Shown: positions 1 to 64,000 of the stretch, piece by piece
Position numbering within the stretch: position 1 is the first letter of the stretch
Layout: every line of letters starts with the position of its first letter
Assembly: GCF_037201965.1 (NCBI RefSeq)
Contig: NZ_CP147518.1
Coordinates: forward strand, 1,921,001-1,985,000
Length of the DNA: 64,000 bases
Direction of reading: 5' to 3'
Source of the DNA: Spirosoma sp. SC4-14
Lineage (GTDB): Bacteria > Bacteroidota > Bacteroidia > Cytophagales > Spirosomataceae
Translations under genes and position numbers: made by a program
The notes under the pieces: model-generated
Database searches by the model: none
The model's input: only the letters and a program-made list of their open reading frames with translations
What the model was told of the DNA's origin: nothing

Positions 1-1950
1 AATGCCATCACCAAATCGTGGGCGGGCGGAATCAACTACCGCAATAGCTTCGGCAAAAAAGTCGATCTGGCGGGTAGCTACAACATATCGAATACCAACA
101 CGCTAACCCAGCAGAGCAGCCGCCGGGAAAATATCCTGCCCGGAACCAGTACATCAACTACTCGCTCCGACTCAACCTTTGTGCGTAATCAGACCAACGG
201 TTCCGATAATACTAACACCAACAACCGGTTCAATCTGCGACTCGATTACCGGATTGATTCACTGACGACAATTCGGGTAATTCCGAATCTGTCGTGGTTA
301 CAATCCGACTATCAGAACGGAAGTGATTCGCGTACGGTCAATGGAGGGGGAGCTACAACGAACACCAGCACAACCAATTATCATTCGAATGGAAATGGCT
401 TCAATGGAAATAATTCGGTGCTGTTGTTCCGAAAGTTTCAGAAGAAGGGACGGACATTTTCGGTCAACTGGAATGTAGCCCTCAATAACCAGAATAGCCT
501 GGGTATTAACCAATCGGTTACGCAGTCGACAACCCCCTTGTCGGCAACAACCGGGGCACCCGATAGTCAGACGGGTACGGGTGGGTTATACACACAAAGG
601 ATCAACCAGCAGAATGATCAGCAGACACGAGCGATGACGAATACCATCAACGTATCGTATACCGAACCGTTGTCGATGCGGCAAACCCTCGAACTCCATT
701 ACAATCTGTCGAACAATCATAACGAGTCGAACCGGGCAGTTACTGATTTCAACGAAGCAACTGCACAATACGATCGGGCCAATGCGGCACTGAGCAATAA
801 TTTTGTTAATACATACATGACCAATCGGGCGGGCTTGACGTGGCAAACCAAACGCTTGAAGTACACCTACGCGTTTGGAGTTGATGCACAGCAGGCCAGT
901 CTGAATTCGAATAACCTGAGCCGCGACACTACGCTGAGCCGCACGTTTACGAACCTGCTGCCGAATGCGTTGTTTACTTACAACTTCGCTAAAAACACAC
1001 GGCTCCGGTTCAACTATCGTACGCGGATCAATGCGCCATCGGTAAATCAGTTACAGCCCGTACCGAACAATACGAATCCGCTGAATATTCAGTTGGGCAA
1101 TGCCAATCTACAGCCCGAATATAGCCATACGATTTCGCTGAATTTTAACCGCTTCGACCCGTCTACATTCCGTAACCTGTTTGCATCGATCAACGCCAGC
1201 CGGACGGATAACAAAATCGTGAACTCAACGTCGTTTACATCCTCGGGCGCACAAACAACCCGGCCCGTAAATACCAATGGCTATTATACGCTAAGTGGCT
1301 TTCTGGCACTGGGTCGTTCGATTAAAATTGACGAACATCGCATTAATATCAATCTGAATACCAACGCAACCTACAACCGGGGAACCAGCTTTGTGAACAG
1401 TCGTCCGAATCTGGCTCAGAACTGGCTCATAGGCGAAGGGTTGAGTTTGAACACCAACATCAACGACAAACTAGACCTTAATCTGGCTGGAACCATTAAC
1501 CTGCAATCGGCCAAATATTCGTTGCAGCCGCAGCAGAATACCACGTTTCTGAACCAGACCGGCACGCTGGATCTGTTCTATCAGTTACCGTTCCGGTTTG
1601 CATTTACCACCAATGTTACATATAATCATTACGGTGGCCAGTCGGGTAGTTATAATCAGTCGTTTACATTGCTGAATATGGCCCTGGCCCGTCAGTTGTT
1701 CAAACAGAAGCAGGGTGAACTGCGGTTTCAGGTCTTCGATTTGCTGAATCAGAACCGGAGTATTGTTCGTAACGTAACCGATACCTACGTAGAAGAAGTG
1801 CAGAGCCGGGTACTGAATCGCTATTTTACGCTGAGTTTTGTGTATAACCTGCGCCAGTTCAGTGCCGGGTTTACACCGCCCACCAACAACCGCTATAACC
1901 GGCAGGGTATGGGTGGCGATGGCGGTCGGGGGTTCCGGCGCAACGACTAA
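1..1950 (+). CDS. Outer-membrane beta-barrel family protein, TonB-receptor-like (3' part)
   Basis: The frame is open from base 1 to the TAA at 1948-1950, giving the last 649 residues; the start lies outside the window. The protein is rich in Asn, Thr, Ser and Gln, with alternating polar and aromatic stretches typical of outer-membrane beta strands (for example NKIVNSTSF and RYFTLSFVYNLRQ). It has no plug domain in the visible part and ends in a Gly/Arg-rich tail (GGDGGRGFRRND). This resembles the C-terminal barrel of the OMP_b-brl_3 group of Bacteroidota TonB-dependent-like receptors, whose N-terminus usually holds a carboxypeptidase-like domain. The substrate cannot be read from sequence. 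No SusD-like partner follows, and a strong hairpin ends the unit 24 bases downstream. The family call is fairly safe; a transport role is inferred. Confidence 0.8.
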   Translation, partial: NAITKSWAGGINYRNSFGKKVDLAGSYNISNTNTLTQQSSRRENILPGTSTSTTRSDSTFVRNQTNGSDNTNTNNRFNLRLDYRIDSLTTIRVIPNLSWLQSDYQNGSDSRTVNGGGATTNTSTTNYHSNGNGFNGNNSVLLFRKFQKKGRTFSVNWNVALNNQNSLGINQSVTQSTTPLSATTGAPDSQTGTGGLYTQRINQQNDQQTRAMTNTINVSYTEPLSMRQTLELHYNLSNNHNESNRAVTDFNEATAQYDRANAALSNNFVNTYMTNRAGLTWQTKRLKYTYAFGVDAQQASLNSNNLSRDTTLSRTFTNLLPNALFTYNFAKNTRLRFNYRTRINAPSVNQLQPVPNNTNPLNIQLGNANLQPEYSHTISLNFNRFDPSTFRNLFASINASRTDNKIVNSTSFTSSGAQTTRPVNTNGYYTLSGFLALGRSIKIDEHRININLNTNATYNRGTSFVNSRPNLAQNWLIGEGLSLNTNINDKLDLNLAGTINLQSAKYSLQPQQNTTFLNQTGTLDLFYQLPFRFAFTTNVTYNHYGGQSGSYNQSFTLLNMALARQLFKQKQGELRFQVFDLLNQNRSIVRNVTDTYVEEVQSRVLNRYFTLSFVYNLRQFSAGFTPPTNNRYNRQGMGGDGGRGFRRND

Positions 1951-1973
1951 TAAGGCTTCGATAGCCTTTGCTC

Positions 1974-2019
1974 AACAGCGCCTGCCTGGCATTTTGATGC
2001 GCCAGGCAGGCGCTGTTTT
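1974..2019 (+). terminator. Rho-independent terminator after the barrel gene
   Basis: A perfect 17-base inverted repeat (1974-1990 with 2001-2017, core GCGCCTGCCTGGC) has a 10-base loop, and the right arm runs into TTTT. It sits 24 bases after the barrel stop codon. Confidence 0.85.
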
Positions 2020-2114
2020 CTATAGAGTCAGGTAAAGGATGAAATCACTTTCAAGTAGATTTATTAAGGTCTATTCTTCGTTTATAGACTCCTGCACTCA
2101 ATTCTAAAACTCTT

Positions 2115-2927
2115 ATGAAACTTCTATTCTTGCTGTGTTCTCTGCTTTGTGTTGCCCATAGCCAGGCTCAACACCAACTAAAAAAAATCTGGGAAAGCGA
2201 TAGCACGCTGGCTATACCCGAATCGGTACTGCCCGACAACGATGTGCTCTATGTATCGCTAATCGACGGATCGCCCTGGGATACCGACGGCCGGGGTGGC
2301 GTGGCTAAGCTGAGCAAAAACGGTAAAATTATGAACCCTAGTTGGGTAACTGGCCTGAATGCACCGAAGGGTATGGGGATCTGGCGCGGAAAACTTTACG
2401 TGGCCGATGTGTCAGAGGTGGTTGTGGTTAATTTAGCGAATGGGAAAATTGAAACGAAAATACCGGTCGAAGGCGCTACCGGCCTGAACGATATAACTAT
2501 CGATAAACAGGGTACCGTATATGTTTCGGATAGTAAGCTGGGAAATGTGCACCAAATTAAAAACGGCAAAGCCACGCTACTGATGAGCGACCTGAAAGGC
2601 GTAAACGGACTGAAAGCAGTTGGGACGGATCTGTATGCCTTAACGGCCAACGATGTTTATAAAATAGGAGCCAATAAAACCAAGACCGTTGTTTGCACAA
2701 TGGAAACGGGTGGCGATGGTATTGAACCCGTTGGAAATGGTGATTTTGTGGTGTCCACCTGGGGTGGCGTCGTTTATTACATGGACAAAAGCGGTAAACT
2801 ACAAACCATGCTGGACACGCGTGCACAGAAAAAAAATACGGCCGACATTGGCTACGATCCGGTGCAACGAATAGTGTATGTGCCAACATTTATGGCAAAA
2901 TCAGTAGTTGCTTACCGCCTGGATTAG
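2115..2927 (+). CDS. Secreted SMP-30/NHL-like beta-propeller protein
   Basis: 270 residues with an N-terminal signal peptide of about 19 residues (hydrophobic LLFLLCSLLCVAHSQAQ), so it is exported. The mature part is a run of six-bladed-propeller-like repeats: WRGKLYVADVSEVVVV, KQGTVYVSDSKLGNVHQI, VGTDLYALTANDVYKI and GNGDFVVSTWGGVVYY each have the pattern of a strand followed by an acidic turn, as in the SMP-30/gluconolactonase and NHL families. Catalytic metal ligands of gluconolactonase could not be assigned, so enzymatic activity is not claimed. It is a single gene between two terminators (1974-2019 and 3016-3079). It may be a binding or lactonase-like periplasmic protein; the fold is more certain than the role. 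Confidence 0.75.
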   Translation: MKLLFLLCSLLCVAHSQAQHQLKKIWESDSTLAIPESVLPDNDVLYVSLIDGSPWDTDGRGGVAKLSKNGKIMNPSWVTGLNAPKGMGIWRGKLYVADVSEVVVVNLANGKIETKIPVEGATGLNDITIDKQGTVYVSDSKLGNVHQIKNGKATLLMSDLKGVNGLKAVGTDLYALTANDVYKIGANKTKTVVCTMETGGDGIEPVGNGDFVVSTWGGVVYYMDKSGKLQTMLDTRAQKKNTADIGYDPVQRIVYVPTFMAKSVVAYRLD

Positions 2928-3015
2928 TACAAAGAGAAACCTGTGTGTTTATGGCCAGTACCGAACGTATTTTGTAATGGTTCATTCATTATAATAAACC
3001 TGTTGATTTGCTTTT

Positions 3016-3079
3016 AAGCGTTTTGTTGTGAACAAGTTCTATGTTTAATAGAATGGAACACAACAAAACGCTTTTTTTT
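3016..3079 (+). terminator. Strong nested hairpin terminator
   Basis: Perfect 15-base arms (3016-3030 and 3059-3073) enclose a second 6-base hairpin (3037-3042 with 3048-3053), followed by an unbroken run of T to 3079. It ends the propeller gene. The rest of the 375-base spacer 2928-3302 holds only the promoter given below. Confidence 0.85.
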
Positions 3080-3239
3080 GCTGATTTTTTTAACTCAATG
3101 TGGAATCTACTTAGTCAATAGATTAATTTTTCAGACAAAGAATGTCGCCTATTTTGCGCTTATAGCGTTGGTAATCAGTTTAGTTGAAATATTGGCATGA
3201 AATTTTTAGATTAAAATTGTGGAAAATAGTCCTCAGTTG

Positions 3240-3271
3240 TTTGGCAATAATTCCACAATACTATACTTTTA
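3240..3271 (+). promoter_or_regulatory. Candidate Bacteroidota promoter of the NlpC/P60 gene
   Basis: TTTG at 3240-3243, a 20-base spacer, then TACTTTTA at 3264-3271, close to the Bacteroidota primary sigma pattern TTTG / TAnnTTTG (last base differs). It lies 32 bases before the start codon at 3303. Found by eye, not tested. Confidence 0.5.
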
Positions 3272-3302
3272 TACAACCTAACTTGGTAACTGACCTATAC
3301 CT

Positions 3303-3881
3303 ATGACGAAGAAAATGCTCCTGACAGCACTTGCTGCTGTCTCGTTTGGCATCGTTCGCGCCCAGACCGTATCGACCGTAACCCCAGAAGTGCCCGCCGT
3401 AACTGACAACAAGCTCACCGTAACTCAAGAGATACCCACTGTAACTTCTACTACTCGCTCATTTTATGAGCAAATTCCTCTGGTAGGCGATCTGATCGAT
3501 TTTGCCAAAAAGCATCTGTCAATTCGTTATCGATTGGGCGGAACAACAAAACGAGGGTTCGACTGTTCTGGTTTTACCCGTTTTTGTTTTAGCCAATTCG
3601 GCATTTCTCTTCCCCATTCGAGTGCCGCTCAGGGCAATGTAGGTCAGCCTGTCGACAAGGCCAATGCGCAACCGGGCGACTTAATTCTGTTTAAAGGCCA
3701 TAGCGCCCATGGTAGTCAAATTGGCCATGTTGGATTAATTACTGAAGTTGTTGGTAACCAGATTAAATTTATTCATTCTGCCTGGAATGGTGGCGTACGA
3801 TACGATTACCTCCATGCATCTTACTATGAGCGTCGTTTTGTTGGCGTTCGGCGAGTGGTTCATTTGCTGACGGATAAATGA
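3303..3881 (+). CDS. Secreted NlpC/P60 (C40) cell-wall peptidase
   Basis: 192 residues. A signal peptide ending near ALAAVSFGIVRAQ exports it. Residues 21-60 are a Val/Thr/Pro-rich linker with a loosely repeated unit (TPEVPAVT, TQEIPTVT). The NlpC/P60 domain fills residues 63-190: catalytic Cys88 in RGFDCSGF, His142 in GHVGLI, and a third polar residue, probably His158 in FIHSA. Proteins of this family cut the gamma-D-glutamyl to diamino-acid bond in peptidoglycan stem peptides. There are no SH3 or LysM modules, so it is a minimal enzyme, and all three catalytic residues are in place. It stands alone, with a likely promoter at 3240-3271 and a bidirectional terminator shared with the convergent argB. 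Confidence 0.9.
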   Translation: MTKKMLLTALAAVSFGIVRAQTVSTVTPEVPAVTDNKLTVTQEIPTVTSTTRSFYEQIPLVGDLIDFAKKHLSIRYRLGGTTKRGFDCSGFTRFCFSQFGISLPHSSAAQGNVGQPVDKANAQPGDLILFKGHSAHGSQIGHVGLITEVVGNQIKFIHSAWNGGVRYDYLHASYYERRFVGVRRVVHLLTDK

Positions 3882-3897
3882 GCAATCTGGAATAAAC

Positions 3898-3934
3898 AAA
3901 ACCGGGAATGAGCACATAACTCATTCCCGGTTTT
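3898..3934. terminator. Bidirectional terminator between NlpC/P60 and argB
   Basis: Perfect 15-base arms AAAACCGGGAATGAG (3898-3912) and its complement (3920-3934) with a 7-base loop. The A and T ends make it work on either strand, which fits the convergent genes ending at 3881 and 4020. Confidence 0.85.
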
Positions 3935-4019
3935 GTTTGGCTACTGGTCATTGGCCGTACTGAACAATTAGGGATCAGCCATTTGACTTTAACGTTTTCG
4001 GATCTAATACCAATGACTT

Positions 4020-4808
4020 TTATCTGGTCAATGTAAGGGTTGTTCCGGCCCCCTGCTGCAGGGCGGCTGCTACATCGTCGGCATGGCAGATAATTACTTT
4101 TTCAACACCATTTTTGAGGGCTTTAAATGCATTATCGAGCTTAGGCACCATTCCCTTGTTTATGGTGCCCGCGGCTTTGTGGTCGGCATAGGTCTGCGGG
4201 GTCAGCTCGCCAATAACACTGGTATCATCATTTGGGTCGGCCAGAACGCCTTTCTTTTCGAAGCAGTAAACAAGCGTGACCGAATCATGATGGGCCATAT
4301 CTACGGCAATGGCCGAAGCCATTGTGTCGGCATTCGTGTTTAGCAAATCGCCCGCTTCATTGTAGGTAATAGGGGCAAAAACAGGTGTAAGATCCTGCCG
4401 CAGAAAAAACTGGATTTGCCCCGAATCAACTTCTTTAATATCGCCAACCATACCGTAGTCAATATCCTTAACCGGGCGTTTTCGGGCCAGTATGGTGCTG
4501 CCATCGGCGCCAGTGAGGCCAATCGCATTGACGTCGAGCGCCTGAAGCCGGGCAACGATCTGTTTGTTTACCAGACCACCATACACCATCGTTACTACGT
4601 CGAGCATAGGCATATCGGTAATCCGACGTCCTTCCACCATCGTTGTTTTGATCCCTAGTTTTTCAGCTACCTGCGTCGCTATTTTACCGCCACCGTGAAT
4701 CAGTATTTTTGAGCCAGCCAGTCCGGCAAAAGCAGTCAGAAACCGCTTGAGTGCCGCCGGATCATCGATAACATTACCACCTATTTTTACAACTGTAAGC
4801 GTATCCAT
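4020..4808 (-). CDS. argB: Acetyl/succinyl-glutamate kinase ArgB
   Basis: 262 residues, the normal length for the amino-acid kinase family. It phosphorylates the gamma carboxylate of an N-acylated glutamate in arginine synthesis. Visible signatures are the N-terminal nucleotide motif VVKIGGN (residues 6-12), the glycine loop LIHGGGK (37-43), VEGRRITD for acyl-glutamate binding, NTNADTMAS, and the C-terminal KGMVPKLDNA. It is last in the minus-strand run argD, DUF433, argF', argB, 99 bases after argF', with a hairpin in between. Since the neighbouring ArgF' looks succinyl-specific (see that entry), this kinase probably acts on N-succinylglutamate, as argued for Bacteroides. That substrate assignment is an inference; the enzyme family is not in doubt. 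Confidence 0.92.
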   Translation of the reverse strand: MDTLTVVKIGGNVIDDPAALKRFLTAFAGLAGSKILIHGGGKIATQVAEKLGIKTTMVEGRRITDMPMLDVVTMVYGGLVNKQIVARLQALDVNAIGLTGADGSTILARKRPVKDIDYGMVGDIKEVDSGQIQFFLRQDLTPVFAPITYNEAGDLLNTNADTMASAIAVDMAHHDSVTLVYCFEKKGVLADPNDDTSVIGELTPQTYADHKAAGTINKGMVPKLDNAFKALKNGVEKVIICHADDVAAALQQGAGTTLTLTR

Positions 4809-4844
4809 AAAAGGACATTGGATATGGGGATGTAAGACTTAATT

Positions 4845-4908
4845 AATAGACATTGGAGGTTAGACATTGGATTAATTTTTGTCCAATATCTAACCTCCAG
4901 CGTCTATT
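4845..4908. repeat. Imperfect inverted repeat with iterated arms, argF'-argB spacer
   Basis: Arms 4845-4872 and 4881-4908 pair at 24 of 28 positions. GACATTGG occurs twice in the left arm (4849, 4863) and once more outside it (4814). The right arm reaches the argF' stop codon. It may end or process the argF' transcript; there is no long T run. Confidence 0.65.
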
Positions 4909-5867
4909 TAAAGACTTTTCAGGATTTCTTTCAATACGGCCTGAGCCGACCATTCGCGGTTGGCAGCCTGTTCAATAACCAGCGAATGGGGGCTATCCAG
5001 TACTTGGTCTGATACTTTCAGATTGCGCCGAACAGGAAGGCAGTGCATAAACTTACCATTATCGGACCGGCGAATATCGTCCATCGTAACGGCCCACGAC
5101 GGATCTTTGGTCAGCACCTGTCCGTAATGCGTATAAGACGACCAGTTTTTGCCGTAGATAAAATCGGCTCCTTCAAAGGCTTCGTCCTGGTTGTATATGA
5201 TGCGGGCATTTCCCACAAATTCGGGGGCAAGCTCGTAGCCTTTGGGATGCGTAACCACAAACTCAACATCGCCCGAATGAGCGCGGGCATTCATCCATTC
5301 ACAAAACGAATTGGCAACGGCCTGCGGCAGTGGTTTAAAATGAGGGAGCCAGGTCAATACAACTTTCGGGCGAGCTTTTGTCTTGGCTTCTTCAATCGTA
5401 ATACAATCGGCCAGCGATTGCAGCGGGTGCCGTGTTGCCGATTCCAGATTGACAATCGGTACGTTCGCGTATTTGGCGAACTGATTCATTACCTGTTCCT
5501 TATAGTCCAGTTCACGGTCCTGTAGTCCGGCAAACGCCCGGATACCGATAATGTCGCAATAGCGGCCAATAACAGCGGCTGCTTCCCGAACGTGTTCGGC
5601 TTTGTCGCTATCCATAATGACCCCTTCTTCCATTTCCAGCCCCCAGCTATCTTGCCCAACGTTCATCGTAATCACATTCAGACCGAGGTTTTGGGCGGCT
5701 TTTTGTGTGCTTAGGCGAGTACGAAGACTGGAATTGAAGAAAAGAAGACCAATGGTTTTATTCTTACCAAGGTGTTGATCAGTAAAGGGGTTGGTCTTGG
5801 CGTCGCGGCCAGACTGTATAAGTGCGTCGAGGTCGGTGACGTCGGCGAGTGAAAGAAAGTTGGTCAT
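4908..5867 (-). CDS. argF': N-succinylornithine carbamoyltransferase (ArgF')
   Basis: 319 residues. It transfers a carbamoyl group to an N-acylated ornithine, the Bacteroidota/Xanthomonas variant of the arginine pathway. Signatures: carbamoyl-phosphate loop FFNSSLRTRLST (residues 43-54), ESATRHPLQSLAD, and FMHCLPVRRN near the C-terminus. The residue that separates succinyl from acetyl specificity (Pro90 in Bacteroides fragilis SOTCase, Glu92 in Xanthomonas AOTCase) is Ala90 here, in SDKAEHVREA. A small residue at this site favours N-succinylornithine, so succinyl use is predicted. The gene is 82 bases after the DUF433 gene and before argB. Length and motifs are complete. Confidence 0.9.
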   Translation of the reverse strand: MTNFLSLADVTDLDALIQSGRDAKTNPFTDQHLGKNKTIGLLFFNSSLRTRLSTQKAAQNLGLNVITMNVGQDSWGLEMEEGVIMDSDKAEHVREAAAVIGRYCDIIGIRAFAGLQDRELDYKEQVMNQFAKYANVPIVNLESATRHPLQSLADCITIEEAKTKARPKVVLTWLPHFKPLPQAVANSFCEWMNARAHSGDVEFVVTHPKGYELAPEFVGNARIIYNQDEAFEGADFIYGKNWSSYTHYGQVLTKDPSWAVTMDDIRRSDNGKFMHCLPVRRNLKVSDQVLDSPHSLVIEQAANREWSAQAVLKEILKSL

Positions 5868-5906
5868 TTATTTTTTAACACAGGGAAACAGGGACTTGAG
5901 TGATTG

Positions 5907-5954
5907 AGTGAATGAGTGAATTGGCAAATAGGTTGCTTAATTCACTCATTCACT
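5907..5954. repeat. Perfect 16-base inverted repeat after the DUF433 gene
   Basis: AGTGAATGAGTGAATT at 5907-5922 pairs exactly with 5939-5954. Each arm is itself an iterated GAGTGAAT word. The right arm covers the DUF433 stop codon, so it probably forms a 3' hairpin on that transcript. Confidence 0.7.
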
Positions 5955-6147
5955 TAGTATGTGCATAGGCGAATACGGCTTGCAAGGCATCTTTTGTAAG
6001 CCGTGGGTAATTATCTAGTAAATCCTGTTCGGTCCAGCCATTAGCCAGACGTTCGAACAAAAACTCAACGGACAATCTTGTTTCTTTTATGACAGGTTTG
6101 CCCAGTAACACCGCTTCGTCAGAATAGATAAAGTCTTGCCAGTTCAA
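5950..6147 (-). CDS. DUF433 family small protein (VapB-like antitoxin fold)
   Basis: 65 residues matching DUF433: LGKPVIKETRLSVEFLFERL followed by GWTEQDLLDNYPRLT, the usual helix-turn-helix-like core. DUF433 proteins are mostly antitoxin-like partners of PIN-type toxins. No toxin gene lies beside it: the upstream neighbour is argD (59 bases away) and the downstream one is argF'. The start codon is TTG at 6145-6147; the same frame stays open about 12 codons further upstream without an ATG, so the N-terminus is uncertain. Its place inside an arginine operon suggests a stray or repurposed antitoxin. Regulation of the operon by this protein is possible but not shown. Confidence 0.8.
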   Translation of the reverse strand: MNWQDFIYSDEAVLLGKPVIKETRLSVEFLFERLANGWTEQDLLDNYPRLTKDALQAVFAYAHTK

Positions 6148-6206
6148 TGCCTTAAGAAGTTGGTCGATGCAGTCAAACCGCTAAGCTAACTAGCTAATTT
6201 CAATAA

Positions 6207-7349
6207 TTAAACGGCCGTGTTTTCTGTTTTCAGGCACTTTTCGAGCGCTTCCAGGAACATATCGGCTTCGTTGATGCCAATGGCCAGCGAAGGCAACAGC
6301 CGGATCGTGTTCTTACCGGCAACACCCGTAAACTGTTTGTGTTCGAACAGCAGTGTTTTACGCAACGTGTCGACCGGGAAATCGTACTCGATTCCAATCA
6401 TCAGTCCACGGCCCCGCAATTCTTTATAACCGCCGATCTGTCGGATGCCGTCCAGGAAATAATCGCCTACACGAACAGCATTGTCGATCAGTCCTTCGTC
6501 TTTCATAATATCCAGTACTGCAACGGCGGCCGTGCAGGCCAGATGGTTACCGCCAAACGTGGTGCCTAGCAAACCGTAGCTGGGCTTAAATTTAGGCGAG
6601 ATCAGAATACCGCCGATCGGAAATCCGTTGCCCATGCCTTTGGCCATCGAAATGATGTCGGCCTGAATACCGCTGAACTGGTGCGAAAAGAATTTTCCCG
6701 AACGGCCGTAGCCACACTGAACGCCATCCAGAATCAGCACCGCTCCGGTTTCGTCGCAGCGTTGGCGGAGGGTTTGCAGAAACTCATCGCTGGCGACATG
6801 AATGCCACCAACGCCCTGGATGCCTTCGACAATAACAGCACAGGTTTCTGTCGTGATAGCTTGCCGGGCGGCATCGGCGTCGTTATAGGGTAGAAATGTA
6901 ACGTGTTTGTTGTAGTTGACAGGGGCTACTATAGCCGGGTTGTCGGTGGCGGCAACGGCTCCGGCTGTTCGGCCATGAAACCCCTTCCTGAACGAAATGA
7001 CCTGAGTGCGGCCGTTGTGAAAGGAGGCTAGTTTTAGCGCATTTTCGTTGGCTTCGGCACCTGAGTTACACAAAAAGAGCGCATAGTCGGGATGGTCCGA
7101 CAGGCTCGTTAGTTTATCGGCCAGTTCCTGCTGCTGCGGTATCCGAACCGAGTTGGAATAGAACGAAATCTTATGTAACTGATCGGTCAGTGCCTGCACA
7201 TAGCGCGGATGCGTATGACCAACCGAAATAACGGCATGCCCGCCATACAGATCGAGATAGCGAGTGCCGTCGACATCCCACAGATAGCTGCCCTGAGCGC
7301 GAACCGGCTCAATGTCGTAAAGGGGGTAAACGTTAAATAACTCAGCCAT
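6207..7349 (-). CDS. argD: Acetyl/succinyl-ornithine aminotransferase ArgD
   Basis: 380 residues from the ATG at 7347-7349 (MAELFNVYPLYDIEP), the usual N-terminus of Bacteroidota ArgD. A longer frame starts at 7424, but the extra 25 residues (MHWFSRTSSF...) look unlike the family. It is a class III PLP aminotransferase converting N-acyl-glutamate semialdehyde to N-acyl-ornithine. Visible: NSGAEANENALKLA for cofactor phosphate binding, FHGRTAGAVAAT, the aspartate of ILDGVQCGYGRSG (about residue 208) contacting the PLP nitrogen, and the Schiff-base lysine of SMAKGMGNGFPIGG (about residue 237). It is first of the arginine genes in this run and follows the alpha/beta hydrolase by 161 bases. Confidence 0.92.
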   Translation of the reverse strand: MAELFNVYPLYDIEPVRAQGSYLWDVDGTRYLDLYGGHAVISVGHTHPRYVQALTDQLHKISFYSNSVRIPQQQELADKLTSLSDHPDYALFLCNSGAEANENALKLASFHNGRTQVISFRKGFHGRTAGAVAATDNPAIVAPVNYNKHVTFLPYNDADAARQAITTETCAVIVEGIQGVGGIHVASDEFLQTLRQRCDETGAVLILDGVQCGYGRSGKFFSHQFSGIQADIISMAKGMGNGFPIGGILISPKFKPSYGLLGTTFGGNHLACTAAVAVLDIMKDEGLIDNAVRVGDYFLDGIRQIGGYKELRGRGLMIGIEYDFPVDTLRKTLLFEHKQFTGVAGKNTIRLLPSLAIGINEADMFLEALEKCLKTENTAV

Positions 7350-7510
7350 TGCCAGACCGGATAACCACTGCACCCGGCGTTTACGATGATAATCAAATGA
7401 GCTGGTTCGTGAAAACCAGTGCAAGTTTACGGAGAATCGCGGGGAAAATGGTGTATAAACGCGAAAAGGAAGCCAATCGACTTCCCTTTCCTGGGTCTGA
7501 GTATGGTTTC

Positions 7511-8239
7511 TTATGCCTTATCGGCTTGTTGCAGGAAGTTTCGTAGGACCAGAACCGATGTTTCGGGCTGCTCAATCATGCTCAAATGGCCGGCATTGTC
7601 GATAATCGAAACGCCGATCCGATCTGACAAATCGGCCAGCGCCTTCGTTTTTTCAACCGAAATCAGTTGATCTTCTCTGCCCAACACCAGCAAAACAGGG
7701 TACTGGGCATCGCGCAGCACATGCGTCCGATCGGGGCGACCGGCAATGGCTTTCATCCCGGCAATGAGTGCTTCGGTCGGTAAGCCGCGAAAACGAGCCA
7801 CCAGTTCCTGCGTTTTTTCGGCTGGGTAATGGGGAGCGACCATTTTCGGCAGTTGTTTCTCAATAAACTGTGCTCCGCCCTGTGCCTTCATGGTGTCAAT
7901 AAGTTGCTGACGCTGAATTTTGCGGTCGGCATCATCTGCATAGGCTGTTGAATGATAGAGCACCAATCCGTGTACCTGTTCGGGATAACGTTCGGCATAA
8001 GCCAGCGCGATATAGCCACCCATTGAATGACCAGCCAGCACAACCTTATCAATACCTGCCGATTGTAGCTGGGCATTCAGTTCTTCAGCATAGGCTTCAA
8101 TGGTTGTATGAGAGGTTGAGTGCGCAAAATTGGGTTTTATGACCCGAATATCGGCCGACAGTTCGGGTTGAATGTTATCCCAGATGGAAGCATCTACACC
8201 ATGACCATGGATCAGTACTAACGAGAACGAACCAGACAT
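7511..8239 (-). CDS. Alpha/beta-fold hydrolase
   Basis: 242 residues, cytosolic (no signal peptide). The oxyanion segment is LIHGHGVDASIW, the nucleophile elbow GHSMGG puts Ser72 at the active site, the acid is probably the Asp of GREDQL (about 189), and the base the His of DNAGHLSM (about 217). This is the layout of small-molecule esterases, lactonases and the MenH/BioH-like group; the substrate cannot be told. It is transcribed toward argD, and a weak hairpin at about 7463-7490 (GAAAAGGAAG with CTTCCCTTTC) may end its transcript. Confidence 0.85.
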   Translation of the reverse strand: MSGSFSLVLIHGHGVDASIWDNIQPELSADIRVIKPNFAHSTSHTTIEAYAEELNAQLQSAGIDKVVLAGHSMGGYIALAYAERYPEQVHGLVLYHSTAYADDADRKIQRQQLIDTMKAQGGAQFIEKQLPKMVAPHYPAEKTQELVARFRGLPTEALIAGMKAIAGRPDRTHVLRDAQYPVLLVLGREDQLISVEKTKALADLSDRIGVSIIDNAGHLSMIEQPETSVLVLRNFLQQADKA

Positions 8240-8270
8240 GCTAAGGAGTTATATCTTAATTGTCCACAGA

Positions 8271-8323
8271 GCATACCGAGAAATCAATTGAATTGACTAC
8301 CAATGAATTGCTTCTCGGTATGC
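8271..8323. repeat. 12-base inverted repeat between hydrolase and lipoprotein genes
   Basis: GCATACCGAGAA (8271-8282) pairs exactly with 8312-8323. It lies downstream of the first lipoprotein gene and upstream of the hydrolase start (8239). No T run follows on either strand, so its role as terminator is doubtful. Confidence 0.5.
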
Positions 8324-8385
8324 CTGTGCCTCTGTGGGCAAATGCAATAAATAAATTCTGACTTGTTACGAATGAGCGGCAAACG

Positions 8386-9006
8386 TTATTGTTTTATAAG
8401 CTCCAGAATAATCAGCACGAGGCCAACTACTAAGGCAATGGCACCAATGGCTGCACCAAAGCCATTGCCGATGAGTAGTAATAATAAGCCAGCAGCTGCT
8501 ACGATGAGCCCAATTGTCAGCATCGACGTAGCCATCGTACGTTCTGGCGACAGTTTATGCTTGATTTTATTATTGATCTGCTTGGTAGCTACACGCTCCA
8601 GCAGGGTCATTTTTTTGGTAGATGCTTTTGTTTGAGGAGCCGCTGTGGTTTGAACCGGTGCTGAGTTGAGCAGGTTTTTTACCTTCTCCATCCGCTTGGT
8701 CAGTTTTTTGTTCGAAGCCAGCCTGCTGTCGTTGCGTACGTAGGCTTCAATCTGATTCATGGTTTGTTTGGCCTGGGCAACCTGTTCGGCAGGTTCGGTT
8801 GCTGGAGTGGCGATCGCTTCAGTAACAACTTCGGGCTGGGCCGATGGAGTTGACACCACTGATGGTGTTGGGGCAATGGTTTCAGTTTTGGCGGTGTGGT
8901 AATTTTCGACAGGACCACGCTGGAAATAAGCGACCGGACGGCTGCACGACGACAGAACGGCAGCTCCGATCAAGGCTGCGTAAAGGTGTTTGGTCATTGT
9001 TTTCAT
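8386..9006 (-). CDS. Lipoprotein of the CSRPVA family, copy 1
   Basis: 206 residues from the ATG at 9004-9006. A lipoprotein signal puts the lipid-modified cysteine at residue 21 (AAVLSSCSRPVAYFQ). Residues 30-80 are a Pro/Thr/Val/Glu-rich linker. Then come a charged conserved segment (VRNDSRLASNKKLTKRMEK) and a second one (KMTLLERVATKQINNKIK). The last 45 residues are two hydrophobic segments separated by a Gly-rich turn, ending ELIKQ. It is paralogous to the next two genes; about 110 bases are nearly identical to copy 2. I recognise no named family. The design suggests a periplasmic protein anchored by both a lipid and a C-terminal hairpin. Confidence 0.8.
   Translation of the reverse strand: MKTMTKHLYAALIGAAVLSSCSRPVAYFQRGPVENYHTAKTETIAPTPSVVSTPSAQPEVVTEAIATPATEPAEQVAQAKQTMNQIEAYVRNDSRLASNKKLTKRMEKVKNLLNSAPVQTTAAPQTKASTKKMTLLERVATKQINNKIKHKLSPERTMATSMLTIGLIVAAAGLLLLLIGNGFGAAIGAIALVVGLVLIILELIKQ
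8680..8790. repeat. About 110-bp near-identical repeat shared by two lipoprotein genes
   Basis: Bases 8680-8790 match 9491-9601 with only scattered changes (for example, both contain ATCCGCTTGGTCAG and GTACGTAGGCTTCAA). They encode the same conserved segment, so this is a recent duplication or gene conversion. Confidence 0.75.
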
Positions 9007-9148
9007 AGAGTTGTTTTCGTTTAAGAACATTGATTGGTTGTCATTCCCAACAACTAAGCACTGATTGCTTTGTTAACCAAAAGGTATGAAAAATCACCTA
9101 ATCCAATAAAAACCCACTGCGAAATAGTGTAAACGGTGGCCAATAGAC

Positions 9149-9190
9149 GTAAAAAAGTCGGGCTGGTTATCCCAGCGCCGACTTTTTTAC
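9149..9190. terminator. Terminator after lipoprotein copy 2
   Basis: Outer arms GTAAAAAAGTCGG (9149-9161) and 9178-9190, plus inner GCTGG/CCAGC (9162-9166 with 9172-9176). On the minus strand it ends in a T run, 12 bases past the stop at 9203. Confidence 0.85.
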
Positions 9191-9202
9191 CTATCAGGAG
9201 CC

Positions 9203-9808
9203 TTATTCCAGAACGCCGAGCAGAATCAGTACGATACCTACAATGAGTAGTACCAGACCAATTACGCCAATTACGCCACCAAAAAGCAAGGAAAGGATAA
9301 GACCAATAGCGCCGATGATGATACCGTTTTTGGTATTCTTGTTCAGGTATTTCGCTTCATCGGGAGCTACGTGATTCTTAATCTTTTTATCCATCTTTTT
9401 CAGCATCGCTTTCTCAACCAGCGTCAGCTTGTGGGCCGAAGCGGCTTTGGTCGATACGGTTTTTTCACTTGCGGTGGCCAGTAAGCTATTTACCTTCTCC
9501 ATCCGCTTGGTCAGTTTTTTGTTCGAGGCCAGTTTGCTGTCGTTGCGTACGTAGGCTTCAAGTTGACTCATGGCCTGTTTGGCCTGGGCAACCTGCTCGG
9601 CGGGGGCCATTGATTCAAGGGCAGAAGCAGGAGCCTGGACGGGTTCTGCAACCGTAACGTTGGGAGTGACCGTTGCTACTGGCTGCGGTTTGGTCGAGGT
9701 GAAGTGTTCGCGTTGACTGGGCTGAAAATAGGCAACTGGACGGCTACACGACGATAGAATGGAAGCCCCAAGTAGGGCTGCAAAAATGTGTTTGGAGAAC
9801 GCGCTCAT
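9203..9808 (-). CDS. Lipoprotein of the CSRPVA family, copy 2
   Basis: 201 residues from the ATG at 9806-9808 (MSAFSKHIFAALLGASI). The longer frame up to 9943 would bury the signal peptide and is not used. The lipobox ILSSC gives Cys21, as in both neighbours, followed by SRPVAYFQ. Conserved blocks are EQVAQAKQAMSQLEAYVRND, SKLASNKKLTKRMEK and KLTLVEKAMLKKMDKKIK, then a C-terminal pair of hydrophobic helices joined by LFGGVIG. It has its own terminator (9149-9190), so it seems to be transcribed separately from the others. Function unknown; periplasmic, lipid-anchored location is inferred from the signal. Confidence 0.8.
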   Translation of the reverse strand: MSAFSKHIFAALLGASILSSCSRPVAYFQPSQREHFTSTKPQPVATVTPNVTVAEPVQAPASALESMAPAEQVAQAKQAMSQLEAYVRNDSKLASNKKLTKRMEKVNSLLATASEKTVSTKAASAHKLTLVEKAMLKKMDKKIKNHVAPDEAKYLNKNTKNGIIIGAIGLILSLLFGGVIGVIGLVLLIVGIVLILLGVLE

Positions 9809-9936
9809 ATAGAACGTTTTTGAGTGGGACCATAAAATTGTCAACCACATCAACTGCATCAGAGTGGGTTTGTTGTGTAGTTGATATACATTCCTGCAAA
9901 AAAAAGGAAGAATCCGAGCAAACGAGCCAGACAGGG

Positions 9937-9980
9937 CATACAAAATCCCACCAGATGGCTATCCAGTGGGATTTTGTATG
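9937..9980. terminator. Terminator after lipoprotein copy 3
   Basis: CATACAAAATCCCAC (9937-9951) pairs exactly with 9966-9980, loop 14 bases. It lies 31 bases downstream of the stop at 10011 on the minus strand. Confidence 0.75.
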
Positions 9981-10010
9981 GCACTTCATGAAGTCGGTAT
10001 AGACAAGGTT

Positions 10011-10619
10011 TTAGAGCAGGCCGACCAGTAAGATGACCGCACCCGCCAGCAGCACAATTAAGCCTACGGTAGCACCAGTACCTGAGGTGAGCAGCAGGAG
10101 CAGGAGGCCAACAATAACCAGTACGGCTCCGGTTGCCAGAATACCCGAATTCATCATGGTTTTGTCGGGGTTCTGGGGGGCTAGTTGCCTGCTGATTTTT
10201 TTATTCATTTTCTTCAGTACCATCCGTTCCATTAGCCCTGCTTTTTTTGTCGAATTGGTTGACGAGAAACCCAGAGTCGATTGGGTGGCGGTTGTCTCAA
10301 CGAGCGTACGAATGCGATTCAGTCGTTTCTGGACGGTTTTGTTCGAGGCTAATTTGCTATCGTTCCGAACGAGGGCATCCATTTGATCGAGGGCTTCGCT
10401 AATGCGCGTAGCCGGAGCCATGGGTATTGGAGCGGTTTCGGCAGAGGGCTCCATTGCCGGAGCTTCTGTTGAAACGGTTGGCGAAGTGACCGGAGCGGAT
10501 GTTGCTACAGCAAAATGTTCGCGTGGGGTTGGCTGGAAGTGAGCAACCGGGCGGCTGCATGCAGTGAACATGGTGGCCATTACCAGACCGGCCAGCAGAC
10601 GTTGAGTACTGATTTTCAT
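10011..10619 (-). CDS. Lipoprotein of the CSRPVA family, copy 3 (most diverged)
   Basis: 202 residues from the ATG at 10617-10619. Cys21 lies in MATMFTACSRPVAHFQ, aligned with the other two copies. The linker is Ala/Pro/Thr-rich. The core block reads ALDQMDALVRNDSKLASNKT, so the Val-Arg-Asn-Asp-Ser and Leu-Ala-Ser-Asn-Lys words are kept while flanking residues differ. A second block (KAGLMERMVLKKMNKKIS) precedes two C-terminal hydrophobic segments rich in Leu, Val and Gly. A hairpin follows. It is probably the oldest member of the triplet. No known family assigned. Confidence 0.8.
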   Translation of the reverse strand: MKISTQRLLAGLVMATMFTACSRPVAHFQPTPREHFAVATSAPVTSPTVSTEAPAMEPSAETAPIPMAPATRISEALDQMDALVRNDSKLASNKTVQKRLNRIRTLVETTATQSTLGFSSTNSTKKAGLMERMVLKKMNKKISRQLAPQNPDKTMMNSGILATGAVLVIVGLLLLLLTSGTGATVGLIVLLAGAVILLVGLL

Positions 10620-10724
10620 AGTGTTGAATGATTTGCTTACGTGCAATGAAGAACTACGTTCAGTAAACAGGCTCGGCTGCTATTTGTTGATAATCAGTAT
10701 GAATTTCCGATTCAGTGGAAAAGA

Positions 10725-10754
10725 AATCCCCGGCCTCTGTCGAAACCGGGGATT
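10725..10754. terminator. Terminator after clpX
   Basis: AATCCCCGG (10725-10733) pairs with 10746-10754. Reading the minus strand, the stem is followed by TTTCTTTT. It is 23 bases after the clpX stop. Confidence 0.75.
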
Positions 10755-10776
10755 GGACTAACCTGAAAAGCCTGGC

Positions 10777-12009
10777 TCAGGCAACCGACCGTAATTGATA
10801 GGCCGTCGATTTGCCAAACTTTTCGCGGGCATAATCTAAACTTACCGTCAGTTCTTTAACATTGGTTTGCGACGGCATTTCGAACATGGCATCGGTAATA
10901 ATCGACTCACAGATGGAGCGTAGGCCACGCGCACCCAGGCCATACTGTAATGCCTGATCAACAATATAGTTAAGCGCGCTAACATCCCACATTAGCTTAA
11001 TGCCCTCCATCTGGAACAACTTGTTATATTGTTTGGTAATCGCATTTTTGGGCTCAGTCAAAATGCGCATCAGTGCTTCGCGGTCGAGGGGTTCGAGGTG
11101 AGTAAGCACCGGTAAACGCCCAAGAAGTTCAGGAATTAACCCAAACGATTTGAGATCTAGGGCCGAAATGTAGCGCATCAGATGCCCTTTTTCGAGCGTA
11201 TCATTCAGTCGCCGGTCGCCTGAGAAGCCAATGGGGCGGGTGTTTACCCGCTTGGCAATGTGCCGTTCAATTCCGTCGAAAGCGCCACCGCAGATAAACA
11301 GAATATTTTCGGTGTTGAGCGCAATCATACGCTGGTCGGGGTGTTTGCGACCGCCCTGAGGAGGAACATTTACGACAGAGCCTTCCAGTAGTTTCAGTAG
11401 GGCTTGTTGAACGCCTTCGCCACTGACATCGCGGGTAATGCTTGGGTTGTCTGATTTGCGGGCAATTTTGTCGATCTCATCAATGTAAACAATGCCGCGC
11501 TCGGCAGCTTCAACATTATAGTCGGCGGCCTGCAACAACCGTGTCAGAATGGTTTCTACATCTTCGCCTACATAACCGGCTTCCGTGATAACTGTAGCAT
11601 CGGCAATGCAGAAGGGAACTTCCAGAATTTTAGCAATCGACCGGGCCAGATAGGTTTTGCCCGTACCCGTCTCCCCAACCATCAGGATATTCGATTTTTC
11701 GATCGTAACATCGTCGTTTGTTTTGGGTTGCATCAACCGTTTATAGTGATTGTAAACAGCAACGGCAATTGCTTTTTTTGCATCGTCCTGACCAATAACA
11801 TACTGGTCGAGGTGGCGCTTCATTTCCAGAGGCTTAATCAGGTTAATATGCACCTCATCCGGCTCGCTTTTTCGGGGGCGCATCTCATCCAGCACTACCT
11901 GATGACCTTGTTCAATGCAGTAGTTACAGATGTGCGCATCAATTCCCGATAGCAATACCAGTACCTCGTTTTTGCGCCGTCCGCAGAACGAGCAACTTAT
12001 TTGTGGCAT
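10777..12009 (-). CDS. clpX: ClpX, ATPase subunit of ClpXP protease
   Basis: 410 residues, standard length. It unfolds tagged proteins and feeds them to ClpP. The N-terminal zinc domain has Cys6, Cys9, Cys28 and Cys31 (CSFC and CNYC). The AAA+ domain has Walker A GETGTGKT (112-119), pore loop GYVGED (145-150), Walker B VYIDEIDK (Asp176, Glu177), and sensor-2 GARGLR near the C-terminus. The order clpP then clpX is the usual one, but a terminator (12264-12306) and a candidate promoter (12163-12193) lie between them, so clpX may be transcribed independently. Confidence 0.97.
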
Positions 12010-12162
12010 GTACGTTTGCAGTGTAAATGAAGTAGTTATGGCAGTCAGTGCTTATGTTGAAAAAGGACTGATCTGCTCCGTTAACAGTTCGTGTTAATTC
12101 TTTGTTAAGCGAACTTCGTCATAAAATAGCGACGAAAGTATAATTGGCTCAGGTACGATTAA

Positions 12163-12193
12163 CAAAATTATTGATCGGCATCGATACAGACAA
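12163..12193 (-). promoter_or_regulatory. Candidate promoter of clpX
   Basis: Read on the minus strand: TTG at 12193-12191, a 20-base spacer, then TAATTTTG at 12170-12163, which fits the Bacteroidota TAnnTTTG box. It is about 150 bases before the clpX ATG. The rest of the 367-base clpX-clpP spacer holds only the terminator below. Confidence 0.4.
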
Positions 12194-12263
12194 GGTTCAG
12201 TTAGTCATCTATGTATATTTTTTGCTTTATCGATAGCTATTTTCCGGATTCTGGCATTATTAA

Positions 12264-12306
12264 AAACAAAAGCGCAGGTTCATGTAAATGATCTGCGCTT
12301 TTGTTT
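12264..12306. terminator. Terminator after clpP
   Basis: AAACAAAAGCGCAG (12264-12277) pairs exactly with 12293-12306, loop 15 bases; the minus strand ends in a T-rich tail. Confidence 0.75.
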
Positions 12307-12376
12307 ACGTAAATTGTAGTACCGGCAGAGGCTATCCAGGATTTAACCCTTTACGCTTTCTGCGGCTAAACATGAA

Positions 12377-13051
12377 TTATTTTTCCCGGCGAAGCACTTC
12401 GTCGATTAGTCCGTATTCTTTAGCTTCTTCGGCCCGCATCCATTTGTCGCGGTCCGAATCTTTTTCAATTTGTTCAACGCTTTTTCCCGAATGGCTGGCC
12501 AGAATCTGGTATAGCTCTTCGCGGAGTTTTACAATTTCGCGGGCCGTAATTTCGATATCGACCGACTGCCCCTGCGCACCACCCGATGGCTGGTGGATCA
12601 TGATGCGGGCGTGAGGAAGGGCCGACCGTTTGCCAGCCGCGCCCCCTGCCAGCAATACTGCCCCCATCGAGGCTGCCAGACTGGTGCAGACCGTAGCAAC
12701 GTCGGGACGAACATATTGCATGGTATCGTAAATACCCAGACCAGCGTAGACCGATCCTCCAGGGCTGTTCAGATACATCAGAATATCTTTTTTAGGATCA
12801 GCCGATTCGAGGAATAGCAACTGTGCCACAATGATGTTTGCAATATTATCATCGACGGGCAGGCCCATGAAAATAATCCGGTCGGCCATCAGTCGCGAGA
12901 AAACGTCAACTTCACGGAAGTTCATCGGACGTTCTTCAATGACCGAGCGAGTCATATTTTCAACGGTGTGATTTACATAACCATCAACAGTGAGGCCATT
13001 GAGGCCCATGTGGTGTACAGCGAATTTGCGGAATTCTTTTTCGTAATTCAT
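12377..13051 (-). CDS. clpP: ClpP, ATP-dependent protease proteolytic subunit
   Basis: 224 residues. It is the serine peptidase that forms the degradation chamber with ClpX. The triad is visible: Ser128 in [11 protein letters not shown], His153 in [11 protein letters not shown], and Asp198 in [28 protein letters not shown] forms the substrate-binding strand. It has a longer N-terminus than E. coli ClpP (about 25 extra residues before the NHTVENMTR segment), which may be cut off during maturation. It is divergent from the HTH gene at 13304, with a 252-base shared spacer. Confidence 0.96.
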
Positions 13052-13303
13052 AATTGGGTTTACTCCTTTGGGTGAAAACGAATAACGAGGTATTCAGGTT
13101 CGAAAAATTAAATACTGGACTTTGGAAGTTAGACGCCGGACTTTATATTGATGCTTATGAAGAAAAAACGTCATAGCCTAACATCGGTAGCCAGCATCTA
13201 CCATCCAATATCTGATAGATTCGAATTCTTTCATTGCAAAAATGCGTTATCCTTCCGAAAATCAGTGTCAGTTTAAGTTTAGATTTTATCGTAGCTACTT
13301 GAT

Positions 13304-13717
13304 ATGAAGACATCAATTGAAGAAAAAATACGGCTGCATAGGCTTCAGCGGGGGCTTTCGCAGGAAAATATGGCCGATTTGCTCAACCTGTCGACAACCG
13401 CTTATGGCGATATTGAGCGTGGTAAAACCGATCTGACGCTCTCTCGTCTGAATCAGATTGCCAGGGTTCTGGAACTGTCGCCACTAATACTTCTTTCTGA
13501 TGAGCCGATTACGGCCCAGGTCATTGAGAATAAAACCGACGACAGCACCGTGCACGAACTGGAACGCCTGCAACTGGTTGTTGAAAAACAGCAGCTTGAA
13601 CTGGATAAACTACGACTGGAAGCCGATTACTGGAAACGGAAATACGACGACCGAATTGCGTTCGAGCTTCTCCGCTCAATGGGCGTTTCGCAGGAGCGCG
13701 AACGAATTGGTTTCTAA
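13304..13717 (+). CDS. XRE-family HTH regulator with C-terminal coiled coil
   Basis: 137 residues. Residues 5-60 form a Cro/C1-type helix-turn-helix (IRLHRLQRGLSQENMADLLN, then TTAYGDIERGKTDLTLSRLN). The rest is a charged heptad-like helix (LERLQLVVEKQQLELDKLRL) likely to mediate dimer formation. No toxin or prophage gene is nearby. It is divergent from clpP and could respond to stress or control the shared spacer; that is a guess from position. Its stop codon lies inside the terminator stem. Confidence 0.85.
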   Translation: MKTSIEEKIRLHRLQRGLSQENMADLLNLSTTAYGDIERGKTDLTLSRLNQIARVLELSPLILLSDEPITAQVIENKTDDSTVHELERLQLVVEKQQLELDKLRLEADYWKRKYDDRIAFELLRSMGVSQERERIGF

Positions 13718-13760
13718 CAAACGCTCCCTGAAGAATTGGGAGTTCAGGGAGCGTTTGTTA
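13715..13760. terminator. Bidirectional terminator, XRE gene and czcA
   Basis: Perfect 18-base arms (13715-13732 and 13743-13760, core ACGCTCCCTGAA), loop 10 bases. The left arm begins with the TAA stop of the HTH gene, and the right arm ends 4 bases before the czcA stop codon. Confidence 0.85.
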
Positions 13761-13763
13761 GCA

Positions 13764-16700
13764 CTAGAGCGAAGAGAATTTATGCCGATAGAAGGCATAA
13801 AAAATCAGTGGAAACACAAAGAGTGTCAGTATGGTAGCGGTTATTAAGCCGCCGATGACCACAATGGCCAGCGGCTTGGCTGTTTCGGAGCCGATTCCAT
13901 GCGATACCGCAGCCGGAATCAGACCAATACCGGCCATCATGGCCGTCATCACAACGGGTCTGATGCGCGACACGACTCCCAGGTGAATTGAATCGTTGAG
14001 CGACATCTTGTTGTGCAGGTTTTTCTTGAAGACCGAAATCAGAATCACACCATTCTGGATGCAGATGCCGAAGAGGGCAATGAACCCAATTCCGGCCGAA
14101 ATACTGAAGTTAACATGCGTAATGAGCAGAGCCGCAATGCCGCCAATGATGGCAAATGGGACGTTGAACAACACAAGCCCCGCGTCTTTTACATTGCCAA
14201 AGAGCACAAATAAGATAAAGAAAATTCCCAGCAGGCTAATGGGTACGACCTGCTCCAGCCGGAGTGTGGCGCGTTGCTGGTTCTCAAAATCGCCCGCCCA
14301 TTTTACCGTATAACCCGTTGGTAACTTTACGTTAGCGGCAACTTTCTGTTGCGCTTCGGCAACAGCCCCCCCCATGTCGCGACCCCGTACCGAAAATTTA
14401 ACGGCTCCGTAGCGTTGGCCGGCCTCGCGGAAAATCAGTACTGGTCCCGTTTGGGTATATACACTGGCGATTTCCTTAATCGGAATCATGGAACCATTTT
14501 CGGTCGGAACCATCAGGTGAGCAATTTGCTGCTCATTAGAGCGGAAGGGTAAATCGTAGCGAATCCGCAGGTCGAATTTTCGTTCGCCTTCGTAGATCTG
14601 CGTGGCCGCCTTGCCTCCAATAGCCATTTCAATGACCGCTTCTGCATCGGATTTATTGACCCCGTAAACCGCCAGTTTGCGTTCGTCGAGTTCTACGCGC
14701 ATTTCGGGCTGGCCAGTTGTACGAATCAGCCCCAGGTCTTCGATACCCCGAACGGTAGCCAGTTGTTTCTGAATTTCAGCTCCTTTCTCTTCAAGAATAG
14801 TTTGATCGGGGCCATAAATCTTAACCGCAATAGACCCTTTTACGCCTGAAACGGCTTCTTCGACGTTGTCCATAATGGGCTGCGAGAAGTTGAAGTTTAC
14901 CCCCGGAAACACACTGAGCCGTTCCTGCATTTTGTCGATGAGCTGCTCTTTGGTTAACCCACTTTTCCACTGATCCTGCGGATAAATGTCGACCAGAAAT
15001 TCGATGTTGTAGAAACCCGTTGGATCGGTCCCATCGTTGGGTCGGCCGGTTTGAGAAATAACGCCTTTCACCTCTGGGAAATCTTCGAAAATGTGGCGCA
15101 TCTGAATCGTTTGTTTGACCGATTCGGGCAGCGAAATACTCATGGGCATGGTAGCCCGAACGTAAATCGAGCCTTCGTTTAATTCGGGCAGAAACTCCGT
15201 TCCCAACAACGTAAAGCCGGATAAACCAATTAATACAACCACAAAAGTTACGATCAGGCTCAACTTCTTATGCGCAAACGTAAAGCCAAAGGCTTTAGTA
15301 GCATATTTGGTAACGACATTGACGAAGGGGTTGTGTTTTTCCCGAACGTTTTTGTTCAGCAACAGACTGGCCAGTACTGGCACCAGCGTTAACGTAAAAA
15401 GTAATGCGCCCAATAAGGCGAAGCCGAGTGTCCAGGCCAGGGGCGAGAACATTTTACCTTCTACTTTCTGAAACGAGAAAATAGGTACCAGACAGGTAAT
15501 GATGATGAGCTTGGAAAAGAAAATGGCTTTCCCCATTTCGGTACCGGTTTTTCGCAGAATGCCTAATTTGGCCAGCTTATTGAACCGCGCCATTCCCCGT
15601 TCATGAGCTAGCTCGTCGAGGGTTACAAATATGCCTTCAACCATCACAACGGCACCGTCGACAATAATGCCGAAGTCAATAGCACCCATTGAGAGCAGGT
15701 TGGCCGACATACCTTTGAGCCGCAGGCAAATAAAGGCAAACAGGAGCGCCAGCGGAATAATGATCGATACGGTAATGGTAGTGCGCCAGTCGGCCATAAA
15801 CAGAAACACAATTACCGTTACGAACACAATGCCTTCGATGAGGTTGTGGGTTACGGTATGCGTAGCGAAATGGATGAGCGTTTCGCGGTTGTAGAATGTG
15901 TTGATCTGCACATCGGCGGGCAGAATGCTTGTGTTCAGTTCGTTGATCTTTGCTTTTACGCGTTCAATCACTTCGCTGGGGTTTTCGCCTTTCCGCATCA
16001 CCACAATACATTCAACTACATCGTCCTGTTTGTCGCGCCCAGCCTGACCGAGCCGGGGCAGTGCAGACTCCGACACCTGAGCCACGTTGCGAACCATGAT
16101 GGGGGTGCCGTTAATGTTTTTGATGATAATGTTCTGAATGTCCTGCTGATTTTTGAGCAGACCAATGCCGCGCACAACGTAGGCTTCGGAGTTTTTGTTG
16201 ATTACATCGCCCCCCACATTGACGTTGGAATTGGCCACAGCCTGATATAACTGCAACGGAGTGATGTTGTAATCGATGAGCCGACGCGGATCAACCGAAA
16301 TCTCGTACGTCTTCACTTCACCCCCAAAACTAACCACATCGGCTACGCCCGGAACACTTTTTAACTGCCGATCGATAACCCAGTCCTGCAGAGTTTTCAG
16401 TTCGCGGGCGGTTCGGGTAGGCGACTGAAGCGTATAGCGGAAGATTTCGCCGGTTGGGCCATAGGGTGGCTGCACATCGGGCTTGATGCCTTCGGGTAGC
16501 TCAACGCTATTAAGCAGGTTATTGACCTGCTGACGGGCAAAGGCGTCATCGACTCCATCGTCGAACAATATCTTCACTACCGATAGCCCAAAAAGCGAAG
16601 TAGACCGGATGTCGGTGCGTTTCTGAACAGGATTGAGGCCAATCTCTATTGGAATCGTTACAAACTTTTCAACCTCTTCGGCCGAGCGGCCGGGCCACTG

Positions 16701-16862
16701 GGTAATGAGTGTGATTTGAGTATTTGTAACATCCGGGAAGGCTTCGATTGGCGTATTCTGATAGCTGATTATACCAGCAATGACGGCCAGTGCCGTCAGG
16801 AAAAATATGAAAAACTTGTTCTTCAGCGAGAACGTAAGAATTCCTTTTATGAACTTATTCAT
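13764..16862 (-). CDS. czcA: CzcA/CusA-type heavy-metal RND efflux pump
   Basis: 1032 residues from the ATG at 16860-16862 (MNKFIKGILTF); the frame extends 11 codons further without better support. It is an inner-membrane proton/cation antiporter with twelve helices in two halves. The heavy-metal signature in TM4 is present with the spacing seen in CzcA: Asp396, Asp402 and Glu409 in AIDFGIIVDGAVVMVEG. The periplasmic parts carry PEGIKPDVQPPYGPTGEIF and the second-half ELNEGSIYVRATMPMS typical of the group. No adaptor (CzcB) or outer-membrane (CzcC) gene lies next to it, so its partners must be encoded elsewhere. Confidence 0.93.
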   Translation of the reverse strand: MNKFIKGILTFSLKNKFFIFFLTALAVIAGIISYQNTPIEAFPDVTNTQITLITQWPGRSAEEVEKFVTIPIEIGLNPVQKRTDIRSTSLFGLSVVKILFDDGVDDAFARQQVNNLLNSVELPEGIKPDVQPPYGPTGEIFRYTLQSPTRTARELKTLQDWVIDRQLKSVPGVADVVSFGGEVKTYEISVDPRRLIDYNITPLQLYQAVANSNVNVGGDVINKNSEAYVVRGIGLLKNQQDIQNIIIKNINGTPIMVRNVAQVSESALPRLGQAGRDKQDDVVECIVVMRKGENPSEVIERVKAKINELNTSILPADVQINTFYNRETLIHFATHTVTHNLIEGIVFVTVIVFLFMADWRTTITVSIIIPLALLFAFICLRLKGMSANLLSMGAIDFGIIVDGAVVMVEGIFVTLDELAHERGMARFNKLAKLGILRKTGTEMGKAIFFSKLIIITCLVPIFSFQKVEGKMFSPLAWTLGFALLGALLFTLTLVPVLASLLLNKNVREKHNPFVNVVTKYATKAFGFTFAHKKLSLIVTFVVVLIGLSGFTLLGTEFLPELNEGSIYVRATMPMSISLPESVKQTIQMRHIFEDFPEVKGVISQTGRPNDGTDPTGFYNIEFLVDIYPQDQWKSGLTKEQLIDKMQERLSVFPGVNFNFSQPIMDNVEEAVSGVKGSIAVKIYGPDQTILEEKGAEIQKQLATVRGIEDLGLIRTTGQPEMRVELDERKLAVYGVNKSDAEAVIEMAIGGKAATQIYEGERKFDLRIRYDLPFRSNEQQIAHLMVPTENGSMIPIKEIASVYTQTGPVLIFREAGQRYGAVKFSVRGRDMGGAVAEAQQKVAANVKLPTGYTVKWAGDFENQQRATLRLEQVVPISLLGIFFILFVLFGNVKDAGLVLFNVPFAIIGGIAALLITHVNFSISAGIGFIALFGICIQNGVILISVFKKNLHNKMSLNDSIHLGVVSRIRPVVMTAMMAGIGLIPAAVSHGIGSETAKPLAIVVIGGLITATILTLFVFPLIFYAFYRHKFSSL

Positions 16863-17147
16863 GAACTGGTGAGGTGGTGAATTTCCCCGGAACAAAGGTG
16901 ATGTGGGGGGCTTAAATCGGGCTTAAGGATTTGTTAAAAGACTGTTAAATCCTTGAGTGAATAGAGCCTAGGCGCAACGTTGTTAGCTGGGTTTTTCGGA
17001 GTTGAGTAGTTTCAGCAAATCATGAAATGAAGACAGCGTAAATACAATACAGCTATTGTACGAAGCAAAAAGCCTGATTAATAGAATTTTAATTGAAAAA
17101 AATAGCCAGTCACGTGCTTGTTCGGTAAACTACAGCCAGGAAAACTA

Positions 17148-17633
17148 CTAAAAAGCAAGCCGATCGTTAGGGAGTGTAACGGTTTCCCACCAGTATAGGC
17201 GTAGGGTTTGAATGTATTTCTCCCATTCGCCCATATCCGATGGTTTCGTAATGTATGACGTACTGCCATAAAAATATGATTCCGTGATGTCGTCCCGATT
17301 GCTGGAGTAGCTCAGTATTACAACGGGGAGTTGTTTATAAGGAGACGATGAATGTTTAATCTGCTTAAGGATGTTCCAGCCATCCTGCCGGTCGGGCAGA
17401 TACAGATCCAGTAAAATCAGTTTAGGCAGGTCGCGGGCCTGTAGGGAGCAGGTATGCAAATAGTTCAGCGTTTCTTCAACATTGGTCGTCCGTACGGCTT
17501 TAACCTCCGATAACGATCGTTCAATGGCTAACTGGATAAGATGCCAATGGTCATCATTATCTTCAACAACCAACAAACTGGCATGTTTGAAATTGGGATT
17601 ACTAACCGGCTGGCTGTTGGCTTTTGCGATCAT
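17148..17633 (-). CDS. Single-domain CheY-like response regulator
   Basis: 161 residues made of one receiver domain. The acidic pocket is VVEDNDD (Glu24, Asp25), the phosphoacceptor Asp76 in LILLDLYLPDR, the switch residue Ser108 in VVILSYSS, and Lys130 in SYITKPSD. No DNA-binding output follows, so it acts by protein contact, like Rcp1 or Spo0F-type regulators. It is divergent from the histidine kinase at 17862 (228-base spacer), which is its likely partner. Confidence 0.9.
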   Translation of the reverse strand: MIAKANSQPVSNPNFKHASLLVVEDNDDHWHLIQLAIERSLSEVKAVRTTNVEETLNYLHTCSLQARDLPKLILLDLYLPDRQDGWNILKQIKHSSSPYKQLPVVILSYSSNRDDITESYFYGSTSYITKPSDMGEWEKYIQTLRLYWWETVTLPNDRLAF

Positions 17634-17861
17634 TTTACCTGTACGGGGGAAGACATAGCAGGTGCAATATACTGGCTAAAATCAAGAAATAACAACGGGA
17701 ATTGGCGAATCGGCAGTGTGTCAGTGCAATAAAAGAGTTAAAATCGAAAAGCCGTTTGATCATTTCTGCCGCAATTTAATAACGAGATCTACTTAGCCGA
17801 GTTTACAATTTAGTTAGCAAACCATCCATATCTACACGTTAATTAGCAGTATGGTATTCCT

Positions 17862-19118
17862 ATGAAAAGCGAGTCTTTGTTATCCACAAAACAACCCGAT
17901 TTAGCTACCTACTTATTTGGCCGACGAGAGGCTATTCTTAATAACTGGCGGACAGTCTGCGAGCAGGACGAAACGCTCCAGGCCGTTTCGGGACTTTCGC
18001 GCGAAGAGTTCAACGATATGGTGCCCACTATTCTGAATGTGCTGGGCCATCAGTTGAATAACGAACAGCCAGAAAACGATCCTATTCAGGTAGCCAGTGA
18101 ACATGGTCTGCATCGCTGGCATAAAGGCTATACACTTCGGGAACTGCTCAAGGAAATTGGGCATCTGTTTCATGTCGTTTCAGAAGAGGTTGATCGTTAT
18201 CAGACGCTATACTCAACTGCCAATGCCAGTGTGTTCACGCAGGCTTATCAGAAATTACTCCATCTGAATCAGGCTACTGTTGAAGGAAGCGCAGCCCGAT
18301 ACGACGAAATGGAACGTACAGCAGCTTCCAGCCGGGCCGATACACTTCAGTCTGCTCTCAATCAGCTTAGTGAACTGACGCGCCGTCGGAACGATCTGTT
18401 ACGAGTCTCCAGCCACGACCTGACCAGCAGTGTGGGCATTGCGCAGGGAGCGGCAGCTATGCTCGATCTGGAAAACCAGAGCCCCGAAGAGCGTACACAG
18501 TTGATGGATATGCTGAATCGGAATCTGGCTAATCTGAAAACGATGTTGCAAAGTTTAATGGATCTGGCACGTCTGGAAGCCGGTCGGGAACTGCCTCTGA
18601 TTAGCCGGTTCGATGTCGCTAAATTATTGCGTGAATTAGTTGAAGATGCACAGCCATTCGCTGCTCAGCGTCAATTGACATTACTGGCCAATGGCCCATA
18701 CGAACTGCTCATCGAAAGTGATGCTGAAAAAATCCGACGCATTGTGCAAAACCTGCTTGTCAACGCGCTCAATTACACGTCGGCTGGTGTTGTTTCGGTT
18801 TCCTGGGGCGAAGAAGATGATTATCGGTTTAACATTGCCGTACAGGATACAGGCCCCGGCCTGTCCAGCAGTATTGTGCAGTCGATGGTTGGCTTGTTAA
18901 AGCCCATGCCGGAAAGTGCGCTTGTGTTCGATAGTCGGCAACTACCAGAGCCTGCTGCCAGCTTAAATTCCGTAACGCCAAAAGGGGAAGGTGTTGGCCT
19001 ACATATTGTGAAACGTCTTTGTGAACTACTTGATGCTAATCTTGACGTTGAGACAGCCCCCGACAAAGGGACACTGATTCGGGTTCGTTTTTCGAGGGTT
19101 TATCGGAAAATGCAATAA
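17862..19118 (+). CDS. Soluble sensor histidine kinase with RsbRD-like N-terminus
   Basis: 418 residues without membrane segments. Residues 10-145 look like the RsbRD/RsbU co-antagonist four-helix region (LFGRREAILNNWRTVCEQD, then HRWHKGYTLRELLKEIG). Residues 155-240 are the dimerisation domain, with the phosphoacceptor His185 in RVSSHDLTSS. The ATPase domain has the N box IRRIVQNLLVNALNYT, G1 QDTGPGL and G2 GEGVGLHIVKRL. The H box is unusual (SHDLTS in place of SHELRT), so phosphotransfer to a standard regulator should be checked. The partner is probably the divergent CheY-like protein. It converges on the flavoprotein gene with only 7 bases between stop codons. Confidence 0.88.
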   Translation: MKSESLLSTKQPDLATYLFGRREAILNNWRTVCEQDETLQAVSGLSREEFNDMVPTILNVLGHQLNNEQPENDPIQVASEHGLHRWHKGYTLRELLKEIGHLFHVVSEEVDRYQTLYSTANASVFTQAYQKLLHLNQATVEGSAARYDEMERTAASSRADTLQSALNQLSELTRRRNDLLRVSSHDLTSSVGIAQGAAAMLDLENQSPEERTQLMDMLNRNLANLKTMLQSLMDLARLEAGRELPLISRFDVAKLLRELVEDAQPFAAQRQLTLLANGPYELLIESDAEKIRRIVQNLLVNALNYTSAGVVSVSWGEEDDYRFNIAVQDTGPGLSSSIVQSMVGLLKPMPESALVFDSRQLPEPAASLNSVTPKGEGVGLHIVKRLCELLDANLDVETAPDKGTLIRVRFSRVYRKMQ

Positions 19119-19125
19119 GCGCAGC

Positions 19126-20265
19126 TCAACTTGTCATTACATTGCCGTGCGTTTGCCGGATAATTGTGCGAAGCATAGGCTTAACTACATCCAGTGTTCG
19201 AACGGCGTGTTCGGTTAGCCAGGTTTTTCCGAAGAAACGCTGTACGGTGCGCCCAATCCACAGGCGACGGGCAAACTGATTGGCCCAGCTTTGCTGATAG
19301 CGCTTTTCGAGTTCCTGACGGGCGATCTGGCCGTGTAGAAATGCGTTGGCCAGATCGCTGGCAAGCTTGGCTCCCCGAATGGCCATTGCCATTCCATTGC
19401 CACAGAGGGGCGTAATCAGCCCGGCCGAATCGCCCGTCATCAGAATGTGGTTTTCAATGGCTCGTTTGGCGGAGAACGAAAATTCGTTGATGACCTCCGG
19501 TTTTTCGTACAAAAAATCGGCCTTAGTGAAAACGGCTTTCAAATGCGGATTTTTCCACAGAACAGATTGTTCCATATCGGAAATGCTACCAAACCGACGC
19601 AGATTGTGGCGGCTGGTTAAATAACAAAGGCAGTATTTGTCTGCTTCAATAGCCGACAGGCCACAGTACCCATCGGCGAAATTATGCAAGGCAATCAGAT
19701 CGTTGGGAAAATCTGTCTTAATATGGTATTTAACACCAATATAAGGCGACGGCCGCCGTATAAAGGATCGGTCGAGGGTTTTGTCGAGTTTAGATCGTTT
19801 GCCAAAAGCACCCACAACCAGCCTTGCGGTCAGGGTTTGGGTCAGGCCCGTATACCGATTACTGACGACTACTGAAAACTGATTGTTGTGGAACTGGACA
19901 TTATCGACCTGATGATGCAGCAGAAAATCAACTCCGGCCGACTGGCCAAGCTGATATAAAGTGTGGTCGAGCGTGTATCGACTGATGCCAAAACCACCCA
20001 TATCGAGCGGTGAAAATAAGGATCGCCCTGAGGGGGCCGATACCTGTAAATGATTGATGGTAGCAGCACCAAGATTGACTAAATCAACGCCCAGCGATTC
20101 GAGATAGGGTTTTACTTCGTTAGAGACATATTCGCCACAAACTTTATGAAACGGGTATGTTTTTCGCTCAACCAGCGTAACCGAATGGCCGGCTTTTGCC
20201 AATTCGAGTGCGCTTACCAATCCGGCCAACCCACCTCCGATAATCACAACGTCTGTTTTGAACAT
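19126..20265 (-). CDS. FAD-dependent oxidoreductase, geranylgeranyl-reductase-like
   Basis: 379 residues from the ATG at 20263-20265 (MFKTDVVIIGGGLAGL). The Rossmann GxGxxG lies at residues 10-15, the FAD segment is ERKTYPFHKVCGEYVSNEV, and the second FAD motif is MTGDSAGLITPLCGNGMAMA. This is the geranylgeranyl reductase / p-hydroxybenzoate hydroxylase group acting on lipid-like or polyketide substrates. In Bacteroidota such genes often belong to pigment or quinone pathways, but no partner gene is here. The substrate is unknown. It is divergent from the GH13-like gene. Confidence 0.85.
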   Translation of the reverse strand: MFKTDVVIIGGGLAGLVSALELAKAGHSVTLVERKTYPFHKVCGEYVSNEVKPYLESLGVDLVNLGAATINHLQVSAPSGRSLFSPLDMGGFGISRYTLDHTLYQLGQSAGVDFLLHHQVDNVQFHNNQFSVVVSNRYTGLTQTLTARLVVGAFGKRSKLDKTLDRSFIRRPSPYIGVKYHIKTDFPNDLIALHNFADGYCGLSAIEADKYCLCYLTSRHNLRRFGSISDMEQSVLWKNPHLKAVFTKADFLYEKPEVINEFSFSAKRAIENHILMTGDSAGLITPLCGNGMAMAIRGAKLASDLANAFLHGQIARQELEKRYQQSWANQFARRLWIGRTVQRFFGKTWLTEHAVRTLDVVKPMLRTIIRQTHGNVMTS

Positions 20266-20416
20266 AGCAAGTCCAGAACCGTTTCTTAACCAGCAATGAT
20301 ACTCTGAACGGAATTTTAGCAATATACGGTGTCCTGATCGAAAACCGCAATACAGGCATCGGGGCTATTGGCTCCAGCAGAGCCTGAGTAGTAGGATAAG
20401 ACAATAAAAATCGGTA

Positions 20417-20446
20417 TTTGGTTTTATAAAAACCGTTTTACATTTG
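20417..20446 (+). promoter_or_regulatory. Candidate promoter right at the GH13-like start
   Basis: TTTG at 20417-20420, an 18-base spacer, then TACATTTG at 20439-20446, an exact TAnnTTTG match. The ATG is at 20451, so transcription would begin at or next to the start codon, implying a leaderless mRNA. Confidence 0.45.
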
Positions 20447-20450
20447 CTCC

Positions 20451-22436
20451 ATGTCTATCTTGTCGCACGATCTTAGAGCCGACTGGCAACTGAACCACGC
20501 CATCTATACCGAGGCATACCAATCGGGTAGGGCGTCGTTTATTACGAATTTATTGCCTCCCTATGCCTTGCAGTTTTCGGTTTATCAGACGCTGGAACTA
20601 CTGCACAAACGACTGGGTAACGAAACCCTGCGCCGGGCCTTAAGTCCGGCCGAAACGATTGCGAGCCCCGTCAATGGTTGTTCGGATGGTGAGTGGATCA
20701 AAAGCAGCAACATGGTGGGCATCAACGTTCGAACTATTGGTTCGTTCTGGCAGGTGATCAACTATGTACTCACTTTGCCCGCTTGCCACGATAGTATTCA
20801 TCTTTTGCCTGTTTGGGAGCCAGGGGTTGTTGGTAGTCTGTATGGCATGGTAAGCTGGCAGATCAATCCGGAGTTTTTTGATGTCGAACTAGCGCGCTAT
20901 GTTCCGGCGCTGGATACGGTTGAAAAGCAGTTGAAAGTTGTTATGAACCTGCTTCATGCTATGGGCCGAACGGTGGGTATGGATGTGATTCCGCATACAG
21001 ATCGGTTCTCGGAAATGGTGCTGGCCTGCCCTTCCTTATTTGAGTGGGTCCGGCGCGAGGGCGACGTGCTGGCCGATCATTCGAGTCTGGTTTATAAATA
21101 CGTAGAAGAAGCCATATGGCAATATCTGAAATATGTAGGTGCAGCCGATGGCACTCCATTGACGTTTGCGAAGGATACGTTCTTTTCGTCGGATCTGGCT
21201 GTGCTGACCGACGACCGGCGCCTGCGGATTCTGTTTGGCCTTCCTAACGATTACCGGGGGCGGCAGCAGCGCAGAATAAGCCTGATTCGCCACCTGACGG
21301 CGCAGGGGCTGGAAACGTTACCGATGACGATGGCTCCGCCTTACCGGGGGATACATATTGACCCGACCGATTTTGTGATCGACGAATATGACCAGACCTG
21401 GTATCAGTATGCGTTCGATGAGCCACAGCTTATGTCGCGGGTGTTTGGACCGCTGGCGCGCTATCGTTTCTTCGAAGCTAAAGACAATAATCTGCAATGG
21501 GAGTTAGATTTTGATCGACCCAATTATCCGGCCTGGGCCTACATCTGCCAGAAAGTGCATGAATGCCAGCAAGCCTACAACTTCGATTTTATGCGGGGCG
21601 ATATGGCGCATGTGCAGATGCGGCCCGATGGGGTGCCCGATATGGTTGGGCATTACTACGACCCGCTTCGGGCCATCAAGCGATACGTTCGGGGAAATGG
21701 TGTGCCCCATTTCGCTTTTTTTGCCGAAACATTTCTGGCTCCGCCCAATGTGATGGGCTATGGCGATGAACTGGATCATCTGGAAGCAATTGAGGCTGAG
21801 TCGACACTTGGCGATCTGCAATCAGTTCCCGTTACGTCGCCTGAATTTCGGCAGCGCTTTGCCGATTATTATACGCTTTTGAAAACACGCCGGTTTGCGC
21901 CGAATTTTACGGTTATAACCGCCGATAAAGATGATCCTCGGTTCGATGAGTTTTACCGGACGGGTAATCTGTTCCGTTACTTCACGGCACTGTTTCTGAC
22001 CGATATGCCTAGTTATGTAGGTCTGGGATTTGAATTGCGAAATCTACACCAGGAGCGTGGCGATAACGAAGAATACTCGAAGCTCTACGTTTTTCGGATT
22101 GAAGACGATCGTGAGCCTGACAAAGTAACACACGGGCCTTATGAATGGGGGCAAAATACGGAGCAGTTTATCAGTATAGTCCAAATACGGCTTTTTGCCG
22201 AGCAAATCTGGCCCATTATTGCCGGTAAAGAAACCTGCTGGCTGGTGGCTCCCGACGAGCCGAACGTAAATGGCAAATATATAGTCTGGACGCATGTTGA
22301 GCCAACCGGCTATGTGTTTGCTGCGTCGGTCTCTGGCTCGCTACCCGATGCAATTCCGGGTGTGGAGGGCTTAACGGAGGCAAACCTGATTTTCGATGAA
22401 TCGGGCTGTCGGGTCTGGCAGGTGATTGACTTGTAA
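20451..22436 (+). CDS. GH13-like (alpha-amylase superfamily) protein, cytosolic
   Basis: 661 residues, no signal peptide. The four conserved GH13 regions can be recognised in order: region I VGMDVIPHTD (Asp178, His182), region II DFMRGDMAHVQ with Arg382 and the nucleophile Asp384, region III FFAETF with the acid/base Glu426, and region IV ITADKDDPRF (about 490-497). The residues around them are far from those of common amylases, and the first 100 residues (INVRTIGSFWQVINYVLTLP) look distinctive. It may cleave or transfer an alpha-glucoside. Fifty bases downstream is a radical SAM gene, likely cotranscribed. The family call rests on motifs only and needs a profile search. Confidence 0.7.
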   Translation: MSILSHDLRADWQLNHAIYTEAYQSGRASFITNLLPPYALQFSVYQTLELLHKRLGNETLRRALSPAETIASPVNGCSDGEWIKSSNMVGINVRTIGSFWQVINYVLTLPACHDSIHLLPVWEPGVVGSLYGMVSWQINPEFFDVELARYVPALDTVEKQLKVVMNLLHAMGRTVGMDVIPHTDRFSEMVLACPSLFEWVRREGDVLADHSSLVYKYVEEAIWQYLKYVGAADGTPLTFAKDTFFSSDLAVLTDDRRLRILFGLPNDYRGRQQRRISLIRHLTAQGLETLPMTMAPPYRGIHIDPTDFVIDEYDQTWYQYAFDEPQLMSRVFGPLARYRFFEAKDNNLQWELDFDRPNYPAWAYICQKVHECQQAYNFDFMRGDMAHVQMRPDGVPDMVGHYYDPLRAIKRYVRGNGVPHFAFFAETFLAPPNVMGYGDELDHLEAIEAESTLGDLQSVPVTSPEFRQRFADYYTLLKTRRFAPNFTVITADKDDPRFDEFYRTGNLFRYFTALFLTDMPSYVGLGFELRNLHQERGDNEEYSKLYVFRIEDDREPDKVTHGPYEWGQNTEQFISIVQIRLFAEQIWPIIAGKETCWLVAPDEPNVNGKYIVWTHVEPTGYVFAASVSGSLPDAIPGVEGLTEANLIFDESGCRVWQVIDL

Positions 22437-22486
22437 GCATTGTTGGTTTTATACGTGTTTATGGGAGAGGAGCTAGTCCGTAGACT

Positions 22487-23569
22487 ATGGCCTATCTTTT
22501 CACACCCATGATAGCTACAGCGGCTGTTGAGCTTTATCTTTACTCCATGAATCGCAACCTACTCGACGGACTAAACTTTGCTTCTAAACTGACGCCTAAG
22601 CGCGTAGTCAATGCGCTGAAGGTTTTATACAGCTATTATCGTTCGCAGCGAACGGGTGTGCCTTTGCAGCAGGGCCTGCCGATGTCTGTATCGTTTGAAC
22701 CTACTACATCCTGTAATCTACGCTGTCCTGAATGCCCAAGCGGTTTGCGATCATTTACGCGACCAACGGGTATGCTTGGTGAAGACCTCTATAAACGTAC
22801 TATCGACGAACTTCACGAAACGCTGCTGTACCTGATTTTCTACTTTCAGGGGGAGCCATATCTGCACCCGCAGTTTCTGGATTTAGTCCGCTATGCTACC
22901 GATCGAAATATTTATACGGCTACCAGCACAAATGCCCATTACCTGACCGATGCCAATGCCCGAAAAACTGTAGAGTCGGGACTGGATCGGCTAATTATTT
23001 CCATCGATGGTACAACCCAGGAAGTGTATCAGCAGTACCGGGTGGGAGGGAAGCTCGAAAAAGTGCTTGAGGGCACAAAGCATATAATTCGCTGGAAAAA
23101 AGAACTGAAATCGCGTACGCCACACGTTGTTTTTCAGTTTCTGGTTGTGAAACCGAATCAACATCAGATTGCTGAAGTGAAACAACTGGCGCGCGAACTG
23201 GGCGTCGATGAAGTAGGGTTAAAAACGGCCCAGATCTATGATTATGAGAATGGCTCTGACCTGATTCCTACTCTCGATCAGTATAGCCGCTATGCTGCTC
23301 AGACCGACGGTACCTATCGTATCAAAAATGGTTTTGGTGATCACTGCTGGAAAATGTGGCATTCGTGTGTCATTACCTGGGATGGCCTGGTGGTTCCCTG
23401 CTGTTTCGATAAAGATGCTCATCATCGACTCGGCAATCTTCAGAATCAGTCGTTTGCCGATCTCTGGCAGGGCGATGCCTATCAGAATTTCCGACAAACG
23501 TTGCTGCAATCGCGTTCGGAGATAGAAATGTGCCGCAACTGTACAGAAGGTACAAAAGTATGGGCGTAA
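22487..23569 (+). CDS. Radical SAM/SPASM-like protein
   Basis: 360 residues. The radical SAM iron-sulfur motif CX3CX2C is Cys76, Cys80 and Cys83 in TTSCNLRCPECPSG. The glycine/SAM strand ISIDGTTQEVYQQYR follows. The C-terminal cluster region has CWKMWHSC, then C-x5-G-x4-C (VITWDGLVVPC), CCF and a final CRNC, a SPASM/twitch-type arrangement for extra clusters. These enzymes modify peptides, proteins or sugars. The gene is 50 bases after the GH13-like gene and 194 bases before a sulfatase. It lacks the usual anaerobic sulfatase-maturase spacing, so that role is not assigned. The start could also be Met21. Confidence 0.87.
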   Translation: MAYLFTPMIATAAVELYLYSMNRNLLDGLNFASKLTPKRVVNALKVLYSYYRSQRTGVPLQQGLPMSVSFEPTTSCNLRCPECPSGLRSFTRPTGMLGEDLYKRTIDELHETLLYLIFYFQGEPYLHPQFLDLVRYATDRNIYTATSTNAHYLTDANARKTVESGLDRLIISIDGTTQEVYQQYRVGGKLEKVLEGTKHIIRWKKELKSRTPHVVFQFLVVKPNQHQIAEVKQLARELGVDEVGLKTAQIYDYENGSDLIPTLDQYSRYAAQTDGTYRIKNGFGDHCWKMWHSCVITWDGLVVPCCFDKDAHHRLGNLQNQSFADLWQGDAYQNFRQTLLQSRSEIEMCRNCTEGTKVWA

Positions 23570-23622
23570 CTCACCATCATGTGCCGACTATGGCATCAGA
23601 ATCAGGCCGCATAGTCATGTAA

Positions 23623-23697
23623 GGGCTTTCGCTTATAGCCGTGCCAGGGTTTAGTTAAACGCAATAGAGAACCTGGCGCGGCCATAAGCGAAAGTCC
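23623..23697. repeat. Long imperfect stem-loop before the sulfatase gene
   Basis: About 28-base arms (23623-23651 and 23670-23697, core CTTTCGCTTAT) pair with only three or four changes, two of which are G-U pairs in the plus-strand RNA. No T run follows. It may end the radical SAM transcript or be a REP-like element. Confidence 0.6.
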
Positions 23698-23763
23698 TGG
23701 ATATATATCAGTAGAAATTTGCACTCAACTGGTTCATTAGTACAGAAATGAATCACATTGTCT

Positions 23764-25416
23764 ATGCAAAAGCTACTGCTCTTCCTGTTGCTGGCCTGTA
23801 CGGTAAGTATGGCTTTTCTGGCTCAGCCAACAGTGCCGGAAACACCCTCGCAACCCAATATTCTCTGGATTACCTGCGAGGATATGTCGCTTCATCTGGC
23901 CTGCTTTGGCGATAAGGAGGTCAAGACCCCCAATCTCGACCAACTCGCAACGGAAGGAGTTCGCTATACGCATGTGTATTCAACGGCAGGAGTATGTGCG
24001 CCGAGCCGATCGGCCATCATCACCGGCATGTATCAGAACTCTATCGGTACCCAGCATATGCGCACGCTCCAGGGTGACCCTTATCCCCACAAATTTTCAC
24101 CCGTAAAAACCTATTCTGCCGTCGTTCCCGACTATGTTCGCTGTTTTCCAGAATACCTCCGAAAGGCAGGTTATTACTGTTCAAATAACGAAAAACAGGA
24201 TTATCAGTTTTTGCCACCCGTAACTGTCTGGGACGAAAGCAGCAAAAAAGCACACTGGCGGAATCGGCCAGCCAATAAACCCTTTTTCTCTATTGTCAAT
24301 CTGCTGATTACCCACGAGTCGCAGATTTGGACTCGGGAGAAAGAGCCACTATTGGTTCGCCCCGAGGATGTAACCGTGCCAGCCTATTACCCAGATACCA
24401 AAACCGTACGGCACGACATCGCCCGGAATTTGTCGAATGTGATGCGGATGGACTCAATTGTGGGAACCATCATTCAGGAACTGAAAGACGATGGACTGTA
24501 TGAGAACACCATCATTTTCTTTTACTCCGATCATGGCGATGGCCTTCCTTTCGTAAAACGTGAGGTCTATGACCGAGGCCTGCGCGTACCAATGATTGTG
24601 CGTATTCCAGAAGCGTTTCGGATAAAGGGTAGCAAATCTGCTGGCACTACTGATAATCAACTGATCAGTTTTGTCGATTTTGCCCCAACAGTGCTTTCTC
24701 TGGCTAATGTAAAAATTCCTGATTACATCCAGGGACAGTCGTTTTTAGGCAATCAACAGGCCATTTCTCCACGTAAATACATTTTTGCCGGTCGCGACCG
24801 AATGGATACTGAAGTTGACCGGGTGCGTGCCGTTGGCGATGGTCGCTATAAATATTATCGGAATTTTATGCCCGAAAAGCCCTACTATCAGAACATCGCC
24901 TACCGGCTAAACATGCCCATGATGAAAGAACTGCTTCAGTTGCGGGATGATGGAAAACTGACACCAACCCAGATGATGTGGTTTCGTAAGACCAAACCCG
25001 TTGAGGAGTTTTATGATACACAAACCGACCCCGATGAGTTTACGAACCTGATTGGGAAGGACGCCTATGAAACAAAAATTCGCGAACTGCGGACTCAACT
25101 GGACAACTGGCTGAAAAAAGTAGGCGATAAGAGTGCTTTACCCGAGGCTACCATGCTGAAACAGATGTGGAATGGCGCTTCTGAACCGCCCCAAACTGCC
25201 GCCCCAATGCTGACTATGGCCGGAAACAGCGTTTCGATAACATGCGCTACCCGAGGAGCCTCCATTGGCTACATACTCAAGCATGGTACTGGCCAATCGA
25301 ATAGCTGGCAGGTCTACGATGGACAAAAATTGATGCTTCAGCCGGGCGATTCGCTCCGGGTAGTGGCTCAACGAATCGGTTACCGACCCAGCAATGAAAT
25401 AAAGCTAAAAAAATAA
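23764..25416 (+). CDS. Secreted type I sulfatase
   Basis: 550 residues from the ATG at 23764; a TTG two codons earlier is less likely. A signal peptide (LLLFLLLACTVSMAFLAQ) exports it. The N-terminal metal ligand region is NILWITCEDMS. The formylglycine site is Cys78-Ala-Pro-Ser-Arg82 (CAPSRSAIITG), a cysteine-type site that needs maturation. Later segments IIFFYSDHGDGLPFVKREVY and RGLRVPMIVRIPE match the sulfatase fold, and the last 80 residues form a small extra beta domain. It removes sulfate esters from a carbohydrate or aryl compound; the exact substrate is unknown. No other polysaccharide genes adjoin it except the GH13-like one upstream. Confidence 0.92.
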   Translation: MQKLLLFLLLACTVSMAFLAQPTVPETPSQPNILWITCEDMSLHLACFGDKEVKTPNLDQLATEGVRYTHVYSTAGVCAPSRSAIITGMYQNSIGTQHMRTLQGDPYPHKFSPVKTYSAVVPDYVRCFPEYLRKAGYYCSNNEKQDYQFLPPVTVWDESSKKAHWRNRPANKPFFSIVNLLITHESQIWTREKEPLLVRPEDVTVPAYYPDTKTVRHDIARNLSNVMRMDSIVGTIIQELKDDGLYENTIIFFYSDHGDGLPFVKREVYDRGLRVPMIVRIPEAFRIKGSKSAGTTDNQLISFVDFAPTVLSLANVKIPDYIQGQSFLGNQQAISPRKYIFAGRDRMDTEVDRVRAVGDGRYKYYRNFMPEKPYYQNIAYRLNMPMMKELLQLRDDGKLTPTQMMWFRKTKPVEEFYDTQTDPDEFTNLIGKDAYETKIRELRTQLDNWLKKVGDKSALPEATMLKQMWNGASEPPQTAAPMLTMAGNSVSITCATRGASIGYILKHGTGQSNSWQVYDGQKLMLQPGDSLRVVAQRIGYRPSNEIKLKK

Positions 25417-25600
25417 GGTAGTGCTTCTTCTCGATGAACCATGACGCCGATTTCTAAACAGGTAGATTAAGAAATCATTACTTTATGGTTGTTCTGTTGA
25501 AATCGTACAGGCATTTTCAAGGATAGGTACTCAGATGGCCATTAATCGGTGAATTATAATTCGCTCTTTTCCCTTTTTCGCTTACCCGCTCCTTCGTTTT

Positions 25601-25622
25601 GTGAAACATTCCGTGGAACATT
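25601..25622 (+). promoter_or_regulatory. Two parS-like half sites upstream of parA
   Basis: GTGAAACATT (25601-25610) and GTGGAACATT (25613-25622) are direct copies, 12 bases apart, of the right half of the bacterial parS palindrome (GTGGAACA). The left half is missing, so this is not a classical parS. It is 53 bases before the parA start. Confidence 0.35.
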
Positions 25623-25674
25623 TTTGGATTCGTGAAAACTATCTGGCATATTTGGGACTGCAACGTACAGACCC

Positions 25675-26457
25675 ATGGGTAAAGTCATTGCTATCGCCAA
25701 CCAAAAGGGGGGCGTCGGTAAAACTACGACAACAATCAATTTGGCCGCCAGCTTGGCCGCCCTCGAATTTCAGACGCTTATTGTAGACGCAGATCCGCAG
25801 GCGAATTCCACCTCTGGACTAGGATACAATCCCAAAGAAATCGAGAACAGCATTTACGAGTGCATGGTCGAAGGAGTTCGTCCACAGGATGCAATTATTC
25901 AGACGGATTTTCCGAACCTGAATTTGTTGCCTTCGCACATTGACCTTGTAGGTGCCGAAATCGAGATGATAAACCTTCAGAATCGGGAGGATAAAATGAA
26001 AAATGCACTCGATAGCATTCGCGACGAGTACGATTTCATTATTATCGACTGTTCGCCGTCGCTGGGGTTGATCACCATTAACAGCCTGACAGCCGCCGAT
26101 TCGGTGATTATTCCGGTTCAGTGCGAATATTTTGCGCTCGAAGGGTTGGGTAAGCTTCTCAACACGATCAAAATCATTCAATCGCGATTAAATACGCATT
26201 TGTCCATCGAAGGCATATTGCTAACCATGTACGACCTGCGTGTTCGACTGTCGAATCAGGTAGTGGGCGAGGTAACTACCCATTTCCAGCAAATGGTGTT
26301 TAATACCATCATCCCGCGTAATATTCGCCTGAGCGAATCGCCAAGTTTTGGTGTGCCAGCGTTGGCGCAGGATGCCGACAGTAAAGGTGCGGTTAGCTAT
26401 TTGAATCTGGCCCGTGAAATTTTGGCTAAAAACGGCATGATGCCGCATGAAGTGTAA
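25675..26457 (+). CDS. parA: ParA/Soj chromosome-partition ATPase
   Basis: 260 residues. The deviant Walker A motif is [20 protein letters not shown], the Walker A' region [14 protein letters not shown], and Walker [25 protein letters not shown] is the usual Soj segment. It drives origin segregation together with ParB-parS. It is first of the run parA, parB, DUF5683, dapB, lepB, an order conserved in many Bacteroidota. The origin is often near such an operon, but no dnaA or DnaA-box cluster was seen in this window. Confidence 0.96.
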
Positions 26458-26462
26458 AATAT

Positions 26463-26529
26463 GTATGATACAGGATTATGATTGCCTGCGGGTAGCTCAA
26501 TATCCTTCATCATACATCCTATATCATAC
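26463..26529. repeat. Inverted repeat with iterated arms between parA and parB
   Basis: GTATGATACAGGAT (26463-26476) pairs with 26516-26529 at 13 of 14 positions. The spacer repeats variants of the same words (TATGAT, CATCATAC). It fills the 81-base parA-parB gap and could set differential expression. Confidence 0.55.
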
Positions 26530-26538
26530 GTTTTTATC

Positions 26539-27459
26539 ATGGACAACGCGAACACCAAAGCACCGAATAAGAAGATGATAGGATTGGGCCGTGGCTTAGG
26601 TGCCTTGCTGCACGACAGCGACGCGGTCAATCGGCAAACGAAAACATCGCCGTTTGAGTCCATCAGTACGATGACCGAAATTGGCCTGTCGATGATTGAA
26701 ACGAACCCGTTTCAACCGCGTAGCCGTTTTGACGAAGAAGCCTTGCATGAACTGGCCGAGTCGATCCGGGTTCAGGGAATAATTCAGCCAATTACGGTTC
26801 GGCAGCTTGGCAAAGAACGCTATCAACTGATTTCGGGTGAGCGACGCCTTCAGGCATCCAAACTGATTGGGATGACTCATATTCCGGCTTATGTCCGGAC
26901 AGCCAACGACCAGCAAATGCTGGAAATGGCACTGATTGAGAACATTCAGCGTGAAAACCTTAATTCCATAGAAATTGCGCTGAGTTATCAGCGGCTGATA
27001 ACCGAGTGCAGTCTGAAGCAGGAAGAGTTGGGTGAACGTGTCGGTAAAAACCGGACAACAGTCAATAACTACATTCGGTTGTTGAAACTGCCGCCCGTTA
27101 TTCAGGCTGCCCTGCGCGACAACAAAATTTCGATGGGCCACGCCCGGGCTATTATTAATATCGAAAACCCCGATGCCCAAATTCGCCTGTTTAATCGCGC
27201 TGTTGATGAAGAATGGTCGGTTCGAAAAGTCGAAGAAGCCGTTCGGAACCTCTCCGACGAAACCGAAGAGCCGGTTGCCGTTCGGCGGGTAACGCTGCCT
27301 AAGCAGGAAATGCGCAGCCTTCAGTTTAAGTTGTCGTCTATGTTTGGTACAAAAGTTTCCATTAAGGCTGACGAAAAACATAAGGGTGAAATTAAAATTC
27401 CATTCAGCTCCCAGGAAGAACTAGCTAAGATTCTGGAAGTTCTTAATTCACAGACCTAG
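26539..27459 (+). CDS. parB: ParB/Spo0J partition protein
   Basis: 306 residues from the ATG at 26539 (MDNANTKAPNKKM); the frame continues upstream only through the hairpin and has no better start. Signatures are GRGLGALL near the N-terminus, ETNPFQPRSRF, the CTP-binding motifs SGERRLQASK and ENIQRENLN, and the helix-turn-helix QEELGERVGKNRTTVNNYIR. It binds parS, spreads as a CTP-dependent clamp and works with ParA. The C-terminal dimerisation region is present (FKLSSMFGTKVSIKADEKHK). Confidence 0.96.
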   Translation: MDNANTKAPNKKMIGLGRGLGALLHDSDAVNRQTKTSPFESISTMTEIGLSMIETNPFQPRSRFDEEALHELAESIRVQGIIQPITVRQLGKERYQLISGERRLQASKLIGMTHIPAYVRTANDQQMLEMALIENIQRENLNSIEIALSYQRLITECSLKQEELGERVGKNRTTVNNYIRLLKLPPVIQAALRDNKISMGHARAIINIENPDAQIRLFNRAVDEEWSVRKVEEAVRNLSDETEEPVAVRRVTLPKQEMRSLQFKLSSMFGTKVSIKADEKHKGEIKIPFSSQEELAKILEVLNSQT

Positions 27460-27527
27460 CCTTGTTAAATTACCTTAAAAAGGTAGACATGCGGCTGGCA
27501 TGGGTGGGTTCCGGGCGTTTTGTAGTT

Positions 27528-28343
27528 ATGAAACAATTGCCACCTTTATCCCTGGTTATTCTGTTGTTCACCTTGTCGGCTGGTTCATTGTTTGCACAAA
27601 ATCCCGCAATTACACCAGCACCAACGCCACCGGCTGTTGATTCTACCCGGCAAATACGTTCGGCATACGATACCATTCCTCCTTTAGGGCCGAAGACCGA
27701 TCGTTTGGGGAAACCCATACAGGTTGGTAGTTCTGTATTAGTACCAGAGGGCGATTCGGCAGCTATAGCTACCGATACAACAGAAGTAACGCCTAAGCAG
27801 GAAGCAGCTATTCGGAAAATCGTGCCTAAGAAAGCAACAATCCGTTCGCTTATTTTGCCGGGTTTGGGACAGGCCTACAACCGCCAGTATTATAAAATCC
27901 CGTTTATTTACGCTGGCTTTGGTGTAATGGGCTATCTGTTCGTTAAATACCGTGATTTAGCCAAACAAGCCGAAAATGGATACCGATTGTTGTTGTATGG
28001 CTATAATTTAGATGTCTCATTGCCGGTAAACACTGTTCCCAATTTAATTGAAAAAACGGCTTCGGTTCATGTAACTGTAGACCAGGTTGTAATTGGAAAT
28101 CAAATCATTCATACAACAACGGGTGCTAAGGCAGGCTATGATCTATATCGCCGGTATCGGGATCTGAATATCCTGTTATCGGTTGGGTTGTGGGCAATTA
28201 ACATTGTTGAAGCCAATGTGGCGGCTCACCTGAAAACATTTGACCTTTCAGACGACATATCGATGCGGGTTGAACCAAGAGCCATGCCCGTGCCAGGTAC
28301 TGGATTTGTTCCGGGAGTCCGGGTTGCGTTTACATTTAAATAA
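27528..28343 (+). CDS. DUF5683 membrane protein of the parAB-dapB-lepB operon
   Basis: 271 residues from the ATG at 27528, chosen because a signal peptide follows directly (LVILLFTLSAGSLFAQ). Residues 25-100 are a Pro/Thr-rich linker. The conserved DUF5683 core starts at KKATIRSLILPGLGQAYNRQ, followed by a membrane segment (IPFIYAGFGVMGYLFVKY) and RYRDLNILLSVGLWAINIVE. Function unknown; the family keeps this position between parB and dapB in many Bacteroidota. It is probably cotranscribed with parB (68 bases) and dapB (71 bases). Confidence 0.88.
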   Translation: MKQLPPLSLVILLFTLSAGSLFAQNPAITPAPTPPAVDSTRQIRSAYDTIPPLGPKTDRLGKPIQVGSSVLVPEGDSAAIATDTTEVTPKQEAAIRKIVPKKATIRSLILPGLGQAYNRQYYKIPFIYAGFGVMGYLFVKYRDLAKQAENGYRLLLYGYNLDVSLPVNTVPNLIEKTASVHVTVDQVVIGNQIIHTTTGAKAGYDLYRRYRDLNILLSVGLWAINIVEANVAAHLKTFDLSDDISMRVEPRAMPVPGTGFVPGVRVAFTFK

Positions 28344-28414
28344 ATTAATTGCAAAGGAGAAAGGGGGACAAGAAACACGCTTGTTCCCCTTTCTCTCCTC
28401 TATTGTATTTGTCT

Positions 28415-29158
28415 ATGAATATCCTTCTACTTGGCTACGGGAAAATGGGTAAAACCATTGAGCAGATCGCGCTCGATCGTGGCCATCAGATCGCGGCTCG
28501 CATCGATGCCAATAATCGGGCAGATCTGGAAACAATTCCTGCCGAATCGGTTGATGTAGTTATTGAATTTAGCTCGCCCGAATCGGCCGTCGAGAATATC
28601 AAAAGTTCGCTCGGGCGTGGTTGGCCGGTTGTTTGTGGTACAACCGGCTGGTTGGGCCACCGGGCTGAAATTGAGCAGCTTTGTCGCGAAACAAAAGGGG
28701 CTTTTTTCTATGCGTCGAATTACAGCATTGGCGTTAATCTGTTTTTTCGGTTAAACAAAACGCTGGCAAAATTCATGCGCAACTATCCATCGTATGGCGT
28801 TTCGATGACCGAAATTCATCATACCGAAAAGAAAGATGCTCCCAGCGGTACGGCAATCACACTGGCGGAAGGAATTATGGAACACTTACCCAATAAACAC
28901 CGTTGGATAGATAAAGACCAGGGAACCAAAGACGTATCGATTGAGTCGGCAGATGCCATTGAGATTGAGTCGCTGCGCGAAGGAACCGTTCCTGGAACAC
29001 ATATTATCCGGTATGAGTCGGATGTAGATCGAATTGAGATCAAACATATTGCGCATAACCGACAGGGGTTTGCGCTTGGGGCAGTAGTTGCTGCTGAATG
29101 GCTTATCGGGCGCGAGGGTATTTTTGGTATGGATGACCTGCTGGGCACGGATAAATGA
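28415..29158 (+). CDS. dapB: 4-hydroxy-tetrahydrodipicolinate reductase DapB
   Basis: 247 residues from the ATG at 28415 (MNILLLGYGKMGKTI); the earlier frame start adds a nonhomologous stretch. It reduces the dihydrodipicolinate precursor in lysine and diaminopimelate synthesis. The NAD(P) motif is GYGKMG (residues 8-13), CGTTGW lies at the domain joint, and the catalytic segment is EIHHTEKKDAPSGTA with the His-His and Lys needed for hydride transfer. SNYSIGVNLFF precedes it. The short enzyme matches other Bacteroidota DapB proteins. Confidence 0.95.
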   Translation: MNILLLGYGKMGKTIEQIALDRGHQIAARIDANNRADLETIPAESVDVVIEFSSPESAVENIKSSLGRGWPVVCGTTGWLGHRAEIEQLCRETKGAFFYASNYSIGVNLFFRLNKTLAKFMRNYPSYGVSMTEIHHTEKKDAPSGTAITLAEGIMEHLPNKHRWIDKDQGTKDVSIESADAIEIESLREGTVPGTHIIRYESDVDRIEIKHIAHNRQGFALGAVVAAEWLIGREGIFGMDDLLGTDK

Positions 29159-29275
29159 TACATTATGAATGATAAAACGGTCAATAAAACCTAACATCTT
29201 CGTAATTTCGTTATAAGTTTACCGGGGTCCCTATTGGCTCAACCTACATAGTTAATTAGTCATAACTCATTATTA

Positions 29276-30454
29276 TTGAACGTGTCAGTAACCAAAACGA
29301 AGGCCGAAACTCCACCGGCTAAACCAAAAAAATCCGCCATTCGTGAGTGGCTCGATTCTGTTTTGTTCGCCGTTGTGGCCGCAACGCTCATACGATGGCT
29401 GTTTATGGAAGCGTTTACTATCCCAACGCCTTCCATGGAAAACAGCCTGATGGTAGGCGATTTCCTGTTTGTGAGCAAACTGCACTACGGAACCCGAACG
29501 CCACGAACACCGCTGCAAGTGCCCCTCACACACCAGAAAATCTGGGGTACCAACATCCCATCCTACAGTACGCTTATTCAGCTTCCATCGTATCGATTGC
29601 CCGGTTTTACACACGTCAAAAACGGTGATGTCGTTGTCTTTAACGTTCCGCCAAAATACCTGAACGATAATATCGACTATCCGGTCGATCTGAAAACCAA
29701 CTACATAAAACGTTGCGTCGGTATTCCGGGCGATGTGCTCGAAATACGCCAGCGTGAAGTATTTGTTAATGGAAAACCCTTTCCTAAACCGCCCCGGTCG
29801 GAGCAGAAATATTTCGTAAAAACAACCGAAGTGCTCGATGCGACATTTTTTCGGAAATACGAAATCGTTAACGATTACCGCGACCCGAACCAGCCAACCG
29901 AAAACTGGAAACCACTGGAGCAATATAACGACTCAACCAAAACTTCGTCGATGGTTGGGTATATGGTTAACACAACGGAGGATGTAATCGCAAAATTTAA
30001 AGGATTCGATTGGGTTAAAGGCATTGAACCAATGGCTGATAAACCCGGAGACATGACGCCGGGTATTTATGGTACGCCAACGTTCAACTGGAATCACGAT
30101 AATTTTGGACCCCTCACCATTCCTAAGAAGGGAGCAACTATTCAGATTAATCCGCAAACAATAGCACTCTATGGGCCTGTTATTGAGCTATATGAAGGAA
30201 ATGACAAGGTTGAAGTAGACCCCAATAGCATCAAAATTGGCGGGCAACCCATAAAATCCTATACCTTCAAACAGAATTATTATTTTATGATGGGCGATAA
30301 CCGCGACAATTCTCTTGACTCGCGTTTCTGGGGCTTTGTGCCCGAAGATCACATTGTTGGTAAGGCCGTATTTGTCTGGATGTCACTCGATCCCAATCCG
30401 GTCAATATCTGGAATAAAATCCGCTGGAACCGTGTGTTCAGAACAATTGACTAA
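29276..30454 (+). CDS. lepB: Signal peptidase I LepB
   Basis: 392 residues if TTG at 29276 is used; GTG at 29282 is equally possible and no ATG precedes the membrane segment. A single N-terminal helix ([19 protein letters not shown]) anchors it. The catalytic Ser53 is in [15 protein letters not shown] and Lys145 in [15 protein letters not shown]; the C-terminal box is [20 protein letters not shown]. An insert of roughly 150 residues between the lysine and the C-terminal box, common in Bacteroidota enzymes, makes it longer than the E. coli protein. It removes signal peptides during export. Last gene of the partition operon, ended at 30526-30573. Confidence 0.94.
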
Positions 30455-30525
30455 CAAGCAGACAGTCTGTAACCAGTTCTAAAGAGAACACAGGTTCATA
30501 TTTTTGCGGGAACCAGCCGCCTAAT

Positions 30526-30573
30526 AAACCCCAATCCCGTGCAGGCAACTGTATGAAAGATTGGGGTTTTTCG
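30526..30573 (+). terminator. Terminator after lepB
   Basis: AAACCCCAATC (30526-30536) pairs with GATTGGGGTTT (30559-30569), loop 22 bases, then T residues. Confidence 0.8.
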
Positions 30574-30639
30574 TTGGTCTATTCGCTAACAAAACGCTGA
30601 TTATAAGTCACTGCATTGAAAAAAAACGTTGTTTTGCCT

Positions 30640-31635
30640 ATGAATAACAGCCTGAAAGCATTGCAGAAACGAAACACCTACCCAATTCGCTATTTTATTT
30701 TTTTTCTTCTTTTGCCATTTATCGTTAGTCAGGGACTGTATCGGCAAGCTCAGGCGAGGCAAATTCATACGCGAGTCGGTGGGGCAAATTCGGGCAAAAA
30801 GCATACGGTTACAGCTGTAAAAAAGCGGCCTTCTGCCAAAACCCGTAAACCAACGCATCGGGTAAGTAAGCCAACAAAAACCGCTGGGCAGAAGGCAACC
30901 GCTACAACGCTATCGTTGCTGGGCCCGAAACACGCACGGGTTGCCATTAAAGACCATCGATTGAGCGGAGCGGTGTATTATCTGGCTTCTGGCCATGGTG
31001 GCCCTGATCCGGGTGCAATAGGGCATTACGGAAAAGCAGCACTTGCCGAAGACGAATATGCCTATGATGTAACACTGCGGCTGGCCAGGGCCTTACTTGA
31101 ACATGACGCCACGGTCTACATGATTATTCGGGACCCGAACGATGGCATTCGGGATGAAAAAATTCTTCGGCTGGATCACGATGAAGTCACGTATCCCAAC
31201 CAGACGATTCCATTGAATCAGACAGCGCGTTTACGGCAATGTACGGATGCAGTAAATCGCTTATACCGAAAACATAAAGGAGCTTACCAGCGCCTGATTA
31301 CGATTCATGTCGATAGTCGTAGCGTTGGCGAAATGATCGACGTATTTTTTTATCATCACGACAAAAGCGCTCCTGGCAAAAAATTGGCAAAACACATTCA
31401 CCGGAGCTTCGACAGTCGTTACAAACGTAGTCAGCCGAACCGCAATTATCTGGGTACCGTATCGGACCGAAGCAGTTTGTTTGTTGTTCGAAATTGCCTT
31501 CCACCAACCGTTTTTATTGAGTTAGGGAATATCCGTAATGAGAAAGACCAACGTCGTTTTCTGTTGGCCGATAACCGACAGGCTCTGGCCAACTGGATCT
31601 GCGACGGTATCCGGGCAGACTATAGGGGGAAATGA
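30640..31635 (+). CDS. N-acetylmuramoyl-L-alanine amidase (Amidase_3)
   Basis: 331 residues from the ATG at 30640. A hydrophobic N-terminal segment (YFIFFLLLPFIVSQGLY) acts as signal or anchor. Residues 45-95 form a very basic Lys/Arg/Thr linker. The zinc amidase domain covers about 115-325: SGHGGPDPGAIG with the first ligand His, DEYAYDV with a Glu ligand, TIHVDSR with the second His, and VFIELGN with the catalytic Glu. It cuts peptide stems from peptidoglycan glycan chains, probably in cell separation. The basic linker may bind the wall. Confidence 0.9.
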   Translation: MNNSLKALQKRNTYPIRYFIFFLLLPFIVSQGLYRQAQARQIHTRVGGANSGKKHTVTAVKKRPSAKTRKPTHRVSKPTKTAGQKATATTLSLLGPKHARVAIKDHRLSGAVYYLASGHGGPDPGAIGHYGKAALAEDEYAYDVTLRLARALLEHDATVYMIIRDPNDGIRDEKILRLDHDEVTYPNQTIPLNQTARLRQCTDAVNRLYRKHKGAYQRLITIHVDSRSVGEMIDVFFYHHDKSAPGKKLAKHIHRSFDSRYKRSQPNRNYLGTVSDRSSLFVVRNCLPPTVFIELGNIRNEKDQRRFLLADNRQALANWICDGIRADYRGK

Positions 31636-31701
31636 GTTTATGGTTTATGGTTGCTTCGCATAAAGGCAAGCTAACAGGCGGAGCAACCATAAACCATAAA
31701 C
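31636..31701. terminator. Perfect 20-base inverted repeat between amidase and ung
   Basis: Arms 31636-31655 and 31682-31701 are exact complements. Each is an iterated TTTATGG word. It lies between convergent genes, 4 bases from the ung stop, and probably ends both. Confidence 0.75.
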
Positions 31702-31705
31702 CTGA

Positions 31706-32371
31706 CTACCACTCTATCGGAGCCAGTCCCTTGCTTTCCAGATAAGCATTGGCCTGGCTAAAATGCTTATTGCCAAACCAGCCGCCGTAGTTAGCCGCCA
31801 TAGGCGAAGGGTGCCTGGCTTTCAGAATCAGGTGCTTTGTTTGGTCGATTACGGCCCCTTTTTTTTGCGCATATGCCCCCCAAAGCATAAACACAACATG
31901 GTCTTTTTGGGCAGAAATTAAGTTAACAACCGCATCCGTAAACGTTTCCCACCCTTTCCCCTGATGCGAACCTGCCTGTCCGGCCCGAACGGTCAGCGTT
32001 GCATTGAGTAGCATAACTCCCTGATGGGCCCAGCGTTCAAGATTACCCGACTTGGGAATGGGTTTTCCAAGATCATCCTGAATTTCCTTGAAAATATTGA
32101 TCAGCGACGGGGGCTTGGGAATACCATCGGCTACCGAAAAGGCAAGTCCATTGGCCTGGCCTTCGCCATGATAGGGGTCCTGGCCGAGAATGACAACGCG
32201 TGTGTCGTCGAAGCTACAAGAGTTAAACGCATTGAAAATCAGACGGCCGGGCGGATACACACGCTGAGTACTATACTCGTGGCGGAGAAACTCCGCTAGT
32301 TGGCCAAAATAAGGTTTATCGAATTCGGGCTGCAACTGTGTTTTCCACGATTCTGCAATAGTTACGTTCAT
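31706..32371 (-). CDS. ung: Uracil-DNA glycosylase, family 1
   Basis: 221 residues. It excises uracil from DNA. The water-activating motif GQDPYHG contains Asp65, the uracil-stacking segment is GLAFSV, and the leucine-loop motif HPSPMAA has His187; LLNATLTVRAGQAGSHQGKG is the usual phosphate-compressing stretch. Compared with E. coli, the loop has Met-Ala in place of Leu-Ser, as in many Bacteroidota. It converges on the amidase gene and is divergent from apaG. Confidence 0.96.
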   Translation of the reverse strand: MNVTIAESWKTQLQPEFDKPYFGQLAEFLRHEYSTQRVYPPGRLIFNAFNSCSFDDTRVVILGQDPYHGEGQANGLAFSVADGIPKPPSLINIFKEIQDDLGKPIPKSGNLERWAHQGVMLLNATLTVRAGQAGSHQGKGWETFTDAVVNLISAQKDHVVFMLWGAYAQKKGAVIDQTKHLILKARHPSPMAANYGGWFGNKHFSQANAYLESKGLAPIEW

Positions 32372-32514
32372 GTAGGGAACTGATAAGGGTGATTCGGCAT
32401 TATAGGCCTAAAAACGGAAGAAACCATTTATCGAAAATTTTTTGATACTGCTTCTTGCGTAACAAAACTAATCAACTTAATTTTCGTTCTAAGGTTGCAA
32501 ACGACACTTAATTT

Positions 32515-32901
32515 ATGGTATCGTCAGTCACAGAAGGCGTAAAAGTGAGCGTAAAGACAGAGTACCAGGCCGATTACTCCAGCCCTTTGCAAGCGCACTA
32601 TGTCTTCACATATCGGATCACGATTGAGAATGCCAGTGAATACACCATTCAACTGCTTCGTCGTCATTGGACAATATTCGACTCCAATGGAACCGTTCGC
32701 GAAGTGGAGGGTGAAGGTGTAGTTGGGCTGCAACCTGTGCTGGAACCGGGCGAAGTGCACCAGTATGTTTCGGGTTGTAATCTGCGCTCCAGCATGGGTA
32801 AAATGTCGGGTACCTATCTCGTTGAGCGCATCATCGATGGAAAACAGGTTCGGGTGGCGATTCCTGAATTCACAATGATTGTTCCTTATAAATTGAATTA
32901 A
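32515..32901 (+). CDS. apaG: ApaG family protein
   Basis: 128 residues, the full length of the single-domain ApaG beta sandwich. Matching segments are YVFTYRITIENASEYTIQLL, RRHWTIFDSNG, VREVEGEGVVGLQPVLEPGE and MSGTYLV. In enterobacteria the gene was linked to cobalt and magnesium resistance and to Ap4A levels, but the biochemical role is not settled. It starts 143 bases from the divergent ung and is followed by a methyltransferase gene after a 69-base spacer that holds a hairpin. Confidence 0.93.
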   Translation: MVSSVTEGVKVSVKTEYQADYSSPLQAHYVFTYRITIENASEYTIQLLRRHWTIFDSNGTVREVEGEGVVGLQPVLEPGEVHQYVSGCNLRSSMGKMSGTYLVERIIDGKQVRVAIPEFTMIVPYKLN

Positions 32902-32906
32902 TGACT

Positions 32907-32966
32907 AATGGATAATGAGTAATAGGCCTCGTTAGGGCAGCGCTATTCATTTTTGCATTATCCATT
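32907..32966. repeat. Inverted repeat before the methyltransferase start
   Basis: AATGGATAATG (32907-32917) pairs with 32956-32966, and AATAG (32921-32925) with CTATT (32943-32947). It fills the apaG-methyltransferase gap and ends 4 bases before the ATG at 32971, so it could fold over the translation start. Confidence 0.55.
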
Positions 32967-32970
32967 CCTT

Positions 32971-33753
32971 ATGTGGTTAGCTTACTTACGTTATCTCGCT
33001 CGCGCCCGCGACGAACATTCGCTTCATTCTCCCTTTTTATTTGCGCTTTACACCCAGTTTATCCGGGTTGACAATCGTTCAGAAACGGTATTTTCGACTA
33101 TTCGAAGCCTGCAAAAAAAGCTTCGTCAGAATCGGCAATTAATCGATATTACTGATTTTGGCGCAGGCTCAAAAGTTAATTCGTCACGGCAGCGATCTAT
33201 TGGCGATATTGCCCGGCACTCGCAGAAACCAGCTCGTTTTGGCCGATTGTTGTTTCGTCTGATTCGCCGATTTGATGCGAAAAATAGCCTGGATTTAGGA
33301 ACCTCGCTCGGAATCACAACCGCTTATATGGCCGAAGCGGCCCGACTGAACAACGGTCGGGTACTAACCTTTGAAGGATGCCCGCAAACGGCCACCATTG
33401 CCCGACAAAACTTTGATGAGTTGCGGTTGCAAAACGTCGATGTAGTGGTTGGGAATATTGATGATACGTTACCGGCTCAGGTATCTCAATTGGAGAAGCC
33501 GCTCGATCTGGTTTTTTTTGATGCCAACCATCGGTATGAACCTACTGTGCGCTATTTCGAGATCTGCCTGACAACTATTCATAACGATACCGTATTCGTT
33601 TTCGACGATATACACTGGTCAGACGAGATGGAACAGGCCTGGGCTTACATAAAAGCGCATCCCGCCGTTACGGTAACCGTCGATTTATTTTGGGTAGGCT
33701 TGGTTTTCTTTCGGAAAGAGCAGCCCCGGCAGGATTTTATACTTCAGTTTTAG
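32971..33753 (+). CDS. Class I SAM-dependent O-methyltransferase-like protein
   Basis: 260 residues from the ATG at 32971. The N-terminus (RDEHSLHSPFLFALYTQFIR) is typical of a Bacteroidota subgroup. The SAM-binding motif is SLDLGTSLGITTAYMAEA, motif II LTFEGCPQTATIARQNF, the acidic metal-binding strand LVFFDANHRYE, and FVFDDIHWSDEME follows. The pattern is that of cation-dependent O-methyltransferases. The substrate is unknown. It may be cotranscribed with apaG. Confidence 0.85.
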   Translation: MWLAYLRYLARARDEHSLHSPFLFALYTQFIRVDNRSETVFSTIRSLQKKLRQNRQLIDITDFGAGSKVNSSRQRSIGDIARHSQKPARFGRLLFRLIRRFDAKNSLDLGTSLGITTAYMAEAARLNNGRVLTFEGCPQTATIARQNFDELRLQNVDVVVGNIDDTLPAQVSQLEKPLDLVFFDANHRYEPTVRYFEICLTTIHNDTVFVFDDIHWSDEMEQAWAYIKAHPAVTVTVDLFWVGLVFFRKEQPRQDFILQF

Positions 33754-33856
33754 GGCTGGTTGGCGACTCTTTTTCGCAGAACCAATCATGCTGATTTCTA
33801 TGCGGATACAGATAGAAATTTGTTATCTTTCTGCCTGATTTTCTGGTATAATAACC

Positions 33857-35215
33857 ATGAGCTTCCCCATGTCTATCCGCGTTAATCTGGGGTTATTTGG
33901 GCTATCGCTTCTGCTGGTGTCATGCCATCAGAACGATGGTGGGGGTTCCAACCCGGCTTCGCTATCGTCGTTCGAGTTAATCCAGAAAAAAATTCTGACA
34001 CCGTCCTGTGCCCTATCGGGTTGTCATGCGTCTGAAAAAGATGCCACTTTTTCGCAGCATGGTCTGGTGCTGGCCGATGGGTTTGCTTATTACTACCTGG
34101 TTGGTATCGACCCGAAAAACAGTGCCGCAAAAGCCGACGGACTCAAACGGGTAAAGGCTTATTCGGCGCTGGAAAGTCTGTTGTATTACAAACTGAACAG
34201 TTCGGCCATACACCACACGGGGCAGCAATATGGTAATCCAATGCCTTTAGGCGGGCAACCTTTGACCAATGGGCAAATTGAGTTTATCCGTCGATGGATT
34301 GAGGCTGGAGCTTCCAAAAGCAGTAGTGTTGTCGACACGACGGTACTACTCGACAAAACCATTTCGACGCCTGTCTATGAGCCTTTGGCGGTGCCAGTAG
34401 CCGGAACAGGTTTTCAGATGGCTGTTCCGGCATTTGATGTCCAGCCTACTTTTGAACGGGAGGTTTTTTTGCGTCGGCAGGTAGGCAACACGCAGGATAT
34501 TTACGTAAATCGTTACGAAACGAAAATGAGGAGCGGAAGCCATCATTTTGTGGCCTATAGTTTTCGGGATCAGAGCTTATTACCGCCTATGAACGATATT
34601 CGGGATTTGCGGAATCCAGACAATTCGCTCAACCTGACCACAATGCTTTCGATGGCGAACCATGTTTATCTGGCGGGTTCGCAAGCTCAGTATCAGGATT
34701 ATACATTTCCCGAAGGCGTTGCTCTATTGATACCGGCAGGCACATCACTCGATTTGAATTCACATTTCGTCAATAAAACAACGGCAGTTATGCAGGGTGA
34801 AGCGCAGATTAACCTTTATATAATTGACAAATTGAAAGTAAAGCAGGTTGTGCAGACTTTGGATCTCGGGAATACGAACCTTACCATTGCTGCCAATAGC
34901 CGGGTTACACTCACCAAATCATTTATCTTCGATAAGCCGCGCGAAATTCTGACCCTAACATCGCACATGCATAAGCTGGGCGAAAAATTTGTGATTAAAC
35001 TTAAAGGGGGGAGCCGGGATGGCGAAGTAATCTATACCTCAACCGATTGGGAGCATCCCGATATCATTACTTATAAAATACCAATCAGTTTACAGAAAGG
35101 GGAGGGACTGACGTCAGAAATAACCTACAACAATACGACCAGCAAGACGGTTCGATTTGGGCTAACCAGCGACGATGAGATGGGCATCATTTTTGGGTAC
35201 TATTACGAAAAATAG
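33857..35215 (+). CDS. Lipoprotein: cytochrome-c-like segment plus PHM-like copper monooxygenase fold
   Basis: 452 residues. The lipobox ends at Cys23 (SLLLVSCHQND). Residues 38-155 look like a planctomycete-type cytochrome c: Cys51 and Cys56-His57 in SCALSGCHAS (a CX4CH spacing in place of CX2CH), then GNPMPLGG with Met129 and a C-terminal RRWIEAGA. Residues 195-452 resemble the two copper domains of peptidylglycine hydroxylating monooxygenase: His229-His230 (GSHHFVAY), His303 (LNSHFVN), His370 and His372 (TSHMHKLG) and Met442 (DEMGIIF), in the same order as the two copper sites. This suggests electron delivery from heme to copper in one periplasmic protein. Activity is inferred from motifs alone. 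Confidence 0.75.
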   Translation: MSFPMSIRVNLGLFGLSLLLVSCHQNDGGGSNPASLSSFELIQKKILTPSCALSGCHASEKDATFSQHGLVLADGFAYYYLVGIDPKNSAAKADGLKRVKAYSALESLLYYKLNSSAIHHTGQQYGNPMPLGGQPLTNGQIEFIRRWIEAGASKSSSVVDTTVLLDKTISTPVYEPLAVPVAGTGFQMAVPAFDVQPTFEREVFLRRQVGNTQDIYVNRYETKMRSGSHHFVAYSFRDQSLLPPMNDIRDLRNPDNSLNLTTMLSMANHVYLAGSQAQYQDYTFPEGVALLIPAGTSLDLNSHFVNKTTAVMQGEAQINLYIIDKLKVKQVVQTLDLGNTNLTIAANSRVTLTKSFIFDKPREILTLTSHMHKLGEKFVIKLKGGSRDGEVIYTSTDWEHPDIITYKIPISLQKGEGLTSEITYNNTTSKTVRFGLTSDDEMGIIFGYYYEK

Positions 35216-35241
35216 GGTAAAGAGACGTTTTCTCAATGAAC

Positions 35242-35272
35242 GAAAAAAGGCCGCATTGAGCGGCCTTTTTTC
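35242..35272. terminator. Bidirectional terminator
   Basis: GAAAAAAGGCCGC (35242-35254) pairs exactly with 35260-35272, loop 5 bases. It serves the copper lipoprotein and the convergent helicase gene. Confidence 0.88.
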
Positions 35273-35295
35273 ATACTAAACAGGATCAGAACAGA

Positions 35296-37338
35296 CTACC
35301 GGGCTACTTCAATATTGATCCGGCGTCCTTTGATTGTATTGCCTTCCATAGCGTCCAGAACGCGGTTGGCCACATCTTTCGGTACATCTACGTAGGTGAA
35401 CTTATCGAAAATATCGATGCTACCGATGCTGTTGCCCGGAATGTTGGCCTCGCCAGCAATGGCACCAACAATGTCGCCCGGACGAACGTAATCTTTACGG
35501 CCAATCGTCACCATCAGGCGAGTCATGTTCGCATCGCGCTCGCGGGGAGTTCGTTTATCGTCGCGATCGAAATAGCCATTACGGCCGGCTCCTTCGCCAC
35601 GACCTCCCTCACGTGGACCAAAACTCCGGTCGTTGCGATCCCGATCGCCAAAACGGCCCCGGCGGTCATCATTACGATCGAATCGTGCGCTTCCGCGGTC
35701 GTTACGATCCCGATCGCCAAAGCGGTTGTCACCCCGACCGCGACGGTCATCAAAGCGGCCTTCGCTCCGGCGGTCATTACGATCGCCATAGCGATCCCGG
35801 CGATCATCGCGCTCCCGACGGCGGTCGTCTTCCAGACCCAGGTTCTGATCGGCAAATTCGTTTTTCTCCAGACCCATGCTCCGTTTTACCAGAGCGGCTA
35901 CAATCTGTTCGGTAGAGAAACCGGCATGGTGTAGCTGAGTCAGCATATCAGCATATAGGTCGAGATCCTGACCTTCCTGAATCGTGTGTCGAATTTGTTC
36001 GATAAAGCGTGCTTTCCGAACGCCAACAATGTCTTCGAAGGATGGAATTACACCTTTTTCAACGCGAACTTTAGTATAAGACTGAATTTCGCGGAACCGG
36101 TATTTTTCATCGCGGCCAACCATAGAGAACGCCCGGCCCGATTTGCCCGCCCGCCCTGTCCGGCCAATACGGTGAACATAATATTCTTCATCGAGCGGAA
36201 TGTCGAAGTTGATAACTGCATCAACATCATCGACATCGATACCGCGGGCGGCTACGTCCGTTGCTACCAGAATGCTGGTTGTACCGGCGCGGAACTTACT
36301 CATAACGTTGTTACGCTGTGCCTGACGCAGATCGCCATGCAACCCTTCGGCCTGATAACCCCGAATTTGCAGGTCTTCGACAATCTCATCGACCTTACGT
36401 TTGGTATTACAGAACACCAGAAGCAGCTTGAGGTCATACATATCGATCAAACGACACATAACCTCAACTTTTGCTTTGGGTTTTACTTCAAAATAGACTT
36501 GTTCGATGTTGGTGTTGGTCAATTCTTTCTTAACCACTTTCACCAGTACCGGATTTTTCTGGAACTTCTGCGTGATCTGCATGATCGGCTTCGACATCGT
36601 AGCCGAGAACAGAATCGTCTGCCGTTCTTGGGGCATATCGTCCAGAATGCTTTCAATATCTTCGCGGAAGCCCATGTCGAGCATTTCATCGGCTTCGTCA
36701 AGGATCATCATCTTGACATTGTCGAGCTTGAGCGTATTGCGCTCCATATGGTCCATAACCCGACCAGGCGTACCGATAACGATATGAACGCCATTGCGAA
36801 GCGAACGAATCTGACGATCGATAGAGTCGCCACCATAGATGGCTTCAATGCGAACGCCACGCTTGTATTTGGCTAGTTTACGGATTTCGTCGGCTACCTG
36901 CAGGGCCAGTTCGCGCGTTGGGCACAGAATCAATGTTTGTACGGAACGATCCTGTACATCAATTAATTCGAGGGCTGGAATACCAAAGGCCGCGGTCTTA
37001 CCCGTGCCGGTTTGAGCCTGGCCAATCACATCGCGGCCATCCAGGATGGGAGGAATAGCTTCGGCCTGAATGGGCGATGGGCTAACAAATCCCATATCCG
37101 TTACGGCCTTCAGCAAGTCGTCGGAAATATTCAGGCTCGAAAAAAGAAGTTGGTTAGGATCGTTTTTTGGGGCCGTTTCTGTTGGCTCCTGCACAGAAAT
37201 TACTTGATCGACGGCCTGCTCAACATCAGCAGAAGCAACGGGAGCTTCCATATCGTTCTCGTCGGTTTGCACCGCTTCTACTGGCATTTGATCCAGTACG
37301 TCGTCCTGGATATCTGTGTTGTTGTTTTTCGTTTTCAT
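35296..37338 (-). CDS. DEAD-box RNA helicase with RNA-binding tail (CsdA/DeaD-like)
   Basis: 680 residues from the ATG at 37336-37338 (MKTKNNNTDIQ). An open extension of 70 codons upstream encodes nothing like the family. An acidic N-terminal region (1-60) precedes the helicase core: Q motif near FVSPSPIQAEAIP, motif I AQTGTGKT (108-115), motif II DEAD (214-217), SAT, and HRIGRTGRAGKSG. Residues about 510-600 are an Arg/Asp/Asn-rich repeat tail (RDRNDR, DRRGR units). The last 75 residues are a DbpA-type RNA-binding domain (RLMVTIGRKDYVRPGDIVGA). The layout matches helicases of ribosome assembly and cold adaptation. Confidence 0.93.
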   Translation of the reverse strand: MKTKNNNTDIQDDVLDQMPVEAVQTDENDMEAPVASADVEQAVDQVISVQEPTETAPKNDPNQLLFSSLNISDDLLKAVTDMGFVSPSPIQAEAIPPILDGRDVIGQAQTGTGKTAAFGIPALELIDVQDRSVQTLILCPTRELALQVADEIRKLAKYKRGVRIEAIYGGDSIDRQIRSLRNGVHIVIGTPGRVMDHMERNTLKLDNVKMMILDEADEMLDMGFREDIESILDDMPQERQTILFSATMSKPIMQITQKFQKNPVLVKVVKKELTNTNIEQVYFEVKPKAKVEVMCRLIDMYDLKLLLVFCNTKRKVDEIVEDLQIRGYQAEGLHGDLRQAQRNNVMSKFRAGTTSILVATDVAARGIDVDDVDAVINFDIPLDEEYYVHRIGRTGRAGKSGRAFSMVGRDEKYRFREIQSYTKVRVEKGVIPSFEDIVGVRKARFIEQIRHTIQEGQDLDLYADMLTQLHHAGFSTEQIVAALVKRSMGLEKNEFADQNLGLEDDRRRERDDRRDRYGDRNDRRSEGRFDDRRGRGDNRFGDRDRNDRGSARFDRNDDRRGRFGDRDRNDRSFGPREGGRGEGAGRNGYFDRDDKRTPRERDANMTRLMVTIGRKDYVRPGDIVGAIAGEANIPGNSIGSIDIFDKFTYVDVPKDVANRVLDAMEGNTIKGRRINIEVAR
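35626..35725. repeat. In-frame 69-bp-spaced repeat coding for the Arg/Asp tail
   Basis: The 31-base unit at 35626-35656 recurs at 35695-35725 (CGATCCCGATCGCCAAA in both), exactly 69 bases (23 codons) apart. It lies inside the helicase tail, which may therefore vary in length between strains. Confidence 0.6.
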
Positions 37339-37709
37339 TAACTTGGAAAAATAGTATATAGACTCCAAGCGAAGACGAGTGTGTGCCGGTGAACGGCGCG
37401 ATAATGCGAGAATTGCCCAAACGACCCAACAAGGACCAAATTCCCCTAACCTCAACAAAGGGGAAGACAATAAAATCGATTTTACGATTAGCCCACGCGC
37501 AAGTGCCCCACTCGGGGAGCGTCCACACAGAAAACCCATCCTGTACATCCGTACCCGGCTCTGTCAGACCTAACTCAGCGTATTAAAAGGAGAGAAACAG
37601 AGATACGACGGATGTCGCTTGTGAAATTTAGTGCAAAAATAAGGGAACATTTTATCAATAACAAATTAAGATACTATTAATTGTACTTATTCTAGAAACT
37701 GAGCCCCCG
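37339..37709. other. Long spacer upstream of the helicase gene
   Basis: 371 bases between the helicase ATG and the decayed locus at 37710. No protein-like frame is convincing. Such helicase genes often carry long 5' leaders, and this may be one, but no conserved RNA element was recognised. Confidence 0.4.
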
Positions 37710-38214
37710 ATGCCTGGCCATTACGTTCGAATTGAGGGTACTTCTAAAATTAGCCTGGCCAATAATGGCTTAGGCACTGCATCAGAGGGCCCTTGGTAAC
37801 TACCACTGGATTGGTAATGAAATCAGTAGAACTGTTGGACTGTACCGATATAATTCAATTGCGATCGAAGGCCCGTATATCAATAGTACGATCAGGTGGT
37901 TTCTTGAATAAATATAATTTTAAGGTAGATGGCTCAGTAGGTGAAAAAACCTCTATTCGTGCAGGTGCAGCCAATAATAGAGTCGATAATTCTTTTTTTT
38001 AGAATTTGGCAACGTTCCCGGCAACGATTTCATAGAAAAAAGTAAACTTTTGCTTGGTATCGTTACGGAAACTATGGAAGTTAATGAAATCTTATGCACT
38101 GCCGAAAATAGGGGTAAAAACGCTTTTTCTAAGAAAAATTTAAAAACGCAAATCGGTACCGAAACCATCAAATTACCTGCCACCGGATGCGTCTGGTACA
38201 AAAAACTATGCTGA
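37710..38214 (+). pseudogene. Decayed gene of unknown family with four frame changes
   Basis: A protein-like reading can be followed only by changing frame four times, each time by +1: from the ATG at 37710 (MPGHYVRIEGTSK, stop at 37797), then LGNYHWIGNEISRTVG to RWFLE (stop 37909), NKYNFKVDGSVGEKTS to NSFF (stop 38000), LEFGNVPGNDFIEK (stop 38043), and LLLGIVTETMEVNEILC to the TGA at 38212. Two changes fall at homopolymers (T8 at 37992-37999 and A7 at 38035-38041). The segments are more AT-rich than neighbouring genes. The end overlaps the start of the GH28 gene. I do not recognise the family. Sequencing errors at homopolymers are an alternative, though the surrounding genes are intact. Confidence 0.5.
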
Positions 38215-39854
38215 AGAAATATCGATTCCTGAGCCTGATCGGCACTACGCTAACTTCGTTGGCTACACAAGCTCAAACTGCGCCTGTGTATAGCTGGACA
38301 AACCTGCCGAAAATAGCCCAGCCGACTTTTCGGAAAGATACCGTATCGATTCTGACCCACGGCGCCAAACCCGACGGTGTTACATTGAACACAAAAGCAA
38401 TCAACACGGCTATCCTGGTGTGTAGCCAAAAAGGGGGCGGAGTTGTGCTGGTGCCTGCCGGACTATGGATAACCGGGCCAATTGAGTTGAAAAGCAACGT
38501 CAATCTGCACCTGAAAAAGGCCGCTACGTTGCTGTTTACGACCGACAAAAGCCAGTATGCGCTGGTTGAGGGAACGTATGAGGGTAAAAAAGCAGCTCGC
38601 AATCAGTCGCCGATATCGGGTATCAGTCTGGAGAACGTAGCGATAACGGGGCAGGGCATTGTGGATGGTAATGGTGATGTCTGGCGGGCGGTCAATAAAA
38701 ACCAGTTGACCGAACCGCAGTGGAAAGAGAAAGTGGAATCGGGTGGGGTTTTGAAAGAGGATGGCAAAACCTGGTATCCGAGTGAGCAGTTCAAGCGGGC
38801 CAGTACCGAAAACAAAAGCATGTTGTTGACGGCTGGCAAAACGCCACAGGATTTTGCCGATATGAAAGATTTTCTGCGGCCGAACCTGGTAGTGCTGACG
38901 AGTTGCAAAAAGGTTTTGCTAGATGGCGTTACCTTCCAGAATTCACCGGCCTGGTGCCTGCATCCGCTCATGTGCCAGGATTTGACAATTCGCAACGTAA
39001 CGACGAAGAATCCTGAATATGCGCACAACGGTGACGGCATGGATATTGAATCCTGCAAAAACTTCCTGATCGAAGGGTGTACGCTCGATGTTGGCGACGA
39101 TGCGATTTGTATCAAATCGGGCAAAGACGAAGAAGGACGTAAACGGGGGATGCCAACGGAAAACGGCATTATCCGAAACAACAACGTCTATAACGGTCAT
39201 GGTGGTTTTGTGGTCGGCAGCGAAATGAGCGGAGGAGCGCGGAATATTTTCGTGTATAATTGTACGTTCATGGGCACCGATAAAGGTTTGCGGTTTAAGT
39301 CAGTACGGGGTCGGGGTGGGGTAGTCGAGCACATCTACGCGAAAGACATTTACATGAAAGACATTGCCGGAGAAGCCATCTTCTTCGATATGTATTATTT
39401 CGTGAAGTTCGCAACGGATGGGGAGCGGGATATGCGCCCGGTTGTCAATGAAGGCACGCCCATATTCCGGGATATGAAGTTTGAGAATATCGTTTGCAAT
39501 GGCGCTGCCAAGGGCGTATTCATCCGTGGATTACCCGAAATGCCGATCAAGAATATTACCATGGAAAAGCTCGTGTTGCAGGCCGATAAAGGGGTGGAAC
39601 TGATCGATGCCAGCAGGATACAACTCAAGGATGTTCGGCTAATCACCAAAGACACCAAGCCCGTTATTCTGGTCGACAACAGCAACAATCTAACCTTCGA
39701 CGCCATCCAGTACGACCCGAAGGCCAGCCTGTTGTTTTCCATAAACGGTGAACGGAGTCAGGCCATTGAGGTAAAAAACACCGATTTGACAAAAGCCCAG
39801 ACACAAGCTGAATTTGCCAAAGGTGCTCTGGAAAAGAACCTGACGTCGAAGTGA
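38208..39854 (+). CDS. GH28 polygalacturonase-family glycosidase
   Basis: 548 residues from the ATG at 38208, which gives a proper signal peptide (FLSLIGTTLTSLATQAQ); an ATG seven codons earlier is less likely. It has the GH28 right-handed beta-helix with complete active-site motifs: NGDGMD (Asp279), VGDDAI (Asp297, Asp298), NGHGGF (His331) and RFKS (Arg362, Lys364). An insert (residues about 155-225) precedes the core. It hydrolyses galacturonic-acid linkages of pectin. It is followed by the broken acetylesterase-like gene (9 bases later) and a pectinesterase, a pectin-directed patch. Confidence 0.93.
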   Translation: MLKKYRFLSLIGTTLTSLATQAQTAPVYSWTNLPKIAQPTFRKDTVSILTHGAKPDGVTLNTKAINTAILVCSQKGGGVVLVPAGLWITGPIELKSNVNLHLKKAATLLFTTDKSQYALVEGTYEGKKAARNQSPISGISLENVAITGQGIVDGNGDVWRAVNKNQLTEPQWKEKVESGGVLKEDGKTWYPSEQFKRASTENKSMLLTAGKTPQDFADMKDFLRPNLVVLTSCKKVLLDGVTFQNSPAWCLHPLMCQDLTIRNVTTKNPEYAHNGDGMDIESCKNFLIEGCTLDVGDDAICIKSGKDEEGRKRGMPTENGIIRNNNVYNGHGGFVVGSEMSGGARNIFVYNCTFMGTDKGLRFKSVRGRGGVVEHIYAKDIYMKDIAGEAIFFDMYYFVKFATDGERDMRPVVNEGTPIFRDMKFENIVCNGAAKGVFIRGLPEMPIKNITMEKLVLQADKGVELIDASRIQLKDVRLITKDTKPVILVDNSNNLTFDAIQYDPKASLLFSINGERSQAIEVKNTDLTKAQTQAEFAKGALEKNLTSK

Positions 39855-39863
39855 GGAAAGGCT

Positions 39864-40540
39864 ATGAAAACCCTGATCCGATTTTGGGCTTTATGTAGCC
39901 TGCTGGCGCTTTTCGCTTTTGTCTCACCACCCGGTAAGATTACGGTCTATTCGATGAAACCGTCACGGTCGATAACCGGGCACAGAACGGACGTAGCACC
40001 CGAACATTCATCGAAGAAAATCGCTGGCAGTCCGTTGTGGATAATTTGAAAGAAGGCGACTATGTGTTCATTCAGTTTGGGCATAACGATGAAGTCCCGA
40101 CCAAGAAAAGCTACACGACGGAAGCTGATTTTCAGGCCAATCTGATTCGATTCATTACTGAAACGCGGGCGAAGAAAGCCACGCCCGTACTCATTACACC
40201 CGTTGCCCGTCGGAAATTCGACGATGCCGGAAAAATTGAAGGTACCCATCCGGTCTATTCCGAATTGGTACGTAACGTAGCTGCTAATCAGAATACACTC
40301 TTGATTGATTTAGACACCCAAAGCCAGCAGCTTTTACAGCAGTTTGGCGTAGAAAATTCGAAACTTTTATTCCTGCAACTCGCACCGGGCGAACACCCTA
40401 ATTATCCAGCAGGAAAAGAAGATAATACGCATTTCAGCGAATTGGGTGCCCGTCGAATGGCCGAAATTGTGCTGGCGAATATAAAGTCGTTAAAGCTTGA
40501 TCTGGCCGACCGCATTGTAACGCCAGAAACGGCCAAATAG
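39864..40540 (+). pseudogene. Broken rhamnogalacturonan acetylesterase-like SGNH gene
   Basis: Frame 1 begins at the ATG at 39864 with a signal peptide and reaches GKITVYS, where intact relatives continue with the nucleophile block (IGDSTM). Here it jumps straight to the sequence that normally lies some 30 residues later: from 39950 in another frame, FDETVTVDNRAQNGRSTRTF, then VFIQFGHNDE (block III) and DNTHFSELGARRMAEIV (block V, Asp and His) up to 40540. So about 85 bases, including the catalytic serine, are gone and the frame is shifted. The joint lies at TTCGAT (39950-39955), a word expected at both ends of the lost piece. A shorter frame from GTG 40037 could still be translated but has no nucleophile. 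Confidence 0.82.
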
Positions 40541-40541
40541 C

Positions 40542-40582
40542 ACTTTTGACCGCTATCCGTACGGGCAGCGGTCAAAAGTTTA
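40542..40582 (+). terminator. Hairpin after the acetylesterase remnant
   Basis: ACTTTTGACCGCT (40542-40554) pairs exactly with 40567-40579; a short T run follows. It separates the GH28 unit from the pectinesterase gene. Confidence 0.6.
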
Positions 40583-40672
40583 TCAATGCCGAAGGCATAA
40601 TATGGTTGTAACAACCGTTTCGATGTTCCTTCGAAGAGCATTGAGCCCGCCGAACATTCTATTTCCTGTCAA

Positions 40673-41680
40673 ATGAAACAACTGCTTTTGTTCTTTTGCT
40701 TCGTAGCCGGTGCGCATGCCGCCTGGAGCCAGGCAACGCTATCGCCCACAACTTCTATAACCTTTACCGTTGCTCACGATGGAAGCGGCAACTACAAGAC
40801 CATTCAGGAGGCTGTCAACAGTTTTCGCGATCATATGCAGGTGCGTGTGACGTTGTTCGTGAAAAATGGCATTTATGCCGAAAAACTCGTTATCCCATCC
40901 TGGAAACCCAATATTCATGTTCTTGGCGAGAGCAAGGAAGGAGTCATTATCACGGGCGATGACTATTCGGGGAAAGCGTATCCAGGCGGTAAAGACTGGA
41001 TAGGCAACCGCAAATACAGTACGTATACCTCCTATTCTGTTTTCGTCGATGCGCCCGATATTATTCTGGAAAATCTGACCATACGGAACACCGCCGGGCG
41101 AGTAGGGCAGGCAGTAGCGCTGCATGTCGATGGCGATCGGTTTGTTTGCAAAAACTGCAATCTGCTTGGCAATCAGGATACTCTTTATGCTGCCGCTGAG
41201 GGGAGTCGGCAATATTATGAAAATTGTTATATCGAAGGCACGACCGATTTTATCTTTGGCAAATCGATTTCGGTGTTTCAGTCATGTACTATCAAAAGCC
41301 TTTCTGATTCGTTCATTACCGCTGCCGCTACCCCGTCTTATCAGAAGTATGGTTTTGTTTTCTTCGACTGCAAACTGATTGCCGATGCTGCGGCCAAAAA
41401 AGTGTATCTGGGTCGCCCCTGGCGGCCATATGCCAAAACGATTTTTATTCGGACCACAATGGGCGAACATATTCTGCCTCTAGGTTGGGACAACTGGGAC
41501 AATGCTGACAATGAGAAGACGGTCCTTTACGCCGAATACAAGAGCACAGGGCCCGGTGGGAACCCCTCGAAGCGAGTTGGATGGGCAAAGCAGCTTTCAG
41601 ACAAAGAGGCCAAACCGTATACACTAGCCAATATCTTCTCAGCACAGTCGGTATGGATGCCAAATACCAAGCCTGAATAA
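40673..41680 (+). CDS. CE8 pectinesterase
   Basis: 335 residues with a signal peptide (LLLFFCFVAGAHAAWSQ). It removes methyl esters from pectin, preparing it for the polygalacturonase encoded upstream. All CE8 active-site residues are visible: Gln146 in GQAVALH, Gln168 and Asp169 in GNQDTLY, Asp192 in TTDFIFG, and Arg248 with Trp250 in YLGRPWRPYAKT. YKTIQEAVNS is the usual N-terminal helix turn. Length is normal for bacterial single-domain enzymes. Confidence 0.95.
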   Translation: MKQLLLFFCFVAGAHAAWSQATLSPTTSITFTVAHDGSGNYKTIQEAVNSFRDHMQVRVTLFVKNGIYAEKLVIPSWKPNIHVLGESKEGVIITGDDYSGKAYPGGKDWIGNRKYSTYTSYSVFVDAPDIILENLTIRNTAGRVGQAVALHVDGDRFVCKNCNLLGNQDTLYAAAEGSRQYYENCYIEGTTDFIFGKSISVFQSCTIKSLSDSFITAAATPSYQKYGFVFFDCKLIADAAAKKVYLGRPWRPYAKTIFIRTTMGEHILPLGWDNWDNADNEKTVLYAEYKSTGPGGNPSKRVGWAKQLSDKEAKPYTLANIFSAQSVWMPNTKPE

Positions 41681-41819
41681 GCGTATAAACCTAAAAATAG
41701 CTTGAAACGACAGGGGGGAGATGAGCACAGAAAACGAGTTCGACTACCTTTGCTGGTTGAGTCTATAATACTTTCACGCTCTGCTTTGGCTTTAACCCAT
41801 TAAACGACGCTTTCACTGT

Positions 41820-42773
41820 ATGAGAACTTCCCGTGTTATTCATTTGCTCGTTGTCTCATGGTTGCTGTTCTGGCAGAACAGCAGTGCCCAGCCTTCTACA
41901 GGTACTTACCCGGCCAGGCAGATGTTGTTACGGGATGAAGGGCTTTCCAAATTGAATTATGTAGATCTCGCCCATCCCGAACGAAACTACTACGTATCAG
42001 TTCCGGCTGGTCGGGATCTGCAACTGATTGGGCAGGGCCGGGTGATGCTCGGTACAGGAAAAGGCTACGAAGAGCGGGACATTAAAACCGGAAATAAGGT
42101 CGCTGAATTAACTACATACGACGGAACCATTGCCGCCCGACGCTTACGTAATGGACATGTTATGCTCGTGGGCCTAAACTGGCAGAACAAAAAAGGTATT
42201 GTTCTGGTGGAACTAGATCAGCATCAGGCGGTGCAGCGAACCATTAATTATCCCGACTTCACGTATGTCCGGCTGATTCGGGAAACAGTAGACGGTAACT
42301 TCCTGCTTACGTCCAACGATCGGGTTTTCGAAGGAAAGTCGGATGGCTCTATCGTTTGGCAGGCTCAGCTTACGAAACAGGATAAAGCACAACATGCCTG
42401 GCAGGCGCAACGGCTGGGGAATGGGCAAACACTGGTGAGTGGGGGCTATTCGGCCAATTTTCAGCGATTCGACCGGAAAGGGGCTTTTGCCGATAGTGTC
42501 AGTGGGCCGCCAGTTGTCAATCCGCATTTTTTCGCCGGTTTTCAGATTCTGAAAAATGGCAACTGGGTCGTTGCGAACTGGCAGGGGCACGGTGCTGATC
42601 ATGGAGCGAGCGGTACACAGATACTGGAGTATACACCTGCGGGCAAGCTGGTTTGGTCGTGGAAACAGGACCCGAAGCAACAATCGTCCATTCAGGGCGT
42701 GTTGGTCTTAGATGGACTGGACCTGAACCGCCCGCACGTAGAGGATGCCAAGGGACGGCTGGTGCCAAACTGA
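41820..42773 (+). CDS. Secreted beta-propeller protein of unknown function
   Basis: 317 residues with a signal peptide (LLVVSWLLFWQNSSAQ). The body has repeated propeller-like blades: ARRLRNGHVMLVGLNWQ, ETVDGNFLLTSNDRVFEG, QRLGNGQTLVSGGYSANFQR and ILKNGNWVVANWQGHG, as in PQQ-type or arylsulfotransferase-like propellers. No catalytic histidine typical of arylsulfotransferases could be assigned. It follows the pectin genes and may take part in sugar or aromatic metabolism, but nothing in the sequence proves that. It converges with the AraC gene with only 6 bases between stop codons. Confidence 0.7.
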   Translation: MRTSRVIHLLVVSWLLFWQNSSAQPSTGTYPARQMLLRDEGLSKLNYVDLAHPERNYYVSVPAGRDLQLIGQGRVMLGTGKGYEERDIKTGNKVAELTTYDGTIAARRLRNGHVMLVGLNWQNKKGIVLVELDQHQAVQRTINYPDFTYVRLIRETVDGNFLLTSNDRVFEGKSDGSIVWQAQLTKQDKAQHAWQAQRLGNGQTLVSGGYSANFQRFDRKGAFADSVSGPPVVNPHFFAGFQILKNGNWVVANWQGHGADHGASGTQILEYTPAGKLVWSWKQDPKQQSSIQGVLVLDGLDLNRPHVEDAKGRLVPN

Positions 42774-42779
42774 CGAGCT

Positions 42780-43676
42780 TTAACTGGCCTGCCGGTAAGC
42801 AAGCGGAGTCTGGCCGGTTTTGATTTTGAATAGCTTGGTGAAATGCGACGGATGCGCAAAGCCTAGTTCATAAGCGATTTCGCTGATGGGTTTCTCGGTG
42901 CTCCACAAGAGTGATTTCGCCGTTTCGATCAGCTTAAGGTGAATATGTTCCTGGGTGGTTTTGCCTGTGTATCTGTGCAGTACGTCCGACAGGTAATTGG
43001 GCGATAGGTTGACCCGCGAGGCAAAGTACTTCACATCGGGTAAGCCTGCTTCGGTCAGGTCCTGAGAGAAATAATTGGTCAACAAGGCTTCAAAACGCTG
43101 TACGATGTCCTTATTCACCTTCGCACGCGTGATAAACTGCCGGTCGTAAAATCGGTCGCAATAGGTTAATAATGAGTCAAGTTGATTGATAATGAGCGGT
43201 TCAGTGTGCTTGTCGACAGGCCGGGAATATTCGCGATGAATAGTGTTTATGCAATCGGTTAGAATCATTTTTTCCTCATCAGAAAGATGTAGTCCTTCGT
43301 TCGATTCGTACTGGAAAAACGAATAGCTGTTGATGGTACGTCCAAGATGAGTTCGATTCAACAGATCCGGATGAAAACAAAGCCCCCAGCCTTCCACGGC
43401 CGGGCTATCCAGCGTGGGAGCAACTACCTGATTCGGTGCTGTAAACATCAGAGTGCCTTCTTCAAAATCGTAACGGGATTTTCCGTAGGGCAACGTACCT
43501 TTTAGGTGCTTGTAAAAGATGGTATAAAACCCGAGCCGGTACAACGTATCTGGCTCCAGCTTGTGTCGATGGACCTGCTGTAAATCAATCCGTGTAATCA
43601 GCGGGTGAGCAGGTCTGGCAATGCCATATAAATGGTGCAACGCGCTAATGGATTTAATATCGACATACTGACTCAT
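42780..43676 (-). CDS. AraC-family transcriptional regulator
   Basis: 298 residues from the ATG at 43674-43676 (MSQYVDIKSI). The N-terminal 170 residues form a sensor domain (LMFTAPNQVVAPT, GWGLCFHPDLL), and the C-terminal 100 residues two helix-turn-helices: VKYFASRVNLSPNYLSDVLH and ISEIAYELGFAHPSHFTKLF. It is 106 bases downstream of the SDR gene on the same strand, an AraC-SDR pairing common in Bacteroidota. It could control the SDR gene, the pectin genes or both; the sequence does not decide. Confidence 0.9.
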   Translation of the reverse strand: MSQYVDIKSISALHHLYGIARPAHPLITRIDLQQVHRHKLEPDTLYRLGFYTIFYKHLKGTLPYGKSRYDFEEGTLMFTAPNQVVAPTLDSPAVEGWGLCFHPDLLNRTHLGRTINSYSFFQYESNEGLHLSDEEKMILTDCINTIHREYSRPVDKHTEPLIINQLDSLLTYCDRFYDRQFITRAKVNKDIVQRFEALLTNYFSQDLTEAGLPDVKYFASRVNLSPNYLSDVLHRYTGKTTQEHIHLKLIETAKSLLWSTEKPISEIAYELGFAHPSHFTKLFKIKTGQTPLAYRQAS

Positions 43677-43782
43677 CACGGTCAAAGTTGTTATGAAGCT
43701 TACACCGCAAAGATCGCAACGTATGACTTCCGGGACCTGTACGTAGCAATTATGTATACTTTACGGTTTAGGCCTTCAATAG

Positions 43783-44598
43783 CTAATTGATAAAGTAATT
43801 ACGCATCAACTGCATATAGGCTGCATCGCTGTTCCTGGTTTTGGTATCGATGTAGAACTGGGCGTCCTGACCTACTACGTAGCGTAGTTGTTGTTTGCCA
43901 TCGGTAGCCGCTTCGTAGATGATTGCTGCAACCTGTTTGGGGCTCGCTTTAGGAAGATGTCCGGTTGTTTGGGCATATCGCCCGAAGAACGAAGCCAGCA
44001 GCGGGTTGTAGGCCGGAATGTCGTTTTTAATCATATCCAGTCCATTCCGGAAATTAGTGTCTACACCGCCCGGTTCAACGATTTTGACGCTGATACCAAA
44101 AGGGAAAACCTCGTGCGATAAAGCTTCGGAAAAGCCTTCCATGGCAAATTTTGAGCTGTTATACAAACTCCCGAATGGTAAAGCAACAACACCCCCAAAC
44201 GAAGAAATATTGATAATGACACCACTGCTCTGAGCTCGCATATATGGCAAAACAGCCTGCGTAACATGCATCATTCCGAATACATTCACCGCGTATTGCT
44301 GCTGAATTTGTTCCTGCGTTGCCGACTCAAAAACGCCCATTACACCGTAGCCCGCGTTGTTGATCAGTACGTCGATCGGGCCGAACGTATCGATCCCCGC
44401 TTTAATCACCTGTTGGATGGATTCGGTATCCTGAACATCCAGCCGTTCGATCAGTACGTTTTCTAATTGAGTGAGCTGCGTTTCTTTTTCGGGCGAACGC
44501 ATGGTCGCGATTACGTTCCAGCCGTTTTTCTGAAAAAGAAGAGCGGTTTGTTTGCCAAATCCTGAGGACGCTCCGGTAATAAAAACTGTTTTTGCCAT
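43783..44598 (-). CDS. Short-chain dehydrogenase/reductase (SDR)
   Basis: 271 residues from the ATG at 44596-44598 (MAKTVFITGASSGFG); a GTG four codons earlier is possible. The cofactor loop is TGASSGFG, the stabilising motif NNAGYG, and the catalytic residues are a Ser in IINISSFGG and Tyr and Lys in LYNSSKFA. The segment EPGGVDTNF follows. Classical single-domain SDR; substrate unknown. It is transcribed ahead of the AraC regulator. Confidence 0.92.
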   Translation of the reverse strand: MAKTVFITGASSGFGKQTALLFQKNGWNVIATMRSPEKETQLTQLENVLIERLDVQDTESIQQVIKAGIDTFGPIDVLINNAGYGVMGVFESATQEQIQQQYAVNVFGMMHVTQAVLPYMRAQSSGVIINISSFGGVVALPFGSLYNSSKFAMEGFSEALSHEVFPFGISVKIVEPGGVDTNFRNGLDMIKNDIPAYNPLLASFFGRYAQTTGHLPKASPKQVAAIIYEAATDGKQQLRYVVGQDAQFYIDTKTRNSDAAYMQLMRNYFIN

Positions 44599-44772
44599 CG
44601 TTTTATCCACTGATTATTTCATGGCAAAGGTCTCGCGAAAAACAGCGGTCGGCTTATACATTTCAGGGCATGACTTATACGTTTGAAAGATTTTCGAATT
44701 AAAAGCGATCAGATTAACTAAATTCCAGAATGCTCTAAGCTTTCGGAACGTTTTGGGAAGAAAAACTCAATC

Positions 44773-45768
44773 TTAAAACATCCACACCTTATGCAGAAAA
44801 TCGGTTATGTACGTCAGCGTGGGCGTGAACCAGGGATTGAAGAACATAAATGTATGGGGTGCATTGGCGAACGTATGTACTTCCGAGTACGTGCCGAACG
44901 GCTTGAGTTTGGCAATCAGATCGTCGCGCCCAGCGTGCATCCGATCTACGGAACTGTTAATGAACAGAATGGGAGGGGTCAGCTTATCGATATGATTCAG
45001 TGCCGAAGCCTCCTGCCATAGCTCCGGTTTTTCCGCTTTTGAATAGCCAAACCAGTGCGTTCCGGCAGAGATTGATGTTGAATCATTTCCTTCAGCCGAT
45101 TCGGGATGAATAAACGCCAGGACGCCGTCAATATCCACAATAGCCTGTACTTCACTCGAATACGTTGCATTTCCACCCGATCCTTCAAAGGCTGGATTCC
45201 TGTTCGTGCTTCCAACCAGTGCGGCTAATTGTCCTCCGGCCGAAAATCCAAGAATCGCAATTCGTTTCGGGTCAATACCATACGTACTGGCATTGGCCCG
45301 CATCCAGCGGATGGCTGCTTTCACGTCGTGAACGGCAGCCGGGTACAACGCTTCCGTTGACAGGCGGTACTCAACCGGAATGGCAACAAACCCTTTAGCC
45401 GCCAGTTGTCTGGCCAATGGATTATTATGCGAACGGTCGCCGGAACGCCAGCCCCCACCATGAACCATCAGAATTGCTGGCAACTGTTTTTCCGTATTTG
45501 CCGCTGGTGCATAAACATCCAGCACTAATTTTCGACTGGCAACCGGAGTGCTATACGGAATATTTCTAACTACGTGCACACCAGCGGGTATGGTTGAATC
45601 GGCCAGTGTTAGTTCAGGATGAAATTTCTTTTCCTGCTGATAGGATTTTCGTACTGTGAATGACGTGTCCCGGCCTCCTGTCGGTCCCAACTGCGCCCAG
45701 GCTGCGGTTGTTATTAGCCACATAGCTCCTATGATGTGTAGCACGCGGTATCTGAAGGGTTGTGTCAT
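44773..45768 (-). CDS. Secreted alpha/beta hydrolase, BD-FAE/esterase-like
   Basis: 331 residues with a signal peptide ending at AAWAQ. The oxyanion motif is MVHGGGWRSGDRS, the nucleophile Ser176 lies in ILGFSAGGQLA, and the C-terminal His in FANAPHTFMF. The acid is probably the Asp in NSSVDRMHAG. The HGGGW form is that of hormone-sensitive-lipase-like and BD-FAE feruloyl or acetyl esterases. Because pectin enzymes are encoded nearby, a carbohydrate esterase role is plausible; that is inferred. Confidence 0.87.
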   Translation of the reverse strand: MTQPFRYRVLHIIGAMWLITTAAWAQLGPTGGRDTSFTVRKSYQQEKKFHPELTLADSTIPAGVHVVRNIPYSTPVASRKLVLDVYAPAANTEKQLPAILMVHGGGWRSGDRSHNNPLARQLAAKGFVAIPVEYRLSTEALYPAAVHDVKAAIRWMRANASTYGIDPKRIAILGFSAGGQLAALVGSTNRNPAFEGSGGNATYSSEVQAIVDIDGVLAFIHPESAEGNDSTSISAGTHWFGYSKAEKPELWQEASALNHIDKLTPPILFINSSVDRMHAGRDDLIAKLKPFGTYSEVHTFANAPHTFMFFNPWFTPTLTYITDFLHKVWMF

Positions 45769-45986
45769 GCAAAGGGTCGGTTATCAGCGTTATAGAGGCA
45801 GCCTGGAGCCAGGGTTGATGATCGCCTAGGGCGCTAAGGCAATACGCAAAATTCGCCGGGTGGTTTTTGTTTGCCTATAGTTTAATCGGACTCGTTGGCT
45901 CGAATGAAATTTACTTCCGATGAACAAAGAAACCGCGAATGCCATACTATGTGCCAACTGAACAGACCGCCACCAATCAAATAGCC

Positions 45987-47276
45987 TTATTTCAACCATG
46001 CCCACCGCCTGGCCCAATCCAGTAGTACGGCACTGCGCCATTTTAACACGGTTTTGGCACCCTGCTGTCGGCCGTCAAAAAGCGAAGGGTCGGAGCGATC
46101 GGTGTACCAGTTAGGGCCCAGACGAAAATCATCCGCATCCGGTTGGCCCGGCCAGCTATTGTTGACAACAAATTTTCCGGTCTGTGGTGTAAAGCCAGGA
46201 ATAGTGGAACTAATCGTATAGGTCAATGTTTCGGCCTGTTTCGGAACATATAGAATCGCGTAGTTGCCAGTGCCCAGGTAATAACCCGGCCATTTCTGCT
46301 CGCCAATTTGCGCCTGAACAGTCATGGTAAAACAGACCGAATCTGCCGGGATATTGACCTTCGGCCCGTTGAAGTGAAATTCCATGACCGAATAAACACC
46401 TACCGTATCGGCAAGAGTGGTATTGCGGTTGAAAATACTTCGTGGACTATGCTTGAATTTTTCAAAACGGCCACCCCAGCTTTCTTTAACCGGATCGTTC
46501 GGATCACCATCCATTACGTAAAGCAGAGAAGGGGTGTCGCCCATTTTGGGGTTGCCCTTGTAATAACTTTTGAAATCCTTGCCCAGATTACCGGCTTCGC
46601 AGATATAACGGTCGTAATAGTTACGCGTATTCAGACTATCGGGTGAACCATTGTTCGAAAAGAACCCGTTGTACGAGCCGTTCGCTTCGATAAACCACAG
46701 GTTCGGAAAGTTTTTGGCAATGTAAGCGTAGCTATTGGCGCTCCACTTTTTATTGGGGCCGCCGATCCAGTATACCTTAATCTTGCTTTGGATCGTAGGA
46801 GCATCGTGCAGGGCCTGAGCCAGATCGTCCAGACCACCCCAGACCAGCACCCAAAGTGGCTGTGTGCTTTGTTTGTTAGCGCATCTGATTATCCAGTCCG
46901 ATCCTTCGGTGGCGGTAGTATAGCCTTTATACGGAGCCGCACCATGCCGTCCTTGTTTGCAGACCGCCCGCAATGCATCTGGAGCCGGATAATCCGTTCT
47001 GTGTCGACTCAATTTGGGCAGGTCTTTAGCATACAGATCGATCATATCCCGTATGTTCTGCTTTGTGCCATTGCCATAAGATGGTGAAGAAACCAGCCCC
47101 TCGGTATCGAACAGGTTGCTATACATCAGGAAATGGGTCATCGACTGATTGTCGTCCGGATCGGTGCCACCGATGTCGGTGCTGATCAGGATGCGGGGTT
47201 TAACCGGCACGGGTTTCTGAGCGAAAAGTGTTAAGGAGATAGAGGCTAGTAAATAAGCTAAAAGCACGTTGGTCAT
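45987..47276 (-). CDS. DUF1593 (nucleoside-hydrolase-like) secreted protein
   Basis: 429 residues with a signal peptide (LLAYLLASISLTLFAQ). The N-terminal 300 residues match DUF1593: RILISTDIGGTDPDDNQSMT, the aspartate cluster at the end of the first strand as in nucleoside hydrolases, and LWVLVWGGLDDLAQAL. The C-terminal 120 residues form a beta-rich domain (VNIPADSVCFTMTVQAQIG). Members are often annotated as cellulose-binding or polysaccharide-utilisation proteins, but their activity is not established. Located next to the esterase on the same strand with a 218-base gap. Confidence 0.85.
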   Translation of the reverse strand: MTNVLLAYLLASISLTLFAQKPVPVKPRILISTDIGGTDPDDNQSMTHFLMYSNLFDTEGLVSSPSYGNGTKQNIRDMIDLYAKDLPKLSRHRTDYPAPDALRAVCKQGRHGAAPYKGYTTATEGSDWIIRCANKQSTQPLWVLVWGGLDDLAQALHDAPTIQSKIKVYWIGGPNKKWSANSYAYIAKNFPNLWFIEANGSYNGFFSNNGSPDSLNTRNYYDRYICEAGNLGKDFKSYYKGNPKMGDTPSLLYVMDGDPNDPVKESWGGRFEKFKHSPRSIFNRNTTLADTVGVYSVMEFHFNGPKVNIPADSVCFTMTVQAQIGEQKWPGYYLGTGNYAILYVPKQAETLTYTISSTIPGFTPQTGKFVVNNSWPGQPDADDFRLGPNWYTDRSDPSLFDGRQQGAKTVLKWRSAVLLDWARRWAWLK

Positions 47277-47513
47277 CGTCGATTTCTGCTGTGAGAATCT
47301 TCTTTAGGGCTGCCCGATAAATATACGCCTAAAGGGTCTGGTTAGGTTATTTGCTTCGGTAAGCTCAGGCCAGCCGGGCTTATTTTTGTATGAACTGTTA
47401 ACGGCCAAACTGCTCTTGTGGCCCGCCTGATTGATGATCAATGACGAAAAAAAGCCTCGCGATCTGAGTACCTTTGTATGAGCTATAGTTTCTTCTACGC
47501 TAATTCGGTTTCT

Positions 47514-47744
47514 ATGAATTCGACTTTGGGTAAATACATTATTCTGATCGGGCTGGCATTGGTGCTGATTGGAGCCGTTGTTTATTTTTTTGGCGAAAAA
47601 CTCAATTGGCTAGGGCGTTTACCCGGCGATATTCGGATAGAAGGCAAAAATGGCAGTGGATTTTACTTTCCTGTCGTAACCTGCATTGTGGTCAGCATTG
47701 TGCTGAATCTGATTATCGTTCTGATCCGTCGTTTTTTCGGGTAG
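47514..47744 (+). CDS. DUF2905 small membrane protein
   Basis: 76 residues from the ATG at 47514; an ATG at 47478 would add 12 residues. Two membrane helices (YIILIGLALVLIGAVVYFFG and FPVVTCIVVSIVLNLIIVLI) flank the conserved loop LGRLPGDIRIEGKNG, which is the DUF2905 signature. Function unknown. The 3' end overlaps the convergent propeller-like gene by 32 bases. Confidence 0.85.
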   Translation: MNSTLGKYIILIGLALVLIGAVVYFFGEKLNWLGRLPGDIRIEGKNGSGFYFPVVTCIVVSIVLNLIIVLIRRFFG

Positions 47745-49278
47745 TCACCTCGGCTGGTTTTCCCGACGCATTCTCGGGTGTATAGGTTAGTTTGTTCAGA
47801 TAGAAAACGTCCCGCTGGCTGGCGTAATTTCTGGTCGGAGCAATTTTCTGAAAACCATAGGCAATGAAATGGCGGCCGTACCAGGCCATCAGGTTCTCCT
47901 GCGACGAAAACGTTATTTTTTCGTCTTCAACATTGGTCTGTAGCTTAAATTTTTCGGTTTCTTTCAGCACTTTACTCCCCTGAATTACTTCGGTGTTGAT
48001 TTCGCCGTCATTAGGATAGGCCAGCACCATGCGGTCGTCCTGAAACGAAACCTGAACCATTTCGGTAAGTTCGGGGCTGAGGAGCTCTTTAATCGGGAAG
48101 CAATTATCCCACAGAAGTTTGCCCTGCAAATCGAAACCGCAAACGAACGCGTGAGTATACCGATAACCATCGTAGCGGTTGCTACCCCGCAAATAGCCAC
48201 CATAGGCCAGCGTGTTGCCCCGATATTGCGGATAATAAACTTCGGCAATCAGCGTCAGTCCATCGGGGGTAGGCTGAAGGTCGTGGACCAGTAGCCGATA
48301 GTGGAACTTAAAATCCTTACCTTCTTCCTTTTTTTTCAGGGCCCGAGCCAGCAGTTTCTGTTGCCGGTGAGGCTTTAGAAAATTAAAAAAGTTTTTTAGT
48401 TGCGAAAACTCGATGTACTGAAGGTTTTTGACGGCATCGTCCGACGCATCGATCTGATCGCTATGATGAATGCGGGTTATGTAAATGCCCTGCGAATAAG
48501 GTGTGCAATCGGTCGAGTAATTGCCGACCAGCAACGACTCTGTCTGGCTGACGGGTAATAGTTTTCCTGTAATTAGTGTGTATTTGGCTTTGTCGAAATC
48601 GACAGTTCGCAGGAGTTTGCTGTCGTATGAATAGGTCCTGATCGAAAACCGGCAATTTCGTTTGGTAGAGTGAACGAGCACGTTCACTTCCTGACGCCCT
48701 TCGTCAATTTCGAGGCTACTCAACTCCATATGATTGACATACATGCCGGGCAGCACTTTGGTCGATTGATCGAAAAATGAAAACGACATCACCACCGGCC
48801 GACTATGATGATAACCTCCAACATAGGCCTGGCTGCCCATTACCTTAAAATGCTGTATATCGAACTGGTCGAGTAATGTACCCTCAAAGGTTTCAATAAC
48901 ACCATCGTCGAGGTGAAGACGCAGAAACTGAAACTGGTCGGTGTCGTATTCCTGGAAGAGGTAATACACAAAGTGCTCATTGTTGTAGGTTTGCAGCGGC
49001 CGGTACTTTATATCCTGCGAAAATTCCCGTTTCCAGATCTGCTTCAGATCGGTATTATACCGTTGAAAACTAAAATGGTTGGGCGAGTTGCTATAATAAC
49101 CGCCCGAACCAATAGTCATTAGTACTCCGCGTTCGGCCAGTGGCGTAACGTCGAAGGTTTCCGATTCGTTAGGGTTTGATGGAATTTCAATGCGTAGGGA
49201 ATTGGTTAGCTGGGCCCGTAGTGGAAGCACCGCTATTCCCAGAAAAAGCAAGCAGCAGATATGTAGCGTGCGCACCAT
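47713..49278 (-). CDS. Secreted propeller-like protein of unknown function
   Basis: 521 residues with a signal peptide ending at LPLRAQ. It has no named domain that I recognise. The body is beta-rich, with repeated segments such as GGYYSNSPNHFSFQRYNTDL, SQAYVGGYHHSRPVVMSFSF and THAFVCGFDLQGKLLWDNCF, suggesting an irregular propeller. A basic helical stretch (LLARALKKKEEGKDFKF, about residue 310) interrupts it. Codon use and length support a real gene. The last codons overlap the 3' end of the DUF2905 gene on the other strand. Confidence 0.7.
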   Translation of the reverse strand: MVRTLHICCLLFLGIAVLPLRAQLTNSLRIEIPSNPNESETFDVTPLAERGVLMTIGSGGYYSNSPNHFSFQRYNTDLKQIWKREFSQDIKYRPLQTYNNEHFVYYLFQEYDTDQFQFLRLHLDDGVIETFEGTLLDQFDIQHFKVMGSQAYVGGYHHSRPVVMSFSFFDQSTKVLPGMYVNHMELSSLEIDEGRQEVNVLVHSTKRNCRFSIRTYSYDSKLLRTVDFDKAKYTLITGKLLPVSQTESLLVGNYSTDCTPYSQGIYITRIHHSDQIDASDDAVKNLQYIEFSQLKNFFNFLKPHRQQKLLARALKKKEEGKDFKFHYRLLVHDLQPTPDGLTLIAEVYYPQYRGNTLAYGGYLRGSNRYDGYRYTHAFVCGFDLQGKLLWDNCFPIKELLSPELTEMVQVSFQDDRMVLAYPNDGEINTEVIQGSKVLKETEKFKLQTNVEDEKITFSSQENLMAWYGRHFIAYGFQKIAPTRNYASQRDVFYLNKLTYTPENASGKPAEVTTRKNDGSER

Positions 49279-49359
49279 AGGACCAAATTTACAAAGTATG
49301 ATCTACGATTAACGATCCAGAGCAAAAATCGTACTTTGTGCTTTATTATATGGGTCTTA

Positions 49360-50166
49360 TCAGACCTGCCATCTTTTTTTCAGATAGTCTTTCATGAACA
49401 CATTGATGTCCCATTGGCTGGCAATGGGCTGCTGCGTATAGGGGAGCGTAGGTAGATACCCGGCGGGGCCAAATTCGCAGGTAATGGTCAGCGTTGGCGA
49501 ATTGGCTTTCTGTAATCTGTTACGGATAGAATCCCACCATTTGGCATGACTTTCGAGTGCATCGTTCCACTCGGGTGCCCGAGGGTCATTCACCTGCGGC
49601 CCTTCGGGATGACCCACCCGGCAATGAATATGGTCGCTGACGGCAATGGCCCGATTCACGTTCTCCATCTGATCGCTCAGATAAGACTCCGCTACGTTTA
49701 CCCAATGCGAATAATCGGCCGTTAGCCGAAGTTCCGGAAGTTGATGCAGGTAATATTGAATGGCGGGGGCGCTATACGAAAACCGTCCCCGGTGTGTTTC
49801 GTGCAGAATCCGAATGCCTGTTTGTTTCTGCACGTCGGTTGCTACCCGTATCAGTTCGGCATTCTGCTCGAAGGTAAAATAGTCGTGACCAGTGTGGGCA
49901 TTGATGAACAACGGTTTGTATGACGCAATGTCGAGCAGATCGTCGTAGTACTTTTTTTTGTGCTCGCTGAAGTTACTGCCGCTGCCAAAGGCCATCAAAA
50001 TAACCTCGAGGCCGTTGTCGTGCATAACCCGAACGGCTTCTTTACGTTGATCGGGGCTCGCAGCAATTTCCATACCATCGTAGCCAACCGCTTTGACACG
50101 CTTGGCGGCTTCGCCATAGGAAAGGCTTTCCATGCCCCACATTGGGCAGAAAAAGAGGGTTTTCAA
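49360..50166 (-). CDS. Sugar phosphate isomerase/epimerase-like TIM barrel
   Basis: 268 residues, no signal peptide. It belongs to the xylose-isomerase-like TIM-barrel (AP endonuclease 2) superfamily: VGYDGMEIA early in the barrel, and metal-ligand positions HETHRGR (Glu), LTADYSHW (Asp), HCRVGHPEGPQVND (His) and TITCEFGP (Glu). This set matches a single divalent metal site. Relatives act on sugars or sugar phosphates. The substrate cannot be told; a lone gene between two unrelated ones. Confidence 0.87.
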   Translation of the reverse strand: MKTLFFCPMWGMESLSYGEAAKRVKAVGYDGMEIAASPDQRKEAVRVMHDNGLEVILMAFGSGSNFSEHKKKYYDDLLDIASYKPLFINAHTGHDYFTFEQNAELIRVATDVQKQTGIRILHETHRGRFSYSAPAIQYYLHQLPELRLTADYSHWVNVAESYLSDQMENVNRAIAVSDHIHCRVGHPEGPQVNDPRAPEWNDALESHAKWWDSIRNRLQKANSPTLTITCEFGPAGYLPTLPYTQQPIASQWDINVFMKDYLKKRWQV

Positions 50167-50239
50167 GGTCTTAAGGGCTTAGTTTTATAGCCCAAAGTTG
50201 GCAGAAAAAACCATATAGGAAAACACAAACTGTAGTTTG

Positions 50240-50845
50240 TCAGGAAATCCATAACAGAACCGAACCAACAACGGTCCAGGTTGCCGATTTTCGCTCCAGA
50301 AAGAACAGATTGCCACTACCGCAAAGCCCACCGCAAACCGAAGCCCGATAGCAAATGGCTTTGGTTTGATCAGCAGAATAGACCACCGACGAGAATGTTA
50401 GGTAAGAGCTAAAGCCCGAAAAATCGTTGCGTAATCCCTCAATACCCGGATTGGTTGGTGTTCCGAAATAATGCATCCATTGCTCATCGGTCAGCACCTG
50501 GGTTCTAAAACAGGTTGATGGAACAGACCCCGTTAGCGGATTGGTGTTAAATGCGGTAGAGTCGATTGAGAGAATGAACTGCTGCCAGGCTGGGTCATTG
50601 CTGATCGAAGGCTGATTGATTTGCTGTATCAGAGAATTCCAGTCGCTTATGCCTGGTTTGGCCGTTTTAGGGTTGATAATCAGAAATGCCTGCTGACCGG
50701 ATTGGGTAGTAGGGCAGTCTGAATCAATTATGGCCGAGTATACGGCATAATTTGGATCGGGGGCTACCGGCGAGCTGTTCTGCCGACAGCCAGTCCCAAG
50801 CAAGAGTAAGCCAGTGCATAAAATGCCTATCTGTATCGTGTTCAT
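50240..50845 (-). CDS. Lipoprotein of unknown function
   Basis: 201 residues. The signal ends in the lipobox LLLGTGC (Cys20). The mature protein has a cluster of six cysteines (for example SDCPTT, STCFRT, and CYRASVCGGLCGSG near the C-terminus), which suggests disulfides in the periplasm. No family is recognised. It lies between the TIM-barrel gene (73 bases) and the divergent CHU_C protein gene. Confidence 0.7.
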   Translation of the reverse strand: MNTIQIGILCTGLLLLGTGCRQNSSPVAPDPNYAVYSAIIDSDCPTTQSGQQAFLIINPKTAKPGISDWNSLIQQINQPSISNDPAWQQFILSIDSTAFNTNPLTGSVPSTCFRTQVLTDEQWMHYFGTPTNPGIEGLRNDFSGFSSYLTFSSVVYSADQTKAICYRASVCGGLCGSGNLFFLERKSATWTVVGSVLLWIS

Positions 50846-51056
50846 AGTACTTGCTGTTTTATGAATAAGACCTGATTAGGAAGCAAAGGGTTGGTTTTTT
50901 GTGGTTTTCTGGAGAATGTTTATTAAAAAAGAGATTAAAAATTCCAACGATTAGAGTAAGTCGGTTATCATATGTCTTTCGGTTAGTATAAAAATGGCAA
51001 ACATCAACAGGTGCGTGCAAGAGTGCTATTTGTTTCGCTTTTAGCCTTATAGACCG

Positions 51057-53501
51057 ATGAAGTTGACCTATTTACACCACCACTACCTTCTGTTGAATTG
51101 TTCGGATGTGTGTTTGCTAACAGGCTGTTTGCTGGCCGTGCTGGTTTTTGCTGGTTCGGCAAAGGCGCAGTCGTCTAAACGTAACAGCAATTGGTACTTT
51201 GGCGAAGGCGCTGGCCTTACGTTCAATGGCGGAGCTCCCCAGGCGCTAACGAATGGGAAGGTACATACCAGAGAAGGATGCGCTGCCCGATCGGGGCCCA
51301 ATGGCCAGTTATTGTTTTATACCGACGGCCGTACGATCTGGAACCGTAATCATGACGTGATGGCGGGGGCTACCAATCTGGGAGGAAGCAGCCAGAGTTC
51401 GCAGTCGGCGCTGATTGTTCCCTATCAAAACAGCGATGCGCTGTTTTATGTTTTTTCGGTTGCTGGCCAGAACGAACCGGGAGGGATTCAGTATGCGCAG
51501 GTGGATATGAATCTGAATGGCGGACTCGGTGGCCTCACCTTTAAAAACCGGCAACTACTGGCTCCGGCGGCTGAAAAAATAACGACAATCCCACACTGTA
51601 ATAACCTGAATCACTGGATTATTGCCCACGATGCTGCTACCAATGCATTTGTGGTCTATCTGCTGAACGACAATGGCCTGATTCTGCCAGCCAAAGTGTA
51701 TACTGTAGGTAGTAATCATCAATCGGTTTATGGGTCAGGACATCCACATTTGCAGAAAAAAGGCTATATGAAACCGTCGCACGATGGGCGAAAACTAGCG
51801 GTGGCGGTTTCGGATAGTGTGGCAGGTGGTTTTCTTGAACTATTCGATTTCGACAACAAAACGGGCGCTGTGTCGAATCCGGTAAAACTGGAAACAGCCG
51901 AAACCGTTGGCGCTTATGGTATTGAGTTCTCGCCCGACAATTCCCTGATCTATCTGTCGACGCTATTCAGCAAAAAAATCTACCAGATTCGCGTTAGCGA
52001 TTTAACCATTACAGCAACCATCACTGCGCAGAGCCTGTCGGGATCATCGCCCGGTATAGGTGCTTTACAAACCGGCATCGACAATAAGGTCTATGGGACT
52101 CAGCCGGGCGGGAGCTACCTGATGGCCATCAACCAGCCCGACCAGCCCGGAACAGGTTGCGGATTGGTGTCGCAGGCTGTTAATTTGGGAGGCATCAAAG
52201 CAATGGCCGGGTTGCCGTTCAATGTCGATACGTTGCCCTATTTACCGCCCAAAGTCAATATTGCGCTTACGAAACTCAGCGGCTGCAACAACTACGTATT
52301 GTCGTCTAAAACCGAAAATCTGGACCCTGCCTATCTCGTTTATCAATGGTATCGGAATGGGGTTGCCGTAACGGGAGCTACATCGTCTTCTTTAACGGTT
52401 TCTAAATCGGGTACGTATCTGATGAAGGTTCGGGAAACCAAATGTCTGGATATTCAGATTGCATCGGATGAAGAACTGCCCGTTGTGCTGGTCGAAGCTA
52501 ATCCAACAGCCAGTGCAATACCCGATTCGTGTGGCGCTTTTCTGCTGAATGCACATGCCACCGGAGGAATACCCCTTTGGACTGGAATGGGCATTTCGTT
52601 ATCGCAAAATCAACAGGATTCGCTTATTGTTTCGGGAGTGAATGGGAGGCAAACGTTTCAGGTTCGTGTTACTAACCCTGACAACGAAAACTGCTTTGTT
52701 GAAGCCGAGGTTTCGGTAACGTTTACCAGGCCAGACCCATTTCTATTTGCCAGTTCAACCCGCACAGCCTGTGGCGACACACTTACACTACGGGCAACGC
52801 CCACTGCCGACTGGGATTCGTTCCGCTGGCAACAACCCAATGGGAGTCGGGCAGTTGGCTCTGTTCTCATAGCTCGCCAAAGCGGCCCCTATTCCATTAC
52901 CGCCATTAGCACAGCAACGGGGTGTAGAAGTGAAACCGCGATACGGGTTACCCTGAATCCGAATCCTGAGGTACTACTGGCCAACAAACAGATAGATACC
53001 TGCCTGGCATTGGGCGATTATCTGAAGATTGATCCGGGGACGGTTGTCGACGCTGATTATAGCTGGTTGAAAAATGGAAATATAATCAGCACAAATCAAG
53101 TACTGGAAGCTCAGGCATACGGTACTTATAGGGTGGTGGTTCGAACGGCGGCTGGTTGCCAGACCTCCGATTCGCTGCGTATTAACGCCAACTGCCCGCC
53201 CAGGCTGCCGGTTGCTTATGTGCCCGATGTGTTTACCCCCAATCAGGATGGAATCAATGAAACGCTGGTCATTTATAGTTCCAGTGCGAAACAGATGATA
53301 TTAAGTATTTATAACCGCTGGGGCGAATTGCTCTATACGGGAACGGGCGATGAATCGGCCTCGGCGGGCTGGTCGACCTGGGATGGAACGTATAAAGGCC
53401 AGCGGGTTAATAGTGGTCTTTACGTATATAGGCTAGTGATGCAAAGCCGTGATTATCCGAATGAATTTGTTCAGAAGGGTGTTATTGAGGTAGCCCGTTA
53501 A
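51057..53501 (+). CDS. Large exported protein with T9SS CHU_C C-terminal domain
   Basis: 814 residues, exported (hydrophobic LTGCLLAVLVFAGSAKAQ near the N-terminus). Residues 45-390 look like a propeller seen in gliding-associated proteins (NWYFGEGAGLTFNGG, YGIEFSPDNSLIYLSTLFSK). Residues 400-710 contain several Ig/PKD-like units with paired cysteines (LSGCNNYVL, VRETKCLDIQI). The final 85 residues are the CHU_C / gliding-motility C-terminal domain: YVPDVFTPNQDGINETLVIY, IYNRWGELLYTG, WDGTYKGQRVNSGLYVYRL. This tail is a type IX secretion signal (type B), so the protein is probably secreted or displayed. Function unknown. Confidence 0.9.
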   Translation: MKLTYLHHHYLLLNCSDVCLLTGCLLAVLVFAGSAKAQSSKRNSNWYFGEGAGLTFNGGAPQALTNGKVHTREGCAARSGPNGQLLFYTDGRTIWNRNHDVMAGATNLGGSSQSSQSALIVPYQNSDALFYVFSVAGQNEPGGIQYAQVDMNLNGGLGGLTFKNRQLLAPAAEKITTIPHCNNLNHWIIAHDAATNAFVVYLLNDNGLILPAKVYTVGSNHQSVYGSGHPHLQKKGYMKPSHDGRKLAVAVSDSVAGGFLELFDFDNKTGAVSNPVKLETAETVGAYGIEFSPDNSLIYLSTLFSKKIYQIRVSDLTITATITAQSLSGSSPGIGALQTGIDNKVYGTQPGGSYLMAINQPDQPGTGCGLVSQAVNLGGIKAMAGLPFNVDTLPYLPPKVNIALTKLSGCNNYVLSSKTENLDPAYLVYQWYRNGVAVTGATSSSLTVSKSGTYLMKVRETKCLDIQIASDEELPVVLVEANPTASAIPDSCGAFLLNAHATGGIPLWTGMGISLSQNQQDSLIVSGVNGRQTFQVRVTNPDNENCFVEAEVSVTFTRPDPFLFASSTRTACGDTLTLRATPTADWDSFRWQQPNGSRAVGSVLIARQSGPYSITAISTATGCRSETAIRVTLNPNPEVLLANKQIDTCLALGDYLKIDPGTVVDADYSWLKNGNIISTNQVLEAQAYGTYRVVVRTAAGCQTSDSLRINANCPPRLPVAYVPDVFTPNQDGINETLVIYSSSAKQMILSIYNRWGELLYTGTGDESASAGWSTWDGTYKGQRVNSGLYVYRLVMQSRDYPNEFVQKGVIEVAR

Positions 53502-53646
53502 CGTCTATTGGCATACGTTGAAAGTGGGGGAGTAGTAGTAAATTTCCGTTAATATCCCCAATTTTACCCATTGAAATCAGATAGGTTGGCCGGTCATCTT
53601 TTCGGCAAACTATTTCTTGAACGAATCCAAAAAAAATACCCTAATC

Positions 53647-54726
53647 ATGAGCGAAATAGCCACTCGTTTTGCCCCTGGCGTTGTAACCGGAGAAGGCGTT
53701 ACCGAAATTTTCCGTCACGCCAACGAAAATGATTACGCCCTTCCTGCCGTCAATGTAGTCGGTACGGACTCCGTCAATGCCGTATTAGAGACGGCTAAAG
53801 CTGTTAACTCACCCGTAATCATCCAGTTCTCAAATGGTGGAGGTATTTTCTATGCCGGAAAAAGCCTTCCCAACGATAAGCAGCAAGCCGCCATTGCCGG
53901 TTCCATTTCGGGCGCATTGCACGTGCACAACATTGCTGAACTGTATGGCGTGCCGGTTATTCTGCATACCGACCACTGCGCAAAGAAACTGTTGCCCTGG
54001 ATCGATGGCCTGCTCGACGCGGGCGAACGGCATTTCGATAAAACCGGTAAGCCGCTGTTCTCCTCGCACATGCTCGATCTGTCGGAAGAGCCAATCGAAG
54101 AAAATATCGAAATCTCAGCCAAATATCTGGAGCGTATGGCTAAAATCGGTATGACGCTCGAAATCGAACTGGGTGTGACTGGTGGCGAAGAAGACGGTGT
54201 CGACAATTCGGATGTCGATGATTCGAAATTGTATACGCAACCATCAGAAGTGGCGTATGCCTATGAAGAATTAGGCAAAATTTCGCCTAACTTCACCATT
54301 GCAGCTGCATTCGGTAACGTACATGGCGTATATAAGCCCGGTAATGTGAAACTGTCGCCAATTATTCTGAAGAATTCACAGGATTACATTCAGGAGAAAT
54401 TTGGAACGGGGCCGCTGCCAGTTAACTTCGTTTTCCACGGCGGATCAGGATCGAGCCGCGAAGAAATCCGTGAAGCTATTCGCTACGGAGCGGTTAAAAT
54501 GAATATCGATACCGACATGCAGTGGGCGATGTGGGAAGGCATTCTGAAATACTATCAATCGAAAGAAGGCTATCTGCAATCGCAACTGGGCAACCCCGAA
54601 GGGCCTGATTCGCCAAACAAAAAATACTACGACCCACGCGTGTGGCTGCGTAAAGGCGAAGAAAGCATGGTACAGCGCCTGAAAATTGCCTTCGAAGATC
54701 TGAACTGCATCAACCGTCTGGCATAA
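53647..54726 (+). CDS. fbaA: Class II fructose-bisphosphate aldolase
   Basis: 359 residues from the ATG at 53647 (MSEIATRFAPG), matching the length of E. coli FbaA. A TTG ten codons earlier is not needed. It cleaves fructose 1,6-bisphosphate in glycolysis and runs in reverse for gluconeogenesis. Zinc ligands are His in VILHTDHCAKK, His in GNVHGVYKPGN, and His in FVFHGGSGSS; the catalytic Asp is in HTDHC. The C-terminal RIKIAFEDLN-like segment is standard. The gene stands alone. Confidence 0.96.
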   Translation: MSEIATRFAPGVVTGEGVTEIFRHANENDYALPAVNVVGTDSVNAVLETAKAVNSPVIIQFSNGGGIFYAGKSLPNDKQQAAIAGSISGALHVHNIAELYGVPVILHTDHCAKKLLPWIDGLLDAGERHFDKTGKPLFSSHMLDLSEEPIEENIEISAKYLERMAKIGMTLEIELGVTGGEEDGVDNSDVDDSKLYTQPSEVAYAYEELGKISPNFTIAAAFGNVHGVYKPGNVKLSPIILKNSQDYIQEKFGTGPLPVNFVFHGGSGSSREEIREAIRYGAVKMNIDTDMQWAMWEGILKYYQSKEGYLQSQLGNPEGPDSPNKKYYDPRVWLRKGEESMVQRLKIAFEDLNCINRLA

Positions 54727-54810
54727 GGTTGCTGGCATAAATGGCTACTAGTGTGTAAATTGTCGATTCCGGCAGTATATACGCTAGTAGCCATTCTTAT
54801 TTATGTCGCT

Positions 54811-55029
54811 ATGACTGATCCTAAGCCTCGTCCGAATCATCAGGTGTATTTGCAAACGCTTCGGGCAATGACGCCCGAAGCCCGTTTGTTGAAAGCATTT
54901 GAGCTGTCGGAATTCAGCCGTCAGCTTTTTAAAGAAGGGTTGCGAAAACGGTTTCCTGATAAGTCGGAGGACGAACTCCATGTTATTTATTTGCAACGAC
55001 TTGAGAAATGTCACAATCGGAATTACTGA
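54811..55029 (+). CDS. Small conserved partner protein of a nucleotidyltransferase module
   Basis: 72 residues from the ATG at 54811 (MTDPKPRPNHQVYLQ); a GTG 20 codons earlier would add a short hydrophobic stretch and is less likely. The pattern MTPEARLLKAFELSEFSRQL and the C-terminal LEKCHNRNY recurs in many bacteria just upstream of a nucleotidyltransferase gene (from memory). Its last 22 bases overlap the start of that gene (ATG 55008), the layout of a toxin-antitoxin-like pair. Here the nucleotidyltransferase is broken, so this protein is now an orphan. The biochemical role is unknown. Confidence 0.75.
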   Translation: MTDPKPRPNHQVYLQTLRAMTPEARLLKAFELSEFSRQLFKEGLRKRFPDKSEDELHVIYLQRLEKCHNRNY

Positions 55030-55578
55030 TTTTTGTTCTGGCTCAATTGAACAAAAATGGCATTCCTTAGATGGCTGCAGGTTCGATAGTGTCCAGTTTG
55101 CAGGGTGAGCCGCGCTCAACTCACGATATTAATATTATTATTGTGCTGGAACCTCAGATTGCTCCTTTGCTGGCTAGCTTATTTCCAAAAGATAGTTTTT
55201 ATATCAATACAGAGAGTTATCATTGATGCCATTAAACGCCAAAGTATGTTTAATCTCATCGATATGTTCTCAGGTAATAAAGTCGATTTCTGGTTATTGA
55301 CAACAGAGCACTATGACCAAACACGTTTCGCACGAAGGCAACAAGTGGAGGTACTAGGTATTGAGTCCTTTTATGTTACTTCGCCAGAAGATACAATTAT
55401 TAGTAAACTGCGTTGGGCTAAACTTGCTGGAGGGAGCGAGAAACAACTTACTGATGCCATTCGCGTATTTGAAATGCAATTCGATCAATTAGATATGGGC
55501 TACATTAACGTATGGATTGACGAATTGACCCTAGAAGCGGAGTGGGCAATATTGATTAGCCGGGCAGAGCCATATTAA
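55008..55578 (+). pseudogene. Broken nucleotidyltransferase (MNT-fold) gene
   Basis: The reading starts at ATG 55008 (MSQSELLIFVLAQLNKNGIP), hits an in-frame TAG at 55068-55070, and resumes at 55071 with AAGSIVSSLQGEPRSTHDIN, the nucleotidyltransferase fingerprint (GS, then Asp-x-Asp). The second Asp is Asn (HDIN), so metal binding would be lost even without the stop. The frame shifts near 55219 and continues as VIIDAIKRQSMFNLIDMFSG through SPEDTIISKLRWAKLAGGSE to 55578. At least three independent defects show a dead gene. The overlapping 72-residue partner upstream remains intact. Confidence 0.82.
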
Positions 55579-55647
55579 AGCTATCTCAACGCTGCTCATC
55601 CACGATACAATCGCCGACGAGCAGGGCGCAGAGCGAAGAGTTTATCG

Positions 55648-55681
55648 AGTGCCGGGGTGCTAAACCCCGACACTTTTTTTG
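55648..55681 (+). terminator. Terminator after the nucleotidyltransferase remnant
   Basis: GCCGGGGT (55651-55658) pairs with ACCCCGAC (55664-55671) with one mismatch and a 5-base loop, followed by at least seven T residues. The rest of the spacer to 55996 (315 bases) is the upstream region of the RND operon; one palindrome in it is listed next. Confidence 0.75.
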
Positions 55682-55766
55682 TTTCATCAGTAGAAAACGT
55701 ACAAAAGACACATTCATACGTTTAGGGTGCGTCTATTGCGTCCTGTTATGTAAGCATTTTTACTGG

Positions 55767-55784
55767 ATACTTATACGTAAGTAT
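55767..55784. promoter_or_regulatory. Near-palindrome upstream of the RND operon
   Basis: ATACTTATACGTAAGTAT: 7-base arms ATACTTA/TAAGTAT around TACG. It is 213 bases before the pump start and could be an operator, but no regulator gene is adjacent. Otherwise nothing was recognised in 55682-55996. Confidence 0.3.
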
Positions 55785-55996
55785 ATCATGCAGAGTAGAT
55801 TATGTTGAAATCTGACGCAAAAATTTGATCATTGAAGCTGAACTGTTATAGGTGAATTATCGCCGACAAATTCGTAACTTTTAGGATCAATTACTGTCGG
55901 ATGTGATGTATTCCGGAAAAAGTTGGGAAAAATCTACCTGAGCCTTCAAATACAGAAAATCTGGAAGTAAAACCATTTAACTAGCTCAATCGAGTA

Positions 55997-58900
55997 ATGA
56001 ATTTAATTCGAGCCGCGTTACGAAAACCCATCACAGTTCTCGTTTTAGTCGCCAGCTTGTTCTATTTCGGGATTAATGCCGTCCGCAATATCAAAATTGA
56101 CATTTTCCCGAATCTGAATCTGCCGGTTATTTACATCTCTCAGCCATTTGGAGGCTATACACCTACCCAGATGGAAGCCTTTTTTGGTAAACAATACGTC
56201 AATCTGTTGCTGTATGTATCGGGTGTAAAAAGCATCGAGACTAAAAATATTCAGGGGTTAACGCTGATAAAATTAAGTTTCTACGAAGGTACCAACATGG
56301 CTCAGGCCGCAGCTGAAGTATCGGCCTATTCGAACCGGGCGCAGGCTATTTTTCCGCCTGGGTCGCAACCGCCATTTATTCTGCGCTTCGATGCGTCGAC
56401 ACTGCCGGTTGGGCAATTGGTATTGAGTAGTCCGAAACGATCAAATAATGAATTGCAGGATCTGGCCAACGTATATATACGATCGGGGTTCAGTTCTATT
56501 CCCGGACTGGTATCGCCGGCACCCTTTGGTGGAAACTCCCGAACGGTAGTAATCAAGGTCGATCCGGGGTTGATGCGTTCGCATAATCTGTCGCCCGATC
56601 AGGTAGTGGCAGCTTTGCGGATCAATAACCAGGCAACACCAGCCGGAAACGTGCGGATTGGCGACCTGAACTATTTTACGCCAGCCAATACAACCGTTAA
56701 GAATATTCAGGACTTCGGGAATATTCCGCTCTATACGGGTACGGTGCAGAACCTGTTTCTAAAAGATATTGCGTCTATTGAAGATGGGGCCGATATAACC
56801 CAAGGCTATGTGCTGGTCAATGGGAAACGATCGGTCTATATGCCTATCACCAAATCGGCCGACGCGTCGACCTGGGAGGTGGTGCAAAACCTGAAAGCCG
56901 CTTTGCCCCGTTTTCAGGCGTTGCTGCCAGAAGACGTGACAATGACGTATACCTTCGACCAGTCGGTATATGTGATCAACTCGGTTAAAAGCCTGATGAC
57001 CGAAGGGGCTATTGGCGCTATCCTGACGGGCTTGATGGTTTTGCTGTTTCTGGGCGATTTGCGCGGTGCGCTGATCGTAATTCTGACCATTCCGACCTGT
57101 ATTATTTCGGGGGTGCTGTTTTTGTCGTTGCTGGGGCAAACGATTAATATCATGACGTTGAGTGGGCTCTCGCTGGCTATCGGGATTCTGGTCGATGAGT
57201 CGACGGTAACCATCGAAAATATTCACCAGCATATGGACATGGGCAAACCCAAAGCGCTGGCCATATGGGACGCCTGTAAGGAAATTGCCTTTTCGAAACT
57301 GCTGATTCTGTTCTGTATTCTGGCCGTATTTGCTCCGGCGTTTACGATGAAAGGCATTCCGGGGGCCTTGTTTCTGCCACTGGCACTAGCCATTGCTTTT
57401 TCGATGGTCACCTCCTATCTGATGGCGCAAACGCTGGTGCCGGTATTGTCGAACTGGATGATGAAAGAGCATAGTCATCTGAAAAATGGCAAAGCACATA
57501 AGCCCGAAGGCGTCAATGCAAAGCTGCTGAAATCGAATGGAAAAGCTACCAGCAATGGACATAATGGCCATAGCGAAAAAGACGATTTGTTGCGGGCAAA
57601 AGAAATTCTGGCCACCAAAGCCGATCTCGACAACGATGGAAAGCTTGGTTTCTTCGAACGGGGCCGGGTTCGGTTCGTCCGGTTTATGGAGCGGACAATG
57701 GCTTACCGAAAACCAATTGTAATTGGCTATGTAATTGGGGCCATCGGGCTTTCGTATCTGCTGATTACGTCTATTGGGCAGGATGTATTACCCAAAGTAA
57801 ATGCCGGTCAGTTTCAGGTTCGACTGCGGGCTCCCGATGGAACCCGACTCGAAAAAACGGAAACCATCATGCTGAAAACGCTCGATGTGCTGAATAATCT
57901 GGTCGGTAAGGAGAACATCGCCATTACGTCGGCTATGGTCGGTATGCACGGAGCGCAGTTCTCAACAAGCCCTATTTATCTGTTCATGGCCGGGCCGCAG
58001 GAAGGCGTTTTGCAGGTGGCTCTGAAAGAAGACTACGAAGTGGATCTCGACGAACTGAAAGATCGGTTCCGGGCCAGCATGAAAAAGGCACTGCCCGATG
58101 TGAAAATGTCGTTCGAACCAATCGAACTAACCGATAAGATTCTGAGTCAGGGATCGCCAACGCCGATTGAGGTGAAAGTAGCGGGTAAGAATAAACCACT
58201 GAATGAAGAATATGCCAATAAAGTTATTGCCAAACTGAAGCAGATTCCGTATCTGCGTGATGTGCAGATTGGACAGGCAACCAAATACCCAACCATCGAC
58301 ATTAATATCGATCGGGTTCGAGCGGCTCAGTTAGGAACCGACATTTCGGCGATTTCGCGCTCGCTTATCGCTTCCACATCGTCGTCGCGCTATACCGATA
58401 AAAGCGTCTGGATCGACCCGAAATCGAACCAGAGTTATAGCGTACAGGTGCAGATTCCGGAAAATCAGATGACCAGTATTAATGATGTTGGCGAAATTCC
58501 GGTACTACCGAACACCAACCGGCCAGTGCTGGGCGATGTGGCAACGATTGAAAAAGGAACTACTTATGGCGAAAACGATAATATTGGGGCTATTCCTGTA
58601 CTCTCGGTAACGGCCAATCTGAACGATAAGGATTTGGGAACGGCCGCCCGCGATGTGCAGAAAGCCATCGATTCGCTGGGCGAACTACCGCGTGGTTTGA
58701 CTGTGAAAATGCAGGGTCTGACACAAGTGCTGATCGAAACACTCGATAGTTTGCAGACCGGACTCTTTACGGCCATTATCGTTATTTTCCTGATGCTGGC
58801 AGCTAATTTCCAGTCTTTTAAGGTATCACTGGTTGTTTTGTGTACGGCTCCTGCCGTATTGGTAGGCTCGCTGGTATTACTGATGCTTACGAAGTCGACG

Positions 58901-59326
58901 CTCAACCTACAGTCATACATGGGTATGATTATGTCGGTTGGGGTGTCAATTTCAAACGCTGTGCTGCTCGTAACAAATGCTGAAGAATTACGGATGCGTC
59001 ATGGAAATGCCCTGTTGGCAGCTAAAGAAGCCGCATCGGTTCGGCTGCGGCCTATTCTGATGACCAGTGTGGCCATGGTGGTTGGTATGATTCCGATGGC
59101 ATCGGGCCTGGGTGAAGGCGGTTCGCAGGCGGCCCCGCTGGGCCGTGCCGTAATTGGCGGCCTGATTGCGTCTACCTTTGCCGCTCTGTTTATTCTGCCA
59201 CTCGTATTTGCCTGGGTTCAGGAGAAAACCACAACCGATTCAGTATCGCTTGATCCTGAAGACAAAGAAAGTAAGTTCTATATTCCATCCTCGTATGAAC
59301 CGGTTAATTCAGAAACCATATCCTAG
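55997..59326 (+). CDS. RND efflux permease with EF-hand-like loop
   Basis: 1109 residues. An AcrB/MexB-fold (HAE1-like) inner-membrane pump with a twelve-helix pattern. TM4 carries LAIGILVDESTVTIENI with the conserved Asp400; the periplasmic entry FPNLNLPVIYISQPFGGYTP and the C-terminal GLGEGGSQAAPLGRAVIGG are typical. Between the two halves, residues 488-570 form a long cytoplasmic loop with His/Asn/Lys-rich segments and a canonical EF-hand-type calcium loop, DLDNDGKLGFFE (Asp543 to Glu554). That insert is not part of the usual pump. The pump gene precedes its adaptor and overlaps it by 32 bases; no TolC-like gene follows. Confidence 0.92.
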   Translation: MNLIRAALRKPITVLVLVASLFYFGINAVRNIKIDIFPNLNLPVIYISQPFGGYTPTQMEAFFGKQYVNLLLYVSGVKSIETKNIQGLTLIKLSFYEGTNMAQAAAEVSAYSNRAQAIFPPGSQPPFILRFDASTLPVGQLVLSSPKRSNNELQDLANVYIRSGFSSIPGLVSPAPFGGNSRTVVIKVDPGLMRSHNLSPDQVVAALRINNQATPAGNVRIGDLNYFTPANTTVKNIQDFGNIPLYTGTVQNLFLKDIASIEDGADITQGYVLVNGKRSVYMPITKSADASTWEVVQNLKAALPRFQALLPEDVTMTYTFDQSVYVINSVKSLMTEGAIGAILTGLMVLLFLGDLRGALIVILTIPTCIISGVLFLSLLGQTINIMTLSGLSLAIGILVDESTVTIENIHQHMDMGKPKALAIWDACKEIAFSKLLILFCILAVFAPAFTMKGIPGALFLPLALAIAFSMVTSYLMAQTLVPVLSNWMMKEHSHLKNGKAHKPEGVNAKLLKSNGKATSNGHNGHSEKDDLLRAKEILATKADLDNDGKLGFFERGRVRFVRFMERTMAYRKPIVIGYVIGAIGLSYLLITSIGQDVLPKVNAGQFQVRLRAPDGTRLEKTETIMLKTLDVLNNLVGKENIAITSAMVGMHGAQFSTSPIYLFMAGPQEGVLQVALKEDYEVDLDELKDRFRASMKKALPDVKMSFEPIELTDKILSQGSPTPIEVKVAGKNKPLNEEYANKVIAKLKQIPYLRDVQIGQATKYPTIDINIDRVRAAQLGTDISAISRSLIASTSSSRYTDKSVWIDPKSNQSYSVQVQIPENQMTSINDVGEIPVLPNTNRPVLGDVATIEKGTTYGENDNIGAIPVLSVTANLNDKDLGTAARDVQKAIDSLGELPRGLTVKMQGLTQVLIETLDSLQTGLFTAIIVIFLMLAANFQSFKVSLVVLCTAPAVLVGSLVLLMLTKSTLNLQSYMGMIMSVGVSISNAVLLVTNAEELRMRHGNALLAAKEAASVRLRPILMTSVAMVVGMIPMASGLGEGGSQAAPLGRAVIGGLIASTFAALFILPLVFAWVQEKTTTDSVSLDPEDKESKFYIPSSYEPVNSETIS

Positions 59327-60419
59327 TTTGCTTGCCCTGGTAGGAGGGCTGTTCCTGCTGAGTTCATTAACCAGTTGTAATTCTTCGGAAGGTAAGGAAG
59401 ATGCAACGGAGGCTCCGACTGGGCCTGCTGCGGTCGATGTGTTTGCGCTGAAACGAGGAAAACTGTCGTCGTCGCTGCAATTGCCGGGCGAACTGGTTGC
59501 GTTTCGGGATGTCGATATTTACGCCAAGGTTAGCGGCTATATCAAAGCCTTACATGCCGATGTAGGCTCAGAGGTTCGTCAGGGACAGTTGCTGGCACTG
59601 GCCGAAGCGCCGGAACTGAGTGCGCAGGTAGCCTCGGCCGAATCGAAGCTGAAAGCGCAGGAAGCACTCTCCATTGCCAGCAAGGCGAATTACGAACGGA
59701 TACTGGAAGCCAGCAAATTTTCGGGCGCGGTATCGAAAAACGATGTCGATCAGGCACTGGCCAAACGAAATGCCGATCTGGCTCAACTGGATGCCGCAAA
59801 ATCGGCCTATCGTGAAGTGTCTGACCTGAAAAAATACCTCGAAATCCGGGCCCCTTTCGATGGTATCATCAGTGCCCGGAATGCCAGTACCGGCGCTTAT
59901 ATTGGACCAGCAGGAAAAGGTTCTGAATTTCCGTTGTTTGTGCTGACTGAGCAGAAAAAACTACGTCTGGTTATTGCCGTTCCGGAAGCTTATACGGGCT
60001 ACGTCGATCAGAACGATGTGGTGAGCTTTTCGGTGAAAGCGTTTCCCGATAAGAAATTTACGGGTCAGGTGAAACGGCAGGCAGGCGCGTTGGACAAACG
60101 CCTACGCTCCGAACGGGTTGAGGTCGATGTGATCAACAACGATAAAAAACTACTGCCGGGCATGGTAGCCGAAGTAAACGTTCCGTTGCCTACCAAAGCC
60201 AATACGCTGATCGTACCCAAATCGGCCATCGTTAATTCGACGAAAGGCGTTTTTGTGATTAAAGTCAATAACGGCAAAGCCGAATGGGTACCGATCAAGA
60301 AAGGGCTGGAAGCCGATGAGCAGGTCGAAATATTTGGCTCCCTGGCCGAAGGCGATCAATTGATTACGGACGCTACCGAAGAGATTCGGGATGGTTTGCC
60401 GGTAAATGTGAAAAAATAA
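59295..60419 (+). CDS. RND periplasmic adaptor (membrane fusion) lipoprotein
   Basis: 374 residues from the ATG at 59295 (MNRLIQKPYPSLLAL), which yields a lipoprotein signal (LLSSLTSC, Cys27). The frame is open further upstream inside the pump gene but encodes nothing sensible there. Domain order: barrel-lipoyl part (VDIYAKVSGYIKALHADVGS), alpha-helical hairpin (AQVASAESKLKAQEALSIAS), second lipoyl half (LEIRAPFDGIISARNAS), and beta-barrel and membrane-proximal parts to LINDAT-like end. It links the pump to an outer-membrane channel. Its overlap with the pump gene implies translational coupling. Confidence 0.92.
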   Translation: MNRLIQKPYPSLLALVGGLFLLSSLTSCNSSEGKEDATEAPTGPAAVDVFALKRGKLSSSLQLPGELVAFRDVDIYAKVSGYIKALHADVGSEVRQGQLLALAEAPELSAQVASAESKLKAQEALSIASKANYERILEASKFSGAVSKNDVDQALAKRNADLAQLDAAKSAYREVSDLKKYLEIRAPFDGIISARNASTGAYIGPAGKGSEFPLFVLTEQKKLRLVIAVPEAYTGYVDQNDVVSFSVKAFPDKKFTGQVKRQAGALDKRLRSERVEVDVINNDKKLLPGMVAEVNVPLPTKANTLIVPKSAIVNSTKGVFVIKVNNGKAEWVPIKKGLEADEQVEIFGSLAEGDQLITDATEEIRDGLPVNVKK

Positions 60420-60442
60420 CGCGGAACCACCGCGTTATTTTT
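60412..60442. terminator. Terminator after the RND operon
   Basis: AAAAATAACGCGG (60412-60424) pairs exactly with 60430-60442, loop 5 bases. It includes the adaptor stop codon and also overlaps the end of the converging DUF6169-like remnant. Confidence 0.85.
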
Positions 60443-60930
60443 CATTACAATCAAGTACTAATTTCTGAAAGGATATAATCACATCAGCCAGGTTATCAAT
60501 CCGCATTATAAGTGATGTGTAAAAAAGCTCTCTGTCGTTACCAAACCGGTAGTCAAATTTTACAAAACTTAATCCACCTTGTCCAGCCTGTTCGAACCAC
60601 TGATTAAACTTTCGATTCCTGGCATTGGCTCGGCCGTCGGCATTTTCGCAGATATATACGACCACTGTTTCTTTTTGGGAAAAGAAGTTATTGAAGATGC
60701 AGGCAATCGTGAGAGGGATGATTTCGTCGGGTGGAGGGAGTTTTGAGAGTGGATTTTCAGCAAACCCAATAACAAATTCGTAGGTAAATTCAGTAAAAGG
60801 GGGCTGGTTGCCAAAAATAGTAGGTACTTGGTTTAAACTTTAATTCGTATACAATCTGATTAGCGGTTATAAAAACATACGTATTGTTGATACCGCCCAG
60901 AAAAATAAATTCATATCACTTTTCTGGCAT
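60435..60930 (-). pseudogene. Broken DUF6169-like gene
   Basis: On the minus strand an ATG at 60930 reads MPEK, then TGA, and the same frame continues as YEFIFLGGINNTYVFITANQ and VYELKFKPSTYYFWQPAPFY to a stop. Near 60805 a shift to another frame gives NQPPFTEFTYEFVIGFAENP, SKLPPPDEIIPLTIACIFNN, VVVYICENADGRANARNRKF and NQWFEQAGQGG to the TAA at 60435. The two halves together look like the small Bacteroidota family DUF6169 (Asp-Gly-Arg and Arg-x-x-x-Phe words). With a nonsense codon and a frameshift it is not functional as read. The family name is from memory. Confidence 0.65.
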
Positions 60931-61097
60931 TTTCTTTCTGGCGCTTTTTTAGCTCTGTAATAGCCGCCTGCACTTCGGGTTTATGGATGTCGTCCCAGGA
61001 GTTGCTGTTTACTTTCCTGGATACGTCGCGCAATGGTAACCATACGTTTCTGGAACTCTTCATGCGCCAGTTGCTCCTGTTCGGTTGTCGTGATCAT
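60911..61097 (-). pseudogene. Broken small partner gene upstream of the DUF6169-like remnant
   Basis: From ATG 61097 the frame reads MITTTEQEQLAHEEFQKRMV to a premature stop at 60981-60983 (38 residues). A +1 shift after IARRIQES restores a plausible continuation (NSNSWDDIHKPEVQAAITEL, KKRQKENARKVI) ending at 60911, overlapping the next remnant. The joined product would be about 61 helical residues, like a small antitoxin-type partner. The joined overlap suggests a former two-gene module. Family not recognised. Confidence 0.55.
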
Positions 61098-61145
61098 AAC
61101 TATGCGCTATTTCTGTTTACCAAAGTTAATGATTTAACGGCAAAA

Positions 61146-61171
61146 GTAGAGACGCAAGGATGCGTCTCTAC
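61146..61171. terminator. Hairpin at the M24 peptidase stop codon
   Basis: GTAGAGACGCA (61146-61156) and its exact complement (61161-61171) with a 4-base loop. It covers the stop codon of the minus-strand peptidase gene. Short hairpins of this type recur in many genomes, but only one copy was noticed here. Confidence 0.55.
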
Positions 61172-62547
61172 TTCACGTACCCTAGCTTCCGGGGGATGGT
61201 GTAAATTTCGGTTTGGCGACCGTCGATATACTGAAAGTTCTGGCCGTCGAAAAAGCCGTCTTCTTCGAGCATGATGCGAACGGTTTTCTTCCACTCCGGA
61301 ATTTCCACGGCAGCATTAAGCTCAATGGAGTAGGCGGTGTTGCCCTGCAATGGATAATCGCCAGGTCCGGGTACTCCCTTCTGCTGGTCCCACAAGCCAA
61401 TGGTTGGTCCGGCGGCATGACCATGAACCCCAATGGGGTGGGTGTAAATAGTACCGTTAATTCCTTCTTTTTTCGACTGCTCCAGCGCGGCCAGCAGCAT
61501 CTGATTGCCCGTTTTGCCAACTTTAAATTGTTCGGTCAGAATTTCCTGTAGTCGATTGCCTTTTTTGAACGCAGCCTTGATCGATTCGGGGACATCGGTT
61601 TCGCCCCGACGAAGCACATACGCGTGCTGCTGCTGGTCGGTGTTGAGCCGCAGATAGGTGATTCCAAAATCGACGTGCAGTAAATCGCCCGGCATGATTA
61701 CCTGTTTTTCGGGACGTTTGGAAAACGTGCGGAGATGGTTGAACTCGTCGCCAGGGTCGGCCCGCTGAATATCGACCGTTGGATGAAACCAGGTGTCTAA
61801 CCCCAGGTTGGTGATGCGTTGCCGAAACCACCAGACCACATCGTCGGTAGTGGTTACGCCCGGTTGAATGACCTGCTCCGAAAAACCTTCCTGAATGATC
61901 TGGTGCGACAGTCGGCAAATGAGCGGATAGATCGTCATCTCTTTTTCGGTGCGGGTTTCGAGCCAGCCAACGGCCAGTTTTTCGGCCGGAACAATTCGTT
62001 TTACATACTCGGCCGGGAGTTTCTGCAAAAACTCTTCGTGTTCGGTAAACGATAAGCCATCGGCATGAGCGTAGTTGGCCGACGTATTCAGACCTATCTT
62101 TTTAGGCTTACGGTCTTCAATGATTTTAGCCAGCGCTTCCCACTGATTTGGTCGAACGTCGATATCCCAGGCACCTTTAAGCAGATTCCCGACATCGTAG
62201 CGGGCAATAGCCAGTTTTTCTATTGCATCGGCCGGTTGTTGTTTCCCGTTATCATAAAAGACCATAATGGTGCGTCGTCGGGCCGACAGCCAGGTGCTGG
62301 GCAACATGGTTCGCAATACAGGATCTTCGTTATACTCGCGGGAGATAATGATCCACATATCGATTCCTTCGCGACGCATCAACTGTGGTAAGAGATTTGT
62401 GAAGCGATCTTCCAGAATATCGTCAACAATCCGGGCGCGATCACGTTCCGATAAAATAACCGAAGGAGACGCCGTTTGGGCCGTTGCGGTTGAAAGAGCA
62501 AGCGAAAATGTGAATAATTTGATGAGAAGTCGTACTGATTGATGCAT
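61168..62547 (-). CDS. Secreted M24 metallopeptidase (Xaa-Pro aminopeptidase-like)
   Basis: 459 residues from the ATG at 62545-62547, giving a signal peptide ending at STATAQ. The N-terminal creatinase-like domain (MRREGIDMWIIISREYNEDP) precedes the pita-bread catalytic domain, whose metal ligands are visible: Asp in LLHVDFGITY, Asp in LNTDQQQH, His in THPIGVHGHAAG, Glu in YSIELNAAVEIPEW and Glu in IMLEEDGFF. It probably removes residues from Xaa-Pro peptides in the periplasm. A short loop (KGVPGPGDYP) sits before the fourth ligand. Confidence 0.9.
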   Translation of the reverse strand: MHQSVRLLIKLFTFSLALSTATAQTASPSVILSERDRARIVDDILEDRFTNLLPQLMRREGIDMWIIISREYNEDPVLRTMLPSTWLSARRRTIMVFYDNGKQQPADAIEKLAIARYDVGNLLKGAWDIDVRPNQWEALAKIIEDRKPKKIGLNTSANYAHADGLSFTEHEEFLQKLPAEYVKRIVPAEKLAVGWLETRTEKEMTIYPLICRLSHQIIQEGFSEQVIQPGVTTTDDVVWWFRQRITNLGLDTWFHPTVDIQRADPGDEFNHLRTFSKRPEKQVIMPGDLLHVDFGITYLRLNTDQQQHAYVLRRGETDVPESIKAAFKKGNRLQEILTEQFKVGKTGNQMLLAALEQSKKEGINGTIYTHPIGVHGHAAGPTIGLWDQQKGVPGPGDYPLQGNTAYSIELNAAVEIPEWKKTVRIMLEEDGFFDGQNFQYIDGRQTEIYTIPRKLGYVK

Positions 62548-62759
62548 AGATGGCAGGTTGTGAGCAGTTTGTAGCAAGATACGCAAAGACGTTATAGTTT
62601 TTTAACAATTTGCCAGACAACGTTTTTTTACCTTGCTGCATCTTCTAACTGAGTGAAGCCACCGGACCCATCGTGCAAAATTGCCCATTCATGTATAAAA
62701 TGCTCCGTTGTGTTCATTCGCTTGTTATACTTACTAATTGAATATCAACCTATTCATGC

Positions 62760-64000
62760 ATGAAGTCTATCGTACTTATCCTGTCTGTTATTTTCTGCAC
62801 AGTCATTGCCAACGCTCAAACCAGTAGTTCGGGGCTGCGTGGCATAGTTAAAAACGCACAGGGCGAAGCCTTACCCTATGCCGCCGTTGTGGTGAAAAGC
62901 GCTGAAGCTTCGGCACGGGCTACAGGGACAATCACCAATGCTGAAGGACGCTACGAGATTGCCCTGGCGCCGGGGAAATACAGCGTTATTTTTCAGTATC
63001 TGGGTTTCCAGACGGTTCAGAAGTCGGTCGAAATAGGGGCTGGTTTTACTACGCTGGATATAACGCTCGAAGAGCAGGCGTTGCGGCTGGCCGAAGTGGA
63101 GGCTAAAGCCGGAAACGAAGATCCTGCCTACACGATTATGCGCCGGGCCATTGCCAAGAGCCGGTTTCATAAGCTTCAGGTGCAGTCGTTTAAGGCACGG
63201 GTCTATACTAAATCGTCGATTACGGTTCTCGATCTGCCCAATCTGGCCGAAATGGCGTTTCGTAAGCAATTGAAGGAGGCCGAAAAGGAAGCCAATTTCA
63301 AAGTGGGCGTGCCCATCCTGAACGAAACCGTAGCCGAAGTTTCGTTCAGTCAGCCTAATACATACCGACAGCGGATTATTGCCAACCGAAACTCGCAGGG
63401 TGAATTTTTGAGTCCCAATCAGTTTTATAATGCCAGTTTCTACGACCCAACCATTGCCAATACGGTTTCTCCGCTGTCGCCAAAGGCATTTGCCTACTAT
63501 AAGTTCGAATACAAAGGTACCTTTCGCGAAACATCCCCCGACGGTAAACCGGTAGAGATCAGTAAAATCCAGGTGATTCCGCGCCAGTATGGCGAAGGCG
63601 TTTTTCGGGGCGTAATCTACATTATCGAAAATACCTGGGCCATTCACAGCCTGCAACTCGAAACAGTCAACAACATTGGCATATCGTTCACGATTCGTCA
63701 TGTCTGCACACCCATCAAAGGCGTCTGGATGCCAACCAACCAGCGCTATAATGGCAAAGGGTCGTATCTGGGCGTAAAAGCTGAGGGCTACTACATTCGG
63801 AACCTGACGTTTACCGACTTTGTGGTCAATCCGGCATTTGTGGAAGATATTGAGGTAGCTGATGAGAAAAAAGCACCACCCGCCAATACGCTTTCGAAGA
63901 GCGAGATAAAAGGGAAGCCGATCGACGAACTGGTGAAGAAACAGAAAGAGTTTTCGACCAAAAACCTGCGTCAGCTTGTCAAAGAATACGAAAAGCAGGA
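62760..64000 (+). CDS. DUF5686 / carboxypeptidase-like regulatory domain protein (5' part)
   Basis: 413 codons are visible; the frame runs off the window. The ATG at 62760 gives a signal peptide (LILSVIFCTVIANAQ). Residues 24-100 are a carboxypeptidase-D regulatory-like domain (GLRGIVKNAQGEALPYAAVV, YEIALAPGKYSVIFQYLGFQ). The rest matches DUF5686: YTIMRRAIAKSRFHKLQVQS, FYNASFYDPTIANTVSPLSP and YYKFEYKGTFRETSPDGKPV. The missing C-terminus is expected to be an outer-membrane beta barrel. Role unknown; such proteins are common in Bacteroidota outer membranes. Confidence 0.88.
   Translation, partial: MKSIVLILSVIFCTVIANAQTSSSGLRGIVKNAQGEALPYAAVVVKSAEASARATGTITNAEGRYEIALAPGKYSVIFQYLGFQTVQKSVEIGAGFTTLDITLEEQALRLAEVEAKAGNEDPAYTIMRRAIAKSRFHKLQVQSFKARVYTKSSITVLDLPNLAEMAFRKQLKEAEKEANFKVGVPILNETVAEVSFSQPNTYRQRIIANRNSQGEFLSPNQFYNASFYDPTIANTVSPLSPKAFAYYKFEYKGTFRETSPDGKPVEISKIQVIPRQYGEGVFRGVIYIIENTWAIHSLQLETVNNIGISFTIRHVCTPIKGVWMPTNQRYNGKGSYLGVKAEGYYIRNLTFTDFVVNPAFVEDIEVADEKKAPPANTLSKSEIKGKPIDELVKKQKEFSTKNLRQLVKEYEKQ

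Follow-up and report, generated by a model that had tools for sequence, protein, structure and literature searches.

Among solved structures, the AlphaFold model (mean pLDDT 87.5) of a Spirosoma rhamnogalacturonan acetylesterase, P0001 from S. gilvum, is best matched by Bacillus subtilis YxiM (PDB code: 2o14) and by the rhamnogalacturonan acetylesterase (RGAE) of Aspergillus aculeatus (PDB code: 1deo), the latter a member of carbohydrate esterase family 12. YxiM gives the best match, in both sequence and fold, to the intact relatives of the gene analysed here. Within its 375-residue chain the matched region starts only at residue 158, which leaves YxiM with an additional N-terminal part, and it has the serine block. 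RGAE is matched by the same relatives by sequence (E 1.7e-12) and by model fold (E 7.0e-16), with the serine of their GDST aligned to Ser9 in the fungal enzyme. The literature on RGAE gives its triad as Ser9-His195-Asp192 and its oxyanion hole as Gly42 and Asn74 (PMC2483496), and the block names used below follow the SGNH scheme as set out in a review (PMC9487903). In contrast to these enzymes, the gene described here has no equivalent of Ser9. A literature search returned nothing on rhamnogalacturonan acetylesterase in Spirosoma, and among the matches listed for pectin acetylesterase pseudogenes and deletions there was no title on this gene.

Organization of the disrupted gene

The window, a 64,000-nucleotide stretch of the Spirosoma sp. 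SC4-14 genome, carries at positions 39864-40540 of the forward strand a broken rhamnogalacturonan acetylesterase (SGNH hydrolase) gene that is divided over two frames and ends at its own stop (40538-40540). At a probability of roughly 0.87, we consider that this gene lacks 82 bases through one short and recent deletion, which leaves its halves out of frame, removes the predicted catalytic serine codon and likely leaves no active enzyme.

Frame 1 (39864..40049, forward strand) has 61 codons, comprising 29 native N-terminal residues and 32 out-of-frame residues, followed by a stop. Its N terminus is signal-like as judged by eye and ends ...PPGKITVYS, after which come 31 unrelated residues. The S of GKITVYS is itself a product of the joint; relatives code Leu at this position. 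The joint lies at 39949..39950 (forward strand), where 82 bases of the 18 aligned intact relatives are missing, and has the sequence GGTCTATTCGATGAA, in which TTCGAT occupies 39950-39955. Frame 2 (39950..40540, forward strand) begins FDETVTVDNRAQNGRS at 39950, its start reading FDETVTVDNRAQNGRSTRTF, and runs uninterrupted to the native stop. It keeps the block II oxyanion Gly (NGRS), the block III Asn (GHND) and the block V DxxH (DNTH, within DNTHFS). The block I GDS nucleophile, present in all 18 aligned relatives, is absent from the window gene, having gone with the 82 bases. Frame 2 also contains no signal peptide, and its first ATG does not occur before 40100; a single frame with a signal peptide is thus lacking, the signal-like part belonging to frame 1 and the remainder to frame 2. 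A preliminary description of this DNA had reported GKITVYS joined to an FDE segment in another frame, with the GHND and DNTHFS blocks remaining, and all of these elements are seen in the sequence. Pfam GDSL hydrolase families match the remainder, the match to PF13472 starting at profile position 63, and all matches in an NCBIfam profile search were far below the cut-offs.

Comparison with intact relatives

Orthologues were searched for in 59 genomes and then in 36 genomes of the genus, the strain's own genome being included in each set, and 29 loci were translated. Eighteen intact orthologues were aligned, 17 from the same genus and one from the same order, with 62-90% identity to the query, for which the last 167 residues were used; the two split loci of one genome (G016) and nine distant SGNH loci were left out. 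Every one of the 18 has exactly 82 more bases at the joint, corresponding to 27 residues and one base and including GDST. The earlier proposal, that a rhamnogalacturonan acetylesterase of the SGNH type had lost its serine block through a short deletion of some 30 residues (80-90 bases), is therefore borne out, 82 bases lying within that range and 27 residues coming near that number.

The motif (V/I)Y-L(I/V)-GDS is found in 117 of 120 database proteins (the best 120 of 7979 matches). The three listed proteins without it are P0004, which is the window's own fragment, and P0049 and P0054, both of which start past this point. That P0049 (209 residues, encoded on a 98670-base contig) and P0054 (217 residues) start downstream of GDS may be a matter of start calling, of cut contigs or of further losses of block I. 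Closest among the 120 is P0001, which is 94% identical along all 196 residues of the remainder and shares its blocks, but carries in frame the 27 GDS-bearing residues that the window gene is without. In an alignment of 36 of the 120 listed proteins (A1), the missing segment corresponds to residues L32-F58 of P0001 and holds 16 columns invariant among the 36 homologues, including G34, D35 and S36. Frame 2 lacks a 17th invariant column as well, but this one (Y31) remains encoded by frame 1. The model of P0001 has a strand at residues 28-34 and a helix at 52-56, and on this predicted fold the loss of residues 32-58 removes the strand's end, the loop bearing the serine and the helix.

The preliminary description held that exactly the catalytic serine block had been lost. 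The block is indeed gone, but the precision of the hit is less striking than that wording implies. Placed at random within the gene, an 82-base deletion removes the serine codon at 84 of 681 positions (12%) and at least one serine, oxyanion Gly/Asn or Asp/His codon at 345 of 681 (51%), so the loss of this block is unremarkable.

Sequence at the breakpoints

It had been proposed that intact genes, coding YSIG and FDE, carry TTCGAT at both edges of the segment, and that slipped-strand deletion between the two copies produced the joint. TTCGAT is present at the joint and at the right edge of 7 of the 18 relatives, but the left-edge copy is missing in all 18, since these have a Leu codon (CTG, CTC, CTT or TTA) where TCG for Ser was presumed; all code Y-L-I-G and none Y-S-I-G. 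A CTATTT pair near both edges in one relative (L005) does not help this explanation: its copies lie 78 bases apart, and simple slippage between them would keep the joint in frame and leave four T beyond those of the window. We consider slippage between two TTCGAT copies very unlikely.

Bases common to both exact breakpoints number zero in 12 relatives, one in five and two in one (L005), as judged on relatives and not on the true parent, with DNA identity over the remainder of at most about 82% among the five measured. Repeats of at least six bases occur within 15 bases of the edges in 10 of the 18, at spacings of 70, 74, 78, 99 or 105 bases. In one relative (L003) a TTCGAC pair is found at the GDST and FDE sites, 70 bases apart; a pair of this type was rejected as the cause because it would leave GGCGATTCGA and not GGTCTATTCGA. 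Two steps could also add up to 82, namely a 70-base loss of the TTCGA type with a further 12 bases, or slippage over 78 bases at CTATTT with four T more, but such an origin is not favoured, as it needs two events. From these alignments, the simplest reading is a single short deletion between ends that have little or no sequence in common, the putative ends sharing 0-2 bases in extant relatives.

Neighbouring genes and distribution in the genus

Upstream lies an open gene of the GH28 family (38187..39854, forward strand; polygalacturonase-like, 555 aa; PF00295, E 4.7e-36), and downstream an open pectinesterase gene, that is a pectin methylesterase (40673..41680, forward strand; 335 aa; PF01095, E 6e-72). 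Among eight relative loci that were fetched, the GH28 protein is matched at 84-90% identity over nearly its whole length in six, as two pieces in G016, the seventh, and was not found in the eighth; the pectinesterase adjoins the acetylesterase in six. The order GH28-esterase-pectinesterase is seen in six of the eight, G016 among them, and the esterase is intact in five of those six, so that the window gene is a disrupted orthologue of a gene found intact at the same place. G009 has a different order, and the stretch fetched from G014 yielded the esterase alone. These neighbours, open and in conserved order, agree with the earlier view of an otherwise intact pectin patch. Further along, positions 41820-42773 of the window encode a 317-residue protein with no Pfam or NCBIfam match, found at 82-88% identity in four of the eight loci and in three of six of another set.

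Within the genus the gene is present in 19 of 36 genomes, own included: 17 intact copies, that of the window and that of G016. No orthologue was found in the other 17, three of which are less than 85% complete (G002, G012 and G033). In G001, G014, G018 and G031 the esterase is far from the GH28-pectinesterase pair or on another contig. In G032 the GH28 gene (84%) adjoins the pectinesterase gene (83%; 87% over a shorter stretch), and a search of this genome and stretch with the acetylesterase gave no match. On the G032 locus (L170, 4137-7062), a gap of about 300 bases accompanies this pair without acetylesterase and holds an inverted repeat, as judged by eye. Given G032 and the displaced copies, gain, loss and movement of the esterase around the pair look ordinary.

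In G016 the acetylesterase, matched as two loci, has its frame broken at a different point of the gene. On one locus (L144; G016:C1:7876000-7895000) the acetylesterase and GH28 each match in two pieces. The split may reflect a decaying patch or, since GH28 is divided likewise, assembly noise. The loss in the window is known from one assembly of one strain, and G016 shows that assembly may mimic gene loss. An error of assembly, or a deletion acquired in culture by a strain whose natural gene is whole, would fit a remainder that bears no sign of decay. Against an error, however, a clean loss of 82 bases would not be of the homopolymer type, the two-contig assembly has a completeness score of 100%, and the neighbouring genes are open; we regard this explanation as unlikely.

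No second intact close copy was found in the strain's own genome, which has one close copy only. The nearest other copy is a distant SGNH protein on the second contig (L159; G000:C2:270172-270741), coded in a 299-residue frame with GDSTV and GHND, at 26% identity over 252 columns (44% over a shorter stretch); it is a possible partial stand-in for the lost esterase. A plasmid collection held only distant relatives (four records, 60-80% identity).

Selection and fate of the remainder

All 71 invariant positions covered by the remainder are kept. Substitution rates were analysed with a codon model run as our own script, not a published program, on six genomes and 194 codons: the window and five of the 18 intact orthologues having the same three-gene order (G004, G027, G005, G015 and G022), the other 13 being left out. 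For the acetylesterase, omega is 0.067 on the window branch versus 0.062 elsewhere. One ratio fits equally (2dlnL 0.02), neutrality on the window branch is rejected (2dlnL 11.33), and the profile support interval for that branch extends from about 0.02-0.03 to 0.15-0.20. The corresponding values are 0.050 versus 0.054 for the GH28 gene and 0.085 versus 0.093 for the pectinesterase, with neutrality rejected by 77.07 and 76.65, respectively. The codon model saw no relaxed selection on the window branch, in keeping with a recent loss, and a low omega would also fit a remainder that is still under selection. If omega were 0.06 before the loss and 1 after it, the time since the loss would take up no more than about 15% of the branch.

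With every covered invariant position kept, either the gene was lost recently or selection still acts on the remainder. Under the second possibility the remainder would be kept as a product without catalytic function, such as a binder translated from an internal GTG at 40037. In favour of this, frame 2 has no interruption before the native stop, its covered invariant residues are all in place, and a 176-residue call of the remainder (P0004) is present in the protein collection. Such a product would, however, have neither signal peptide nor early ATG, and by the model it would lack the helix that follows the first strand as well as that strand's end. The same short gene, for which close relatives were inspected, is present in none of the 18 other genus orthologues. 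For this last reason continued selection is thought unlikely, and a retained product of this kind is extremely improbable. A recent loss on the species' own branch is likely.

The missing 82 bases put the halves out of frame and take the predicted serine codon with them, probably through a recent event on this species' branch. Translation of frame 1 would likely yield a short peptide of the secreted type; an internal start may in addition give a cytoplasmic fragment of about 167-176 residues, and neither would have the nucleophile. Pectin deacetylation by this enzyme would be expected to be lost, while the backbone-cleaving and demethylating genes stay. It could further be imagined that the loss of deacetylation was favoured, with community neighbours deacetylating the pectin, the polygalacturonase-type and pectinesterase genes still selected and the frozen remainder dating the switch to the last part of the branch; we hold this to be decidedly unlikely.

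Implications

The case is likely an ordinary and probably recent pseudogene, an instance of ordinary gene loss. It calls for caution in annotation: Pfam scores the remainder as a GDSL hydrolase (39.7 against a cut-off of 32.9 bits) and the 176-residue version sits in a protein collection, and therefore a pathway count based on names would credit the strain with an esterase that is probably absent. In evolutionary terms, it would represent a single recent loss of a gene with a patchy distribution in the genus.
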